The notes beneath the pieces were generated by a model that had not been told where the DNA came from, did not search any database, and saw only the letters and a program-made list of their open reading frames with translations. Below are positions 1 to 64,000 of a stretch of 64,000 bases of DNA, one piece after another (within the stretch, counting starts at the first letter, position 1; the number at the start of each line of letters is the position of its first letter). Source of the stretch: an uncultured Granulosicoccaceae bacterium (GTDB lineage: Bacteria > Pseudomonadota > Gammaproteobacteria > Granulosicoccales > Granulosicoccaceae); contig CALGKA010000018.1 of NCBI GenBank assembly GCA_937927895.1, forward strand, positions 1 to 64,000, in the 5' to 3' direction. The position numbers and the translations under genes are program-made.

Positions 1-59
1 TGTCAGAACAAGTCCAAATTGCTACCTATTATTACTGCTATTAGTTTACTACCCACACA

Positions 60-576
60 CTACTCTTCACCATCCCAATAATCTAAACTCTGATCAGCAC
101 GGCTCAAAAATGCGATTCGATTTTCGTTGGCGTCTGCCCTATTCCCGAATACACCAAACTTTCCAGAATCCGGGTACTCAACATACTCCGGTGAGAGCAT
201 AGTGCTTACGGCCAGATATTTTAGATCTGCATCTGAAGTATTAATTAGGCTGGTGCGCAGTTTCGGGGCCACCCGGTGGGCATGCGATTAAGTCGTGCCG
301 CTTTACCGGTGTGGTTTCATTGCCTACACGAAGCTCGCCGGTACCTTCTAAAATTAAAAACATCTCTTCATTAACATGGTGATTATGCGCTGGAAAGGCA
401 CACTTGCCAGGTGGTACTACGATTACGTTATATCCCAACTTTGATGCACCTAATTGCTTGCTTACAAGGCCAGTGCTTGCGTCATATTTTTCAGCGGCCA
501 AGCCGGTTGCTGCAAAGGATGGATGCCTTGGTTTAATTTCTATCTCTGAAAGATTGACTACTTGTTTTTCAATCAT
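60..576 (-). pseudogene. cupin-domain protein, split by an apparent 1-nt frameshift near 248-249
   Basis: ORF 241..576(-) carries a cupin core (PAHNHHVNEEMFLILEGTGELRVG...CPPGGPETAHQ); the continuation (LINTSDADLKYLAVSTMLSPEYVEYPDSGKFGVF) is in ORF 60..272(-) in another frame. Removing one base of the CC gives HQLINTSDADLKYLAVS. Confidence 0.75.
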
Positions 577-631
577 GGCACGCTCCGTTAGTACTAAGTA
601 CTTTCAAATAGAATACCGCATCTTTATGACC

Positions 632-1060
632 TTAACTGCCACCTTTCACTTGTGAATACATCGGGTGCTCAGGGCTTGGCTCTAAAAGATCCCAAAGGTT
701 GCCATAGAGATCTGCAAATACTGCAACCGTGCCATAACTTTGTGTTTCAGGCGGGCGGGTAAATGTTATCCCTTGCTCTAGCATACGGCTATAGTCGCGC
801 TTAAAATTATCCGTGGCTAAAAATAGGAATACACGACCACCTGTTTGATCACCTACACAGCTACTTTGATCTGGTGTTGCTGCCTGAGCCAGCAACAATG
901 ACATACTTGCATCACCGGGTGGCGTTACCACTACCCAGCGTTTGCCATCCGGTAGCAGTGTATCGCAGCTTAATTCAAACTTTAACTTATTAACATAGAA
1001 TGTGATTGCATCGTCGTAGTTTTCAACTACCAGCGTTACATGGATTATGGCTTGTTTCAT
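632..1060 (-). CDS. VOC family protein (glyoxalase/bleomycin resistance-like)
   Basis: Translation IIHVTLVVENYDDAITFYVNKLKFEL...FADLYGNLWDLLEP typical of the VOC fold. Confidence 0.85.
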   Translation of the reverse strand: MKQAIIHVTLVVENYDDAITFYVNKLKFELSCDTLLPDGKRWVVVTPPGDASMSLLLAQAATPDQSSCVGDQTGGRVFLFLATDNFKRDYSRMLEQGITFTRPPETQSYGTVAVFADLYGNLWDLLEPSPEHPMYSQVKGGS

Positions 1061-1125
1061 GTTATCTACTGTACGCGATTAATGATGTTACAAGTGAACG
1101 CAGCAACGATCTATATGCAAACAGC

Positions 1126-3345
1126 CTAGTTGACTACTGGCACAGGCTTTCGAAAATACATCTGCGACAACACCGCCGGTGCCACTACCGCTAACGCCAG
1201 CAGATCCGCTTTAAAAGACGGTGCAATAAATATAAGACCCGCTAACGCACAGAGAATTCGAAAGAATACTCCCATAGGTGCTAACCAATACCCTACCACT
1301 GCAACAGAAAGTGCTATTACCCCTGCAATACAACTGGCGGCGGTATAACTAAACTCAATAAAATCGAAGCCGGTAGACGATACAAACAACAATACAGGTG
1401 CATAAACAAATGCCATCGGTGCCACGACCTTACCTAAGCCCAGTGTAAAAGCAGAGATACCGGTTCGAAAAGGGTTAGCATTGGCAATAGCCGCTGCCGC
1501 ATAAGCAGAAGTGCACACCGGTGGTGTTATTTCTGACACCACACCGTAATAAAGTACAAACATATGACTGGCTATGGGCGGCACGCCAAGTTGCGCCAAT
1601 GCAGGCTGCGCTACTGACACCAACATAATATAAAGAGCAGTAGTTGGAATACCTGCACCCATTAAAATACAAGCAATAGCAATAAATACTAATGATATGA
1701 ATAACTGCAGATCTTCCACTGCAAAAAGACTGAAATCTGCAATAGTAATTAGCGCGTAAAGATCACTGGCTAAATTACCCGCACCTTGAGTCACCATAAA
1801 GCCAATCCGGAAACCCACACCGGTGGTATTAATTACGCCTACAACAATACCTACCGCTGCAGATGCCGCCCCTACCGCTAGTGCATACTTAACTCCAATT
1901 GCTATGGAGTCAGACATTTCAGGTATTTTGATCCGTGGCTGCGGGTTTAATGTAGCGATTAACGAACCTGCCACCAGCAACGTTGTCATAGTGGAATCAA
2001 AACCACCACCTGAATATTTCCATAATACAAATGCTATAAACGCGGCCGGATAAACCCATGTTAATGGTGCACGTATTCGAGACATACCGGCAATGACAGA
2101 TAGTGAAATACCTACAAAGGCCGACATAAAAGGCGTATACCCTGCAAACAACACCACCAACAAACCGATCAGTGGAATAATATTGGCCCATCCGGAGCGC
2201 CATACTTCTGCAAACTTAGGCAGCATTTCCTTTTTCATACCTTGCAGGTTTAATCGCCGAGCCATTAAATGCACCACAGAAAACACCCCCACATAATGCA
2301 ATAAAGCAGGGAAGATCGCGGCTATAACAATGGTGGTGTATGGCACCTGTAGGAATTCCGCCATAATGAATGCCGCCGCACCCATAATAGGCGGTGTGAT
2401 TTGACCACCCGCAGACGATGCTGCTTCTACTCCACCTGCAAAATGCCCGGGATACCCTAGGCGCTTCATATTCGGAATGGTCAACGCACCGGTTGATACT
2501 GTGTTTGCTACCGACGACCCGGAAATGGTGCCAAAGAATGCCGAGGAGATCACCGATACTTTGGCAGGCCCACCGGTGTATCTACCTGCAAGAATGGTTG
2601 CATTATCAATAAATAATTGCCCAAGGCCTGTTCGTTGTGCAATCACACCGAACAATACAAAGTGAAATACAATAGTAGAAACCACCCACAGCGTGACACC
2701 AAAGATGCCCTCTTGGGGAAAATACATAGATGATACAAAGGTATTAAACTTAACTCCCGGGTGCTGCAACAAACCTGGAAAGTAAGGCCCAAACAAAGCG
2801 TAGGAAATAAACAAGCATATGATCAGCGGCAACACCCACCCCAGTGTTCTGCGTGCGATATCTAACACAAGAAAGATCAACACCAAGCCAAAAAAGATAT
2901 CAAACTTATTCGGGTTGCCCATGCGGAATGTCTGTTCCTCGATCCCCAGGAACTCTATGCCTCGCCATGCCAACCCAACATACAAAGCAGCAGCAACACC
3001 GAGTAACATCAGTAAAAGATCGTAGAGGGGAATATTGCCAATGCGCATGCGGCCTGGCTTTAACGCGAACAAGCCATCGGTTTTGAAAACCGGATAAAAA
3101 GCATAGGTTAGTATAAAGAGCCCTGATAAATGAAAGCCCATATGCCAATGGTCAGCAGGCAATCCAAAACCTGCTGTAATGAAGTGATAAAACGCGAATA
3201 CCAACGCTACGGCCTTAAGCACGTTTAACGCAAAGGGCGTTACCTCACGTATAGCTGCACCCTCTTCATACTTTCTTTCGATGTCTGCTAAATCTTGACT
3301 TGAGGGACCTGCATTTGGTGTATTCACAGTTTCAATCACTGGCAA
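1126..3345 (-). CDS. TRAP transporter fused permease subunit (4TM/12TM, TAXI-associated)
   Basis: 739 aa hydrophobic protein; SGSSVANTVSTGALTIPNMKRLGYPGHFAGGVEAASSAGGQITPPIMGAAAFIMAE motif. Confidence 0.92.
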   Translation of the reverse strand: MPVIETVNTPNAGPSSQDLADIERKYEEGAAIREVTPFALNVLKAVALVFAFYHFITAGFGLPADHWHMGFHLSGLFILTYAFYPVFKTDGLFALKPGRMRIGNIPLYDLLLMLLGVAAALYVGLAWRGIEFLGIEEQTFRMGNPNKFDIFFGLVLIFLVLDIARRTLGWVLPLIICLFISYALFGPYFPGLLQHPGVKFNTFVSSMYFPQEGIFGVTLWVVSTIVFHFVLFGVIAQRTGLGQLFIDNATILAGRYTGGPAKVSVISSAFFGTISGSSVANTVSTGALTIPNMKRLGYPGHFAGGVEAASSAGGQITPPIMGAAAFIMAEFLQVPYTTIVIAAIFPALLHYVGVFSVVHLMARRLNLQGMKKEMLPKFAEVWRSGWANIIPLIGLLVVLFAGYTPFMSAFVGISLSVIAGMSRIRAPLTWVYPAAFIAFVLWKYSGGGFDSTMTTLLVAGSLIATLNPQPRIKIPEMSDSIAIGVKYALAVGAASAAVGIVVGVINTTGVGFRIGFMVTQGAGNLASDLYALITIADFSLFAVEDLQLFISLVFIAIACILMGAGIPTTALYIMLVSVAQPALAQLGVPPIASHMFVLYYGVVSEITPPVCTSAYAAAAIANANPFRTGISAFTLGLGKVVAPMAFVYAPVLLFVSSTGFDFIEFSYTAASCIAGVIALSVAVVGYWLAPMGVFFRILCALAGLIFIAPSFKADLLALAVVAPAVLSQMYFRKPVPVVN

Positions 3346-3389
3346 TACTTCCTTTGTCTGATTTTTTAATGAGCATATATGACATCAAT

Positions 3390-3422
3390 AAAAAAGGCGA
3401 CACCCAAAGTGGGGGCCGCCTT
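3390..3422 (-). terminator. Rho-independent-like hairpin between the TAXI binding protein and TRAP permease genes
   Basis: Minus strand GGCGGCCCCCACTTTGGGTGTCGCC followed by TTTTTT. Confidence 0.6.
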
Positions 3423-3453
3423 GCGATCTAGCGTTCTAGCTGTGGGTAAAGGC

Positions 3454-4485
3454 TTACTTAAGCAAACCTGCTTCCTTGTAGAACTTTTCAGCACCCGGGT
3501 GCAATGGCACACCAAGCGCTGCGACACCATCTAGCGCTGTTTCAGGTGTGATTTGCTTGCCCTTTGCGTGACCGTTATCAAGCAACTTGCGAGTATTGTC
3601 GTTCCACATGGCTTGGGTAATGCCGTATACCAACTCATCAGAAAGATCAGAAGAGACAACCATTAAAGCACTTACAGCCGGAGTAAGCACATCATTACTA
3701 ACACCCTCATAAACACCACTTGGTATTTTTGAAGGAATATAGGCTGGAATAATGTCATTAATCTTTTGCAAATCTTCTGCACTAAATGAATGCAGTTCCA
3801 TGCCCTTGGTTGACGCCAATTGAACCATGGCAGCGACCGGCCAACCCGCAGCGTAGAAATAGGCATCTAGCTGGCCATCAGCCAGGCGCTCTGCGCTTTG
3901 ACTATTGTTAAGCTCTGCCTCATCCATGTTATCTCTTGTAACACCCCATGCCTCAAGCATTTGCAATACCGCAACCTGTGTACCAGACCCTGCCTGCGCA
4001 ATACCAACACGCTTATCAGCTAGATCACCTAAGTTACTTATTGTGGAACCCTTAGGCATAACAAGGTGTAAATCTTCCGGGTACAGGTTAGCCACAATTC
4101 TCAATTTCGGGTGTGGCTTACCTTCAAACTTACCTTCACCCATAAACATAGAACGCGTGACATCTGCAGCAGCAAGGCCTGCTTCAAGCTCACCGTTTTG
4201 AACGGCAGCATTATTAAAAACAGATGCAGTCGTTGACTGAGCAATAGCAATTAAACCAGGCACACCACATTGACCACCGCTATCACATGGTCGCGAACCC
4301 GGAGGTGCCGAAATACCATTAGCAATGGTGCCACCGATAGGAAAGTACGTTCCACCTGCACCGCCCGTACCGATACGGAAAAAGGTTGGGTCTGCAGCTT
4401 GCACAGTTGCAGCAATTGATCCTAAAGTAATGACAGCAGCAACGGCCGCTTTGGCGAAAAGTTTCGTTTTAAGCATAGAGTGCAT
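3454..4485 (-). CDS. TAXI family TRAP transporter solute-binding subunit
   Basis: Signal peptide then FFRIGTGGAGGTYFPIGGTIANGIS, TAXI hallmark. Confidence 0.93.
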   Translation of the reverse strand: MHSMLKTKLFAKAAVAAVITLGSIAATVQAADPTFFRIGTGGAGGTYFPIGGTIANGISAPPGSRPCDSGGQCGVPGLIAIAQSTTASVFNNAAVQNGELEAGLAAADVTRSMFMGEGKFEGKPHPKLRIVANLYPEDLHLVMPKGSTISNLGDLADKRVGIAQAGSGTQVAVLQMLEAWGVTRDNMDEAELNNSQSAERLADGQLDAYFYAAGWPVAAMVQLASTKGMELHSFSAEDLQKINDIIPAYIPSKIPSGVYEGVSNDVLTPAVSALMVVSSDLSDELVYGITQAMWNDNTRKLLDNGHAKGKQITPETALDGVAALGVPLHPGAEKFYKEAGLLK

Positions 4486-4629
4486 CTCCTGTATGGTCTT
4501 TGTTGTGTAGCCTCAATGTATGCCGAATCGAATCCACTTGCAAGACTCCAATATACGATCCGTCTATTTACGGTAACCAATATTAATTATTTAATATTAA
4601 AAAGCCTTATCACCGCTTAAGAACGTACA

Positions 4630-5016
4630 TTACTGCTTAAGAATTTCATTTACACACTGCACCGCTTTATCTTCACTATAACCTGCCTCAAGATAAACCT
4701 TCTGCGGACAAGACTCTAGCGTCTCGTTTTCGAGGTCAGAAAGAGAGATAGTGTCAGGCAAAGGAACAATGCATTGCTGCAACGCTTTCTCTGACAAGTC
4801 TAAACAAACCTCTTTTGTAAAATCCATGCAAGACGTAAACGCTTCTGTAGTACACAGCACCTGTGATTGCTCACGCGAAAGTTTGATCAGTAAAAACTTT
4901 GATAGTTTGTCTTCTGCAACTGCCACATGCCCAAATAGCACTCCACCGGCAATGCCCGCCACAAGCACCGCACGTAAAACGAATACCGCTAAGGACGAAT
5001 GAGAATTTCTAATCAT
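4630..5016 (-). CDS. hypothetical small secreted protein
   Basis: 128 aa with N-terminal hydrophobic signal-like segment and several Cys. Confidence 0.55.
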   Translation of the reverse strand: MIRNSHSSLAVFVLRAVLVAGIAGGVLFGHVAVAEDKLSKFLLIKLSREQSQVLCTTEAFTSCMDFTKEVCLDLSEKALQQCIVPLPDTISLSDLENETLESCPQKVYLEAGYSEDKAVQCVNEILKQ

Positions 5017-5347
5017 GACAAATCTCCGAAATCAGTCAGTATACAGAAGGACTACACAATTCAGTGTGAGGTCACGCCTGATCCATGCAATTATCACCAG
5101 CAAATGCCGCTCCTCACTAAGTCGGGGTATATTCACCCATGAACGCAAGGTTCGCAGGCGATAGCCAGTGCTTTTAAGATAAAAAGCAGTCTTCCTAAAA
5201 CGCTTTATTCCCTATATGAATACGAATATTCAGTGGTATATTGACCAATCCATTGATCGCTGTAAAAAGCGGCATTGCAGATCGCCGATCACACAAGCAA
5301 TACTATTCATCAAAGATAATTAGCAAAAGTAAACAACGGTATAGCTT

Positions 5348-6196
5348 ATGACAACCCTTCGAATACTAGGATGTCAAATAGACATACCCGCTACTACAAA
5401 CATAGCCGAACGCGATCAACACCTTTTACTATCAAGTAAAAAAGCCACGCAATGGCTAAGCAAAACCGCCGCCGATATTTTGCTATTGCCCGAGTTATCA
5501 ACACTCGACTACAGCAACAACACATTTAAAAATTTATCTGAACTCGCAGAAGATGACAACGGCCCGTCATTCCAAACATGGCGTGAAGTAGCAACACGCT
5601 ACAACTGCTGGGCACTCTACGGCTACGCAAGACGTAGCAATAAAAATACACCATCGTACAGCATAGCCACAGGCATAATAAATCCAAACGGCACCCTTCA
5701 TGGTGTATATGAAAAACTCCACCTGGCCCAATTCGGCGCATCAGAAGAAAAGGATTTTTTCAATATAGCCGGCAACCAACTAGTGGTATTCAAATGCAAG
5801 GGCTTCACTCTAGCACCCATCATTTGTTACGACATCCGCTTCGCAGAACTAGCCAGAACACTAGCATTAAAACACAAAGTAGACTGCATACTACACACAG
5901 GCGCCTACGCCCGAGACCCCTCCTTCGACAGCTGGCACGCCTTCGTTAAAACCCGTGCCATGGAAAACCAAATGTATGTAGTGAGTTTAAATAGAGCAGG
6001 AAGCTATTTTGGCAACTCTGTTTTCATGCCTCCATGGGTAGATGAGACACACCCCGCGGTTACGTTTTCTGAGACTGATGAAGAGTGCAAGTTATTAACG
6101 CTTGATAGGCAAGTGATTGAGCATGCGAGAGACGAGTATCATTTTCTTGATGATCGATTGGCGGATTATGAATTGCCTGTGGTTGGAGATATGTAG
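5348..6196 (+). CDS. carbon-nitrogen hydrolase (nitrilase superfamily)
   Basis: ILLLPELSTLDYS (Glu), YEKLHLAQFG (Lys), APIICYDIRFAELARTLALK (Cys) catalytic context. Confidence 0.88.
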   Translation: MTTLRILGCQIDIPATTNIAERDQHLLLSSKKATQWLSKTAADILLLPELSTLDYSNNTFKNLSELAEDDNGPSFQTWREVATRYNCWALYGYARRSNKNTPSYSIATGIINPNGTLHGVYEKLHLAQFGASEEKDFFNIAGNQLVVFKCKGFTLAPIICYDIRFAELARTLALKHKVDCILHTGAYARDPSFDSWHAFVKTRAMENQMYVVSLNRAGSYFGNSVFMPPWVDETHPAVTFSETDEECKLLTLDRQVIEHARDEYHFLDDRLADYELPVVGDM

Positions 6197-6248
6197 TGGT
6201 CTATGTTTTTATAAGCGAGATAATTATTAAGGTTCACAGTTTTAATAT

Positions 6249-6506
6249 CCCATGCTTACGCTTGTGAGCTTCTTAACAATCACGGCATCAGAATTCAACG
6301 AGCACAACATAGAAATGCACTTAGCTTCGGTGTACAAGTTAAGTACGTCAACGGTAACCCACAAGCGTTAGCGTGGGACTAGCCAACCCAATCTCATCAT
6401 CCTTCCTATCCAAAAACGAACTATACAAAACAAAAATTATATAGTTCGAGCTACATCATTCAAACTCAGAATTTAGACAGGTCAGTCCCACGCTAACGCT
6501 TGTGGG
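6249..6506. repeat. REP-like inverted repeat pair (perfect 23-bp arms 6358-6380 / 6484-6506) plus a degenerate third arm at 6249-6268
   Basis: CCCACAAGCGTTAGCGTGGGACT and its exact reverse complement AGTCCCACGCTAACGCTTGTGGG; CCCATGCTTACGCTTGTGAG is a degenerate copy. Confidence 0.85.
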
Positions 6507-6748
6507 TTTCCTCTAAAAAAAGATAACGTACACGCTTCAACAGAAGCTTTATACAGAGGCGTAGTAGTCGGATATAAAATCACGAATACCCATTAAAGCG
6601 AGCGCAAAATCTCTAAGCTATCACCAACCTAACTGAGCGTCGCGAACCACAAACACATCAATTGCCCCAATCCCAAAATACCGACGTAGAGCGCAAAGCT
6701 CACGAAGTGATGCTTTACCCGCGCTTTTTGTTGTTTTTAAAAAGTAAG

Positions 6749-6910
6749 GCCGCCGGCAGGGCATGCATCGCACATCAGCCGCCGGCAAGGCATGCATCAC
6801 ACGTCAGCCGCCGGCAAGGCACGCATCACACGTCAGCCACCGGCAGCGCATGCCGCGCACGCAGCCGTCCGCAGGACAAGCAAAAGCGACAGCCGCCAGC
6901 AGGCAAAACA
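6749..6910. repeat. GC-rich about 29-bp tandem repeat, about 4 good units plus 2 degenerate units
   Basis: Unit GCCGCCGGCAAGGCATGCATCACACGTCA starting at 6749, 6778, 6807, 6836, then degraded at about 6864 and 6892. Confidence 0.85.
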
Positions 6911-6983
6911 CAAAAACAACCCAGTTGTTGTCTCAACGCCTCCCCACCCCTATGATAAAGATCAAAACAGAGCACATCCCACT

Positions 6984-9900
6984 ATGAGCAATGCGCTCAA
7001 AGACTTCCACCCGGATATCAGCAACTGGTTCCACCACCAGTTCAAACACCCCACAGCTGTCCAGCAAGCCGCCTGGCCCGTAATAGCAAGCGGTGCGCAC
7101 GCACTAATCACAGCACCCACCGGTTCCGGTAAAACACTAACAGCCTTCCTATGGTCACTAAACCGCTTTGCGACCAAAGAATGGCAACCAGGTGCGACGC
7201 GACTTTTGTATGTATCACCGCTTAAAGCACTTAACAACGATATTCAGCGCAATCTACTAGACCCACTAAAACAACTAGGCGACGCACTACCGGGCATTAG
7301 CGTAAGAACCCGCTCCGGTGATACATCACAAGGCGATCGCCAAAGAATGTTGCGAAAACCACCAGACATACTCATTACTACACCTGAAAGCCTGGCTCTT
7401 TTACTCACTACTACACGAGGCCGGTTGGCATTAAGCAATGTTGAAACCATGATCATTGATGAAGTGCACTCCATGGTCGATAGTCGCCGTGGAGTATCGT
7501 TAATGACATCAGCGGAGCGACTCCTTGAACTAACTGGTTCTCTACAACGCATTGCGTTATCCGCCACTGTTAATCCATTAGAAGCAATTGCCGAATATGT
7601 TGGCGGCTTTGACGATACCGGCCGCGCGCGACCGGTAAGCATTGTGAACCCTGCATCTGAAAAAGTTATATCGCTCAATGTGAAATACCCCGTTGAAGTA
7701 AAAGAAGCTGCTGAACAAGGTGATTCAGTATGGGATCCATTAGCTGAAAAGTTTCGCGATGTAGCCCTTAACAACCGCAGCACATTATTTTTTACCAATA
7801 GCCGCGCCATGGCTGAAAAGATCACATTAAAAATAAACGAGCAATCACCTACCCTACTCGCCTATGCGCACCATGGTTCATTAGCCCGTGAAATAAGAGC
7901 CGAAGTCGAACGCCGCCTTAAAGCCGGTGAACTACGTGCCATTGTCGCCACCAGTTCACTTGAAATGGGTATCGATATAGGCAACCTTGACCGGGTAGTA
8001 TTATTGCAATCACCACCGGGCATTGCCGCCACCATTCAACGGATTGGGCGCGCAGGTCATAGTGTTGGTGAAGAAAGCCACGGCTCACTATACCCGGTAC
8101 ATGCCGCAGACTTTATTGAGGCAGCCGCATTATCTACCGCGACTATCGCACGTGATCTTGAACCGCTGAAACCAATAAAAGGCGCGCTGGATATTTTATC
8201 GCAGGTCATTGTATCAATGACTGCCAATGAAACCTGGACCGCAGATGACATATTCCAGTTACTAAAACGCTCAGCGCCTTATCAAAATTTATCTCGCGAA
8301 CAATTTCATTTGGTATTGGAGTTATTATCAGGCCGTTATGCAGGTGCCCGGGTCCGTGAACTGCAATCACGAATAGTTTACAACCGAATAGACGGTACCA
8401 TCAACGCCAAAAAGAGCGCACTGTTTGCACTCTATAATTCTGGTGGCAGTATTCCTGATCGGGGTTATTATCAAATACGCCACGCAGACTCGGGCGCTAA
8501 GATTGGTGAACTTGATGAGGAATTTGTATGGGAAGCAAGAATTGGCGATACATTCTCACTGGGTACACAGCACTGGCAAGTTAGGCAAATCAACCATAAC
8601 GATGTACTGGTAAAACCATCTAAATCTGGAATTGCCCCACCGTTTTGGCGCGCCGAGCGCAATAATAGAAGCCACCACTATGCTACTCGCATTGGGGAGT
8701 TTCTACTTAAAGCCAATACTTTGTTGGCCGCCGGCAAACAAAAACAACTGGCTCTGCATTTAACAGAGCAACTTGCATTTGATGACGGCGCATCGGACAA
8801 ACTCATTGATTACCTACAAAGACAAAGAGAAAAAAGCGCCACTGACTTGCCCCACCGTCACCATCTATTAGTAGAACTAGTAGAATCCGGCCCAGGTGGT
8901 TACCGTGGTCCTGATGTTCAAAAACAACTGGTAATACATACCCATTGGGGCGGCAGGCTCAACCACCCATGGGCACTTGCACTACAAAGCGCGTGGCAGG
9001 AAAAGTTCAACGAACAGCCAAAGATTCATGCTGACAACGATGCCATAGCCATTACCGTCTCTGAAGTACCCGACCCGGCACTGGTGTTATCACTGGTCAA
9101 TTCAGCCAACCTTGATCATCATTTACGCCATTCACTTGAAAGCTCTGGCTTCTTCGGAACTCGCTTCAGAGAGTGTGCCGGTCGGTTTTTGTTATTACCC
9201 AGGCAAAAGTTTAATCAACGTCTTCCGTTATGGATGAGCCGATTGCAGGCTAAAAAACTCATGTCTGCTACCATGCAGTTTGAAGACTTCCCGGTACTAC
9301 TGGAAACATGGCGCACCTGTTTAAACGATGAATTCGAACTGCAAGCGTTAAACACTATGCTTAATGAAGTCGCTGATGGCGTCTGCCAATGGAGCTTTAT
9401 ACGTACAGCATCACCAACACCGTTCGCAAGTAATCTGTCATTTGATCATATCAATATGTATATGTACGCCGATGACACGCCAGACCAACAGCAGGTCAGC
9501 GCACTGTCAGGTGACTTAATAAAGGCAACCGCCCAAAACAGTGAATTACGACCGCGCATAGACAATAGAATTAACGAACAGTTTATTGCAAAGCGTCAAC
9601 GCACGCTCGAAGATTACTCGCCAACAGATGCTGAAGAATGGAACGAGTGGGTAAAAGAAAGAGTCTTGATACCACAGAGTGAATGGTGGCCCGAGTGGCA
9701 AGACAACCCTGCAAAGCACGATAAACTACTCTGCGAACTAACACTCGATAAGCGCCGATGGGTTTGCCATATTGAACATGCCAGGCAAATAATAAAAAGC
9801 GGCCTTGCTGAAAACGCAGTGGCCAGCAAAAAGAAACTACCGGCAATTGATACCGATGCTCGCACAGCTGACACACTGGCGGCAGAAATTCTCTCCTACT

Positions 9901-11306
9901 ATGGACCACTTAGCCTAGATGATATCAATCAACTGCTACCAATAGTTCCGGCAAGCCTGCTAGATGATGAACGCTATATTTGCGGCGAGCTACTAGAAAA
10001 TGACAACAGAACGCTTTACTGCGATGCAGAGAATCTTGAGATTCTACTGCGCTGGCAAAGAGCCGATAGACGGCCAGCCTTTGAACCACTGGACCCTAAA
10101 TCCCTGCCCGGCATTCTCGCTAACTGGCATCAGTTTAATCGTCCCGCCAACGAACAATCAGTAACCGAGGCTTTTGAACGATTACGCGGTTATCGCACTC
10201 GAGTGCAACCACTGCTTAATGACTTATTTAGCGCACGCCTAACTGATTTTTCAGAACATCTTCTGGACAATGTTTTTCTACACCAACAGCTCGCATGGTT
10301 AGGTACAGACAAAGACCAATGCTGCCTTTGTTACCCTGAAGACATAGAGCTGTTGCAGAGTAATACTGCAAGGCTTTTTGAGTTAGCGCAATTCTTTGGC
10401 GATATCAATGCACGCTACAACTACTTACAAATAGCCACGACCGCACGTGAGCATAAACACGCTAGTGCAGCAGAACACGACGAACCCAACAACGAAGATA
10501 CCGTTAACGATCAATGGTGGAAAGGTGTGTGGGCAGGCCAGCTCACCGCTGACACTCTGGCGCCATTAAGACAAGGCGCTAAAAAGAGCTACAAGCTAAG
10601 CACAGGCAACAACACAGCCAGCCGTATTGGCAATGCCCGCCGTAGAGCCCGTGGTTTAAGCGCCGCCTGGCCCGGTAACTGGCAACTCATACAGCTTAAC
10701 AACAATGAAACTGATGCGCTCACTGAACACGAAGAATGTCGGGAGCGAGTGCACCTGTTGCTTGATCGCTATGGTGTTATTACCCGTGAGCTTGCCAACC
10801 GTGAAATGGACAGCCTGCGTTTTGGCAAACTGTTTAAGGCGCTTAGAGTTATGGAGCTTGCCGGTGAAGTTATGCAAGGCTTGTTCTTCGATGAACTCAG
10901 TGGCCCACAATTTATATCACCAAGAGCACTCACGCGCCTACAACAAAACGAGCCAGCCCCTGCGCACTTTTGGTGCAACGCATTAGACCCTGTATCGCCC
11001 TGTGGGCTTGGCCTTGACTGGCCAGAATTACCGCAACGGCGCGAGCAAAACTACCTGGCGTTTTATAAAGGCAAACTTGCACTGGTTATTGAAAACAACG
11101 GCGGACGGTTGCATTTCTATCTCGACCCGCAAGACAGCGAGATAACACAAGCGCTAGCCCCATGCGTACAGCTGGTCAAAACCCACGGCAAAATGACCGT
11201 GAAGGAAATAAACGAAGAATCAGCCATGACAAGCCCATGGCTACCAGCGCTTGCAACCGTACTAAAAAAGCGCAAGGATCATCGCAGTGTTTATTTTGAA
11301 CTGTAA
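6984..11306 (+). CDS. lhr: Lhr-family DEAD/DEAH-box helicase
   Basis: Large SF2 helicase: APTGSGKTLTAFLW, IIDEVHSM, IALSATVNP, VATSSLEMGIDIG, IQRIGRAGHSVG; size and architecture match Lhr. ATG at 6984 preferred because the longer ORF start runs into the tandem repeat. Confidence 0.92.
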   Translation: MSNALKDFHPDISNWFHHQFKHPTAVQQAAWPVIASGAHALITAPTGSGKTLTAFLWSLNRFATKEWQPGATRLLYVSPLKALNNDIQRNLLDPLKQLGDALPGISVRTRSGDTSQGDRQRMLRKPPDILITTPESLALLLTTTRGRLALSNVETMIIDEVHSMVDSRRGVSLMTSAERLLELTGSLQRIALSATVNPLEAIAEYVGGFDDTGRARPVSIVNPASEKVISLNVKYPVEVKEAAEQGDSVWDPLAEKFRDVALNNRSTLFFTNSRAMAEKITLKINEQSPTLLAYAHHGSLAREIRAEVERRLKAGELRAIVATSSLEMGIDIGNLDRVVLLQSPPGIAATIQRIGRAGHSVGEESHGSLYPVHAADFIEAAALSTATIARDLEPLKPIKGALDILSQVIVSMTANETWTADDIFQLLKRSAPYQNLSREQFHLVLELLSGRYAGARVRELQSRIVYNRIDGTINAKKSALFALYNSGGSIPDRGYYQIRHADSGAKIGELDEEFVWEARIGDTFSLGTQHWQVRQINHNDVLVKPSKSGIAPPFWRAERNNRSHHYATRIGEFLLKANTLLAAGKQKQLALHLTEQLAFDDGASDKLIDYLQRQREKSATDLPHRHHLLVELVESGPGGYRGPDVQKQLVIHTHWGGRLNHPWALALQSAWQEKFNEQPKIHADNDAIAITVSEVPDPALVLSLVNSANLDHHLRHSLESSGFFGTRFRECAGRFLLLPRQKFNQRLPLWMSRLQAKKLMSATMQFEDFPVLLETWRTCLNDEFELQALNTMLNEVADGVCQWSFIRTASPTPFASNLSFDHINMYMYADDTPDQQQVSALSGDLIKATAQNSELRPRIDNRINEQFIAKRQRTLEDYSPTDAEEWNEWVKERVLIPQSEWWPEWQDNPAKHDKLLCELTLDKRRWVCHIEHARQIIKSGLAENAVASKKKLPAIDTDARTADTLAAEILSYYGPLSLDDINQLLPIVPASLLDDERYICGELLENDNRTLYCDAENLEILLRWQRADRRPAFEPLDPKSLPGILANWHQFNRPANEQSVTEAFERLRGYRTRVQPLLNDLFSARLTDFSEHLLDNVFLHQQLAWLGTDKDQCCLCYPEDIELLQSNTARLFELAQFFGDINARYNYLQIATTAREHKHASAAEHDEPNNEDTVNDQWWKGVWAGQLTADTLAPLRQGAKKSYKLSTGNNTASRIGNARRRARGLSAAWPGNWQLIQLNNNETDALTEHEECRERVHLLLDRYGVITRELANREMDSLRFGKLFKALRVMELAGEVMQGLFFDELSGPQFISPRALTRLQQNEPAPAHFWCNALDPVSPCGLGLDWPELPQRREQNYLAFYKGKLALVIENNGGRLHFYLDPQDSEITQALAPCVQLVKTHGKMTVKEINEESAMTSPWLPALATVLKKRKDHRSVYFEL

Positions 11307-11396
11307 ACCAGGAAAATCAAAACCGCAGGATTTATCAATTCCACTGGTGGGACACTTGCAGTCGTCCTATCCACAACAGACAAATGGAAATTTAAG

Positions 11397-12251
11397 ATGA
11401 ATCAAACCGAAAAGCGCTATCAGCAAAAGTTAGATCAAGTCACAGACTACATTTACGCCAATCTTGAGAAAGACATTCGTATAGACACATTGGCCGAAGT
11501 CGCTTGCCTGTCACCTTACCACTGGCACCGAGTCTATAAATCAATGCGAGGCGAAACCATTGCAACTACGATTAAAAGGCTCCGCCTACAGCGGGCAGCA
11601 GACCGACTGGCCAACTCAGACTTACCCATCGCAGACATAGCCAGCCGTTCGCAATACACCACTATCGAATCATTCAACCGTGCGTTCAAAGCAGAGTTCA
11701 ACCTACCACCTGCGGCCTACCGCGAACGCGGCAGCCATGCGCAGTTTAAAAATGCCATGGCTAAAAACAACCCAAACGAATTCAATGTTAATATCATAGA
11801 CTTTCCAGAAACCCTCTGCGCCGCCGTTCCACACACAGGCTCCTATATGCAAATAGATCAAGCCATGGGTAAGCTATTCGTACTATTGAAAGAACTGAAT
11901 TTGCTAAACGAAAATACAAAAATGATGGCGCTGTTTTTAGATGACCCGGAGCTTACAGAAACAGAGGCATTACGTTCATTCGCCTGCAGCCCGATAGAAC
12001 CTTCAACGCACTTACCCACAGCTCTTGAAACCAAAACATTGAAAGCAAGACAAGTAGCAAAGCTTACATACAAAGGACCGTATGCAGACATGTCACAAGC
12101 GTATCAATGGCTTTATGGAGTGTGGCTACCAGAATCAGGGTACGAGCCTGCAGATTCCCCATGCATTGAAAGCTACTTAAACAATCCACAGCAAGTTGCA
12201 CCCACCGAACTACTGACAGATATCATGTTGCCACTGGCAGGACTCTCATGA
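11397..12251 (+). CDS. AraC family transcriptional regulator with GyrI-like effector domain
   Basis: N-terminal AraC HTH (LAEVACLSPYHWHRVYKSMRGETIATTIKRLRLQRAADRLA) and C-terminal GyrI-like domain. Confidence 0.9.
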   Translation: MNQTEKRYQQKLDQVTDYIYANLEKDIRIDTLAEVACLSPYHWHRVYKSMRGETIATTIKRLRLQRAADRLANSDLPIADIASRSQYTTIESFNRAFKAEFNLPPAAYRERGSHAQFKNAMAKNNPNEFNVNIIDFPETLCAAVPHTGSYMQIDQAMGKLFVLLKELNLLNENTKMMALFLDDPELTETEALRSFACSPIEPSTHLPTALETKTLKARQVAKLTYKGPYADMSQAYQWLYGVWLPESGYEPADSPCIESYLNNPQQVAPTELLTDIMLPLAGLS

Positions 12252-12679
12252 AACAGACTATCTCAAAAGACGTAAAAAGTGTATTCGATAGCTTTCCAAC
12301 GGATGCAAAAGAAAAGCTGCTGAAAATAAGGCAGCTAATCTTCAACGCAGCTGCCGAAGACAACGCTATAGGCACCGTCACCGAGACACTCAAGTGGGGA
12401 GAACCTGCTTACTTAACAGACGAAACCGGTAGTGGCAGCACTATACGACTGGGATACAAAGATAAAACACCTGATTCAGTGGATATCTACTTCAATTGCC
12501 AGACAACCCTGATTAAAGACATAAAGCAAAAGTATGCTGATGAGCTTGTTTGTGAAAACAATCGGCTAATTCGTATTCCGATTGCCGAAGCATTGCCTAC
12601 GGATACGTTGAGTGATTGCTTAACTATGGCGTTAAAGTATCACTACAACAAGAAAGCTCGGGACAGTGGACTATTGTAA
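12248..12679 (+). CDS. DUF1801-like protein
   Basis: 143 aa; KLLKIRQLIFNAAAED...TETLKWGEPAYLT; start overlaps the upstream stop (ATGA). Confidence 0.75.
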   Translation: MKQTISKDVKSVFDSFPTDAKEKLLKIRQLIFNAAAEDNAIGTVTETLKWGEPAYLTDETGSGSTIRLGYKDKTPDSVDIYFNCQTTLIKDIKQKYADELVCENNRLIRIPIAEALPTDTLSDCLTMALKYHYNKKARDSGLL

Positions 12680-12820
12680 GCATCGATATGGGCTCTGTTA
12701 ACAGTTTGCTATAGTATTCACCGCTCGGTCAGATATTTTTCAGCCCTAGCACCGAGTCTTTACTTACATCGAAGGTGTCGTTTTTACATTTCAATTTTAC
12801 CGCATCAGAATTTTTAGAAA

Positions 12821-12988
12821 CTAACGCTTTACTTCTAACAGGTGCTCATCTGCTCGGTACATAATGTGGTACGGAGCATTTTGTTGTTCGGTAATTGGCA
12901 TATGCGATTTAACCCGGCTGACACACACTTCTTTTTCATCAACTGAATAGAAAGCAACCAACCCTTGTTGGGCGTGTTCTGCAGACAT
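12821..12988 (-). CDS. possible small protein (55 aa), below the ORF-track cutoff
   Basis: MSAEHAQQGLVAFYSVDEKEVCVSRVKSHMPITEQQNAPYHIMYRADEHLLEVKR*, read from the minus strand; more protein-like than the overlapping 72-aa ORF. Confidence 0.3.
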   Translation of the reverse strand: MSAEHAQQGLVAFYSVDEKEVCVSRVKSHMPITEQQNAPYHIMYRADEHLLEVKR

Positions 12989-13223
12989 GCCAAGCCTACA
13001 CCATGAAATTCGAAGCCATCAACATTGTGTAGATCCCGCATTTGCGCAGACACGCAGAACTGTTACTGATGAATCCTTTAAGCGCAGATCTTTTACCGTC
13101 GAAGAAGGCAAGTGCCCGTTTACTACTAGTTTTGTTTGAGTTATTAACCTTCGCTCCATACGCGCATTACACAGAATATAAATCTGTTATGTTTAAAGTA
13201 CAAAATGCAAGAGAGGGACAACA

Positions 13224-13856
13224 ATGAGCATTGAAACCTATTTACTTTATCTAGTAGCTGTTGGGGTATTTTTCGCAACACCACCAGACACGAGCCAGCT
13301 GTTAATCATTTCAAACAGTATCCGCCACGGGTTAAAGCGCACTAAATGGACAATCGCGGGGGACCTCACTGCTAACTGCCTACAAATGACAGCTGCAGCC
13401 TTTGGCTTAGCAACAATAATTGCTAGCTCTGCAACAGCGTTTACTATTATTAAGTGGATGGGGGTGCTTTACCTTGCGTGGATTGGTGCAAAGCTATTAA
13501 TATCAAAAGATCACACATCAAATATACAACATAGTCACTCTGGTGAAAAACTAAGAATGTATAAGCAAGGTTTTTTTACGTCTTTGGCTAATCCCTTCGC
13601 TGTCGCGTTCTTTGCCGCTCTGTTCCCTCAGTTCATTGACACAAGCATTGCAATAATTCCGCAGTTATTAATCCTGGGCAGCACTTATATTGTTATAGAT
13701 GGATTGATTCTGCTTGCCTGGGGCTTAACAGGAGTTCACGCATCAAAACGGATCACAGCACTTGATCTCTCCCTTATCAATAAGATATGCGGCGCACTGA
13801 TGATCACAGCCGCTGGACTACTTGCAGTAAAGGACCTGGAACCCGGTAACAGGTAA
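13224..13856 (+). CDS. LysE family translocator
   Basis: TPPDTSQLLIISNSIRHGLKRTKWTIAGDLTAN, GVLYLAWIGAKLL. Confidence 0.88.
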   Translation: MSIETYLLYLVAVGVFFATPPDTSQLLIISNSIRHGLKRTKWTIAGDLTANCLQMTAAAFGLATIIASSATAFTIIKWMGVLYLAWIGAKLLISKDHTSNIQHSHSGEKLRMYKQGFFTSLANPFAVAFFAALFPQFIDTSIAIIPQLLILGSTYIVIDGLILLAWGLTGVHASKRITALDLSLINKICGALMITAAGLLAVKDLEPGNR

Positions 13857-13933
13857 GCCACTACTATTACAACTTAAAGCGCGCTGATAGCACCACAATC
13901 GAAACGGACTGTATTTGAGACGTTTGGTTCGTT

Positions 13934-14096
13934 ATAGGAAGCCCGCCAGCGTGAGCGAGGGATTTTAGAAGTGGGTGCTTAGGTATCGCTGGCTTTGAAA
14001 AATATCACTGATGTAACTGCATCTCTTTTTTAAGTACCCCATAGAAGTTAATCATAGGGGAATAAAGTCCCTCGCTGACGCTGGCGGGCTTCCTAA
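13934..14096. repeat. REP-like inverted repeat element
   Basis: AGGAAGCCCGCCAGCGTGAGCGAGGGATTTTA (13935..) and near-perfect reverse complement AAAGTCCCTCGCTGACGCTGGCGGGCTTCCTA (to 14095). Confidence 0.85.
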
Positions 14097-14139
14097 AAGA
14101 TGATGCCTATAGTAAAACTCACGCTCATGGCGACAAACT

Positions 14140-14168
14140 TAACGCTGTCAGCCATTGCTGACAGCGTT
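14140..14168 (-). terminator. probable terminator hairpin downstream of the 14186..15616 gene
   Basis: AACGCTGTCAGC-CATT-GCTGACAGCGTT stem-loop; weak U tract. Confidence 0.5.
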
Positions 14169-14185
14169 GGTAATAACAGTACTCT

Positions 14186-15616
14186 TTAGAAACTTACGTT
14201 AAATTCATTGAGCGTAAAAGAACCAGAGCCCCACCACATCTCTGTGCCAATTTCGATTGCCCCCATATAGTATTCGGGTTTAAGCACATCAATCTCACGG
14301 GCCACTGATTCTGCAGCGGTCCAGTCACGTGTCCAGTCTACAAAGCGCTTCCAGTTTAGAGTGCCACTGGTTGTAGGTGTTTGCGCGGTAAACGCGATGT
14401 AGTGTTTGTTGCTTCGCGGCTTAATGTAAACATCCCACAGCTGGTTATCGATCATCACACCTGTTAGTGCCAGATCACCCGGTGTTCTTATGGTCGGGTT
14501 GTTAACCCAGATCATCATTTCATACGCGCGGTTGTCTGTACGATTACCAGCCTCGTCAAAATCGCACGGTCCACGAATATCATCTGAATCGTGAAAGAAA
14601 GATTCCAGCGCTACATTACGCTCGGCATCTTCATCGAGTGTTTCACTGAAATCATAGCGCACGACAAACTCTGGAAGGTTCATTACTTGTTCTGGAAGAC
14701 CTGTTTCTTCTTTTGTACCTGATACATGTGTGCCTAATTTGGGACCGTATAAAACTTCAGGATAGGCTTTTACTTCATACTCACCAAATTCCGTCAGGGT
14801 ATCGTACTGGCCTAGCCAATCGTAAGACCAGGCAGGTGTAACGGAGCCATTTGCATTCTCAGTAACATTAATGATCTGTGACCAGCTATCATTCGCCATT
14901 GTTTTAGCGTTCCACGCGTTATTCAGCACAACGTACTTGTCGTAAGCCACGGCGGCCCACGCTTCACATTCGTCAATAGTGTTAGATAAGATCGGCTGCA
15001 TGTTTTCCGAAAACGGAGTAGTAATGCTATAAGTATCAGAGACCGGGCCTGGTACACCATTGACTGTTGACTCTACATACCAATCCAAGTTGTTGTCATA
15101 ATATGCAAGTGCTGTGGTAGCACTACACATGCCCTCACCTGTTTGACAATTAGCTGCAAGCGGATCAAGAGACCTTGCGTAACCGCTGGCGCCTGCGTCT
15201 TTTACAACAATTTTATAAGATTCCGCATTGGCTACCGCCGGCCATACAAATTCCGGTTGCGCGGTATCAAGAACGCCAGTTGGTGGAACTGCAGTTTCTG
15301 TATTGCCAACGGTACCTGTATCACTACCGTTTCCGGTGCCATCAGTACCGGTATCTGTTCCTGTGTCCGTTCCAGTATCTGTTCCTGCGTCCGTTCCAGT
15401 GTCTGTTCCCGTGCCTGTATCTGTCCCAGTGTCCGCTCCAGTGTCTGTTCCCGAGCCCGTATCTGTCCCAACGTCTGTTCCAGTACCACTGTCGCCATTA
15501 TTAACAGTGCCTTCTGTCGGTGTTCCATTACCACTATTGGTGTCCGGTGTTGAATCACCTCCACATGCGCTCAGCAGAACTGCATAAAGCGCCACCATCA
15601 TTAGTTGTTTATTCAA
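14186..15616 (-). CDS. lipoprotein with low-complexity TGTD repeat linker and a C-terminal globular domain of unknown function
   Basis: Lipobox-like LLSACGG; (DTGTDTGT)n linker; C-terminal domain EMWWGSGSFTLNEFNVSF. Confidence 0.75.
   Translation of the reverse strand: MNKQLMMVALYAVLLSACGGDSTPDTNSGNGTPTEGTVNNGDSGTGTDVGTDTGSGTDTGADTGTDTGTGTDTGTDAGTDTGTDTGTDTGTDGTGNGSDTGTVGNTETAVPPTGVLDTAQPEFVWPAVANAESYKIVVKDAGASGYARSLDPLAANCQTGEGMCSATTALAYYDNNLDWYVESTVNGVPGPVSDTYSITTPFSENMQPILSNTIDECEAWAAVAYDKYVVLNNAWNAKTMANDSWSQIINVTENANGSVTPAWSYDWLGQYDTLTEFGEYEVKAYPEVLYGPKLGTHVSGTKEETGLPEQVMNLPEFVVRYDFSETLDEDAERNVALESFFHDSDDIRGPCDFDEAGNRTDNRAYEMMIWVNNPTIRTPGDLALTGVMIDNQLWDVYIKPRSNKHYIAFTAQTPTTSGTLNWKRFVDWTRDWTAAESVAREIDVLKPEYYMGAIEIGTEMWWGSGSFTLNEFNVSF
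15345..15510. repeat. imperfect coding tandem repeat encoding Gly-Thr-Asp-Thr units
   Basis: Reiterated GTATCTGT(C/T)CC(A/T/C)GTGTC(T/C)G hexamer/dodecamer on + strand within the lipoprotein gene. Confidence 0.75.
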
Positions 15617-15896
15617 TGTTATGACTCCAATCTTTATAGTTCCCGGTTACGTTCCGGGTAATAAAACCAGGCAAATGCGAACCACTCTCTTCAAAAGCTT
15701 AGGGTTCTCGCCGAAATACTCTGAGCTACACATTTTGTCATGACATTTAAGTATTGTCAACGTGCAGAATGGCTACTCTATAACAACTAGGCAGACTGTT
15801 TCACCCTTGACTGTCCGGATAAAAACAAACGTGTGTATAAATGTTTCTTCAAGCACAAACACAGCGACACCGTAACCGGTGCCACTGCGTACAGAC

Positions 15897-16442
15897 TTAC
15901 GCTACAAAGACATTCTGGAATTTCGATTTCAGATATTCCATTTGATCCGTTAGCACGTTGCGGTTATCAAGATAGAACCATTCGTACAAATTCGGCGCGA
16001 ACGGAATTGCCAGCAATTCAAGCCCTGCTTCTTCAGGCGTTTTATCTGCTTTGTAGTTATTGCACTTGCGGCAAGACGTTACGCAGTTTTCCCAAACATC
16101 TCTGCCGCCACGTGATCGTGGGATCACATGATCACGCGAATGTTCACGCGCTACGAACGTGTGGCCGCAGTACAGACACATGTGATCATCCCTGGCGAAC
16201 AACACCGGGTTACTGATCTGCGGAACCATTTGCTCAACCACGCGGCCTTTCACCGCAATAATCGCAGGGATATCGAGTTGCGATTGTTCACCGCTATTTT
16301 GGAAACCACCGCGCAGGCTGATTGCTAGGCTACCCATTTCCCACAGCACCTGGCCTTTTGATTTAGCGGTTGCTGCATCTTCGTAGTTGATCCACGCTTG
16401 CGGTGAACCGGCTTTGTTTAGTTTAAGAATTTCCGTTTTCAT
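15897..16442 (-). CDS. HNH endonuclease family protein
   Basis: CLYCGHTFVAREHSRDHVIPRSRGGRDVWENCVTSCRKCNNYKADKTPEEAG, canonical HNH with CxxC pairs. Confidence 0.92.
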   Translation of the reverse strand: MKTEILKLNKAGSPQAWINYEDAATAKSKGQVLWEMGSLAISLRGGFQNSGEQSQLDIPAIIAVKGRVVEQMVPQISNPVLFARDDHMCLYCGHTFVAREHSRDHVIPRSRGGRDVWENCVTSCRKCNNYKADKTPEEAGLELLAIPFAPNLYEWFYLDNRNVLTDQMEYLKSKFQNVFVA

Positions 16443-16586
16443 GATTTACATCTTTAATGAGCCACTTAACCTAGTGACATTTATGTGAAACAAACAAAAG
16501 CGCCTTAACGCTTATATAGTTTAGTGTCAGTGCATGAATACAACTTGAATCTGCATCACTTATTCAAATTTTTTTTGCACTAACAA

Positions 16587-16614
16587 TTGACATCATAATT
16601 TAAAAGCGTATAAC
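16587..16614 (+). promoter_or_regulatory. sigma70-like promoter
   Basis: TTGACA (16587-16592), 16-nt spacer, TATAAC (16609-16614). Confidence 0.6.
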
Positions 16615-16620
16615 ACACCT

Positions 16621-16770
16621 ACTATGTTTACAAAACCAACAACAGAACGCACGAACATTCGCCATCAAGTGATGGGGAACTGTTGGTGTGTGTGGGTCTT
16701 GTAAAGTGATTTGATTATTAATACATCTATTTATTTTATAAAGGCCCGCTCACTGAAGCGGGTTTTTTTT
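16621..16770 (+). ncRNA. candidate structured small RNA of about 150 nt
   Basis: Follows a sigma70-like promoter and ends in a strong terminator; nested helices TTTACAA/TTGTAAA (16627/16699), CCAACA..AG/CTGTTGG (16636/16680), CCATC-AAGT-GATGG (16662-16675); no ORF of at least 60 aa. Confidence 0.55.
16745..16770 (+). terminator. Rho-independent terminator
   Basis: CCCGCT-CACTGA-AGCGGG followed by TTTTTTTT. Confidence 0.85.
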
Positions 16771-17021
16771 GCCTGTTTTTATTGAGTTAGATTCTCACTG
16801 TGTCAGGTATTTAAACTACAGGTGTAGTTTTTACACATACCTACTATTTTTTTGCAGCCTGCTTAACCGTAGGTTGGGGATAACTGTTGCCGATGGATTT
16901 CTATGACAGTAGGACTGCAACTGATTTTTTTGACAACAAAATTTTTATATAACAGAGGAAAAAATAACGAACACTTTTTTTAGTCAATAAATATTGCTTT
17001 AGAAACAATGAAAAAGGTAAT

Positions 17022-17095
17022 GGTGAATGTAATGTAGCGGCAGCATGACTGACTGTGAATCAGTTCGGCAGGGTTCGAATCCCGCGTTCACCCCA
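17022..17095 (+). tRNA. tRNA-His(GTG), divergent
   Basis: G-1, acceptor GTGAATG/CGTTCAC, C73, CCA encoded; anticodon arm ACTGA-CTGTGAA-TCAGT; T loop TTCGAAT; short D loop AGCGGCA. Confidence 0.85.
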
Positions 17096-17115
17096 TTTTT
17101 TCCGACCAATTGTTT

Positions 17116-17188
17116 TTCCCGGCAAACCAATAGTGAGACGCTGAGCTGATAAGTCAGCTGTAATTGATCTGTTGCTTACATCGGGAAT
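17116..17188 (+). tRNA. tRNA-Ile(GAT)-like, degenerate
   Basis: Acceptor TTCCCGG/TCGGGAA; anticodon loop CTGATAA; T and D arms not canonical; no encoded CCA. Confidence 0.45.
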
Positions 17189-17260
17189 CAAAAATTTACT
17201 ATGCACTGAATTTCCTTTGAAGAATATTTCGGTTGATAACTAATCAGTGCAAACAATTTT

Positions 17261-17336
17261 AGAAGCGTAGCTCAATAGGCAGAGCATCCGGCTTTTAACC
17301 GGAAGGTTGTGGGATCGTTGCCCACCGCTTCTACCA
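17261..17336 (+). tRNA. tRNA-Lys(TTT)
   Basis: Acceptor AGAAGCG/CGCTTCT; TCCGG-CTTTTAA-CCGGA; GTGGG-ATCGTTG-CCCAC (atypical T loop); ACCA. Confidence 0.88.
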
Positions 17337-17344
17337 AATAAGTA

Positions 17345-17419
17345 GCCCGATTGGCTGATGACTGGTTTAGCACCTGTTTTGTAAGCAGGGGATTAGCAGT
17401 TTACATCCGTCATTGGGCG
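17345..17419 (+). tRNA. tRNA-Thr(TGT)-like, degenerate T arm
   Basis: Acceptor GCCCGAT/ATTGGGC; CCTGT-TTTGTAA-GCAGG; T arm poorly paired; no CCA. Confidence 0.55.
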
Positions 17420-17431
17420 CGAAGTTTTTGA

Positions 17432-17502
17432 ACGTCATTCAAGTGGTTGAGTTTGGGTCTCCAAAACCTGAAACGAAGGTTCGACTCCTTCATGGCGTGC
17501 CA
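17432..17502 (+). tRNA. tRNA-Trp(CCA), compact (71 nt)
   Basis: Acceptor ACGTCAT/ATGGCGT; TGGGT-CTCCAAA-ACCTG; GAAGG-TTCGACT-CCTTC; GCCA; D arm reduced to TCAA-GTGG-TTGA. Confidence 0.8.
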
Positions 17503-17508
17503 GTTTAT

Positions 17509-17582
17509 ATCTCGGCGATGTGATGGTGGCATATCTGCCTTTCAAGCAGAGTGAGCGGGTTCGATTCCCGTCCGAGATACCA
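17509..17582 (+). tRNA. tRNA-Glu(TTC)
   Basis: Acceptor ATCTCGG/CCGAGAT; TCTGC-CTTTCAA-GCAGA; GCGGG-TTCGATT-CCCGT; ACCA. Confidence 0.88.
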
Positions 17583-17587
17583 GGTAA

Positions 17588-17662
17588 GGGACTGTGATAG
17601 AGAGGCTATATCTCGGATTGCAAATCCGCTGCACGCAGGTTCGAATCCTGTCGGTCCCTCCA
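17588..17662 (+). tRNA. tRNA-Cys(GCA)
   Basis: Acceptor GGGACTG/CGGTCCC; anticodon loop TTGCAAA; GCAGG-TTCGAAT-CCTGT; TCCA. Confidence 0.85.
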
Positions 17663-17663
17663 A

Positions 17664-17741
17664 GTTGCAGACTATGCCGATATGGTTTCGCATCGGTTTG
17701 AAGAGCCGATAAAGCAGGTTGGATACTCGCAGTCTGCAACC
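17664..17741 (+). tRNA. tRNA-Phe(GAA)-like, with extended 10-bp terminal stem
   Basis: GTTGCAGACT...AGTCTGCAAC perfect 10-bp terminal pairing; TCGGT-TTGAAGA-GCCGA anticodon arm; atypical T arm; no CCA. Confidence 0.5.
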
Positions 17742-17749
17742 GTTTTTAA

Positions 17750-17820
17750 GCTCCGGCTTCCGGGAAGAACCTTTCGTTACATGAAAGGTGTGCAGTGTTC
17801 GATTCACTGACGGAGTACCA
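17750..17820 (+). tRNA. tRNA-Val(TAC)-like, very short D arm
   Basis: Acceptor GCTCCGG/ACGGAGT (6 of 7); CTTTC-GTTACAT-GAAAG; CAGTG-TTCGATT-CACTG; ACCA; D arm CTTC-CGG-GAAG. Confidence 0.7.
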
Positions 17821-17822
17821 AA

Positions 17823-17898
17823 CAAGGTGAGATGCCATTGGAGGCATACCAGTCTTCTAAACTGGCCGTAGCGGGTTCGAGTCCTGCCACCTTGACCA
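17823..17898 (+). tRNA. tRNA-Arg(TCT)
   Basis: Acceptor CAAGGTG/CACCTTG; CCAGT-CTTCTAA-ACTGG; GCGGG-TTCGAGT-CCTGC; ACCA. Confidence 0.88.
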
Positions 17899-17902
17899 TA
17901 TT

Positions 17903-17974
17903 GCTTCCGCCATGGGATATGGACTTGCGTCTACGAAACGCGATGAATAGGTTCGACTCCTATCGGAAGCGCCA
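17903..17974 (+). tRNA. tRNA-Arg(ACG), compact
   Basis: Acceptor GCTTCCG/CGGAAGC; TGCGT-CTACGAA-ACGCG; ATAGG-TTCGACT-CCTAT; GCCA. Confidence 0.85.
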
Positions 17975-18037
17975 TTTTTACAAAATGGTCTCGATATGCG
18001 TGCTAACTTGTCTATACAAAACGGTTTGGGATTCCCT

Positions 18038-18358
18038 ATGGCAAGCTACATAGTATTTAACTACAACATTACCGATCGCAGCAAAATTGAGGAACTAACA
18101 AAATTATCTTTGCCAATAAATTCACAATACAGCGCAGAGGTAATAGTCGGCAGCCCGGTCAAAGCTGTTGAAGGTACCGCAATGACACACATGGTAATCC
18201 TGAAATTCAAAAACTTCGACGCTGCAGAAGCCTATTACTATTCACCCGAACACACTGAACTGACCAGGTTAAGAAATCAAATCACTGAAGGCTGGGCTGC
18301 GATTGTTCCAGGTGACTCAGAAACACAGAAAATAATAGACTCGGGATATTTTGATTAG
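18038..18358 (+). CDS. DUF1330 family protein
   Basis: MASYIVFNYNITDRSKIEELTKLSLP...VVILKFKNFDAAEAYYYSPEHTELTRLR-type motif; internal ATG preferred over ORF start 17996. Confidence 0.75.
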   Translation: MASYIVFNYNITDRSKIEELTKLSLPINSQYSAEVIVGSPVKAVEGTAMTHMVILKFKNFDAAEAYYYSPEHTELTRLRNQITEGWAAIVPGDSETQKIIDSGYFD

Positions 18359-18489
18359 CCAATGTGTCAATCAGCATGGTTATGTTTATCACGCGAATTT
18401 AACACACACTGGGCCTTCTAGTACTTTCATATAGAAAATATCAGCTAACCTGCTGCTTCGATCAGCAGTAAAACAGCTTTTTTGAATAC

Positions 18490-18990
18490 CTAATTAATAA
18501 CCTTAAAGTATTCATAAATTATATGATCGCCGCAATCCCCTACACTTCTAGAACAGTTCGAGTTAACACCAGACATTTTCTGGTACGTTTTGCTTAGCTC
18601 TAGCAACTTATATTGACTGTAGTTGTAGGTCGGTCTGTTATCTATTGTAGTAATGGCAATACTGAGCGTAGATCCTTCGCATGCCCAGTTACCAAACTCT
18701 TCTTTTATAACTATTTCCTCGCCGTTATCGTAGATGAACTTTATTGAAATAGATCCATCAGTATCTAAAACGGCAACCGTTCGGCGCTGGCTGGATAGAG
18801 TGAGATCTTGTCGCTCATTCGACCAAATGCCGATTAAGTCATCACAGTTAATGTCATCTGCACTGGCATTAGAAAAAATCAATACAAGGAACAGTCCACC
18901 GAGTAGTTTCATCATATTGGTATTTTTGAAGCTTAACATCGTTATAGTGTCACCCAATCGGTTTGAAAAATCCAATTCGCGCATTGGCAA
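18490..18990 (-). CDS. hypothetical secreted protein
   Basis: Signal-like MMKLLGGLFLVLIFSNASA then lipocalin-like 'IGIWSNER' start; start codon uncertain. Confidence 0.55.
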   Translation of the reverse strand: MPMRELDFSNRLGDTITMLSFKNTNMMKLLGGLFLVLIFSNASADDINCDDLIGIWSNERQDLTLSSQRRTVAVLDTDGSISIKFIYDNGEEIVIKEEFGNWACEGSTLSIAITTIDNRPTYNYSQYKLLELSKTYQKMSGVNSNCSRSVGDCGDHIIYEYFKVIN

Positions 18991-19110
18991 TGGCGACAGC
19001 GCCGCAAACCCTTAGCCTTGTTAACCACTCAACATTACATCACAATTGGCACTCTACCCCCACTAGCACCGTAACCCACTAGCTCGTGCCCATCCAAAGG
19101 CTCACTCGCC

Positions 19111-19899
19111 ATGATCACTCTCAGTCAAATTATCGTCTACCCGTTCAAATCGTGCAGAGGCATACCAGTTAAACAAACGGGCTTCGACACAGAGGGCCTG
19201 TTGAATGATCGCCGCTTAACTGCCGTGGACCGCAACGGCACCGTTATGACAAGCAGACAATCACCAGAGTTGCTGCAACTTAACTGTCAACCTTGCGCAA
19301 ACGGTTGGGAACTCTCACACCCGAAGCAAACCAATTCACTACTTATTTATCCGTCTGAATTGACTATATCCGGGAAAATCTGGAGTGATACGTTTAACGC
19401 CTTAGACGGCGGTGATAAAGCCTCTGATTGGCTAAGTAAAGTACTAGGCCAAGATTGCAGAGTCGCACTATGGAGGCCCACGGCACGCCATTCCAACAAA
19501 TACAACCTGGCTACTGGCTTTGCAGACGCAGCCCCTATATTGATAGCAAGCGAAGCCAGTATGCAGCAAGGGTGTAACTGGGCCGACATTCCTTATGATG
19601 CCCGGCGTTTTAGACCCAATATTATTATAAGCGGTGTTGATGCATTTGAAGAAGAACAATGGAATCGCTTCCGTATTAACGACACCGTCTTCGAAATGCT
19701 GGAAAGCTGTTCACGCTGTATTCTTACTACGCGTAACCCCGATACAGGTGAAGCACACCCTGATAAACAACCCATGAAAGTACTCATGCAAAAACATACT
19801 AATGAGTCTGGCAAGCCAATAATGGGCATGAACGCCAAGTTAGTGTCAGGGTTTGAAACAACGACAATAACGGTTGGGGATAAGCTTAAATTAGTCTAA
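19111..19899 (+). CDS. MOSC domain-containing protein
   Basis: IIVYPFKSCRGIPVKQTGFDTEGLLNDRRLTAVD (MOSC N-terminal), CSRCILTTRNPDTGE. Confidence 0.9.
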   Translation: MITLSQIIVYPFKSCRGIPVKQTGFDTEGLLNDRRLTAVDRNGTVMTSRQSPELLQLNCQPCANGWELSHPKQTNSLLIYPSELTISGKIWSDTFNALDGGDKASDWLSKVLGQDCRVALWRPTARHSNKYNLATGFADAAPILIASEASMQQGCNWADIPYDARRFRPNIIISGVDAFEEEQWNRFRINDTVFEMLESCSRCILTTRNPDTGEAHPDKQPMKVLMQKHTNESGKPIMGMNAKLVSGFETTTITVGDKLKLV

Positions 19900-20015
19900 C
19901 CATCTAGTGGGTAGTGCATGCGTAGAAGAAATTCGACTACCTGCTACCACACATTGGAATCATCACATTAAAAAACGATGGCCCAAGCGCTCGGTTTTAC
20001 GATAGTACCTAAGCA

Positions 20016-20052
20016 ATAAAAACAGGGCCACTAACACTGTTGTCAGTGGCCA
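20016..20052 (-). terminator. terminator downstream of rtcB
   Basis: Minus strand GGCCACTGACAACAGTGTTAGTGGCC then CTGTTTTT. Confidence 0.65.
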
Positions 20053-20096
20053 CTCCTGAGATAAAAACGCACACAACCACAAAAGCACAGCAACAA

Positions 20097-21548
20097 TCAC
20101 ATTCTAGACAATCGCTGCTTTTCTTTCTGGCGCTCTTTTTTCTCTATGCTTCGTCGCTTAGCGCGCTTACGCCACGGAACATTGCGTTGATTGTCTCCGG
20201 CCATAATAGAGCCATACGGCAAGACCTTATCAACCACATCGGCAAGACCGAAGTCACTCATATCACGCATCACGTTGCCGGCGTCTTTATAAGCACTTGG
20301 CAACTCCGATATATCTGGCGTGCCACTGTAGAATCGAACATCCAGACCCGCAGTTTCAGCTTTCATAATTTCAGCCTCTGTGCGGCCATGCATTCTTTTC
20401 TTATGCTGCGTTCGACTCATGTTACGGCCTGCACCATGCGGTGCAAAGCCACGGTTAGTTTCGTTACGCTCGCCTTTAACAAACAAGATTGGCTGCGACA
20501 TATTCAGCGGTACAATTTGTACATTGCTGGTATCAGGCATGAAGTCATTATGAATGGGAGTCGCACCTTTTGCGTGCCAAAAAATGCTACTACCGTCTGT
20601 ATCAACTTCACGAAACACAAAGTTATGCTCGTTCCAGAACCGTGTACTAATTTCACCGTTAACCGCTTCAAGTGTAAGATCGTGCAAGCTAGTGTGGTTT
20701 TCTTTTGTCCAATCACGTACTACTTGCAATGCTTTCCAATACGCTCGACCTTCATCGCTTTCAAACGGAATCCATGCGTTGGCTTTGGCCGTAGATGGCG
20801 ATAACTTCTCACGCCACTGCAATGCGCGCTTCATACCTTCTTTATACAAACGTGCACCAAAACCACGTGAACCATGATGCGTTACCAGCACTGTTTGCCC
20901 GGTAGATTCAAGCGACCCGATAAACATAAAGTGATTACCATCACCCTGTGTTCCCATATGCGTTCGGGCAATATCTGCCAAACCGTTATACGGCAATGCA
21001 GCCACAGACGCCGCTAGTGATTCAGACAACGGCAAAGCTCGCGCGGCTTCACGACCACCAGGGCCAAAGTGCGTTGCTTTATGTGCCGCTTCCATCACTT
21101 GTGCAGGGGTAGAATCTTCAAATACGGTAGCCATCAAAGAACAACATATATCGGCTGAGTGCATACCAGGGATAATCGCATCGCGTGCAGCCACCACACC
21201 ACCAACAGGAATGGTACCTACAGGCCCTGCTGGGCACGCATCAGGCATTACCGCGCCTTCTAATACCACAGGTGTTCGCAATACAACGTCCATTGTCTTA
21301 TGCACGGCTTCAACATTTGCAGCCTCAAGATCATTACTAGCTGTGATGTTGTACTGGCAAGGTGCTGGCGTTTCACGTTGTGGCAATACAGGTGCGGGTT
21401 CATATTGCTTTATAAGTGCTAGAACCTCTGCCTCTGAATGCGAGCTAGCGTTAACTATTCGCAAAATCTCACCCAACTCCGGGCCTGAAACACCGCCCAT
21501 TGCTAGTAGCATTTTTCCTGTGTACTTCATTTGATCTACCACGATCAT
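20097..21548 (-). CDS. rtcB: RtcB family RNA ligase
   Basis: PVGGVVAARDAIIPGMHSADICCSL, MGTQGDGNHFMFIG, VTHHGSRGFGARLY, GFAPHGAGRNMSRTQHKKRM: RtcB metal and guanylate-site motifs. Confidence 0.9.
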   Translation of the reverse strand: MIVVDQMKYTGKMLLAMGGVSGPELGEILRIVNASSHSEAEVLALIKQYEPAPVLPQRETPAPCQYNITASNDLEAANVEAVHKTMDVVLRTPVVLEGAVMPDACPAGPVGTIPVGGVVAARDAIIPGMHSADICCSLMATVFEDSTPAQVMEAAHKATHFGPGGREAARALPLSESLAASVAALPYNGLADIARTHMGTQGDGNHFMFIGSLESTGQTVLVTHHGSRGFGARLYKEGMKRALQWREKLSPSTAKANAWIPFESDEGRAYWKALQVVRDWTKENHTSLHDLTLEAVNGEISTRFWNEHNFVFREVDTDGSSIFWHAKGATPIHNDFMPDTSNVQIVPLNMSQPILFVKGERNETNRGFAPHGAGRNMSRTQHKKRMHGRTEAEIMKAETAGLDVRFYSGTPDISELPSAYKDAGNVMRDMSDFGLADVVDKVLPYGSIMAGDNQRNVPWRKRAKRRSIEKKERQKEKQRLSRM

Positions 21549-21633
21549 CTCCTTGTTGACGTTGCTTTTGACAACTCTTTTGGCTTATGGCCATTGTTAC
21601 TACTGATTTTCAGGTGATACACACAGGCAAAAA

Positions 21634-21660
21634 AAAGGCCCGCGTGTAGCGGGCCTTTCT
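21634..21660 (-). terminator. Rho-independent terminator upstream of rtcB
   Basis: Minus strand AGGCCCGCTACACGCGGGCCTTTTTTTT. Confidence 0.8.
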
Positions 21661-21974
21661 CAGTAATTCAAAAATATGAAACTACCAGACCCACAAAAAC
21701 ACCTTGCCATCCCGCTTTTGGCGGCTATGGAAGTTCTCTTGCTCATTGAGCACTATGGCGGATAGGTTGTTCATGGCGCGCCAGTATACAGACATTTCAA
21801 CTTGCGTCTAGTGTGATTTGTTACAGATAGACAGAAGTCAAAACACACGGGGTTACAGCGCGAACTTATGCAACCTCTCTCAGCTGTATATTCAGCCTGT
21901 TATAGAACTGTGATTAATTTTGCTGACAGGCTCGCTAAGCTCCTACTTCCATTACCCCATTAGGAGCCAAGCAA

Positions 21975-22733
21975 ATGAATAAAATATTTTCATCTATGTT
22001 AACGATTTCTGTTTTAGCAGTTGGCATACAGGCAGGCGCGGCGAGTGCCGCAGATAATCGATTCCCTTACTGCACCACAGCTGCAAGTGACAGCGATGGC
22101 GACGGCTATGGCTGGGAAAACCTGCAAACTTGCCTGGTCGCACCAGACAGCTCAAACCGCTACACAGTATCAGTACAAAACCTAACCTACCAACAAGTGT
22201 TTTCACCAGTCATGGCGGTAACTCATAATTCTGGCATAACACTTCTGAATGCCGGGGAACCGGCAAGTGACGGTATCGCGGCCATTGCTGAAGGTGGTGA
22301 TACATCAGTACTCCAATCTGCACTGTCTGGAGTCAATGGTGTGAACGGAGTGGCGGTTAGTGGCGGGCCGGTACCCTACGCGCAAAGCACTGAGTTTCAT
22401 ATTGATGGCTCACACGGTGATGTCATTAGTATTGTCTCGATGCTGGTCAACACGAACGATGCGATCATGTATGTTGGGTCTTTAACCCTTCCGTCTTCAA
22501 GCGGCGAATCTACATCAGCCTATGCTGTTGCCTATGATGCAGGCACCGAGACTAACGATGAGATCTGTGCACATATTCCTGGCCCCGCCTGTGGTGGAGT
22601 TGGTGGCTCACCTGATGACACTGGTGAAGGCTTTGTACATGTACACCGCGGCTTACAAGGTGTGGGTGACTTAAACGCTGCGACGCAATCGTGGTTAAAT
22701 CCGGTCGCAAAAGTGACCATTACCCGCAACTAG
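21975..22733 (+). CDS. spondin domain-containing secreted protein
   Basis: Signal peptide; YTVSVQNLTYQQVFSPVMAVTHNSGITLLNAGEPAS...HVHRGLQG. Confidence 0.85.
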   Translation: MNKIFSSMLTISVLAVGIQAGAASAADNRFPYCTTAASDSDGDGYGWENLQTCLVAPDSSNRYTVSVQNLTYQQVFSPVMAVTHNSGITLLNAGEPASDGIAAIAEGGDTSVLQSALSGVNGVNGVAVSGGPVPYAQSTEFHIDGSHGDVISIVSMLVNTNDAIMYVGSLTLPSSSGESTSAYAVAYDAGTETNDEICAHIPGPACGGVGGSPDDTGEGFVHVHRGLQGVGDLNAATQSWLNPVAKVTITRN

Positions 22734-22743
22734 CATTACGGTA

Positions 22744-22776
22744 GCCAGGTGGTGTGTATACCACCTGGCATTTTGA
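22744..22776 (+). terminator. Rho-independent-like terminator after the spondin gene
   Basis: CCAGGTGGT-GTGTAT-ACCACCTGG then CATTTT. Confidence 0.7.
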
Positions 22777-22850
22777 ACTTTATTAGATGAATCATTGAAC
22801 TCTGCTACGAAAACCATGTCTGACGCAAATACCGGCTTGGAGTTTTTAAC

Positions 22851-23531
22851 GTGGGATACAGTGCATTAGTTGTTGAAGATAACGTCGACTTGCGCAGCAT
22901 CTTAACCACTCACCTTCGTGAAGCAGAATTTGATGTATCAGAGTTCGGCGAAGTGCAACATACCGTTCCCTGTATTGACAGAGAGGCTTTCGATGTCGCT
23001 ATCCTTGATATCACCCTCCCTGACGGAAGTGGCCTGGATATTTGCCGTCGCTTGCGTCAGTACTCACACTACACTCCGATTATTATACTTTCAGCCAAGG
23101 AAAGTGAGGCCGACAAAATTTTAGGCTTGAATGTTGGTGCTGACGATTATGTGACAAAACCATTCAGCATCACAGAGCTTGTAGCACGCGTTAATGCACA
23201 AGTAAGGCGAAGTAACTTTCAACCACTAGAACCCGATATTTTTGTTTCAAACGAATTACGCATCGACACCAACACTCGTATAGTAACTCTGAATAATCAC
23301 CCGGTTAATCTGACCGCTTTGGAATTTGATTTGCTTACCTGGTTTGCGAGCCAACCGGGTCGTGTTTTTACCCGCTCACAACTCTTAGATAACGTATGGG
23401 GTCGAGGCTACAAAGGCTATGAGCACACGGTAAATTCCCATATCAACAGACTGCGTAATAAAATAGAAGTAGACTCCAGCAACCCTCAATACATCAAAAC
23501 TATCTGGGGTGTCGGGTACGCTTTTCAGTAG
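22851..23531 (+). CDS. OmpR-type response regulator
   Basis: Receiver (VAILDITLPDGSGLDICRRLR, ILSAKE, GADDYVTKPF) plus winged-helix output domain; likely alternative start codon. Confidence 0.93.
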   Translation: MGYSALVVEDNVDLRSILTTHLREAEFDVSEFGEVQHTVPCIDREAFDVAILDITLPDGSGLDICRRLRQYSHYTPIIILSAKESEADKILGLNVGADDYVTKPFSITELVARVNAQVRRSNFQPLEPDIFVSNELRIDTNTRIVTLNNHPVNLTALEFDLLTWFASQPGRVFTRSQLLDNVWGRGYKGYEHTVNSHINRLRNKIEVDSSNPQYIKTIWGVGYAFQ

Positions 23532-23555
23532 CCCTAAAAAAACCAAGGCCAAACC

Positions 23556-25022
23556 GTGAAAATTGCAGGTAAAATGTATCGCCGACATGCTATCGCGTTA
23601 CTACTTATTTTTTTAATAACCGCTTTATTGTTCGCTCTTGTAGGATGGTTTGTTGCACGGCAACATCTAAATATTTCGAGTCAAGAGCTGTATAGAAATC
23701 TCGCCACTCAAATAGTTAAAGAAAACAAATTTCTCTATTCAAATAACCAAATGATTGACCAGGTATCTATCAAAGAAACTTTCGATCGATACATGGCGCT
23801 GAACCCTGCACTGGAAATCTACCAGTTAGACAAAAAAGGGAATATTCTGGCTTTTTCCGCGGAGAAAAACGCGGTAAAAAAAAGCCGTATCAGCACTGAG
23901 CCAATCATTGCATTTATAAACAATACGCGCCCCGCACCCATTCTTGGTGAAGATCCAAGAGAACTCTCAAAGAAAAAGATATTCTCGGCAACACAACTTT
24001 CACCTCAAAACCCTGAATTTGGTTATCTATACGTCATACTACGTGGTGAGGCGGTAGACTCCATAGAGCGCGCCGTAGGTAATTCAAAACTTATTCAAAG
24101 ATTGCTAATTACTACATTGCTGAGCCTCAGTGGCGGCTTGTTTATAGCACTCTCGGTGTTTAAATGGCTGGGAAGACCACTAGAAAGCTTAACGGAAAAG
24201 GTTAGCTCAGCATCGCCAACACTAACGTTAAGCGCACCGATCAGTAAACACCCAAACGACGAAGTGGCAGCTCTTGAGCTTTCGTTTAATTCTATGAGCG
24301 ACAAGATTCGCTTTCAGGCAAAAGAAATACAACGACAAGATCGACTCCGGCGTCGTTTTATAGCCGATATTTCCCATGATTTGCGAACCCCACTCGCCAT
24401 TGTCGTCAGTAATCTAGAAAGCCTCCAACTACGTTTTACACGACTCACTGAAACAGAACAGCTCGATCATATTAAAACCGCAAAGCGGCAGACTGACCTT
24501 CTCGCGGCGCTAATACAAGATCTATTTCAGCTAGCCAGGCTCGAAAATCCAATAGCACCAATTGCACTCGAAACGATCCACATAGGCGACCTGGTTCAAG
24601 ATGTTGTGCATAAACATCAAATACTGTGCACCCCATCGAATATTGAATTGCTTGCAAGCGTTGATTCGAATTTACCCCTGCTAGAAGGGCAAACCGAACT
24701 GATAGAGCGGCTACTAGACAACCTGATAACTAACGCTATCGCTCACACCGGCGAGGGAGGACGTATTGATGTCGGTGTATATAAAAGAAATCACAAAATA
24801 TGCATTAGCATTGCCGATACTGGACCAGGCATTGCTCCAGAAAATAGTCAACGTGTATTTACACCAGGCTTTTCAGTGAGTAGTAAAAAAAATGCCGGTA
24901 CCGGCCTGGGGCTTGCGATAGCCAAAAGAATCGCATCGGTACACGGAGGAACATTGGAGCTGACCCCTTCCCTAAAAGGCGCACGCTTCGAAGTACGGCT
25001 GCCGTCCATATTGGCTTATTAA
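23556..25022 (+). CDS. sensor histidine kinase
   Basis: TM segments, HAMP, ISHDLRTPLAIV, NLITNAIAHT, ADTGPGIAPEN, GTGLGLAIAKRI. Confidence 0.95.
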   Translation: MKIAGKMYRRHAIALLLIFLITALLFALVGWFVARQHLNISSQELYRNLATQIVKENKFLYSNNQMIDQVSIKETFDRYMALNPALEIYQLDKKGNILAFSAEKNAVKKSRISTEPIIAFINNTRPAPILGEDPRELSKKKIFSATQLSPQNPEFGYLYVILRGEAVDSIERAVGNSKLIQRLLITTLLSLSGGLFIALSVFKWLGRPLESLTEKVSSASPTLTLSAPISKHPNDEVAALELSFNSMSDKIRFQAKEIQRQDRLRRRFIADISHDLRTPLAIVVSNLESLQLRFTRLTETEQLDHIKTAKRQTDLLAALIQDLFQLARLENPIAPIALETIHIGDLVQDVVHKHQILCTPSNIELLASVDSNLPLLEGQTELIERLLDNLITNAIAHTGEGGRIDVGVYKRNHKICISIADTGPGIAPENSQRVFTPGFSVSSKKNAGTGLGLAIAKRIASVHGGTLELTPSLKGARFEVRLPSILAY

Positions 25023-25105
25023 GCTCTAAAGGGAGCGCAAGTATAGCTGTCACGTACTCCTTCATCAGATACACTTGCAAGATCAAAATAGTCACTTAAA
25101 GACGC

Positions 25106-26242
25106 ATGAATAAGCTCCCTGAATTTCGCCTTGAGACTCATTTCTCTAAATGGGAATTCAAAGCGCGCTATCACATGGCGGCATCTGATGCAGAGAGCAT
25201 GTCTTTGCAGCAGTTGCTGTCAATGGCAACACCTGCTGAGCGCGAAGAATTTGAAAACATGTGGCTGGGCTACACGGAAACTTTTGGCGCCCCGGATGTA
25301 CGCAACGCAATCACCGAAACATTCACCACGTGCAACTCTAATGACATTCTTTGTTTTGCAGGCGCAAGCGAGGGCATTTACGCCGCCAACCATGTGATCC
25401 TTGATAAAGACAGCCACGCCATTGTGGTTACGCCAAATTATCAATCACATGAATCACTGCCAATGGCAATTTGCCAGGCAACCGGTGTACCGCTTGACCC
25501 AACAGATAATTGGTCTTTAGATATTGATCGCATAGCTGATGCAATCCAACCCAATACCCGCCTACTTACTATTAATTTTCCACATAACCCTACCGGCAGC
25601 ATATTGCCACTGGATCGCTACATAGCAATGGTGGAGCTTTGCCGTAAACACGGCATCTATATTTTACATGATGAAATTTTTAACGGACTCGGGGCAACTG
25701 GTACAAAACACCTCCCCTTCATTGCAGACATTTATGAAAGAGGCTTATCTCTAAATGTGATGTCTAAGGCCTATGGTTTACCCGGCCTCAGAGTGGGTTG
25801 GATAGCATGTAAAGACCATGCAGTGCTGTCTAAGATGGAACAACTGAAACACTATTTGTCTATTTGTAATTCAGGGCCAAGTGAAAGACTGACCAAAATT
25901 GCTTTAAACCATCGGACTGAAATTCTTCAACGCAACTGCACAATCGTTGATGAGAACCTACCAAAATGGGATTCGTTCTTTGCAAAACACTCTGAGCTCT
26001 TCGATTGGCAAAGGCCCGACGGTTCTTGCATGGCCTTCCCACGCTATAAAGGCAAAGACGGTGTAGAGAATTTTACCCGACACTTAGTTGAGCAAAGTGG
26101 TGTACTGCTACTGCCTGGTTCTGTTTATCAATCGGTGCTTGGCAGTACACCTGATAATCATTTTAGATTAGGCTTTGGCCGTAAGAATTTGGACGAAGGC
26201 TTAGCGGCATTTGAAAATCATTTGCAAAATCGCAATACGTAA
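25106..26242 (+). CDS. PLP-dependent aminotransferase class I/II
   Basis: NFPHNPTGS, YILHDEIFNGL, NVMSKAYGLPGLRVGW. Confidence 0.92.
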   Translation: MNKLPEFRLETHFSKWEFKARYHMAASDAESMSLQQLLSMATPAEREEFENMWLGYTETFGAPDVRNAITETFTTCNSNDILCFAGASEGIYAANHVILDKDSHAIVVTPNYQSHESLPMAICQATGVPLDPTDNWSLDIDRIADAIQPNTRLLTINFPHNPTGSILPLDRYIAMVELCRKHGIYILHDEIFNGLGATGTKHLPFIADIYERGLSLNVMSKAYGLPGLRVGWIACKDHAVLSKMEQLKHYLSICNSGPSERLTKIALNHRTEILQRNCTIVDENLPKWDSFFAKHSELFDWQRPDGSCMAFPRYKGKDGVENFTRHLVEQSGVLLLPGSVYQSVLGSTPDNHFRLGFGRKNLDEGLAAFENHLQNRNT

Positions 26243-26267
26243 CCTGACATTTTGCGCCAATATAGCC

Positions 26268-26720
26268 TTAACAACCGTCAGTATTGGATCTAAAAGACGT
26301 AATTGGAACATCATCGGCGCTGGGACCAAGTGGGTAGCTAACTCTTGGCTTACCGGTGCTTTTGCTAAAACCTGCCGTCCACCACCAGGAGCCAGGCATT
26401 ATTAATCTCGGTTGGCCAACAAGGCGCTTGACATCCGCCAACGTCATACCCACAACAAGATTGTCTTTTATTCTTTGTGCGGCAAGCTCACAATCAGGTG
26501 ATTCAGCAGAATAGTCCAGCTCAGGCTTTATAGTGTTAAACGGTACCACTTCGACGCCTTCATCGGTGGGCAGTGTGAAGGTACATCCAGCCACTAAGAT
26601 TACACTCAAGACTACACTCGCAAACGCGATTGCTTTAGTGGCAGAAATAGCATTTTTAATTAGTGTTCGCATGCTGCGTTCCGTAACTGTTCCTGGCTCT
26701 ATAGTACCTAAACTGCACAC
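26268..26720 (-). CDS. hypothetical lipoprotein
   Basis: Lipobox VILVAGCTF; LVVGMTLADVKRLVGQPRLIMPGSWWW resembles SmpA/OmlA-type repeats. Confidence 0.6.
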   Translation of the reverse strand: MCSLGTIEPGTVTERSMRTLIKNAISATKAIAFASVVLSVILVAGCTFTLPTDEGVEVVPFNTIKPELDYSAESPDCELAAQRIKDNLVVGMTLADVKRLVGQPRLIMPGSWWWTAGFSKSTGKPRVSYPLGPSADDVPITSFRSNTDGC

Positions 26721-26841
26721 GCCTACGAAGTAACATAGCTATTTTTTACAATTGCAAGCATCATTTGACTCGAACTAACCGAGGCCACTACACGCTGCTG
26801 ATTTACCCGTGAACCTTGATTTATCTGCCGCAATTTGTCGG

Positions 26842-27009
26842 TAGCTAGCGCCTATCCATAAACAGCGCGTAGCGAGGTTGTTCCAGGTGCGTGAGATTTT
26901 GCCTACTACATGTAGGCGTTTAGTCATTCTAAATAACTACATGTAGTCGCTAAAAGATTGCGTACCTGGGGCAACCACAGTAGCGTTCGTTTATGGATGG
27001 GCACTAGCT
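26842..27009. mobile_element. MITE-like palindromic element, copy A
   Basis: Termini TAGCTAGCGCCTATCCATAAAC.../...GTTTATGGATGGGCACTAGCTA; shares end and internal blocks with copies B and C. Confidence 0.8.
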
Positions 27010-27128
27010 AGTGAACTCCCGATTAAGGCGGCTCGGTGAAACGACAATTTATCGTCGCTGATATCACCCGGACAAACGCTTACCGCACCAGAAACCCCCA
27101 CGTATTTTGAATATCACAGGCATGATTT

Positions 27129-28655
27129 GTGCGCCGAACCCTATGGCCTACACAACTTTGTCTACCTATGTATATGCAACTTTTATCTTCCTCCGTTCGA
27201 ATACTTAGTGCAATAGCGATGGCTTGCGCACTGATATCGTGTGGCGAGAGCACCATTAGCCTGCCAGCTGAATTTCCCGAGCCTACAGAAAGTCAGGCTG
27301 AAACACGTGACACCGATGACCGGCCGAATATCATTGTGGTGTTTACTGATGATCAAGGTTATGCCGATCTAAGCGCGCAAGGTGTGCTGGGCGATATTGT
27401 CACCCCACATTTGGATCAGTTGGCAGCAGACGGTGCAAGAATGACATCCGGTTATGCAACAGCACCACAATGCACTCCATCACGAGCGGGCCTAATGACA
27501 GGTCGGTATCAACAACGCTTTGGTCTCGATGATAACCGCTATACGCCGATGCCGTTATCTGAAACCACGATTGCAGACAGACTAAAAGCCGCAGGCTACG
27601 CCACCGGCATGGTAGGCAAGTGGCATTTAGAGATTGATCAAAACTCACAAGATTATGACAACAGCACAATAACCAGCGCTGAAAGAACACCTTTCTTTCC
27701 TAATGAACGCGGCTTTGACGATGTGTACTATGGCTATAGGAATACGTGGTGGACGACCTTCGACTTAGAAGGCAACACCCTGCCACCCAAGCACCGAAAA
27801 AACACTGACTATCGATTAGATGCATCAACCGATGCGGGCATTGCATTTATAGAACGGCATAAGCAACATCCGTTTTTTCTATACCTTGCGTACTTTGCAC
27901 CGCACGTACCGCTTGAAGCAACTGATGATTACCTCGCAAGATTCCCCAATGCTGCTGAAACTCGAAGAAAGTATGGCTTAGCAATGATGTCTGCCATTGA
28001 CGATGGCATTGGCCGGATAAGAGAAAAACTTGCTGCTGATCAATTGAGTGACAACACAATGATCTTTTTTATCAGTGACAACGGTGCACCGCTCGGCATA
28101 CACAAATTAGACTTACCAATTGACAACAATGGCGGCGCATGGGATGGCTCACTAAACGACCCTATGGTAGGTGAAAAAGGCATGCTTTCAGAAGGAGGCA
28201 TACGCGTCCCTTATATTGTTACCTGGCCGGGTAAGATACCCACCGGTATTGTTTCAGATACGCCCGTCACCACACTTGATGTAGCAAGCACAAGCATGGC
28301 TGCAGCTGGGCTTGAAATTCCCACGGAATTAGATGGCGCTGATCTGCTGCCAGAACTAAGCGGCGATGCCATGCTTGAAGAACGTTCAATTTACTGGCGC
28401 TTCTGGAATCAGGCGGCCATTCGTAAAGGCGAATGGAAGTATCTTAAGGCTGGCTCTGACTATGAGTTTCTGTTTAACATGAACACACCCACGCCAGAGA
28501 CGGAAAACGTTCTAGATGCATACCCGGGCATTGCTGAAGAATTACGCCAGGACCTAAACAGCTGGTCGCAGGAACTCCAACGCCCGGGTTTGTCAGACGT
28601 ACCACTCAACAATCAGGAAGAAGACTGGTACAACCATTACTTTCCTGCAAACTAG
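27129..28655 (+). CDS. sulfatase (arylsulfatase-like)
   Basis: NIIVVFTDDQGYADLS, APQCTPSRAGLMTGRYQQRFG (Cys-type CxxSR signature), GKWHLE. Confidence 0.93.
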   Translation: MRRTLWPTQLCLPMYMQLLSSSVRILSAIAMACALISCGESTISLPAEFPEPTESQAETRDTDDRPNIIVVFTDDQGYADLSAQGVLGDIVTPHLDQLAADGARMTSGYATAPQCTPSRAGLMTGRYQQRFGLDDNRYTPMPLSETTIADRLKAAGYATGMVGKWHLEIDQNSQDYDNSTITSAERTPFFPNERGFDDVYYGYRNTWWTTFDLEGNTLPPKHRKNTDYRLDASTDAGIAFIERHKQHPFFLYLAYFAPHVPLEATDDYLARFPNAAETRRKYGLAMMSAIDDGIGRIREKLAADQLSDNTMIFFISDNGAPLGIHKLDLPIDNNGGAWDGSLNDPMVGEKGMLSEGGIRVPYIVTWPGKIPTGIVSDTPVTTLDVASTSMAAAGLEIPTELDGADLLPELSGDAMLEERSIYWRFWNQAAIRKGEWKYLKAGSDYEFLFNMNTPTPETENVLDAYPGIAEELRQDLNSWSQELQRPGLSDVPLNNQEEDWYNHYFPAN

Positions 28656-29233
28656 ACGTAGTTAGACACGCGCTCTAGATAACCGAATACATATTTGGCA
28701 TAGCTCCATCGCACTTGCAGTTGAAATACCGGTGTGTCTGCATGGTTAGACATTAATACCGTCGCACTGCCATAGCGCGTTTGGGTGCACTGACCGACTC
28801 TGAACTGCGACGGATGCACATCAAACGGTGTGCCGCTTGCGATCACATCACGCACCTTAGAGCCACTAAGCTTTAACACCGTGTAGTAATCACTAAGGTC
28901 AACAGCCGCGGTGCCGGGCATTGAACACCATTTTTCTATAACGCTGCCTGGATCACTATTGGTATAAAGCAAACGCTCGTCGGGGCCTAACCAAAATAGT
29001 GTATTGGCATTGTTATGCATATAGGTATTGGTTTCTAACTGACAGTCGTCTGTACCAAGCAACCCTGTTAAAGCTGCATTGCAGGCTTGCGATTCAAAAT
29101 CACCACGTAGGTTAATTTTGTTTATATAAGGCAGTTCTTCCACCTTAAAACCATCGGTATCAAGTGTCGTTATTTTCAACGGAGTTTCTTTGATCGGATT
29201 AACCACGAACACGTACTCCTTCAACATCAACAA
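28652..29233 (-). CDS. soxG: sarcosine oxidase subunit gamma
   Basis: Position after the alpha subunit; LFWLGPDERLL, AVDLSDYYTVLKLSGSKVRDVIASGTPFDVH. Confidence 0.88.
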   Translation of the reverse strand: MLMLKEYVFVVNPIKETPLKITTLDTDGFKVEELPYINKINLRGDFESQACNAALTGLLGTDDCQLETNTYMHNNANTLFWLGPDERLLYTNSDPGSVIEKWCSMPGTAAVDLSDYYTVLKLSGSKVRDVIASGTPFDVHPSQFRVGQCTQTRYGSATVLMSNHADTPVFQLQVRWSYAKYVFGYLERVSNYV

Positions 29234-32216
29234 ACACGGTATCTGAAACGGTAGCCTTTATGACATCGCCGTTCATCAGACACAGAGTCACCACGTCACC
29301 TTTGCGGTTTATTCCGTCTTGCAGTAGAGCAAGTGCTATGGAACGCCCGGCATTGGGACTCATATAACTAGAGGTAACATGCCCAATGGTTGGCATTGGT
29401 GGCGCTTCTAAAACTTCCGACACAATATGCGCACCCTCTGGCAATACCACGGTAGGATCTTCAGTCAATAGGCCCACCAGTTGCGGCCGACCTTCCCGCT
29501 TAGTATCAACACGCTCTTGAGCACGATTACCTAAATATTCTTCTTTGGTTTTCGAAACGATCCAATCCATGTCCATATCATGCGGGGTCACGGTGCCGTC
29601 GGTATCTTGTCCGACAATGATAAAACCTTTTTCCGCGCGCAATACGTGCATGGTCTCTGTACCGTATGGACAAAGATCGTACTTTTTACCCGCCTCTGCC
29701 AGGGCTTCAATTAAGTGTTTGCCATAACGCGCCGGCACATTGATCTCGTATGAGACTTCGCCCGTAAAACTAATTCTGAACACCCTTGCCGGAACTCCTG
29801 CAACAGTGCCCTCTCGCATGGTCATAAAAGGAAACGCTTCTTTATCTAAATCTATGTCGGTGATACTTTGCAGCAACTCGCGTGCTTTAGGACCATTGAG
29901 CGCCATTACCGCCCATTGTTCGGTAACACTAGTGCAATAGACTTCCCATTCAGGCCATTCGGTTTGCAACCATTCTTCAAGCCAACTCATGACACGTGCT
30001 GCACCACCGGTGGTGGTGGTCATGTGATAGTGGTTTTCACCAAGACGCGTGGTGACACCATCGTCAAAGATCATACCGTGTTCATTTAACATTAGGCCGT
30101 AACGGCACGAACCAATAGCAAGTTTTTGCCAGTTGTTGGTATAAACCATCTCAATAAGCTTAAGAGCATCTTTACCTTGAATGTCTATCTTGCCGAGTGT
30201 CGAAGCATCTAACATTCCGACTGACTCTCTTACCGCCAACGTTTCACGCTGTACTGCGGAATGCATATCTTCACCGTCTTTCGGGTAATACCATGCACGC
30301 TTCCAGTCACCGACATCTTCAAACTTAGCACCGTTCGCAACATGCCATTCATGCATAGGCGTCTGCCGCTCTTGAATAAACAACTCACGAGACTCTTGAC
30401 CACCTACAGCACCTAGAGTCAAAGGCGTATACGGTGGCCTGAATGTGGTGGTACCTACTTCTGGTATGGAGACACCTTGAATGTTGGCCATTATGGCAAG
30501 TGCGTTTAGGTTAGAGGTCTTTCCTTGATCAGTTGCCATGCCTGTTGTGGTATAGCGCTTGAGGTGCTCAACCGATAAAAACCCTTCACGAGCCGCAAGA
30601 TGTATGTCTGCAGCTGTAACATCATTTTGAAAATCGTGAAAATGCTTGGCACTACCCTCACCTACCGGGTGCGTGGTTGGCACTAACCAAATCGGCGAGA
30701 TATCACCCAATGGAATTTCACTAACATTTAAATTCGAAATGCTTGGTGCAGATGCAGACAAACCACAGCGCTGTGCTGCATCAAGGCCTGCTTTAATACC
30801 TTCCGTAATACACGTATCTGTATCAAAGCTACCATTACAGCTACCGGCTGAGATATTAGGACAAGATTTTTTCTGACGATTATCATCGGGAATAAAGCCT
30901 GCAATCTCATCTACGTACTTAAGCTTGCCACCGCTCTGACTGACCATATGACAAGAAGGTGTCCAACCACCGGAGTTTGCAACAATGCTGCAGCTAATTT
31001 CCCACGCTTGACCTTGAAGAGAATCGCCATCGGCTGACAACTCCATAATACGTACCGCTGTAACCCCCTTAGCACCTTGCACAGAACTTATCGCGTGACC
31101 TTCAAACAATCGAATATTGTTTTGCTCAAGCCGCGCTTTGACTGCAGGGTCAACCGATGAACGAGTATCTACCACCGTTACAACTGCACCATTATCAGAT
31201 GCATCTAAGGCCACTTGATAGGCACTGTCGTTATTGGTGAACACAACGATATCTTTACCGGGCAGCGCTCCGTATTGATTAATATAAGTACCGACTGCAT
31301 TGGCTAACATCACACCCGGTCTGTCGTTGTCTGCAAATACCAATGGTCTTTCAATAGAACCTGCGGCAATTACCACCTGCTTTGCACGAATTTTCCAGAA
31401 CCGTTGCCGTGGCAATGATCCACCGTTACCCGGACCTAAGTGATCAGTGACTTTTTCAAGTGCGGTTATATAGTTGTAGTCATAGTAGCCGGTTGCGGTT
31501 GTACGTGTTAAGACCCGCACATTTTCATTGCGCTCAAGCTCTTGCATGGAGTTCTTTACAAACTCTAGTGCGGCTGTATTTTTCGATGTACCTAATAGAG
31601 AACCACCGGGTTCACTGCCTTCATCAAGTAACATTACTCTGGCACCACTACCGGCCGCCATTGTGGCTGCAGCAAGACCAGCAGGCCCCGCTCCTATAAC
31701 CAGTACATCACAATGTGCGTAGGTTCCATGATAAACATCGGGATCATTTTCAACCGGGCTTACCCCAAGACCTGCAGCTTTACGAATAAACTTTTCATAA
31801 GTCATCCACATGGAGGCGGGCCACATAAATGTTTTATAGTAAAAACCCGCCGGCAGAAAACGCGCAACCAGCGAATTAACACCGCCAACATCAAAATTTA
31901 AGCTTGGCCAACGATTTTGCGATGAAGCCACCAAGCCGTCATACAGTTCAACGCATGTGGCTCGGGTATTTGGTTCAGTGTACGGGCCTGTCTCAAGCTG
32001 CATTAATGCATTGGGCTCTTCTGAGCCTGCTGCTATAAGACCACGCGGCCTATGATACTTAAAGCTTCGACCTAACAACCGCACGCCATTGGCGACTAAG
32101 GCAGACGCTAGCGTATCGCCTTGATAACCTGTGTATTGCTTACCATCAAAGGTAAACGTTAACGGTTTACTGCGATCTATACGACCGCCGTTATCTAACC
32201 TGTTTGATTGAGTCAT
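29199..32216 (-). CDS. soxA: sarcosine oxidase subunit alpha
   Basis: 1005 aa; N-terminal GGRIDRSKPLTFTFDGKQYTGYQGDTLASALVANG, FAD domain, C-terminal GcvT-like domain. Confidence 0.95.
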   Translation of the reverse strand: MTQSNRLDNGGRIDRSKPLTFTFDGKQYTGYQGDTLASALVANGVRLLGRSFKYHRPRGLIAAGSEEPNALMQLETGPYTEPNTRATCVELYDGLVASSQNRWPSLNFDVGGVNSLVARFLPAGFYYKTFMWPASMWMTYEKFIRKAAGLGVSPVENDPDVYHGTYAHCDVLVIGAGPAGLAAATMAAGSGARVMLLDEGSEPGGSLLGTSKNTAALEFVKNSMQELERNENVRVLTRTTATGYYDYNYITALEKVTDHLGPGNGGSLPRQRFWKIRAKQVVIAAGSIERPLVFADNDRPGVMLANAVGTYINQYGALPGKDIVVFTNNDSAYQVALDASDNGAVVTVVDTRSSVDPAVKARLEQNNIRLFEGHAISSVQGAKGVTAVRIMELSADGDSLQGQAWEISCSIVANSGGWTPSCHMVSQSGGKLKYVDEIAGFIPDDNRQKKSCPNISAGSCNGSFDTDTCITEGIKAGLDAAQRCGLSASAPSISNLNVSEIPLGDISPIWLVPTTHPVGEGSAKHFHDFQNDVTAADIHLAAREGFLSVEHLKRYTTTGMATDQGKTSNLNALAIMANIQGVSIPEVGTTTFRPPYTPLTLGAVGGQESRELFIQERQTPMHEWHVANGAKFEDVGDWKRAWYYPKDGEDMHSAVQRETLAVRESVGMLDASTLGKIDIQGKDALKLIEMVYTNNWQKLAIGSCRYGLMLNEHGMIFDDGVTTRLGENHYHMTTTTGGAARVMSWLEEWLQTEWPEWEVYCTSVTEQWAVMALNGPKARELLQSITDIDLDKEAFPFMTMREGTVAGVPARVFRISFTGEVSYEINVPARYGKHLIEALAEAGKKYDLCPYGTETMHVLRAEKGFIIVGQDTDGTVTPHDMDMDWIVSKTKEEYLGNRAQERVDTKREGRPQLVGLLTEDPTVVLPEGAHIVSEVLEAPPMPTIGHVTSSYMSPNAGRSIALALLQDGINRKGDVVTLCLMNGDVIKATVSDTVFVDVEGVRVRG

Positions 32217-32506
32217 GATTGGCCCCCTTCAGGGATGGGCGGCCTTGGATCTTCAATTTTATAAGTGGCTACAAATTCATCAGTCACGGTATGGCGCAGG
32301 GCATTAAACCATCGTCTGCAGCCGTGTACATGCAACCATCGCTCACGATGATACCCTTTCGGGTTACTGCGAAAAAATACGTATTCACCCCATTCATCGT
32401 CTGTTAGTTTGGCAGTTTCTGTCGGGCGGGGTATATGCGCTTCACCATGACAAGAAAATTCAGTCTGGTCGCGATCACCGCAGTACGGGCAATTAACAAT
32501 AAACAT
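32213..32506 (-). CDS. soxD: sarcosine oxidase subunit delta
   Basis: CPYCGDRDQTEFSCHGEAHIPRP zinc-type N-terminus. Confidence 0.95.
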   Translation of the reverse strand: MFIVNCPYCGDRDQTEFSCHGEAHIPRPTETAKLTDDEWGEYVFFRSNPKGYHRERWLHVHGCRRWFNALRHTVTDEFVATYKIEDPRPPIPEGGQS

Positions 32507-32517
32507 AATAGTTCTAC

Positions 32518-33762
32518 TTAGTGAGCCACCGCAGCTGCGGCGCCCTCATCAATAAGCGCACCGCTATTGAAGCGATCAATCGAGAACGGGGCTGCTATTT
32601 CATTCATTTCGCCTGCAGCTATTGAATGTGCAAACGCATGACCACTACCAGGTGTTGCCTTAAAGCCGCCCGTTCCCCAGCCACAATTAAAGTAGAGGTT
32701 CTTAACGGGAGTTTTTGAAAGGATTGGTGAACGGTCAACTGTAACATCGACAATACCCGCCCACTGACGCAACATGCGAAGGCGCGAGAAAATCGGGAAT
32801 AACTCACACAGTGGACCAACTGTATGTTCAATTAGATCAAAGCTACCACGCTGCGAATAAGAGTTATAAGCATCAGAACCAGAGCCTACTACTAGCTCAC
32901 CCTTATCGGACTGACTAACGTATACGTGTATGCCATTAGACATAACTACGCAATCAATAATGGGTTTGATCGGCTCAGAGACAAGCGCTTGTAGCGGGTA
33001 ACACTCGAGCGGTAATTTAAATCCCGCCATCTCCGCGATTACACTGCTATGGCCTGCTGCAACAGAGCCAACTTTACCTGCGCCAATAAACCCGCGACTG
33101 GTATCAACACCCACTACTGCATTGTTTTCTACGCGAACACCTGTGACTTCGCAGTTTTGAATGATATCAACGCCTGCGGCATCGGCACCGCGCGCATAAC
33201 CCCACGCTACAGCATCGTGGCGTGCTGTACCGCCACGCTTTTGCAGTAAGCCACCCATCACAGGGTAACGACAGTTAAGGTTAATAATCGGCAGCATTTC
33301 TTTCACCTGTTCTGGTGTTAGAAACTCTGAGTCGATACCGTTTAGATGAATGGCATTGCCACGGCGACCGATCTCTTGCATATCGTGCACGCTGTGCGCC
33401 AGGTGCAGCAAACCGCGCTGTGAAAACATCACATTGTAGTTAAGCTCTTGCGATAAGCCTTCCCATAACTTCATAGCACTTTCGTACATTCCCGCGGACT
33501 CATCAAGCAAGTAGTTAGAACGCACTATGGTTGTGTTACGACCTGTATTACCACCACCAAGCCAACCCTTCTCTATAACGGCAACATTGGTGATGCCACA
33601 TTGGGTCGCTAAGTAATAGGCTGTAGCCAGACCATGACCACCACCGCCGATAATCACAACATCGTAGTGTTTTTTGGGATCAGGGCTACGCCAAACGCGC
33701 TGCCAGTTACGATGGTAAGACATCGCATTACGGGCAAGCGAAAACAGTGAATATGCTTTCAT
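32518..33762 (-). CDS. soxB: sarcosine oxidase subunit beta
   Basis: [35 protein letters not shown]. Confidence 0.95.
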
Positions 33763-33907
33763 AGAAGTTTCTTTATGGGTCCAACGGGAGCCGGTCTACC
33801 GACCGTGCATCGTCGTTAAATTTGGGCAACTGCGGTGTTCCCAAAACGACTCAAACACCGCAGAACTACAATATAACACCACAATATGCCAGTAGAGGCA
33901 CCAGCAG

Positions 33908-34897
33908 TTAGGTAGGCGTGACTCCACGCAGCCTTTCGCCACGGCGACGGATCAACTCAAGCGTTGCAAGAAGCGCTATAGAGATGACAACCAAAATGGT
34001 AGCAACCGCCAGTATGGTAGGTGAAATTTGCTCACGAATACCAGAGAACATCTGGCGCGGAATGGTTCGCTGCTCAACTGATGCCATGGCAATCACCACG
34101 ACGACTTCATCAAATGAAGTAATGAAAGCAAACAATGCCCCCGAAATAACACCCGGTAATATGAGCGGCATTTGCACTTTAAAGAAGGTCCGCAATGGGG
34201 TTGCACCCATACCATATGCGGCACGCACCAAGCTTTGATCAAAACCGACCAATGTGGCGGTAACGGTAATAATTACGAATGGGGTGCCCAACACAGCGTG
34301 AGAAAGTATGACCCCTAAGTGGGTGTAGACTAACTCAAAATTTTCAAGCTTTTGCCCTATCCATGCAAACAGACCACCAAACTCAGCCATCCATGCACCG
34401 AAGCGATTAAACAGCCTTGCGCCATCACTAAAGCCACGAAATATACCAGCACCCGTAATAACCAACGGTACGATCATGGGTGAAATTAGCAACGCCATAA
34501 GTTTCTTTTTATAGGGCATTTCAGATCGGCTTAAGCCAACCGCTGCCAAGGTACCTAATACTGTTGCTATTACTGTTGCAAAGAAGCCTATAAAAAAACT
34601 ATTACGCATGGAACGTATCCATTGCGCATTGTTCCATGCATCACTCCACCAACCGGTTAGGCGATCCGGGTTGGCCATGCCATTGGTTAAGATATCTCTG
34701 TAGTGACGCAGCGAGAAAGCATCCGGGTCAAGACCCAACATGCCGGGTGTAAAAGAGAAATAGTTTTCTGCATTAAAACTTAACGGCAGAACTATAAGGA
34801 TGGGTGAGATCAAAAACAGAAAGATCAAACCACAGATAAAACGAAACGTGTAATACCAAAGACGCTCGCCCCATCCTGCATATGCTGGTAGTGCCAT
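33908..34897 (-). CDS. ABC transporter permease (PotC-like)
   Basis: Binding-protein-dependent permease; EAA-like loop RAAYGMGATPLRTFFKVQMPLILPG. Confidence 0.92.
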   Translation of the reverse strand: MALPAYAGWGERLWYYTFRFICGLIFLFLISPILIVLPLSFNAENYFSFTPGMLGLDPDAFSLRHYRDILTNGMANPDRLTGWWSDAWNNAQWIRSMRNSFFIGFFATVIATVLGTLAAVGLSRSEMPYKKKLMALLISPMIVPLVITGAGIFRGFSDGARLFNRFGAWMAEFGGLFAWIGQKLENFELVYTHLGVILSHAVLGTPFVIITVTATLVGFDQSLVRAAYGMGATPLRTFFKVQMPLILPGVISGALFAFITSFDEVVVVIAMASVEQRTIPRQMFSGIREQISPTILAVATILVVISIALLATLELIRRRGERLRGVTPT

Positions 34898-34930
34898 ATC
34901 AGTGTACTGTAACGTTTAAACGGTGCGAAT

Positions 34931-35031
34931 GAGAGTTTGTCATTTGGTTCATAGCAAGGCTTGGCTCGCAGGAAATGGCCGTTCCCTTTTCAAGAGCCAT
35001 AACGCCGCTATGGACCGAATGACAAGCTCCC
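34931..35031. repeat. imperfect palindromic intergenic element inside the ABC transporter operon
   Basis: GAGAGTTTGTCATTTGGTTCATAGC (34931..) vs GCTATGGACCGAATGACAAGCTCC (35007..): about 25-bp inverted arms with few mismatches. Confidence 0.75.
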
Positions 35032-35164
35032 GCAGGGGCGTCAATTAAAATGCATCCGGAATTCATTAAAAACCCCTCACACTGAAATAAATATAAGAAC
35101 ATATTCATGCCTTGAGCACTTTGATTGATCGACTCATTTGTAGCGTTTGAATGTTGCAGTGCAC

Positions 35165-36442
35165 TTACCCCAGCTTCATGTTGTCAATGCCAACGATACG
35201 ATCGTATAGCCAATAAAAAATAAGTACGACAAACAACAATACACCACCCAGTGCAGCGGCTAAGTTCCAGTTCAGTGTCTGACGCATATGCGAGTCAATG
35301 AAGTTTGAGATCATTGATCCCTCTTGACCACCCACAAGGGCCGGCGTTATGTAATAACCAATCGCAACAATAAAAACCAATATGCCACCCGCACCAATAC
35401 CTGGAATAGTTTGCGGTGCATATACTCGCCAGAAGGCTGTCCAGTTAGACGCACCCAAACTTTTTGCAGCGCGCATATAGCTTGGTGGTATGCCCTTCAT
35501 AACGGAATAAAGCGGCAGCACCATAAAAGGCAGCAATATATGGGTCATGGCTATCAGCGTGCCGAGCTGATTATATATTAGTGAATATCGACTACCGTCA
35601 TCCGTTATGCCAAAGTACACAAGCAGGTCATTAATCACTCCCTGACTTTGTAGCATTGCAATCCATGCGGTGGTGCGCACAAGGATAGATGTCCAGAATG
35701 GCAACAGCACTAATATAAGTAGTAAATTTGAAGTTTTAGCCGGAAGCGTTGCAAGCAAGAACGCGATCGGATACCCCAGTGCCACACAAAACAGTGTCAC
35801 CAGGAATGATATTTTTAGCGTGCGTAAAAAAAGCTTAATATGAATGCGGCGTTTTTCGGCTTGTTGCTCTATAGATCCATCAGCATTGAGTTTTAAATCC
35901 ACGGCTGCGGCATAGTAGCCCGGGGTCCAGGTTCTTGAGGCGGTTTTCATGCCTTGCCAAACTCTTATGTCGGCCCATTTCTTTTTCTTGTTAATCAGAC
36001 TTTCTTTATAGGGTGCTTCGATACTATTGATACTTCGACCGGTACTGGTAAACAACGACCTTGAGCCCGGGAATTCGCGATTAACTCGAGTCGCAACCTT
36101 ACCAATGGTTTTATCAGCCTTAACGACTTTTAGATCAGTAGCCAGTGCAGCAAACATTTCTTCAGTCGGCTCTGATGAGCCATCCCAATCTTTAAGTGCG
36201 CGGGTGACTTCAGGCATTTTGCTTGAAAACGAATTATCGTAAATGCCTTGCAGTAAAAAATATGCAATAGGCAAAATAAACGAAAAGAATACAAACAACA
36301 GTAGCGGTAATACTAATAAGAACGCCCGAAACCGACTGCGAAACATCGCTTTGTCTAAGCGTTTTTTAAGCTCTGCGTCATCAATGAGAACCCCATCAAT
36401 GGTGACCGGACCTGCGGCAGAATTGTTCGCTATTGCTGTCAT
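35165..36442 (-). CDS. ABC transporter permease (PotB-like)
   Basis: EAA-like loop RAAKSLGASNWTAFWRVYAPQTIPGIGAG. Confidence 0.92.
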   Translation of the reverse strand: MTAIANNSAAGPVTIDGVLIDDAELKKRLDKAMFRSRFRAFLLVLPLLLFVFFSFILPIAYFLLQGIYDNSFSSKMPEVTRALKDWDGSSEPTEEMFAALATDLKVVKADKTIGKVATRVNREFPGSRSLFTSTGRSINSIEAPYKESLINKKKKWADIRVWQGMKTASRTWTPGYYAAAVDLKLNADGSIEQQAEKRRIHIKLFLRTLKISFLVTLFCVALGYPIAFLLATLPAKTSNLLLILVLLPFWTSILVRTTAWIAMLQSQGVINDLLVYFGITDDGSRYSLIYNQLGTLIAMTHILLPFMVLPLYSVMKGIPPSYMRAAKSLGASNWTAFWRVYAPQTIPGIGAGGILVFIVAIGYYITPALVGGQEGSMISNFIDSHMRQTLNWNLAAALGGVLLFVVLIFYWLYDRIVGIDNMKLG

Positions 36443-36467
36443 TCAGATGAGAATCTTTTGAAAGTAA

Positions 36468-36494
36468 ATCACCCCAAGGGATCCCTGGGGTGCT
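36468..36494 (-). terminator. attenuator-like hairpin between substrate-binding protein and permease genes
   Basis: CACCCCAAGGGATCCCTGGGGTG stem-loop; no long U tract. Confidence 0.5.
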
Positions 36495-36529
36495 AATACC
36501 TAATTACTTAGGCGATTTACTTGTGCTAA

Positions 36530-37657
36530 TTACTTAGCAAGCCATGCGTTGAACTGTTCGTTCAGCTGGTCTTGATTGTCAGCCCAGAACTCAAAGTTGT
36601 TCTGAAGAGCGTTAGTCAAGTTAGACGGTGCAGTTGGCATGTGGCTCGCCATTTTAAGCTCAGGCTTGTTGTGGAATGAACCAACCAACGAACCTGAAGA
36701 CTTGCGCGCAGGACCGTAAGATATCCAGCTTGCCTGTGCTGCCAGTGCTTCAGTACTTGTTGAGTACTTCATGAAGTCCATTGCCGCTTCTTTGTTTGGA
36801 GCACCTTTAGGCATAACCCAAAGATCCAGATCCCAAATTTGGCCGTCCCAAACAATTTCAAATGGCTTGTCTTCAGATGCAACGGCATTAAAGATTCGAC
36901 CGTTATAAGCAGTAGTCATTACTACTTCACCGTCAGCTAGAAGCTGTGGAGGTTGAGCGCCTGCTTCCCACCAAACCACATCACCTTTGATTGAATCAAG
37001 CTTTGCAAGTGCACGCTCAATACCTTCTTCAGTGCCAAGGACGTCATAAACTTCATCAGCTGCAACACCATCTGCCATCAAAGCCATTTCAAGGTTAGCT
37101 TTTGGGTTCTTACGTAAGCCACGCTTACCTGGGAATTTTGCAGTATCGAAGAAGTCTGCGATTGTGCTTGGTGTTCCACCTGTTACTTTGGTTGAATCAT
37201 AAGCATAGATTGTTGACCAAACAATATTGGCAACCGCGCAGTCATGAAAAGTACCGGGAAGAAAATCGTCTTTAGCTGCAGTGCCATCAGCACCTGCAGG
37301 GAAATCATCAATGCTGATGGTTTCAAGAAGCCCTTCATCACAACCACGAACAGCATCTGATAATTCTACGTCTACCAAATCCCATTTTACGTTGCCAGCT
37401 TCAACCTGTGCTTTAACTTCTGCAAGTCCACCGTTGTAGTCTTCTGAAACAACAGTGTTACCTGTCGCTGCCATCCACGGCTTATGATAAGCCTCTACCT
37501 GTGACTTGGTGTAAGCACCACCCCAAGAAACAACTGTAATTGATTCAGCAGCGTTAGCGGCACCCGCTGCTACGGCAAGACCGGCAGCAAGTAATGTAGT
37601 AACTTTATTCATCAAGTTTATCCTCGTTTTTAATAATCCGGAACACCCGGCATACAA
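36530..37657 (-). CDS. ABC transporter substrate-binding protein (spermidine/putrescine-type)
   Basis: Signal peptide; ESITVVSWGGAYTKSQVEAYHKPWMAATGN; LRKNPKANLEMALMADG. Confidence 0.92.
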   Translation of the reverse strand: MYAGCSGLLKTRINLMNKVTTLLAAGLAVAAGAANAAESITVVSWGGAYTKSQVEAYHKPWMAATGNTVVSEDYNGGLAEVKAQVEAGNVKWDLVDVELSDAVRGCDEGLLETISIDDFPAGADGTAAKDDFLPGTFHDCAVANIVWSTIYAYDSTKVTGGTPSTIADFFDTAKFPGKRGLRKNPKANLEMALMADGVAADEVYDVLGTEEGIERALAKLDSIKGDVVWWEAGAQPPQLLADGEVVMTTAYNGRIFNAVASEDKPFEIVWDGQIWDLDLWVMPKGAPNKEAAMDFMKYSTSTEALAAQASWISYGPARKSSGSLVGSFHNKPELKMASHMPTAPSNLTNALQNNFEFWADNQDQLNEQFNAWLAK

Positions 37658-37731
37658 TAAATTTTACAGCTTTCCTCAACTCTATACCTACTACTTCAAA
37701 CTGAATTTGATCTGAAGGAGTTTGAATATTA

Positions 37732-38820
37732 TCAGGCATCTAGTGCGCGGCAATCTTGTTGCAGCCAACCAACAGAGACAATATCACCCTCTTTCATAGA
37801 GGCATGATCTGAAGAATTTGGTACTTTTACAATGAAGTCATCGCGGCCAAGTATTTCCACGCGACTTCTGATGTGATCACCAAGATAGATTAGCTCTAAT
37901 ACTTTTCCATCAAATATATTCGGTACAGAACCAGGCTCCGGGTTTATTACCACGCGCTCCGGGCGTAGTGATAACGTTGATTCATCACCTCGGCTCTGAA
38001 CATTAATAGCCATTGCATAAATGGGAACACCCTCTGCGGTTTGCACCACACAGTAGTCGCCGTCTATGTCTATTACTTTGCCTCGAAGCTTGTTGTTTTC
38101 ACCAATGAATTGCGCAACGAATGCGTTTTCCGGGCGCTCGTATAAATCACTTGGTGGCGCCAGCTGTTGAATGACACCATCATTGAAAACAGCAATACGG
38201 TTAGACATGGTGAGCGCTTCTGATTGATCGTGTGTTACGTACACAACAGTTACACCGAGATTTTCGTGAATATGTTTGATTTCATATTGCATTTGCTCAC
38301 GCAGGTTCTTATCTAACGCGCCGAGTGGTTCGTCCATTAAGACTAGATCCGGGTCAAACACTAAAGCACGAGCCACGGCAACACGCTGTTGCTGACCGCC
38401 AGAGAGTTGCGCAGGACGACGATTAGCAAAGTCACCCAACTGCACCATGTCGAGGGCTTTTTTAACTCGACTTTCACGTTCCGACTTAGACATTTTGCGC
38501 ACCTCTAGCGGGAAGGCTAGATTTTCACCGACAGTCATGTGTGGAAATAGCGCGTAATTTTGGAACACCATACCAATACCACGCTTGTGAGGTGGCACGT
38601 TATTTATTGGGCGTTCGTTAAGATATATTTCGCCATATGTTGCAGGCTCAAAACCTGCGAGCATCATTAAACAGGTGGTTTTACCTGATCCTGATGGACC
38701 AAGCATGGTCAGGAACTCACCTGTTTCAACATCGAGATTCAAATCTTTAACGACAATAACTTTACCGTCGTAACTCTTTTGAACATTTTTGAATTGGACC
38801 AGCGGCTTTTTTGCAGGCAT
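37732..38820 (-). CDS. ABC transporter ATP-binding protein (PotA-like)
   Basis: GPSGSGKTTCLMMLAG, LSGGQQQRVAVARALVFDPDLVLMDEPLGALD, TOBE-like C-terminus. Confidence 0.95.
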   Translation of the reverse strand: MPAKKPLVQFKNVQKSYDGKVIVVKDLNLDVETGEFLTMLGPSGSGKTTCLMMLAGFEPATYGEIYLNERPINNVPPHKRGIGMVFQNYALFPHMTVGENLAFPLEVRKMSKSERESRVKKALDMVQLGDFANRRPAQLSGGQQQRVAVARALVFDPDLVLMDEPLGALDKNLREQMQYEIKHIHENLGVTVVYVTHDQSEALTMSNRIAVFNDGVIQQLAPPSDLYERPENAFVAQFIGENNKLRGKVIDIDGDYCVVQTAEGVPIYAMAINVQSRGDESTLSLRPERVVINPEPGSVPNIFDGKVLELIYLGDHIRSRVEILGRDDFIVKVPNSSDHASMKEGDIVSVGWLQQDCRALDA

Positions 38821-39021
38821 TCAAATCCAGTTAATTTTATGATTGTGTATCAAGTTTGATACACCTTGCGGAATATATCTGTACAGTTTGCAGGACCGAA
38901 CAGGATCAGGCAACAGCCAATCTCTCAGTTATTAAGGATCGCATTTTTCAGCGATCCTCAGGCACGTTTAATCCGGCGGGTACTTCTCCTGCAGCGCCGG
39001 ACCGGCCAATAAGCAAAGAAA

Positions 39022-39897
39022 TTAGCCGAATTTTGTCAATCTAGCGATCAGACTAGAGGTATCCCAACGGCTACCGCCCATTTTCTGGACATCTGCGTAG
39101 TACTGATCAACCATTGCCGTTACCGGCACCGATGCACCGTTGTTACGCGCCTCATTGAGCACTATAGATAAGTCTTTGCGCATCCAATCTACGGCAAATC
39201 CAAAATCAAACTCATCTTTTGCCATGGTCTTATAGCGATTTTCCAACTGCCAGGACTGCGCCGCACCACCGCCCACCACGCTCATTACTTTTTCTATATC
39301 AAGGTCGGCGGCTTTGGCAAAGTTAACCCCCTCTGCTAAAGCCTGCACCAAACCCGCAATGCAAATTTGATTCACCATTTTGGTCAGCTGCCCTGCACCG
39401 GTCGCGCCGATCAAAGCGACATTCTTTCCGTAAGCGCCTAAAGTATCGACGACTGTATCGAAGGTTTTTTGATCACCACCACACATGATTGCCAGCGCAC
39501 CGTTCTCAGCACCTGCCTGACCGCCAGACACTGGCGCATCAATAAAGCCAACGCCTTGCTGAACGCATTCTTCGTTAATTTCTCGCGCAACCATTGCAGA
39601 AGCCGTCGTGTGATCAACCAGTATTGCACCTTTAGACAGACCGGCTAATGCGCCATCATCACCGTACACTACAGAGCGGAGATCGTCGTCGTTGCCGACG
39701 CATACCATGACGATATCGGCACCCGTGGCTGCCTGCTTTGGTGTATCACAGGCAGTGCCTTTATGCTCTTTTACCCATTGATCTGCTTTGGCTTTCGTAC
39801 GATTGTAAACCGAGACCTGATGGCCAGCACTGGCAAGATGCCCGGCCATTGGATAACCCATTACACCCAAACCTATGAACGCTACTTTATTAGTCAT
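39022..39897 (-). CDS. NAD(P)-dependent oxidoreductase (3-hydroxyisobutyrate dehydrogenase family)
   Basis: VAFIGLGVMGYPMAGHLASAGHQVSVYNRT; DAPVSGGQAGAENGALAIMCGG. Confidence 0.93.
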   Translation of the reverse strand: MTNKVAFIGLGVMGYPMAGHLASAGHQVSVYNRTKAKADQWVKEHKGTACDTPKQAATGADIVMVCVGNDDDLRSVVYGDDGALAGLSKGAILVDHTTASAMVAREINEECVQQGVGFIDAPVSGGQAGAENGALAIMCGGDQKTFDTVVDTLGAYGKNVALIGATGAGQLTKMVNQICIAGLVQALAEGVNFAKAADLDIEKVMSVVGGGAAQSWQLENRYKTMAKDEFDFGFAVDWMRKDLSIVLNEARNNGASVPVTAMVDQYYADVQKMGGSRWDTSSLIARLTKFG

Positions 39898-40017
39898 GTT
39901 TATCTCATTTACCTGTATTGATAATTACAAAGGTACAGCTGCTCGTAGCCGAGGGTCGTACTTTAGGGTCAAAGAGCAGACAAATTTAAAGTACTTTATC
40001 CGCTTAATATACATAGG

Positions 40018-41616
40018 TTAAAAAAGACTCGAAAGCCTTTCAATGCCCGCGCGGATTTTTTCCGATGGTATGGACGAGAAGCCAATTCTTAAGTAGGACT
40101 CATTAGGTATAGGATCCATAAAATAAGCATTACCCGACACCACTAAAATGCCATTCTCACTGGCAACTTGCTGCACTTCATCAGCGTCTACACCTTCTGG
40201 CAATTTCACCCAAAATGCACTACCACCAAAGGCTGGTGCACGACTTGAATTTGGCATAAATTCAGCCAAAGCATCGTCTAAAGCTTTCCACCGCACTTTG
40301 TAATTAGATGAAATTCTATGCACCAGGGAGTCGTGATGACCAAGCGCTAAAAAGTGCGCAACTGCATTTTGATTGTTGGACGGTGGATGACGCAGCATAA
40401 GCCTACGCAGCGCGCGTGCTTCACTGATTAGTTCTTGCGGCCCAACCATATAACCTAGCCTTAGACCTGGCGCTAGTGTTTTAGAAAGACTGCCCACATA
40501 GATTACTCGATCATTGCCATCAAGGCTTTTAAGTGCAGGGGTTGGAGTGCCTGCAAAGTTAAGTTCGCTCTCGTAGTCATCTTCGATGATTAATATATCG
40601 TGATCAGAGGCGCGCTTTAAAAGTTCTTTTCGGCGCTCCAAAGACATAGTGGCCGTGGTCGGTGACTGATGGCTTGGCGTGCAATAAACAACATTACATT
40701 CATTTATGCGGTCATCGATAATTATGCCGTGCTCATCAACATCAAGCGGTATCAACTCACAGTTTCTAAGTGAAAAGATATTGCGAGCGTCCGGATAACC
40801 CGGGTTCTCAAAACCGACTTTGTCACCTTCGTTAATGAGTAATCGCGCTAAAATATACAAAGCATTTTGAGCACCCATGGTAACCAGTATCTGATCTGTG
40901 GAAACCCATAATCCACGCGGTGGAAGTACACGGTTTTGGATTTGCTCTAATAACAGCTGATCGTCGTTATCTACCGAGTCTGGCATCCAATCGGTGATCG
41001 CTTGTACGGCAAGTGACTGCCGACAACATTCCCGCCACTCATTAATGGGGAACATTGCAGGGTCAGTTTGCCCTGCTGTAAAAGGATATTCGTAATCACG
41101 CCAGCGACTCAACACACTGTCTAGATTTCGTTGTTTAGACGGACGAGTTAAAAAACGCTTTTCCCAATCAGGTGACTCTGCATCACTCTCAACCGGTTGC
41201 GGTGCACGCGCTAAACGACTATTGACTAGCTCTGAATTAACAAAGTAACCGCGCCGCTCTTCCGCCAATAAATAGCCCTCATCCATAAGATGCTGGTAAG
41301 CATGTACCACTGTATTTCGGGCAACGCCTAGTTGGCGGGCAAGCTCACGGGAAGACGGCAACGGCCGATGGTGCGGGATATGCCCATCAAGAATAGCGGT
41401 TACCAGGGCCCGCCTGAGCTGGCTTTGCAGGCTATCACCGCGATCACTGGACAATCTAATGAGCTGCCGCCACATGGGCTGGCTAGTTTTCTGGGTGTGG
41501 TCAGGTTCAGATGCCAATTTAATCTCAAAAGTAGTCGGGCGAAGAAATTGTCGCTTGGCAATTATCACTTTGCATGAGCCTTGCTGGCGGGCAAAATGCA
41601 CCCACTGAAAACCCAT
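40018..41616 (-). CDS. MocR/PdxR-type PLP-dependent transcriptional regulator
   Basis: GntR-type wHTH (LPSSRELARQLGVARNTVVHAYQHLMDEGYL) fused to aminotransferase fold (SLSKTLAPGLRLGYMVGP). Confidence 0.93.
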   Translation of the reverse strand: MGFQWVHFARQQGSCKVIIAKRQFLRPTTFEIKLASEPDHTQKTSQPMWRQLIRLSSDRGDSLQSQLRRALVTAILDGHIPHHRPLPSSRELARQLGVARNTVVHAYQHLMDEGYLLAEERRGYFVNSELVNSRLARAPQPVESDAESPDWEKRFLTRPSKQRNLDSVLSRWRDYEYPFTAGQTDPAMFPINEWRECCRQSLAVQAITDWMPDSVDNDDQLLLEQIQNRVLPPRGLWVSTDQILVTMGAQNALYILARLLINEGDKVGFENPGYPDARNIFSLRNCELIPLDVDEHGIIIDDRINECNVVYCTPSHQSPTTATMSLERRKELLKRASDHDILIIEDDYESELNFAGTPTPALKSLDGNDRVIYVGSLSKTLAPGLRLGYMVGPQELISEARALRRLMLRHPPSNNQNAVAHFLALGHHDSLVHRISSNYKVRWKALDDALAEFMPNSSRAPAFGGSAFWVKLPEGVDADEVQQVASENGILVVSGNAYFMDPIPNESYLRIGFSSIPSEKIRAGIERLSSLF

Positions 41617-41696
41617 ACTGCCCGAGTGTAATCGACACGTACATCGCAGTAAACATAAAGCCTTAACGCAAGCCAGAACCTGAGAACAGCATAATT

Positions 41697-42449
41697 ATGT
41701 CTGACAGCAAGATGCCAATGATAATCGCCCACCGTGGCGCCAGTGGATCAGCCCCTGAAAACACCCGTGCAGCGATTCAAATGGCTGCCGAACATGGAGC
41801 AACCTGGATAGAAATTGATGTAAATATATCCAAAGACGGCATTCCTGTATTGTTCCACGATGACGGAATCAGCAGATGCAGCAATGGCGAAGGGCTTGTA
41901 ATTGAGCATACGTTAACAAAACTGCAGTCACTGGATTGTGGCAGTTGGTTTTCGGAGCAATTCAAAGGCGAAAAAATAATTACGTTAGAAGAATGCCTGG
42001 AGCTAGCTGCTGAATATAGCCTCGGTATTAACCTTGAAATAAAACCGTGCAGTGGCTGGGAGCTGCCCACCGCAGATGCGATCGCAAAACTTCTCACTAA
42101 TAAGCGAGCGAACAGTGACAACACACTGCCACCCATTGTCGTTTCAAGCTTTAGTCATATCGCTATGCAGCATGCTGCTAAACACTTAGATTGGCTGGCA
42201 CGTTCGTCATTGTTTTTAGTTACCCCACCAGACTGGAAATCATTAACCACAGAAGTCGGGGCAAGCGCGATACACTTACACGCCAATAGCCTGCTAACTG
42301 AAGAGTCGGTCAAGGAATTAAAAGATCACGGCCTACACGTGTATTGCTATACGGTGAATAGCGCAGATGATGCAAAAGCACTTATAAGCCTGGGGGTTGA
42401 TGGGGTATTTACCAATTACCCTAAAACACTACTTGCTGAACTTCCGTAA
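41697..42449 (+). CDS. glycerophosphodiester phosphodiesterase
   Basis: IAHRGASGSAPENTRAAIQMAAEHGATWIEIDV...FHDDGISRCSNG. Confidence 0.94.
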   Translation: MSDSKMPMIIAHRGASGSAPENTRAAIQMAAEHGATWIEIDVNISKDGIPVLFHDDGISRCSNGEGLVIEHTLTKLQSLDCGSWFSEQFKGEKIITLEECLELAAEYSLGINLEIKPCSGWELPTADAIAKLLTNKRANSDNTLPPIVVSSFSHIAMQHAAKHLDWLARSSLFLVTPPDWKSLTTEVGASAIHLHANSLLTEESVKELKDHGLHVYCYTVNSADDAKALISLGVDGVFTNYPKTLLAELP

Positions 42450-42459
42450 GCACATAACT

Positions 42460-43443
42460 TTAGTGCAGCAGCCGTGCAGACACTGCCGATGTTTCATGCT
42501 CAATGCGCGCAAGCCAATTGAGCACCTCTGGCCATTGGTTTTCCCAACAACATAAATGGGTATTGATGGGTACTTCGCGAAGAATTGCAGTTGGCTGGTT
42601 AAGCACCCAGCTTTTTGTGAGCCTGGGTGGTATGACTTCATCTTTACCCCCCACCAGGTGCAATTGTTTTATTGTTAGCGGCAAAGGTGCTTGCAAGGCA
42701 GGGTTGATCGATCCATAGAGTCTTGTGTACTTGTGATGTGCAGTCCATGCATCAGTATCAATGTTGCCAGCCACTGTCACTACAGCCGTTACCTTAGGTA
42801 ATTTTTCCGCCACTAGCAAAGCGAGTGCACCACCGCCGCTGTGGCCTAGCAAAACCACATTTTTATAACGCGCAGTGCGCTGCGCGATGACGTCAACCAT
42901 ACTGTTAACGACTTTCTCTGAAAACCGTGAGAACGTCCAATAGTCCGCGTTGCACTCTTCATCCAACACCATACCGAAGTAACACGGGCGTCCTATGTAG
43001 AGGGTATTGGCTTTGTCTAAGCGCATTAGATTAAGCATTAAAGCAGCGCGCGGCGTGGGATCAGACTTTATAAAGTATCGCCATTGCCAGGCAACACCAT
43101 CACCTTCAATGTATACATGCACGGTATTTCCTACGGCGTTACGTTCAGGCGCATAGATTACGTGTCTAAATGTATCGCTCTGCAGAGTTGAGCGGGCAAA
43201 GCCATACTTGTCTGCACTTTCGTCGATTTTCTTGTAAGCAGGCGCTACACATGCCGCTGACGTTACGGTGATCAACATCAAGACAAGTACACGGCACACC
43301 TTGCTCAGGGTTTGACCCGTCATAGAACACGCGCTCTGGACACTGCCGTAGAGATAAAAGAAAACATCGATGGATTGTAGACACTCACTGGCACAGTCGC
43401 GAGACCATTTTTGCAAACAAGCTTGCAAGGTGCTGATTGTCAC
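42460..43443 (-). CDS. alpha/beta hydrolase
   Basis: VHVYIEGDGVAW; VVLLGHSGGGALALLVAEKLP nucleophile elbow. Confidence 0.8.
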   Translation of the reverse strand: MTISTLQACLQKWSRDCASECLQSIDVFFYLYGSVQSACSMTGQTLSKVCRVLVLMLITVTSAACVAPAYKKIDESADKYGFARSTLQSDTFRHVIYAPERNAVGNTVHVYIEGDGVAWQWRYFIKSDPTPRAALMLNLMRLDKANTLYIGRPCYFGMVLDEECNADYWTFSRFSEKVVNSMVDVIAQRTARYKNVVLLGHSGGGALALLVAEKLPKVTAVVTVAGNIDTDAWTAHHKYTRLYGSINPALQAPLPLTIKQLHLVGGKDEVIPPRLTKSWVLNQPTAILREVPINTHLCCWENQWPEVLNWLARIEHETSAVSARLLH

Positions 43444-43529
43444 CTATTCTCCTAGATGACTGGCGGTCATTTCCTGCCTATCGAGCGAATCGCCGTTACA
43501 CCCTGTTACAAAGTTGACTCAGCAGCGAA

Positions 43530-44294
43530 ATGGCTGAGCGCTATAGTAATAGTGACAACAATCTTGAAAATGGTAGACAACCAGGAAATCGTCCTACAAA
43601 CACCGTGAATAAATCAGAACGAGAATTACGAGAACAGTTGCTGCTCGATACCGCCCTGGCCTGCTTTGATACTGATCAGTGGGAAAATGTCAGTGTCGCG
43701 GCCATTGCAGCACAGGCGGGAGTCGCCAAGGGCACTGTCTACCTGCACTTCACCAGCAAACATGAAATTTACGCACGCTTAGCATTACAGTTTTACGACG
43801 ATCTACTGGCCAAATGCCAAACCATTACCGGTAAAGACTCCCGCACAAGACTAAGCACTCTGATAGCTACCGTCTTTACCTATTACCAGCAACGAACTGA
43901 ATACCGACGCATTACCCAATACTGCCAGCGTGAAGATTTCATTAATAATTTGAACCTGGAACTTAAGCTTTGCTTAATGCACGCTGAGGAACAATTTAAA
44001 CAGGAACTGACAAGCATTCTTATTGATGGAACCAAAGACGGCAGCTGGGGAACAGAAGCCATAAATAAAATGCATGGCATTTACTACACCCTAAAGGGTG
44101 CAGTAAACCACTATTGTTGCGATAAAAATACAAAACAAGAGAGGCAGATCGACTCCACCATCACGATCACAAACTATATACTCTCTAGTGTCGGACCCAG
44201 AATAAAAACGACAATAAAAACAACCGATAGCTCAAATAAAAAAGAGCAAAAAGACACCTCAACCTCAACCTTAGATGTAGCTTTGGAAATATAA
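43530..44294 (+). CDS. TetR/AcrR family regulator
   Basis: LLDTALACFDTDQWENVSVAAIAAQAGVAKGTVYLHFTSKHEIYARL. Confidence 0.92.
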   Translation: MAERYSNSDNNLENGRQPGNRPTNTVNKSERELREQLLLDTALACFDTDQWENVSVAAIAAQAGVAKGTVYLHFTSKHEIYARLALQFYDDLLAKCQTITGKDSRTRLSTLIATVFTYYQQRTEYRRITQYCQREDFINNLNLELKLCLMHAEEQFKQELTSILIDGTKDGSWGTEAINKMHGIYYTLKGAVNHYCCDKNTKQERQIDSTITITNYILSSVGPRIKTTIKTTDSSNKKEQKDTSTSTLDVALEI

Positions 44295-44295
44295 A

Positions 44296-45396
44296 ATGGG
44301 CAGATCAGCTTTAATAGCCGCACTTGCAGTAGTAGCACTCGTGCTATGGATGGCAAGCGGGCAAATCGGATCAGACGAGAACCTGGAGTCGACAGAGGCC
44401 ACTACCACCGCTGAAGAAGCGCCAGCTGTAAAAATGAAAGTGCAAACGCGTCAGCAGATCGCTGAAAGCATCACTCGTGAGATCGTGACCCAAGGCCAGC
44501 TTGAACCTGTCAGAGTACTTTCGCTTCGGGCTGAAACCGCCGGCAATATTCAACAGTTAATGGTCAGCAAAGGCCAGCGAGTTGGACGCGGGCAATTGCT
44601 TGCAAACATTGCGGTTAATAACCGCTCTGCACAACTTACCGTGGCACAGGCCAATTTGGCGCAAGCCAACAATGAATATAACGCCGCACGCAAACTTCAA
44701 AAACAAGGCTTGCAGTCAACCCTTAGCCTGGAAGCCGCCAGTGCCAAACGCGAAGCGGCCAGAGCACAATTACAAGCCGCTGAAATTGAACTGGCCAACA
44801 CAAGCATTACCGCACCCATTGATGCATTAATAGAAGATGTTATGGCTAAAGAAGGCGACTACATTGATAAAGGCGCACCGTTTGCGATGCTGGTAGATAA
44901 CAGCCAGCTTCTAGTCACTGGCCAAGTACCACAACAACATATTGGTGATATAAAAATTGGCCAAAATGCTATCGCAAAACTTGTTACCGGTGAATCACTT
45001 GAGGGCGAAGTAAAATTTATCTCTTCCATGGCTGATGACACCACCCGAAGCTTCAAAGTGGAGGTACTTATTGATTCACCTCCAGCAGGCACACTTACGG
45101 GTATCAGCGCACAAATTAGTATCCCGGTAGAAACCTTACAAGCGCATCGGGTATCCCCTGCTATTTTGGCCCTGGACGACGCCGGCGCACTTGGCATAAA
45201 GGCCATTGGCGATGAAAACACTGTTGTCTTTCACTCTATAGAAATAGTGAAAACAGAAAATAACGGCGCCTGGGTCACAGGCTTACCAAACGATGTCACT
45301 GTGATCACTATGGGTCAGGGCTATGTAAATCCAGGTGAGGTAGTAGAACCTGTAGCCGCACCTGCAGATAGCACCGAGAGCAACCCCGCGCTATGA
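44296..45396 (+). CDS. RND efflux periplasmic adaptor subunit
   Basis: VTQGQLEPVRVLSLRAETAGNIQQLMVSKGQRVGRGQLLANI; HlyD-type architecture. Confidence 0.92.
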   Translation: MGRSALIAALAVVALVLWMASGQIGSDENLESTEATTTAEEAPAVKMKVQTRQQIAESITREIVTQGQLEPVRVLSLRAETAGNIQQLMVSKGQRVGRGQLLANIAVNNRSAQLTVAQANLAQANNEYNAARKLQKQGLQSTLSLEAASAKREAARAQLQAAEIELANTSITAPIDALIEDVMAKEGDYIDKGAPFAMLVDNSQLLVTGQVPQQHIGDIKIGQNAIAKLVTGESLEGEVKFISSMADDTTRSFKVEVLIDSPPAGTLTGISAQISIPVETLQAHRVSPAILALDDAGALGIKAIGDENTVVFHSIEIVKTENNGAWVTGLPNDVTVITMGQGYVNPGEVVEPVAAPADSTESNPAL

Positions 45397-48300
45397 ACGC
45401 CATAATTGAAGCGGCATTTAGCCGCAGCCGTGCCGTAATATTGGTGCTGATATTTTTTATATTCAGTGGCATTTTGGCTTACCGCGCCATTCCGAAAGAA
45501 GCCGAACCCGATGTCGCTATACCGATCATTTATGTATCGATGAGCCACGAAGGTATCTCTCCGCAAGATAGCGAACGCTTATTACTGCGACCAATGGAAG
45601 CCGAACTGCAAAATATTGCAGGGGTTAAAAAGATTACCAGCACGGGCTCTGAAAGCCACGGCTCGGTAATGCTGGAGTTCGATGCAGGCTTTGATCCGAG
45701 TGAAGCACTTCTCGATGTTCGTGAAAAAGTCGATATGGCTAAATCAAATTTACCCAATGACACCGACGAGCCAACAGTGAATGAAATAAACGTTGCCCTC
45801 TTCCCGGTATTAACTGTTTCACTTGCAGGCCCTATCCCTGAACGAAGTTTGCTTAAAATTGCCAAAGGCTTAAAAGAAAAAATAGAAGCACAAGCTGGTG
45901 TTCTTGAAGTATCTATTGGTGGTGAACGTGCAGAGGTACTAGAGATCACTGTAGACCCGGTAGTTATGGAAACCTACAACATACGCTTTGATGAACTATT
46001 TAACTTAATTCGTACAAACAATTTACTGGTTGCCGCAGGGGCGATCGATACAGGCGCTGGACGCATGGTGTTAAAAGTACCTGGTGTGGTTGAAGATATA
46101 AGAGACATTCTATCAATGCCGGTGAAAGTTAACGGCGACACTGTCATTACCTTTCAAGATGTAGCCACCATCAACCGAACATTTAAAGACGCCAATGGCT
46201 ATGCACGAGTAGACGGCCAACCGGCCCTTGCGCTTGAGATCTCAAAGCGAATTGGTGCGAATATTATTGAGACCAACCAAGCCATTCGCGATTTGGTAGC
46301 CGAACAACAAAAGCAATGGCCTGAATCAGTAAAGGTATCGTTTCAGCTCGATAAGTCGAAGCAGATTGTCACCATGCTTAATGACCTACAAAACAATATT
46401 TTGTCAGGCGTTATATTAGTCATGATCGTGATCATTGCGGCATTAGGCTTTCGCAGTGCATTGCTAGTAGGCATTGCAATACCTGGTTCTTTTTTAGCCG
46501 GAATCTTAGTACTTAACAGCCTGGGCTTTACCATGAACGTTGTGGTGTTGTTTAGCCTGATTCTGGTGGTCGGCATGCTGGTTGACGGCGCTATTGTAGT
46601 GGTAGAACTGGCCGCTCGAAACATAAAAAGCGGCATGACACGGCGCGATGCTTATAAAGCTGCATCACAGCGCATGAGTTGGCCTGTGATTGCCTCTACC
46701 GCTACAACACTTGCGGTATTTTTTCCGGTAATTTTCTGGCCGGGCTTAGTTGGTCAGTTCATGAAATACCTACCAATGACTGTAATCATTTGCCTTATCG
46801 CTTCACTCTTTATGGCACTGATATTCATACCCGTACTGGGTGGCAGCTTTGGTGGATCAAAAGTGCTGGCGAACACTGGTGATGAATCTTTAAAACTTGG
46901 TAGCGTCACACGCAGCTATGCAAAAATACTGAACGGCCTTTTAAAGCGACCTGGCCTTACCCTACTGGCAGCGATCATCGCGCTTGTGGGCTCATACGGC
47001 TTGTACAGTGTAATGGGCCGCGGCGTGGTGTTCTTCCCTAAGACTGAGCCCGACAATGTATTGGTGCAAGTACATGCAAGAGGCGATCTATCTATGCAAG
47101 AGAAAGATCGAATCGTTCGCCGTGTAGAGGAGCGACTCTACTCTATGGATGAACTTAAATCTGTTTACGCAAAATCTATGGGCGCTATCGTGGGTGAACC
47201 CGGCATGGCCGCAGATGTGATAGGCGTTATTCAAATAGAGTTGAATGAATGGAATACCAGACGTAAAGCGCAAGTCATACTCGGTGAAATGGCTGACCGT
47301 ACTGCCGATATCCCCGGCATCATTTTAGAATTTAAGGAACAGGAAGGCGGCCCTGCAGGCGGCAAACCCATAAACATGGAAATCAGCTCTACGGTGCCAG
47401 AGAAATTACCCGCGGCGACCCAATACGTTGAAGACCTAATGAAAGATTTAGGTGGCTTTATTGATGTAGAAAATAATTTGCCGCTGCCCGGCATTGAATG
47501 GCGCTTAAACGTTGATCGTGAACAAGCGGCACGCTACGGTGCTGACGTTGCGCTACTTGGCAACGCCGTGCAAATGGTGACCAACGGGATAAGAGTAGCC
47601 GGCTATCGCCCTGACGATTCCGATGAAGAGCTCGATATAAGAGTCAGATACCCATTGGCTGATCGCAAACTTGATCAACTAGACCAACTGCGCGTACCCA
47701 CCAGAAATGGCATGGTGCCTATCTCTAACTTCGTAACACTTGAAGCGGCATCAAAAACCGGCATTGTGAATCGCGTTGACAATCAAAGAGCCGTTACCGT
47801 TCAGGCCAACGTTGAGGCTGGTGGCAACCCTACTGCGAAGCTTCAAGAACTAACAGAGGCACTCGCCAATGGCGCGGTTGACCCTGATATTTCCATTCAG
47901 TTCACAGGTGAAAATGAAGACCAAGTAGAGACCATGATGTTTTTAGTGTCGGCCTTTGCAGCGGCTATCTTTTTAATGGCGCTGTTTTTGATCGTGCAAT
48001 TTAATAGCGTGTTTCAAGCGATTGTGGTGTTGAGCGCCATTGTATTTTCTACCTCTGGCGTTTTACTTGGTTTGATTATCACCAAACAATCGTTTGGTAT
48101 TGTTATGGTTGGCTTAGGCATTATTGCTCTAGCGGGTATTGTGGTTAACAACAATATTGTTTTAATCGATACCTATAATCGCTTTAGAGCCGAGGGCAAC
48201 CCGCCCAGAATTGCAGCCTTAGAAACAGGAATTTTAAGACTACGTCCCGTATTCCTAACAGCCACCACCACCATTCTAGGCCTGATGCCCATGGTGCTAT

Positions 48301-48524
48301 CAATGAACATTGATATCTTCAGACGCGTTTTAGAGTTTGGTGCACCCTCGACCATGTGGTGGACACAACTTGCGAGCGCTATTGCTGGTGGCCTTGCGTT
48401 TGCAACCATCCTTACCTTGTTTCTGACACCTTGTTTATTGGTGATCGGCGATACTGTGCTCAAAAGAAAACCTAAGAATATCGCGCAGGAAAATACCTTA
48501 GCAACACAGCCAAATATGGCTTGA
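45393..48524 (+). CDS. RND efflux transporter permease
   Basis: 1043 aa AcrB-type; FSRSRAVILVLIFFIFSGILAYRAIPKEAEPDVAIPIIYVSM; VDGAIVVVELAAR; overlaps adaptor stop. Confidence 0.95.
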   Translation: MNAIIEAAFSRSRAVILVLIFFIFSGILAYRAIPKEAEPDVAIPIIYVSMSHEGISPQDSERLLLRPMEAELQNIAGVKKITSTGSESHGSVMLEFDAGFDPSEALLDVREKVDMAKSNLPNDTDEPTVNEINVALFPVLTVSLAGPIPERSLLKIAKGLKEKIEAQAGVLEVSIGGERAEVLEITVDPVVMETYNIRFDELFNLIRTNNLLVAAGAIDTGAGRMVLKVPGVVEDIRDILSMPVKVNGDTVITFQDVATINRTFKDANGYARVDGQPALALEISKRIGANIIETNQAIRDLVAEQQKQWPESVKVSFQLDKSKQIVTMLNDLQNNILSGVILVMIVIIAALGFRSALLVGIAIPGSFLAGILVLNSLGFTMNVVVLFSLILVVGMLVDGAIVVVELAARNIKSGMTRRDAYKAASQRMSWPVIASTATTLAVFFPVIFWPGLVGQFMKYLPMTVIICLIASLFMALIFIPVLGGSFGGSKVLANTGDESLKLGSVTRSYAKILNGLLKRPGLTLLAAIIALVGSYGLYSVMGRGVVFFPKTEPDNVLVQVHARGDLSMQEKDRIVRRVEERLYSMDELKSVYAKSMGAIVGEPGMAADVIGVIQIELNEWNTRRKAQVILGEMADRTADIPGIILEFKEQEGGPAGGKPINMEISSTVPEKLPAATQYVEDLMKDLGGFIDVENNLPLPGIEWRLNVDREQAARYGADVALLGNAVQMVTNGIRVAGYRPDDSDEELDIRVRYPLADRKLDQLDQLRVPTRNGMVPISNFVTLEAASKTGIVNRVDNQRAVTVQANVEAGGNPTAKLQELTEALANGAVDPDISIQFTGENEDQVETMMFLVSAFAAAIFLMALFLIVQFNSVFQAIVVLSAIVFSTSGVLLGLIITKQSFGIVMVGLGIIALAGIVVNNNIVLIDTYNRFRAEGNPPRIAALETGILRLRPVFLTATTTILGLMPMVLSMNIDIFRRVLEFGAPSTMWWTQLASAIAGGLAFATILTLFLTPCLLVIGDTVLKRKPKNIAQENTLATQPNMA

Positions 48525-48906
48525 GGCCTTGAGAAAAAAATGGGAGAATATTTATAGAACTGAAGGGAGGCTTTAAAAAACCTGCGGCAGGCAAGATAGA
48601 ATTCTACACCCTGCCACAGGAAGCTGGAGGAATTTAAAGCGCTAACCGTTTTCCCGCTACAAGATCCGGGTTAGATAAATCCTTTACAACAACTTAGTTC
48701 ATACTACTGGTCGGCTGGAGCGAAAACCCGGCAAGGTTATCCGCTCCGTTTGCACCGACCTGAGCTCTTGCAAGCTCTATCGCTAATGATGCTGGAGGAG
48801 GTACATCCTTAGCTGACGGTGACTATTCTAACCATTTGCAGATCTTAAACAATCAGGTTACCGTATCAAGCCTTGTGAATGATATTCACATATACGGTAG
48901 AAACTG

Positions 48907-49818
48907 ATGCAAGATCGTTACAATGAAATGGCCGTTTTCTGCCGGGTAGCCACTCTCGGGAGCTTCTCAGCCGCTGCACGTGAACTTGATCTCACTCCGT
49001 CTGCTGTCAGCAAATTGATCTCAAGGCTAGAGGATCGCTTGTCTGCAAGGCTTTTTCAGCGAACGACCCGGCGACTCAACCTGACCGATGAAGGCAATAT
49101 GTTCTTCGATCGAAGCCGAGAGATCCTTCTCGATATTGATGACGCAGAAACACAAGTGTCTGCGCTGCAAAGTAGCGTTACAGGCACTCTGGATATTACG
49201 GCAATCTCTGCTTTTGCACGCACCCAACTGTGCCAATTGATGCCGGAGTTCATGGCACAACACCCGGAGCTTCGGGTGGAATTGTCACTGACGGAACGGC
49301 AGGTAGACCTTATCAATGAGCGCGTAGATTTAGCGATCTTAATCAGCGAAGAAGTTCTTGATCAATCTTTGATCAGCCGCAAGCTCGCCACCAACAGACG
49401 AGTGATTTGCGCCTCGCCGGAATATATTGAGAAGTACGGCGCGCCGGAAACTCCAGCCGATCTGCTCAATCACAATTGCCTCACTCACTCTTCAATTCAT
49501 CACTTCAATGACTGGCAGTTCCGCGAAGATGGTGAAATTAAAACCTATAGTATTACTGGCAATTTCCGAACGAACAGCGCATCCGCTCTTCATGAGGCGG
49601 TAAAGGCTGGCATAGGAATCTCACGACTCGCTACTTTCGTGACACAGCCCTCCTTAGCATCCGGCGAATTGGTCCCATTATTGACTGAACATACGCACGA
49701 TACATCTAATATTCTAGCCGTCTATCCTCACAGAAGACACTTGAGTACTAGAGTCCGTGCGTTCATTGATTTCCTGATTGAGAAGTTCACGCCCATTCCA
49801 CCGTGGGATCAGATGTAA
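48907..49818 (+). CDS. LysR family transcriptional regulator
   Basis: MAVFCRVATLGSFSAAARELDLTPSAVSKLISRLEDRLSARLFQRTTRRLNLT. Confidence 0.95.
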   Translation: MQDRYNEMAVFCRVATLGSFSAAARELDLTPSAVSKLISRLEDRLSARLFQRTTRRLNLTDEGNMFFDRSREILLDIDDAETQVSALQSSVTGTLDITAISAFARTQLCQLMPEFMAQHPELRVELSLTERQVDLINERVDLAILISEEVLDQSLISRKLATNRRVICASPEYIEKYGAPETPADLLNHNCLTHSSIHHFNDWQFREDGEIKTYSITGNFRTNSASALHEAVKAGIGISRLATFVTQPSLASGELVPLLTEHTHDTSNILAVYPHRRHLSTRVRAFIDFLIEKFTPIPPWDQM

Positions 49819-49947
49819 TAAATCAAAAGCTCATGGGTGATATAGTCCGCAATGTGACAAAACAGATAGTCAGATCGTATCTGGCACGAATGTTTTCACC
49901 AAGTCAGACGATATACCCGATAATTACAATAACCACCGGCAATCTGA

Positions 49948-50502
49948 ATGCATCCCGTTAATACTGCCTCGCTCAAATCAACCAAATCAAAACGCTCTGT
50001 GCTCGCCGCAGCGCTTGGTCTTTGCTTTGCGTTTACTAATTCAGCGATTGCGGAAAACTGCACTAGAGTCAGTGCCTACTGGCATACAAACATGCAGAGC
50101 CTGGTGGAAAACATCAACGGGTGCGATCCAAGCGCCTGGCAAAAATGCAGCCAGGCAGCGGCGATCCACTACGACCTTAGAGCAGGCTCTCTGGGCCAGC
50201 GTGTTGAAAGCTGCGGATTTGCAAAACCAGCAGTTCCAGGCTGGGACTACACAGAACCACAAGCGACCGACACCAGCAGCTGTCTCAGCGCTCGTGACAG
50301 CCTCAGAGAAATTTTCGAGACTCGAGCATTGGCAAGGCTTGCCTGTGCTGCAGCTCGCGAAGGTGGAGACGATCAAGTGTGGCTAGATTCGCAATGCAAA
50401 ATGTACCGCTCGCAAATGACTAACTATCATTTGCCGTTTAGGTCAGTCGTTCAGCACTGTGAACTAGACTACGACCAGCTGGTTGCGACACTCGATAACT
50501 AG
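49948..50502 (+). CDS. hypothetical secreted Cys-rich protein
   Basis: 184 aa with signal peptide (AAALGLCFAFTNSAIAENC) and several Cys. Confidence 0.6.
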   Translation: MHPVNTASLKSTKSKRSVLAAALGLCFAFTNSAIAENCTRVSAYWHTNMQSLVENINGCDPSAWQKCSQAAAIHYDLRAGSLGQRVESCGFAKPAVPGWDYTEPQATDTSSCLSARDSLREIFETRALARLACAAAREGGDDQVWLDSQCKMYRSQMTNYHLPFRSVVQHCELDYDQLVATLDN

Positions 50503-50589
50503 TTCGATTATTTTGCGCCAGCCTATCCACTAGCGCAATTTTCAAATCACAACACTACTTCTAACCACGCTACTTAGCCACCAAGGCTT

Positions 50590-51507
50590 TTAAGGCTTTC
50601 CCTTAGCCGCTAGTTTTTGCTGATCAAACTCTTCTCTTAATTGCTTTAGCTCATCATCACTTAAGCACGCAATATTATAAAAGTCTTTCTTCCAATCACT
50701 ACTTGCTGCAAATCGCTGCGGCGATTGAACAGTTGTACGCGCAAAACTCGCACCCTCAAGCAGTGCTAAGGCCATAGCCAACGTTTGACTTTGTGATTGT
50801 TGATCATCGGGTTTACCTGCGGCGTTGCCCAGCGGGAAGTCACTGAATAACAGTCGCGGCACACCAACGTATTCAACAATATCTTTGGCACAACCCATAA
50901 TCACAGTTGCTATACCCGCAGCCTCCAAATACCGCGCCGCCAGACTCACTGATTGATGACACACAGGGCAATTAGGTACTAGCACCGCTGCATCAACACC
51001 ACTTGCTTGCAAGCGGGCAAGAAGATCAGGGCAATCAATTTCATTCGTTTGGCGCTGACTACGATTGGTTGGCAGACCATACCCCTGCTCCGCCAGACTA
51101 CCTATCACACCGTTATCCCGGGCTAGCTGCAATTGTTTAAGTGGCAGCCAACTATTGATGTCTTTTGCATGAGTATGTTTGCGATCATAAGCCACATGCG
51201 AAATACGCAGATCAGGCGCACCATTGGCATCAAACTCATACACTGAGAAAAACTTTGCAGCGCCATTGTATTCAGCTCCAGGGCCTTGATCACCTGCCTC
51301 CGGGTTATACGGTGCTGCGGTGGTAACTAACGCTACCTTGCATTGCGATAACGGTTTTGGCAAAGCCATAAACGGCACTTCTTCAAAGTGCGCCCATTGA
51401 TACGGATGCTGGTAACCCAAAGCTACATAGTATTCCCTGACCCGTGCACGATAAGGGATCGGTTCATCATCCGCTGTTGCGAGCTTATCTCTAGAATTAA
51501 TAGACAT
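50590..51507 (-). CDS. glycine/sarcosine/betaine reductase B-like family protein (GrdB/PrdB-like), Cys version
   Basis: ALVTTAAPYNPEAGDQGPG...; CxxC motif in VLVPNCPVCHQSVSLAARYLEAAGIATV at the position of the UxxC site of GrdB-type proteins (recall-based). Confidence 0.65.
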   Translation of the reverse strand: MSINSRDKLATADDEPIPYRARVREYYVALGYQHPYQWAHFEEVPFMALPKPLSQCKVALVTTAAPYNPEAGDQGPGAEYNGAAKFFSVYEFDANGAPDLRISHVAYDRKHTHAKDINSWLPLKQLQLARDNGVIGSLAEQGYGLPTNRSQRQTNEIDCPDLLARLQASGVDAAVLVPNCPVCHQSVSLAARYLEAAGIATVIMGCAKDIVEYVGVPRLLFSDFPLGNAAGKPDDQQSQSQTLAMALALLEGASFARTTVQSPQRFAASSDWKKDFYNIACLSDDELKQLREEFDQQKLAAKGKP

Positions 51508-51682
51508 AGCTAGTTAGTGTCCGTCCACAAACAACGCTACTGCGGACCACCCAGGACACGTGATCTTTCGCCGCCCCTATATAGTTATGTAGAATGACTA
51601 AACGCCTATAAAGTGTATGCAAAATCTCACGCACCTGAATGAACCTCGCTACGCGCTGTTTATGGATGGAACTAATTAGCTA
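51507..51682. mobile_element. MITE-like palindromic element, copy B (inverted relative to copy A)
   Basis: Reverse complement TAGCTAATTAGTTCCATCCATAAACAGCGCGTAGCGAGGTT...CAGGTGCGTGAGATTTTGC...TAGGCGTTTAGTCATTCTA matches copy A. Confidence 0.85.
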
Positions 51683-52508
51683 AAAACGGATCGGTGCCGG
51701 ACTGAATCTCATTCAGGTTAGATATCCCATCGCCATCGTAGTCGAATGAAAAGTCGTATAAGTCGTCTCGCATCACGTAGGTTATATCGTCGTCACCTGC
51801 GGGTATTTCGACAATGGCTCCGCCAATAATGATTGCTTGCCCCTGGTATTGTTGCTGGAGCCGGATATCAATATCAAACGGAACTCTGGTTGGGACAGAT
51901 TTTCTGGCGGTAAACAGGTTTCCATTTCCGACACGATTCGGTTGCGCAACACTGCCGCCAATAAAGGCAATAATTTGCGTAATACCGGGCTCATTTACTA
52001 CTTGCGGAATACTTATGTTCACCGCGACATTGCGAGTCACTACCGGTTCATCTACAAAGGGATCCCAGCCATTATTACGTTCGACTATGTTGGTGATACC
52101 GTCGTTATCAAAGTCAAAATCGTAGGAGTAGTCTTGTTGTTGGATTACACGGGTGACGTCAGTATTGCTGATTGCGATGTTAATTCTTTCTGTGCGAGCT
52201 AATCGGAGTAGCCGGTCGTCTGGTTGTCGCTCTGAAAATAAGAGGTCGACTTGTAAATCGCTGTTGGCTGGAATGTCGTCGATAACGGCTCGATACTGAG
52301 AGCCTACAAGGCTCATCGGATAATTTTGACCGTTCACATTTACAACGCCTTCAACTTGGCTGTAGTCAATTGCCAGGGACTCTCGAATTTTGTTTGGCAT
52401 TGACGCATACAGCCCGGGCTCTGACGGCAGAGGCTCACTGTTCGTGCTGTCACAGCCTGAGACTATCAATAGTGCGGCCAATGTCAAAGTGAAGGTATTG
52501 CTGAACAA
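51672..52508 (-). CDS. hypothetical lipoprotein with Ca-binding (thrombospondin type-3-like) repeats
   Basis: Lipobox LLIVSGCDS; DFDFDNDGITNIVERNNGWDPF and DYDGDGISNLNEIQSGTDPF. Confidence 0.75.
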   Translation of the reverse strand: MFSNTFTLTLAALLIVSGCDSTNSEPLPSEPGLYASMPNKIRESLAIDYSQVEGVVNVNGQNYPMSLVGSQYRAVIDDIPANSDLQVDLLFSERQPDDRLLRLARTERINIAISNTDVTRVIQQQDYSYDFDFDNDGITNIVERNNGWDPFVDEPVVTRNVAVNISIPQVVNEPGITQIIAFIGGSVAQPNRVGNGNLFTARKSVPTRVPFDIDIRLQQQYQGQAIIIGGAIVEIPAGDDDITYVMRDDLYDFSFDYDGDGISNLNEIQSGTDPFLAN

Positions 52509-52791
52509 TCTTTTGTTCCTATTAAGGTGAGTTGCTTACATAACATCATAACACTCAAGACCTTATTTGCAGCGACGGAGGCCTAGGTTGTTAACCTACC
52601 GACAATAAACCCGCCGATATTTAACCAAGTGTCACAACTGCGAAATACTCGCTAAGTCTGTGTCTGGATGGTGTTGAGGTATCGGTTTCTGCTGTTAGGA
52701 CCCATTCGTCTGGCTATTGGTTAGTAAAAGAGGCATGAAAGCTGCGTAGTGAAGGCTCGGCAGTATGGAAAAATATCTGGAGCAAACACCG

Positions 52792-53421
52792 ATGCATATT
52801 GTAACTAAGACATTTGTTGGAGCCGTGCTGTTGGCGACAATAGGAGGTTGCGCAACAACCTCAACTGAAATGGCCAATGAAACCGCCAGCGATACGAGCC
52901 TGTTGGCAAATTCTAGCTACGTAACTGATTCGACCAATAAGGTTGTTCTGTCGAGCGAAGATTGCGTACGTACAATCAGCTGGGATTCTGAAAGCCGAGT
53001 GGTTGAGTGCAACAGCAGTGCAAAAGTAGCAGATAAAGCACCTGTTAAAATGACTGAGGTTGGAGAGACTATGGTGTCTTTTAATGGCCGCGCACTTTTT
53101 GGGTTTGACTCCGCTTCGTTGTCTTCTGATGGTCAAGCGCAACTAGATATATTGACTGCTAAGCTTAATAACCAAAGCTCTATCAAGCAGATTGAAATTG
53201 TCGGTCATACCGATAGCATCGGCTCTGAAGACTATAACCAGTCATTGTCTGAGCAGCGCGCTGAAACAGTTAAAAGATACTTGCAGCAGTCTTTGCAAAC
53301 TGTCGCAGTAAGTGCAAAAGGTATGGGCGAAAGCTCACCGGTTGCTAGTAATGTAACGGATGATGGCCGTAGTTTGAATCGACGTGTTGATGTAAATGTG
53401 GCAGCTTCAATCGCACAATAA
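52792..53421 (+). CDS. OmpA family lipoprotein
   Basis: Lipobox LLATIGGCATT; FDSASLSSDGQAQLDILTAKL...IEIVGHTDSIGSEDYNQSLSEQRAETVKRYL; ATG at 52792 preferred over 52765. Confidence 0.9.
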   Translation: MHIVTKTFVGAVLLATIGGCATTSTEMANETASDTSLLANSSYVTDSTNKVVLSSEDCVRTISWDSESRVVECNSSAKVADKAPVKMTEVGETMVSFNGRALFGFDSASLSSDGQAQLDILTAKLNNQSSIKQIEIVGHTDSIGSEDYNQSLSEQRAETVKRYLQQSLQTVAVSAKGMGESSPVASNVTDDGRSLNRRVDVNVAASIAQ

Positions 53422-53445
53422 CAACAGGCTGTACTAGATAACATT

Positions 53446-53475
53446 AAAGAGCTCGATTTATCGAGCTCTTTTTTT
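53446..53475. terminator. bidirectional Rho-independent terminator
   Basis: AAAGAGCTCGATTTATCGAGCTCTTTTTTTG. Confidence 0.85.
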
Positions 53476-53489
53476 GCCTTTCTAAAACG

Positions 53490-54170
53490 TTAGAAGCCGT
53501 GGGTGATTTTGAAAAAGGTTTTTTTGCGGTCTAAATCTAATTCGGGTCTGTCATCGAAACGATGGCGCTTATCGCTATAAACATAACGAAGTGCGGTGCC
53601 AGGGCCTATCGGTATAGAAAAACCTGCCTCGGAATCAGTGGTGGTTTGATTAGAACCCGCTTTTGCATTGATTGATGCATCAAACCGAACCAGGGGTAGG
53701 ATGCTTGAAGTCATGCTTCCGGATAAGAAAAAGAATCCATCTTTTTCATCACCTATTTCGGCAATTTTTTGCAGTCTGCCACCCACACCCGTTTCTACTT
53801 TTACCTGTGTACTACCCCGCTGAAACAAGTTGTTGCCAACCCCGACCAGTGCATCGATCTCGCGGTCTATGTCGCCAAATTTATCTTGCTCGATACTGAA
53901 GCGCCCAAAACTGTAAACCGAGTGACTGATGGTAAACGTTGGGTTGTATCCCAGTCGATAGCTGCTGCCGTTAGATTCACGGATCCAATCGAGATAGACA
54001 TGGTGTGATAGTGGATCGGACTGATTTTTCGCAAAAAGTCGAAACGTTGGTCTTTCATCGGTGCTTGCTCCAATCTCTATGCCGCCGTCCCAATCGGCAA
54101 AACAATTTGCGCTGGCAAATAGTGATAGTGCACTTATAAATTTGATACAGGGAGCTTTCACTTCGAACAT
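53490..54170 (-). CDS. hypothetical outer-membrane-like protein
   Basis: Signal peptide (FISALSLFASANCFA) and beta-strand-rich composition. Confidence 0.5.
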   Translation of the reverse strand: MFEVKAPCIKFISALSLFASANCFADWDGGIEIGASTDERPTFRLFAKNQSDPLSHHVYLDWIRESNGSSYRLGYNPTFTISHSVYSFGRFSIEQDKFGDIDREIDALVGVGNNLFQRGSTQVKVETGVGGRLQKIAEIGDEKDGFFFLSGSMTSSILPLVRFDASINAKAGSNQTTTDSEAGFSIPIGPGTALRYVYSDKRHRFDDRPELDLDRKKTFFKITHGF

Positions 54171-54365
54171 CCTTCAAGACTTTGATAGGAGCATTATAGT
54201 GAAGCTTTCGTGTGGGCAGATAGAATCGCCACTTTGTCACGAAAAGAATTGTGCCTACCGCAAATGTAAGCAGTTCCAGACGGCAATTTAGGGTGTTGGG
54301 AGTAACATAGCTATAAGCTATGCGCACTAACAAAGGTTGGCAGCCTTACCAGCTATCGGTACGGT

Positions 54366-54947
54366 TTACCAAGTACGAACGGGGCCGGAGTCCAGGTGAA
54401 CAAAGTTAGAGTTCGGGTAGTAGCCCACGCCACCACCACCTAATCGGAGTGCGGCTTTCTGTACCGATGCAGTACGGACCTTTGGAATTCGGATGTCTAT
54501 GGCACGACCTGCCATGTGAAAGCTGCGTCTTGCCACACCTTCAGTGGTTTTTCTCAACATGTCGTTGGTTTTCTTAGAGCGAAAACCTGATAACACCAGT
54601 ACCGGGTTCTTTGTCTCTACGCGCTTAGTTAATAGGTAGAGTATGTTAAGAAGTCTTGGGTCTATAGCTTTGACATCACCGGTGCGAAAATCGCGCAGTA
54701 ACCAATTAACCTGGTTCAAGCCGCTTTCGATGTAGCTGCCCTCAGACCAATAGGTAATCTGTTCTTCTTCACCGGTATGGACGTTGTGCAGTGACAGTAC
54801 TCGATCTGGATAGACAATTTTTGCGCTAGCACGGGTCGCTGACCACGGTAGGCATAAGCCAGCCGCACATCCAAGCGCGAATGTTCGGCGACTTAGATTG
54901 GGGGACTTATCAGGCAAGTCTAATTGGCTATTATTCTTTTCTATCAC
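54366..54947 (-). CDS. DUF882/YcbK-like peptidase M15-type protein
   Basis: Tat-like SRRTFALG; VLVLSGFRSKKTNDMLR...RRSFHMAGRAIDIRIP...YPNSNFVHLDSGPVRTW. Confidence 0.88.
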   Translation of the reverse strand: MIEKNNSQLDLPDKSPNLSRRTFALGCAAGLCLPWSATRASAKIVYPDRVLSLHNVHTGEEEQITYWSEGSYIESGLNQVNWLLRDFRTGDVKAIDPRLLNILYLLTKRVETKNPVLVLSGFRSKKTNDMLRKTTEGVARRSFHMAGRAIDIRIPKVRTASVQKAALRLGGGGVGYYPNSNFVHLDSGPVRTW

Positions 54948-55194
54948 AAGCTACTTAAATACCGTTTTCGTTCGTTGGCAGCAACGCGCCCAGTGCATTA
55001 CTCCACAGCTGTGGTAATAATGCACAGATAGCACCAGAAAAACATACAATGATTGTAACTTTCACGAACTGATCGGCACATTATGGCACGTTATTGTCGC
55101 TTTTTGTACACAATCGTTAATGCGCAGTGACAAGTTTGTGCCACCTTTGTTGTTTTATCATCTAATTTGATGGGCCCGCTCGGATCAGTAAAAC

Positions 55195-55560
55195 ATGGCT
55201 AAAATTCTATTCAAGCTAAGGCAAGTGCCGGATGACGAGGCCGACGATGTCCGGCAACTTTTGGATCGCCACGCCATCGATTGGTACGAGACCGAGGCGG
55301 GGCGATTCCAGATCTCTTTTCCTGCAATCTGGTTGCGCAATGAGTCTCAGGAAGAGCAGGCTCGTAGTCTGATTGAAGAATATCAGGCCGAGCGTGTTGA
55401 GCGCATCCGTAGCGAGCGGCAGGCTCGCATAGACAACGGTGAAGCGGAAACATTTACACAGAGGATTGCATCGAATCCAGTGCCAATGATTTTGTCGGTA
55501 CTGGCGATTACTTTTATTTTATTCATATCTATCAAACCGTTTGTCGCACTTATAAAGTAA
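55195..55560 (+). CDS. DUF6164-like small membrane protein
   Basis: MAKILFKLRQVPDDEADDVRQLLDRHAIDWYETEAGRF plus C-terminal TM segment. Confidence 0.7.
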   Translation: MAKILFKLRQVPDDEADDVRQLLDRHAIDWYETEAGRFQISFPAIWLRNESQEEQARSLIEEYQAERVERIRSERQARIDNGEAETFTQRIASNPVPMILSVLAITFILFISIKPFVALIK

Positions 55561-55596
55561 TACCGCTTTTATTTACGTTTATCTCGGAGTTAATTT

Positions 55597-56610
55597 TTGA
55601 ACCCCATTCTGGTTGATGTACTGCGCGGAGAATCCTGTGAGTCTTGTCATCGTGGTGCGCTTATAGCACTTAACGCAGACGGCAAAACGGTATTGGAGCT
55701 TGGCGATACAGACGCACTTGTGTTTCCGCGTTCATCGTTAAAACCTTTGCAAGCTATTCCATTGGTTGAGTCGGGTGCTTGTGATAAATATGCAATGACT
55801 GAACAGGAATTGGCGCTGGCTTGTGCCTCGCATTCCGGTGAAGAAATCCATCGCCAGGTTCTGTCTCAGTGGATGCAACGTATCGGTCTGTCACCTGCGA
55901 ATCTTGAATGCGGCCCGGCACTACCGTTTGATAAAGAGGCAGCCGAACAGTTGCTGCGCAGCGGTGGTGATGCGGCTCGGGAAATTCATAATTGTTCTGG
56001 CAAACATACTGGCATGTTAACGATGGCGGCTTTTTTAGAACAGCCATTGGCTGGCTATTCAGAGTACGGGCATGTTACACAGCAAGGCTGGATGACAGTG
56101 CTCAGTGAAGTGAGCGGTATTAATATATTCGATATGCCATGGGATAAAGACGGCTGTGGTCTGCCCGCTATTGCCTTGCCATTGGCAGCATTTGCTAAAT
56201 CGTTCGTACCGTTTTTAACAGCACATAAAAACAATACTAAGCGTAGCGTGGCGCTTAGCAAAATCTCAAATGCAATGCGCGCTCATCCTGTGATGGTGGC
56301 AGGAAGCAATCGTTGTTGTACTGGTGTTATGACTAATGTTAATGGCCTTATGGCCAAAACGGGCGCTGAAGGAGTATTTATAGCGGCGGCAATAGAGTCC
56401 GGTATTGTTATCGCACTTAAGGCTGATGACGGTGCCAATCGGGCAGCAGAAGCGATGCTGGGTGCAGCGCTCCGTCACCTTGGGTTGATAGACGCTACCC
56501 AATACGAAAATATGCGCCAATGGTTTAGCCCACCGATTATAAATTCTCAACAAGCTGTAGTGGGTTTTGTGGCGCCATCAAAAGTGTGGAACAGTTTGAA
56601 CCGAATTTAA
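55597..56610 (+). CDS. asparaginase (AnsA/type II rhizobial-like)
   Basis: LRGESCESCHRGALIALNADGK; FPRSSLKPLQAIPLVESGA; LACASHSGEEIH; NCSGKHTGML. Confidence 0.9.
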   Translation: MNPILVDVLRGESCESCHRGALIALNADGKTVLELGDTDALVFPRSSLKPLQAIPLVESGACDKYAMTEQELALACASHSGEEIHRQVLSQWMQRIGLSPANLECGPALPFDKEAAEQLLRSGGDAAREIHNCSGKHTGMLTMAAFLEQPLAGYSEYGHVTQQGWMTVLSEVSGINIFDMPWDKDGCGLPAIALPLAAFAKSFVPFLTAHKNNTKRSVALSKISNAMRAHPVMVAGSNRCCTGVMTNVNGLMAKTGAEGVFIAAAIESGIVIALKADDGANRAAEAMLGAALRHLGLIDATQYENMRQWFSPPIINSQQAVVGFVAPSKVWNSLNRI

Positions 56611-56683
56611 TTTCAGGTCGTTTTACGTGCTTTAGTTGAGCGGTCTTTGTACTTGAATTGAATTATTATGGTGGGCCTGGTCA

Positions 56684-58195
56684 GTGGTCAAAACAAGCGG
56701 CCATATAAAAGTGGCCCAAAAAGCGGAAACAAAACTTTTGAAATTATCAGATCAATCACTACTTAAAACAGATGCTTTTATCGGTGGCGAATGGCAAGCG
56801 GCGTCAAGCGGCGGCGTTTTCCCTGTCGTTAATCCTGCCAACGGCAAAGAGATCGCAAGTGTTGCTGATTGTGGAGCAACCGATACAGAAAAAGCCATTG
56901 AAGCTGCCAACGCAGCACTATCAGCATGGAGTGCGAAAACGGCTAAAGAACGTTCACAAATTTTGAAGCAGTGGCACAAGCTGATTCTTGAAAACCAAGA
57001 AGATCTAGCGCTTATTTTAAGTGCAGAACAAGGCAAGCCAATGGCAGAGAGTCGTGGTGAAATAGGCTATGGTGCAAGCTTTATAGAATGGTTTGCGGAA
57101 GAAGCAAAACGAATCTACGGCGATGTTATACCTGCTCACGCTGCTGATAAACGCCTAATTGTGATAAGGCAACCTGTGGGAGTTACCGCGGCTATCACGC
57201 CATGGAATTTTCCTAACGCCATGATTGCTCGTAAAGTGGGCCCGGCTCTCGCGGCTGGGTGCACTATGGTGGTTAAGCCTGCTGAGGCAACTCCACTTTC
57301 TGCTTTGGCTATGGCAGAGCTGTCTTTGCGCGCAGGGATTCCCAAAGGGGTATTTAGCGTTGTGCCTACCAACAATGCTGCGGCGGTAGGTGGTGCGTTA
57401 ACGTCATCGCCGATTGTGCGTAAACTGTCTTTTACCGGGTCAACAAGAGTCGGCAAATTGTTAATGGAGCAATCTGCATCGACGGTTAAAAAGGTTTCAA
57501 TGGAGCTTGGTGGTAACGCGCCATTTCTTGTTTTTGATGATGCAGATATTGATGCAGCGGTCGCTGGAGCAATGATTTCCAAGTATCGCAATTCTGGTCA
57601 AACCTGTGTTTGTGCAAATCGCTTTATAGTGCAAGATAAAGTATATGATGAATTTTGTGAAAAGCTTGCCGCCGCCGCAGCACAACTGAAAGTCGGTGCA
57701 GCTGACTCCGGGGATGTGCAGCAGGGTCCACTAATTAATCAAGCAGCTGTAGATAAAGTGGTTGATCACGTCACTGACGCTGTATCTAAAGGTGCCAAGG
57801 TGATACTGGGTGGTGAAGCTCATGAACTAGGAGGCTTGTTTTACAAGCCTACCGTTCTAGCGGATGTCACTACTGATATGAAAATCACCTCAGAAGAGAC
57901 CTTCGGACCTGTGGCTCCGGTATTTCGATTTAAAGAAGAGGCCGAAGGTGTGGCACTCGCTAATGCAACTGAATTTGGACTGGCAGCTTATTTCTATGCC
58001 CGTGATATTAATCGGGTTTGGCGGGTAGCTGAAGCTTTAGAAACAGGCATGGTAGGTATCAATGACGGGCTTATTTCAACAGAAGTGGCACCCTTTGGTG
58101 GTGTGAAAGAGTCAGGTATTGGACGTGAAGGTTCGCTCTACGGCATCGAAGACTATGTAGAGATGAAGTATCTGTGTATGGGGGGTATTTCATAG
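56684..58195 (+). CDS. gabD: NAD(P)-dependent succinate-semialdehyde dehydrogenase
   Basis: ALDH fold: TPWNFPNAMIARKVGPALAAGCT, VSMELGGNAPFLVFDDADID, RNSGQTCVCANR. Confidence 0.9.
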   Translation: MVKTSGHIKVAQKAETKLLKLSDQSLLKTDAFIGGEWQAASSGGVFPVVNPANGKEIASVADCGATDTEKAIEAANAALSAWSAKTAKERSQILKQWHKLILENQEDLALILSAEQGKPMAESRGEIGYGASFIEWFAEEAKRIYGDVIPAHAADKRLIVIRQPVGVTAAITPWNFPNAMIARKVGPALAAGCTMVVKPAEATPLSALAMAELSLRAGIPKGVFSVVPTNNAAAVGGALTSSPIVRKLSFTGSTRVGKLLMEQSASTVKKVSMELGGNAPFLVFDDADIDAAVAGAMISKYRNSGQTCVCANRFIVQDKVYDEFCEKLAAAAAQLKVGAADSGDVQQGPLINQAAVDKVVDHVTDAVSKGAKVILGGEAHELGGLFYKPTVLADVTTDMKITSEETFGPVAPVFRFKEEAEGVALANATEFGLAAYFYARDINRVWRVAEALETGMVGINDGLISTEVAPFGGVKESGIGREGSLYGIEDYVEMKYLCMGGIS

Positions 58196-58224
58196 CGACA
58201 CGTCTTTTCAATTAGCATTATCAG

Positions 58225-58258
58225 TAATAAAAACTGGCCGAGTTACTCGGCCAGTTGT
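58225..58258. terminator. terminator hairpin between convergent genes
   Basis: AAAAACTGGCCGAG-TTA-CTCGGCCAGTTGT. Confidence 0.7.
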
Positions 58259-59022
58259 ATAAAAAGCTTGCCGTCTTTCACTTCGATATCTTCAATACCA
58301 TCTGCTAAAGATTTCCAGAAGCCATCGGAGCCACCAAATTCCTGTACCAAATCGATATTTTTAATTCCGCCCAGCCAGGCATTAGGTATTGGTACACCCC
58401 AAACACTTACCCCTTGCATAATAATTTCTGGTCTACCATTCTTATAAGATACTTCGGTGCCGCCACTCACTTTAAGCGTTTTACCACCGAAGAAAGGAAA
58501 GTCCGGGTCTAGAGGCAATAGCAATTTAATGCTTGCCACATCATCACCTAAGTGCACAACTAACTGCTCGGCTAGATCAGTGTTCTTGGCAAGTAGGGAG
58601 TTGAGTTCGCGTTCGGTAAGTTCTATACGCCGTTTGCTGTCATCTTCTTTATAGGATTCTGGTACTAGCTCGCCGTTGTCGCCTGGCTGCAATTCGCCTG
58701 TGTTGAACTTGGCGCTTAGGTCTGCTTTAAAATCGTCATTGATGTCTTGGTTTGCAGCATCATTTTCGATTGCTGCGAATGCAGAGGTTGTGCTTGTATC
58801 GTTGTTTCCAAGGGCATCAAGTTTTTGTTCCAGGGTTTGTTGCTCTGTCTTGCTGAGTTCCACGGGTTTGAAATTTTTACTAAACAGCTGGCTTTGAATG
58901 GCCCAGACTGTCGCACCGACGGTCACGATGATTGTTAACAAAAGTAAACCCACGATCGCCAGACAACCAAGTTTACCGGCCTGATTTTTTTTTGTTTTAA
59001 CTTGAATTTTCATTGCAGGCAA
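58243..59022 (-). CDS. hypothetical membrane-anchored protein
   Basis: 259 aa with N-terminal TM segment and a large periplasmic region. Confidence 0.7.
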   Translation of the reverse strand: MPAMKIQVKTKKNQAGKLGCLAIVGLLLLTIIVTVGATVWAIQSQLFSKNFKPVELSKTEQQTLEQKLDALGNNDTSTTSAFAAIENDAANQDINDDFKADLSAKFNTGELQPGDNGELVPESYKEDDSKRRIELTERELNSLLAKNTDLAEQLVVHLGDDVASIKLLLPLDPDFPFFGGKTLKVSGGTEVSYKNGRPEIIMQGVSVWGVPIPNAWLGGIKNIDLVQEFGGSDGFWKSLADGIEDIEVKDGKLFIQLAE

Positions 59023-59301
59023 TTAATTGACTCCAGTGGTGTTGCAGATGGTAAAGCGCTAATCTTACTCTTAATTTCAGGCAAAGATTTGCAAGGTTTA
59101 CGGTAGTTAAACTTGTATTCGGTTTCATTTATGATCGAAAATAAAGTTGGCCAATGATAGTGATGAATCTCAACAGTAACCTAGAGGTAATGGTCAACGA
59201 TACTAAAGAGTACGTAAATTGGGGAACCTGTTTCTTGTCGATAACAATTGTTGTGAGTTTGGGCTTTCAGTGGGAAACCAACTAAAGTCTGAGTTTGATC
59301 A

Positions 59302-59394
59302 TAGCTGGCGTCTGTCCATAACAGCGTGAAGCGAGGATCATTCACGTGTCCTGGGTGGTCCGCAGTAGAGTGTTTATGGACGGCCACTCGCTAG
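59302..59394. mobile_element. MITE-like palindromic element, copy C (internally deleted, about 93 bp)
   Basis: TAGCTGGCGTCTGTCCATAACAGCGTGAAGCGAGGATCATTCA joined directly to CGTGTCCTGGGTGGTCCGCAGTAGAGTGTTTATGGACGGCCACTCGCTAG; the latter half matches copy B. Confidence 0.85.
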
Positions 59395-61046
59395 AAGCTT
59401 TCGATAACCCAAAACGGCCCGATTGGCCGAAATTCCCAAAGAGTCGAATTGTGGCTGAAACCATAACAGATCAACATTCATCAACCAGTGACGCACCTGC
59501 TACGCCTGTGCTCGCTAGTAATGAGCAACGCGTAGCCAATAGCGCGGCGGGTCTCTGGTGGATCGCAGCGCTATTTGTGGGTCTGTTCATAGCGACGTTT
59601 TTTTTGATTGCTCCAAAAATACAGTACAACCTCGACCGTGAAGTTCGAGCTCGGTTGAGTGATGCGGGCATTGACCCCGCTACACTAAAACTTAATTGGG
59701 ATTACCGAAACCTAACTGTTACAGGTTACTTGCCCGACGATGTTAGTCCTGAGGAGTTAAGTACAATTCTGTACGGAACCGCCGCGCCGAAATCTGCTTT
59801 GTTTGCTGAAGGCGTACGGCACGTTAGATTGTTTTTGGATGATGGTACTTTCCAAAGTAGCGGTCCTGGTCCAACTTTCAAAAACAGCTTAAGTGATGAG
59901 TCTTTATCACTTTCTATTAGTAGTAATAGCACTACAGCGGCTCTGAATGGTGCCGTGCAGACAGAAGCACAACGAGAAAAACTTGCTAGAGCAGTCATTG
60001 GAACCGGTGTGACTTATGTGCAAGATAACATTGAAGTAATGTCCATACCGGCGACAGTTGCCGTGAATGATCGTGTTGATCTGCTAGCAACTATTTTAAC
60101 GCAGACAGGCCCCGCTCAAGCTGAAAGATGTGAGATCACTATGAACGAAAGTGGTCTGTACTATCGTATTACAGCGCTAGACAAAGCCAGTGCATTAGCA
60201 ATCGAACAGGCGGCAGTTAATGATATTTCAGACTTTAGAATCACCGGTGGCGTAGATTTAATAAGCGACTATTCTTTTGATCTTTCAGCAAAAGCCGATG
60301 GAGAATCCATTACCCTGTCGGGAGACATCCGTTCAGAAGAACATCGTAAACGAATCGTGTTTGCAGCTACAGAAGCGATTGGCGGTGATAACATAGTCGA
60401 TCAAATGATTCTTGTTCAGTCAAACACCAACGCATCGGAATCGAACGCTAAAGTTGATAGTTATGCAGCTGTTATCTCTCGCTTTGCACGTGGTATTGAT
60501 GGTGAAGTGACTCTTGTTGGAGATAGCTTAGTGATTAATGCAAATGCAGGAAGTGAGGCGGTAAAGGAATATCTAACTGCCGCAACTGAGGGTGCACGTG
60601 CTGTCGGCTTATCTGTGACCGAGAATATCCGTCTGCAATTGGAGCTCGACGATTCACAGGCTTTGCAGTCTGAACTTGATCAATTGATCGGTGAAGTGCG
60701 TACTAACGTAGTATTTGAAAGTGGCACATCTGAGTTGTCAGCGGCTGCAAAGCAAACACTCGATAAAGTAGCTGCCCGAATTAACAGATACAATGGTTTG
60801 TTGGTTGAAGTTGAAGGCCACACCGACAATGTAGGGCGTGCAGTTATTAACGAAAAGCTAAGCCAAAGCAGAGCCAATGCCGTAAGAGCGTATTTATCAC
60901 AACGTGCCATTGACGGTAATCGATTAATAGCCGTTGGGTATGGGCATCGAAGCCCTATTGAAACGAACGATACAGCTGAAGGGCGGCAAGCTAATCGCCG
61001 GGTGCATTTTACTGTGTTAAAGCAGCCTAAAAATGTAGACGGTTGA
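59376..61046 (+). CDS. BON-like repeat plus OmpA C-terminal domain protein
   Basis: TM segment, repeated BON-like segments (ITLSGDIRSEEHRKRIVFAATEAIGG), C-terminal VVFESGTSELSAAAKQTLDKVAARINRYNGLLVEVEGHTDNVG. Start uncertain: ATG 59376 lies inside the MITE end, or GTG 59451. Confidence 0.85.
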   Translation: MDGHSLEAFDNPKRPDWPKFPKSRIVAETITDQHSSTSDAPATPVLASNEQRVANSAAGLWWIAALFVGLFIATFFLIAPKIQYNLDREVRARLSDAGIDPATLKLNWDYRNLTVTGYLPDDVSPEELSTILYGTAAPKSALFAEGVRHVRLFLDDGTFQSSGPGPTFKNSLSDESLSLSISSNSTTAALNGAVQTEAQREKLARAVIGTGVTYVQDNIEVMSIPATVAVNDRVDLLATILTQTGPAQAERCEITMNESGLYYRITALDKASALAIEQAAVNDISDFRITGGVDLISDYSFDLSAKADGESITLSGDIRSEEHRKRIVFAATEAIGGDNIVDQMILVQSNTNASESNAKVDSYAAVISRFARGIDGEVTLVGDSLVINANAGSEAVKEYLTAATEGARAVGLSVTENIRLQLELDDSQALQSELDQLIGEVRTNVVFESGTSELSAAAKQTLDKVAARINRYNGLLVEVEGHTDNVGRAVINEKLSQSRANAVRAYLSQRAIDGNRLIAVGYGHRSPIETNDTAEGRQANRRVHFTVLKQPKNVDG

Positions 61047-61107
61047 TGAATAGGGTAATAGGCATGGGATATTTTCACCAACAGCTTTTAAAAGCAAAGG
61101 AAAAAAA

Positions 61108-62292
61108 ATGACTTGGGTATTGTGGGATATATTAGTTCCACTTTTACTGGCTTTTGGACTTGGTGTCATATTAACGTGGCAAGCGTGGCGTGTATTCCCA
61201 CATTTATTTTCTGCCGGTGCAGACACTGAGCCAAAAGATAGCGCAATTGATCAGCGAGAAGTTGAATCCGCGGTATTGGGTGGTGAGGCTATTAGCGATG
61301 GTTCAGCACGCCCTGGAGATGTTAATAAGAAATCGCAACATGATTCAGAATCAAGCGGCGCATTAACAGAACTCGAAGCTGCCAACATCACACTTATTGA
61401 AGAGCGTGATCGCGCCACACTTGCTCTCGAGGAGCAGTGTAGCGAAACGCAGCAGCTCAAATCTCGCAATGAAGAGCTAGAAGTGCTTCTCAAAGAGCGC
61501 AATGCTAGTGCTGTTGGACCAGAGCCCGATGTATTGGATATTGATCCAGTCGTCAGTGAGGCAGATGATTTACCGGAAGCTTTGCGATTAGGTGATATGA
61601 ACAATAACAACGCCACTATCAAGGCAGAGGTTGCGCTGTTAAAAGAAAACGTTGAGAGTTTATCTCGTTCACTTGACTCTGAGAGGCGTGAAAAACGAGA
61701 GTTTGAACTGCAATTGCTTAACGCAAATAACCGCTGTAAAAAACTTGAAGGAAACGTTACCGATGTACCAAAATTAGAAAGTATCGCAGCCGATCCTGGT
61801 CGTGATAATAAGTCCGACGATGAAAATGAAGCTGCTGAATCACAAGCTGAAGTAGCCACAGAAGTCGCACCAGGCGGTACTGCAGAAGCGACAGCGGTTA
61901 AAAGCCAGTCTGTGGAGTTGTCGGTTGTATCCATTGCTGATGAATTTCTAATTGAGCCGTCACCTACTAATACGATTTCGAGCAAAACCAGCGCTTCAAA
62001 AAGGCCATCGAATCCTGTTGATGCCCCCGAAGGATGGACAATACCCGAGGTGAAGCCTAGTAAAAAAGAACGCGATCAACTGACCAAGATAAAAGGTGTG
62101 GGTCCGGTATTAGAGAAATTGCTGCATAAATCCGGGATATATTTTTATCGCCAGGTTGCAAGCTTAAATAAAAATGGAATCGATGAATTACAGGCGAAAA
62201 TACCGCAATTTCCGGGGCGCATTGAACGAGACAATTGGGTCGATCAGGCGAAGAAGCTGCATAAAGATAAATATGGTGTAGCAGCTAGTTAG
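61108..62292 (+). CDS. hypothetical protein: TM, coiled-coil/acidic linker, C-terminal helix-hairpin-helix-like domain
   Basis: N-terminal TM; C-terminal DQLTKIKGVGPVLEKLLHKSGIYFYRQVASLNKNGIDELQAKI. Confidence 0.75.
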   Translation: MTWVLWDILVPLLLAFGLGVILTWQAWRVFPHLFSAGADTEPKDSAIDQREVESAVLGGEAISDGSARPGDVNKKSQHDSESSGALTELEAANITLIEERDRATLALEEQCSETQQLKSRNEELEVLLKERNASAVGPEPDVLDIDPVVSEADDLPEALRLGDMNNNNATIKAEVALLKENVESLSRSLDSERREKREFELQLLNANNRCKKLEGNVTDVPKLESIAADPGRDNKSDDENEAAESQAEVATEVAPGGTAEATAVKSQSVELSVVSIADEFLIEPSPTNTISSKTSASKRPSNPVDAPEGWTIPEVKPSKKERDQLTKIKGVGPVLEKLLHKSGIYFYRQVASLNKNGIDELQAKIPQFPGRIERDNWVDQAKKLHKDKYGVAAS

Positions 62293-62308
62293 CTTGGGCT
62301 AATCTAAC

Positions 62309-63268
62309 CTAACCACCGGCGTTTGCGAGATCGATAACATCTTGCATTGTGGGGATTGCTGCCTGCGCACCAGGTTTAGTACAGGCGAGTGCAGCAGCTG
62401 CGTTGGCTACTTTGCAGGCGTTTTGTAATGAGTTGCCTTTTGCGAGCATAGTGCCCAAAAAGCCCGCGAATGTATCCCCTGCGCCCACAGTATCTATTGC
62501 TTCCACTTTAATGCCGGGCAATGAAAATGTTCTTAATTCGTGATCTATGGCTTCAATGCCTTTCGCCCCAAGTGTTTTTATAACAGCACAGCCTGTTTTG
62601 CTGGCTATATTTTCAACTGTTGCTGAAGTGAGGCCTAACTCTTGACGTAAGCTTTCGGCTTCAGTTTCGTTGATTAGTAGGTAGTCAACGCAGTCTAATA
62701 AATCGGATTCGATAGACTGATAAGGTGCAAGATTGGCGATGACTTTGCCACCGGCTTGCTTTGTGTGTTTTGCAGCAGCCACTACCGCCGGTAGCGGGCA
62801 TTCCAATTGTAATAACAGGAAGTCATCCGGTTTTATATTCATTGCCAGCGCGTGTTCTTCACCGACCTCACCGTTTGCACCAGCTATGATCACTATTTGG
62901 TTTTCACTGTTGTGATCGACAAAAACAAATGCGCAACCCGTTGGGCCTGATATCGTTTTAACACCTGTTAGATCTACACCGCTCGAGGTTAATAAATCAA
63001 GCGCTGCTTCTGCGACTGAATCGTCGCCCACGGCACCGGTCATTTTTACTTCAGTGCCAGCGCGTTTAGCAGCCAATGCTTGATTAGCGCCTTTACCTCC
63101 AGGTGTAAGAGAAAGTTTGCTACCAGCGATTGTTTCACCCGGGGTGGGTAGGTTCACTACGTTGACTGAGTAGTCTATGTTAATAGATCCGAGAACATGA
63201 ATCATTGGGTGATTGTCCGTGCTTGTAGCGGTGGTTAAAGTGTTGTGACAGCAGTGCTGGGCGTGCAA
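62309..63268 (-). CDS. rbsK: ribokinase
   Basis: INIDYSVNVVNLPTPGETIAGSKLSLTPGGKGANQALAAKRAG; DTVGAGDTFAGFLG. Confidence 0.94.
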   Translation of the reverse strand: MHAQHCCHNTLTTATSTDNHPMIHVLGSINIDYSVNVVNLPTPGETIAGSKLSLTPGGKGANQALAAKRAGTEVKMTGAVGDDSVAEAALDLLTSSGVDLTGVKTISGPTGCAFVFVDHNSENQIVIIAGANGEVGEEHALAMNIKPDDFLLLQLECPLPAVVAAAKHTKQAGGKVIANLAPYQSIESDLLDCVDYLLINETEAESLRQELGLTSATVENIASKTGCAVIKTLGAKGIEAIDHELRTFSLPGIKVEAIDTVGAGDTFAGFLGTMLAKGNSLQNACKVANAAAALACTKPGAQAAIPTMQDVIDLANAGG

Positions 63269-63391
63269 TCATTGTGTATATTATTGTACCTGTCTTCCTT
63301 TCAATTAATCACAGTTTGCTGAGATAGTTCAAAATGAATTTGCAGATTAATTTTGCCCGCCTCTGTGCCTGCGATAACTAAAGAAACTATT

Positions 63392-64000
63392 GTGCACAAG
63401 CCCTCCGTGAGTCCAAATATTCCGGTAGTAACATTACCAAAACTGCGAAAAATCGCTTTGGCACAGCAAGGATTGATAAAGACCAATCCGTATGGCACAG
63501 GATTAACGGCTGTAGAGAGTTGCATAGCGCAAATAGGTTATGTGCAGATAGATACAATTTCGGTGGTAGAGCGTGCGCATCATCATGTTTTGTGGAGCCG
63601 TGTAAATGACTACTCAGCAGAGCATTTGGCAACGCTTGTTGCGAGCAAAAAAGTGTTTGAATACTGGTTTCATGCTGCAGCATTTTTGCCGATACAAGAT
63701 TTTCGTTTTGCACTTCCCAGAATGAATGCCATCAAAGCCGGTGAAAAGCACTGGTTTGAAAATATTGATAAGAAGCTCGTTCGGAATGTATATAAACGAA
63801 TAGAAACAGAAGGGCCGTTGCGCGCCAGAGACTTTGCCGATACTCGAAAACAAAATACCGGTTGGTGGGACTGGAAGCCTGCTAAGCAGGCGCTTGAAAA
63901 GCTATTTATGCAAGGTGATCTAATGGTAGTTGCGCGTGAAGGGTTTCAAAAGCGCTACGATCTAACGACACGGGTACTACCTTCGAGCGTAGATACTCGA
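63392..64000 (+). CDS. winged-helix DNA-binding/YcaQ-like protein, partial (runs off the window)
   Basis: Open frame without stop: IPVVTLPKLRKIALAQQGLIKT...AVESCIAQIGYVQIDTISVVERAHHHVLWSRV...FEYWFHAAAFLPIQDFRF; absent from the ORF track because no stop is inside the window; GTG 63365 is an alternative start. Confidence 0.85.
   Translation, partial: MHKPSVSPNIPVVTLPKLRKIALAQQGLIKTNPYGTGLTAVESCIAQIGYVQIDTISVVERAHHHVLWSRVNDYSAEHLATLVASKKVFEYWFHAAAFLPIQDFRFALPRMNAIKAGEKHWFENIDKKLVRNVYKRIETEGPLRARDFADTRKQNTGWWDWKPAKQALEKLFMQGDLMVVAREGFQKRYDLTTRVLPSSVDTR

What the first reader, a model, noticed from the sequence alone, without database searches (positions are those of the whole stretch)
17022..17974. 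Compact array of about 11 divergent tRNA/tRNA-like genes
Eleven tandem same-strand units with near-zero spacing: His(GTG), Ile(GAT), Lys(TTT), Thr(TGT), Trp(CCA), Glu(TTC), Cys(GCA), Phe(GAA), Val(TAC), Arg(TCT), Arg(ACG). Each has a canonical anticodon-loop signature and a paired acceptor, but many have reduced D arms and several have non-canonical T arms or no encoded CCA. This differs from ordinary gammaproteobacterial tRNA operons and resembles accessory tRNA arrays known from phages and some integrative elements. No integrase or phage gene is visible nearby, so it may be a stand-alone array serving as a translation supplement, a decoy for anticodon nucleases, or a relic.
Basis: partly seen in the sequence, partly recalled or inferred. 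Interest (0 to 1): 0.88.

Follow-up and report, generated by a model that had tools for sequence, protein, structure and literature searches.

The report
Stall-sensing leader controls spare tRNA array
A bacterial chromosome carries a shortened, partly decayed set of spare tRNA genes behind a short leader peptide that looks like a translation alarm, releasing the spare tRNAs (and, through a second copy, the RNA ligase RtcB) when ribosomes stall; phage relatives use leaders that spell practically all twenty amino acids.

Summary
The array is real: eleven tRNA-shaped units at 17022-17974 (six by ARAGORN, seven over the Rfam threshold). Eight encode CCA; Ile, Thr and Phe are damaged. Housekeeping copies exist for eight of its anticodons.

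It is a rearranged, shortened version of a module kept more complete in related Granulosicoccaceae: up to about 20 tRNAs in the same order, then HNH and RtcB genes on one strand. In IMG/VR, relatives of this HNH sit beside tRNA arrays in 63 of 80 loci.

The unexpected part lies upstream: a near-leaderless 26-codon ORF (16624-16704), then an intrinsic terminator (16743-16770) whose 5' arm can pair with the ORF's last codons. The same layout precedes rtcB here and in eight related loci, and phage-contig arrays. All 15 phage-contig leaders, chosen without regard to composition, contain 18-20 of the 20 amino acids (five families: 99 of 100; null 80.3±3.7).

Best reading: a leader-peptide attenuator that polls translation, so that a stall at almost any codon releases the array. 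The switch is predicted by folding, not measured. I found no paper describing it, but the library searched is incomplete. 'Relic' is partly right: the window's copy is eroding.

The parts
16587..16614 (+). promoter-like TTGACA-N16-TATAAC; its last base is 9 nt before the leader start codon, so the transcript is nearly leaderless
   Evidence: sequence; same spacing in relatives. Below the simple promoter scan's threshold or spacing rule
16624..16704 (+). leader ORF MFTKPTTERTNIRHQVMGNCWCVWVL*, 16 different amino acids in the 25 residues after Met
   Evidence: codon comparison with L037
16690..16700 (+). antiterminator strand GTGTGGGTCTT within the last leader codons, complementary to the terminator 5' arm
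   Evidence: duplex -15.9 kcal/mol; fold of the leader z = -5.04
16743..16770 (+). intrinsic terminator GGCCCGCTCACTGAAGCGGGTTTTTTTT
17022..17094 (+). tRNA-His(GTG) with G-1:C73 and CCA
   Evidence: 45.6 bits
17116..17189 (+). degenerate tRNA-Ile(GAT)-like unit, no T arm, no CCA
   Evidence: sequence; intact orthologue in L072 and L066
17261..17336 (+). tRNA-Lys(TTT) with CCA
   Evidence: 64.7 bits
17345..17419 (+). tRNA-Thr(TGT), damaged T arm, no CCA
   Evidence: 31.2 bits; intact orthologue in L072
17432..17502 (+). tRNA-Trp(CCA), short D arm, CCA encoded
   Evidence: 33.1 bits
17509..17582 (+). tRNA-Glu(TTC) with CCA
   Evidence: 50 bits
17588..17662 (+). tRNA-Cys(GCA) with CCA
   Evidence: 49.7 bits
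17667..17738 (+). tRNA-Phe(GAA), damaged T arm, no CCA
   Evidence: orthologues in L066 and L072 with CCA
17750..17820 (+). tRNA-Val(TAC), short D arm, CCA encoded
   Evidence: 85-86% identical to L066/L072 orthologues
17823..17898 (+). tRNA-Arg(TCT) with CCA
   Evidence: 32.7 bits
17903..17974 (+). tRNA-Arg(ACG), short D arm, CCA encoded
15897..16442 (-). array-associated HNH endonuclease, divergent from the array here, co-directional downstream of it in other genera
   Evidence: PF14279/PF01844; relatives; beside tRNA arrays in phage contigs
20097..21548 (-). RtcB RNA ligase of a divergent subfamily, the only RtcB found in the genome; metal/GMP-site motifs present
   Evidence: PF01139; sole copy; conserved C135, H206, H224-H225, H308, H371 in the alignment
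21682..21774 (-). leader ORF of rtcB, MNNLSAIVLNEQENFHSRQKRDGKVFLWVW*, preceded by TATACT at 21783-21788
21629..21655 (-). intrinsic terminator between the rtcB leader and rtcB (GGCCCGCTACACGCGGGCCTTTTTTTT), 5' arm complementary to the leader end TGTGGGTCT

Best explanation
The array is the chromosomal, reduced form of a phage-type module: a set of replacement tRNAs with an HNH gene, kept off by a leader-peptide attenuator that reads how well translation works. Transcription starts at or next to the leader's start codon. A ribosome that finishes the leader on time covers its last codons, so the terminator forms and the tRNAs stay silent. If the ribosome is slow, stalled or absent at almost any earlier codon, the last leader codons pair with the terminator's 5' arm instead and RNA polymerase reads through into the tRNAs. 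Because the leader spells most amino acids (nearly all twenty in the phage-contig leaders), loss of almost any charged tRNA, or a block of elongation, should trigger it. In this family the same element also stands before rtcB, so replacement tRNAs and an RNA-sealing enzyme would answer the same alarm. Shown from sequence: the parts, their recurrence, the complementarity, the amino-acid coverage. Predicted by folding: the switch. Inferred: expression, the natural signal, charging of the tRNAs, the benefit.
For: Leader + terminator precede six arrays and nine rtcB genes of the family; stop codon to T-run stays 45-58 nt while ORF length varies from 72 to 174 nt. Pairing of leader end with terminator arm: -176.5 kcal/mol for 12 leaders vs -118.3±7.9 shuffled, 0 of 1000; own partners beat swapped partners, P=0.002, and the 3' end is the best-pairing part of nearly every ORF. 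Ribosome-position model: antiterminator before the 3' arm is made for most stall positions, mostly lost near the stop codon. Window leader fold z=-5.0. Blind scan of 64 kb on both strands: 3 hits, two of them exactly before the array and rtcB. Phage contigs: 15 of 37 regions upstream of arrays have the element vs 2 of 220 controls, both the same real leaders; all 15 have 18-20 amino acids; five families 99/100 vs 80.3±3.7, none of 20,000 draws. Link to RNA repair: HNH-RtcB downstream of arrays, RtcB near arrays in Bacteroidota, Band-7/RlaP/RtcB after a leader and a tRNA-Arg in L063. Anabaena: silent tRNA operon, rtcB and HNH genes under one repressor, induced by translation inhibitors (PMC10272220).
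Against: No expression data. Equilibrium folding of the full leader favours the terminator in most cases, so the switch relies on the antiterminator forming first during transcription. Amino-acid excess is weak in the family's own leaders (184 vs 166.6±5.8 and vs 171.5±5.2 for random nucleotides). 22 of 37 phage-contig regions had no hit. Two family rtcB loci (L060, L063) lack the element directly before rtcB. Three window units are damaged, and two of the nine rtcB genes with leaders carry stop codons (L045, L064).
Confidence: 0.65

Rival explanations
1. Decaying relic. The array came with a phage or mobile element and is now degenerating; leader and terminator are leftovers and the tRNAs have no effect.
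For: Ile, Thr and Phe units damaged; the G001 copy is worse, with Thr and Trp fused and the Glu anticodon lost; arrays found in about 6 of 48 family genomes; linkage to HNH and RtcB broken up in the window.
Against: Eight units keep CCA and paired stems through many double changes; leader, terminator and complementarity intact; His keeps G-1:C73; in the leader's second half nearly all differences from L037 are synonymous.
Confidence: 0.2
2. Ordinary attenuator for one or two amino acids (for example Trp or Cys, given the CWCVWVL end of the window leader), not a general sensor.
For: Classical leaders watch one amino acid or drug (PMC12121999); Trp, Cys, His and Met are over-represented in the family's array leaders.
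Against: No single repeated residue is shared among leaders; leader sequences differ almost completely while amino-acid coverage is kept; the array serves many amino acids.
Confidence: 0.1
3. Constitutive tRNA supplement or anticodon-nuclease decoy; the leader and terminator form a separate small transcript and the array has its own promoter after 16770.
For: 250 nt lie between terminator and first tRNA; anticodon arms differ from the housekeeping tRNAs apart from the anticodon loop.
Against: No good promoter match between 16770 and 17022 on the + strand; the leader element recurs before arrays and rtcB in many genomes and in phage contigs.
Confidence: 0.12

Closest known systems
tRNA array units with HNH endonucleases in mycobacteria, mycobacteriophages and plasmids (Morgado and Vicente 2018, PMC5966550)
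   Same: Dense same-strand tRNA clusters, patchy and phage-linked, HNH endonuclease the most widespread companion gene
   Different: That definition asks for at least 20 tRNAs at 2 or more per kb; the window has 11. My search of that paper's text found no RtcB, and nothing on a leader or promoter
Anabaena sp. PCC 7120 trn operon, repressed by TrcR (PMC10272220)
   Same: Accessory tRNA operon beside housekeeping tRNAs; silent until translation inhibitors are added; rtcB, HNH and slipin genes in the same regulon
   Different: Control there is by a protein repressor, TrcR, on the promoter; here by a predicted leader-peptide attenuator
Multi-drug-sensing uORFs such as E. coli toiL (PMC12121999)
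   Same: A short ORF in which stalls at various sites expose a downstream gene; general translation sensor
   Different: [quoted passage not shown] here an intrinsic terminator in front of tRNA genes; coverage of all amino acids not described there in the passages read
RtcR-controlled rtcBA RNA repair operon (PMC7790460)
   Same: RtcB expression tied to damaged tRNAs
   Different: No RtcR gene found in this genome; the window rtcB has its own leader and terminator

Membership tests
tRNA array unit (definition in PMC5966550) | at least 2 tRNA genes per kb | tested here: met
   7 Rfam-supported units (11 in all) in 0.95 kb
tRNA array unit (definition in PMC5966550) | at least 20 tRNA genes | tested here: not met
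   11 at most in the window; about 18-21 by the stem/loop search in L072 and L066
HNH-linked tRNA array module | relative of the array-associated HNH next to the tRNAs on the same strand | tested here: inconclusive
   HNH adjacent but on the opposite strand in the window; same strand in L066, L071, L072, L073 and for all 1121 tRNAs of 63 phage-contig loci
Leader-peptide transcription attenuator | short ORF followed by an intrinsic terminator before the regulated gene | tested here: met
   16624-16704 and 16743-16770
Leader-peptide transcription attenuator | alternative pairing between leader and terminator 5' arm | tested here: met
   prediction only
Leader-peptide transcription attenuator | read-through depends on ribosome stalling in the leader | not testable with these tools
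   needs reporter or in vitro transcription
RtcB RNA ligase | conserved Cys/His metal and GMP-binding residues | tested here: met
   PF01139 match; motifs aligned with solved RtcB chains and invariant in the subfamily
RtcR-regulated rtc operon | RtcR regulator in the genome | tested here: not met
   no PF06956 match in G000; the control search finds it in E. coli; genome 92.6% complete

The most novel reading that the evidence does not exclude
A class of leader peptides that spell all twenty amino acids, and so poll the whole charged-tRNA pool with one short ORF, used by phages and some bacteria to release replacement tRNA arrays, and in Granulosicoccaceae also RtcB, when any tRNA runs out or ribosomes stall.
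Probability: 0.6. Interest if true: 0.92.

Novelty: new variant of a known kind. Interest (0 to 1): 0.85.

Why it matters
Why phages and some bacteria carry spare tRNA arrays is an open question, usually argued as codon usage or escape from anticodon nucleases. A switch that fires when translation fails would give a direct, testable answer: the arrays are emergency replacements, silent until tRNAs are lost. It would also be a general translation sensor, unlike classical attenuators that watch one amino acid, and it ties tRNA replacement to RtcB, whose role in bacteria is still debated.

Tried and rejected
Sigma-54/RtcR control of the array: a GG-N10-GC-like motif near 16875 looked promising, but it lies after the terminator and no RtcR gene was found.

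RNA repair operon of the RlaP type in this genome: no RlaP.

Remnant of a lost tRNA-Asp at about 16889: 17 nt similar, not above shuffled sequence.

Wider regulon by DNA pattern in the genus: only the two array elements plus unrelated hits.

The same attenuator before Bacteroidota or alphaproteobacterial rtcB: not found; the alphaproteobacterial hits look like the end of an upstream gene.

Named phages or plasmids with the phage-contig leaders (two leaders against phages, one against plasmids): no match. Named phages with the window's or L072's array: short matches to one or two units only.

A strict match between leader amino acids and the tRNAs of each array: holds in the window, fails in L066 and L072.

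Viral RtcB relatives beside arrays: 1 of 55 loci has five or more tRNAs, so RtcB is not a companion of phage arrays.

Papers: none found on a leader-peptide attenuator before tRNA arrays or rtcB. The library lacks most subscription papers and all bioRxiv-only preprints, and two papers I wanted were not held.

Full report
Where it lies. The window belongs to a gammaproteobacterial draft genome of 4.55 Mb in 168 contigs, 92.6% complete. The closest relatives of its RtcB are in records named uncultured Granulosicoccaceae. No integrase or phage structural gene was seen among the neighbouring genes examined.

The observation. Six of eleven units are ARAGORN tRNAs and seven reach the Rfam threshold. 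Three more fit a stem/loop search; the Ile-like unit is visible by eye only. Eight encode CCA. Ile, Thr and Phe have lost a normal T arm and CCA, although the same units are intact in L066 and L072. Array units are 56-73% identical to the genome's own tRNAs of the same anticodon. Lys, Trp and Ile copies are missing from the rest of the draft, probably through assembly gaps.

Where it came from. In L066 and L072, from another genus of the family, the same units lie in the same order within longer arrays: Asn, Gln, Asp, His, Ile, Met, Lys, Thr, Trp, Glu, Cys, Phe, Val, Arg, Arg, then Leu, Tyr and Ser units. Downstream on the same strand come HNH (L066, L071, L072, L073) and RtcB (L066, L071). 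In the window, HNH is inverted and RtcB lies 2 kb away, facing the array. Between window and relatives 161 of 166-167 stem pairs remain paired, with 63-64 double changes in each comparison. That overstates the case somewhat, because units were found partly by pairing; the shared order is independent of it.

The switch. Upstream of the array is a short ORF, 16624-16704, then an intrinsic terminator, 16743-16770. The same layout stands before five other arrays and before nine rtcB genes of the family, the window's own among them. In most, the start codon follows a -10-like box by 7-9 nt, so the message is nearly leaderless. Stop codon to T-run is 45-58 nt while the ORF varies from 72 to 174 nt. 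The last codons can pair with the terminator's 5' arm: -176.5 kcal/mol summed over twelve leaders, against -118.3±7.9 for shuffled leader ends. Own partners pair better than swapped partners (P=0.002). In L062 the terminator arm reads GGCCTGC where most read GGCCCGC, and its leader reads GTAGGTC where most read GTGGGTC, which keeps both pairings. A model that places a ribosome at each codon predicts the antiterminator for most of the ORF and its loss near the end. It works only while the terminator's 3' arm is not yet made; for most leaders the finished RNA prefers the terminator. The window's leader is an exception: its full fold favours the antiterminator strongly (z=-5.0). A scan of both strands of the 64 kb for this element gives three hits: array, rtcB, and one near 59 kb that I take as chance.

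Phage contigs. In IMG/VR, 63 of 80 loci with a relative of this HNH hold at least five tRNAs, all 1121 on the HNH strand, median distance 64 nt. Sampled neighbouring proteins match phage families. With criteria that ignore composition, 15 of 37 upstream regions carry the leader-terminator element; 2 of 220 control windows do, and both are the same real leaders. All 15 leaders contain 18-20 of the 20 amino acids. Five leader families, mostly without detectable similarity to each other (two pairs borderline), hold 99 of a possible 100; random protein segments of the same lengths give 80.3±3.7 and at most 93 in 20,000 draws. Leaders of the Granulosicoccaceae are shorter and show a weaker excess.

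Link to RNA repair. RtcB of this subfamily also lies near tRNA arrays in Bacteroidota: 9 of 74 loci have five or more tRNAs in the fetched stretch. One of them, L086, also has a second RtcB and an RF-1-domain protein, as in the RtcB2-PrfH pair. In L063 a leader-like ORF and terminators precede a tRNA-Arg and genes for Band-7, RlaP and RtcB. In Anabaena a silent tRNA operon, rtcB, a slipin gene and HNH genes are under one repressor and answer to translation inhibitors (PMC10272220).

Reading. The leader is a test of translation. Finished promptly, it lets the terminator form; if not, the antiterminator forms and the tRNAs are made. A leader that spells most or all amino acids would respond to loss of almost any charged tRNA. 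Parts and statistics are shown; the switch is predicted; signal, expression and benefit are inferred. HNH may serve mobility or repertoire change, as others have proposed for phage arrays (PMC5966550); I did not test it. The window's array is partly decayed and may be on its way out, while the rtcB switch persists in its genus.

Noticed in passing
L066:1250-3100 (minus strand): REP-like palindromic repeats are inserted inside three array tRNAs (Trp copy, Leu, Ser), at the anticodon loop in two of them; beside an RtcB ligase this recalls tRNA introns, but the repeats look like mobile elements.
   Followed up: no
L066, L072, L073 array units Met, Gln, Phe; window Lys 17261-17336: T loop reads ATCGT instead of TTCGA, which swaps T54/A58 for A54/T58; conserved between genera.
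   Followed up: no
L086:2676-10623; L102, L108, L121, L128, L132, L138, L139, L153: In Bacteroidota the same RtcB subfamily lies near arrays of 7-18 tRNAs; L086 adds a second RtcB and an RF-1-domain (PrfH-like) gene.
   Followed up: partly
L063:690-5230: Leader-like ORF, two overlapping hairpins, a tRNA-Arg(TCT) without CCA, then Band-7, RlaP and RtcB genes: an RNA repair operon with a tRNA at its head.
   Followed up: partly
window 17996-18358; L073:5418-5717: A DUF1330 gene lies directly after the array in the window, and a 61% identical one lies 1.7 kb before the array in another genus.
   Followed up: no
L066:3240-4500 (minus strand): A hydrolase-like gene with a lipoprotein-like start sits inside the array between Lys and Thr.
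   Followed up: no
L168:11734-12110; L220:4968-5323: tmRNA genes of the betaproteobacterial (permuted) type next to phage-contig tRNA arrays.
   Followed up: no
window about 58950-59150 (minus strand): A third leader-like ORF with terminator-like signal by the blind scan, near an ORF without Pfam match; probably chance.
   Followed up: partly
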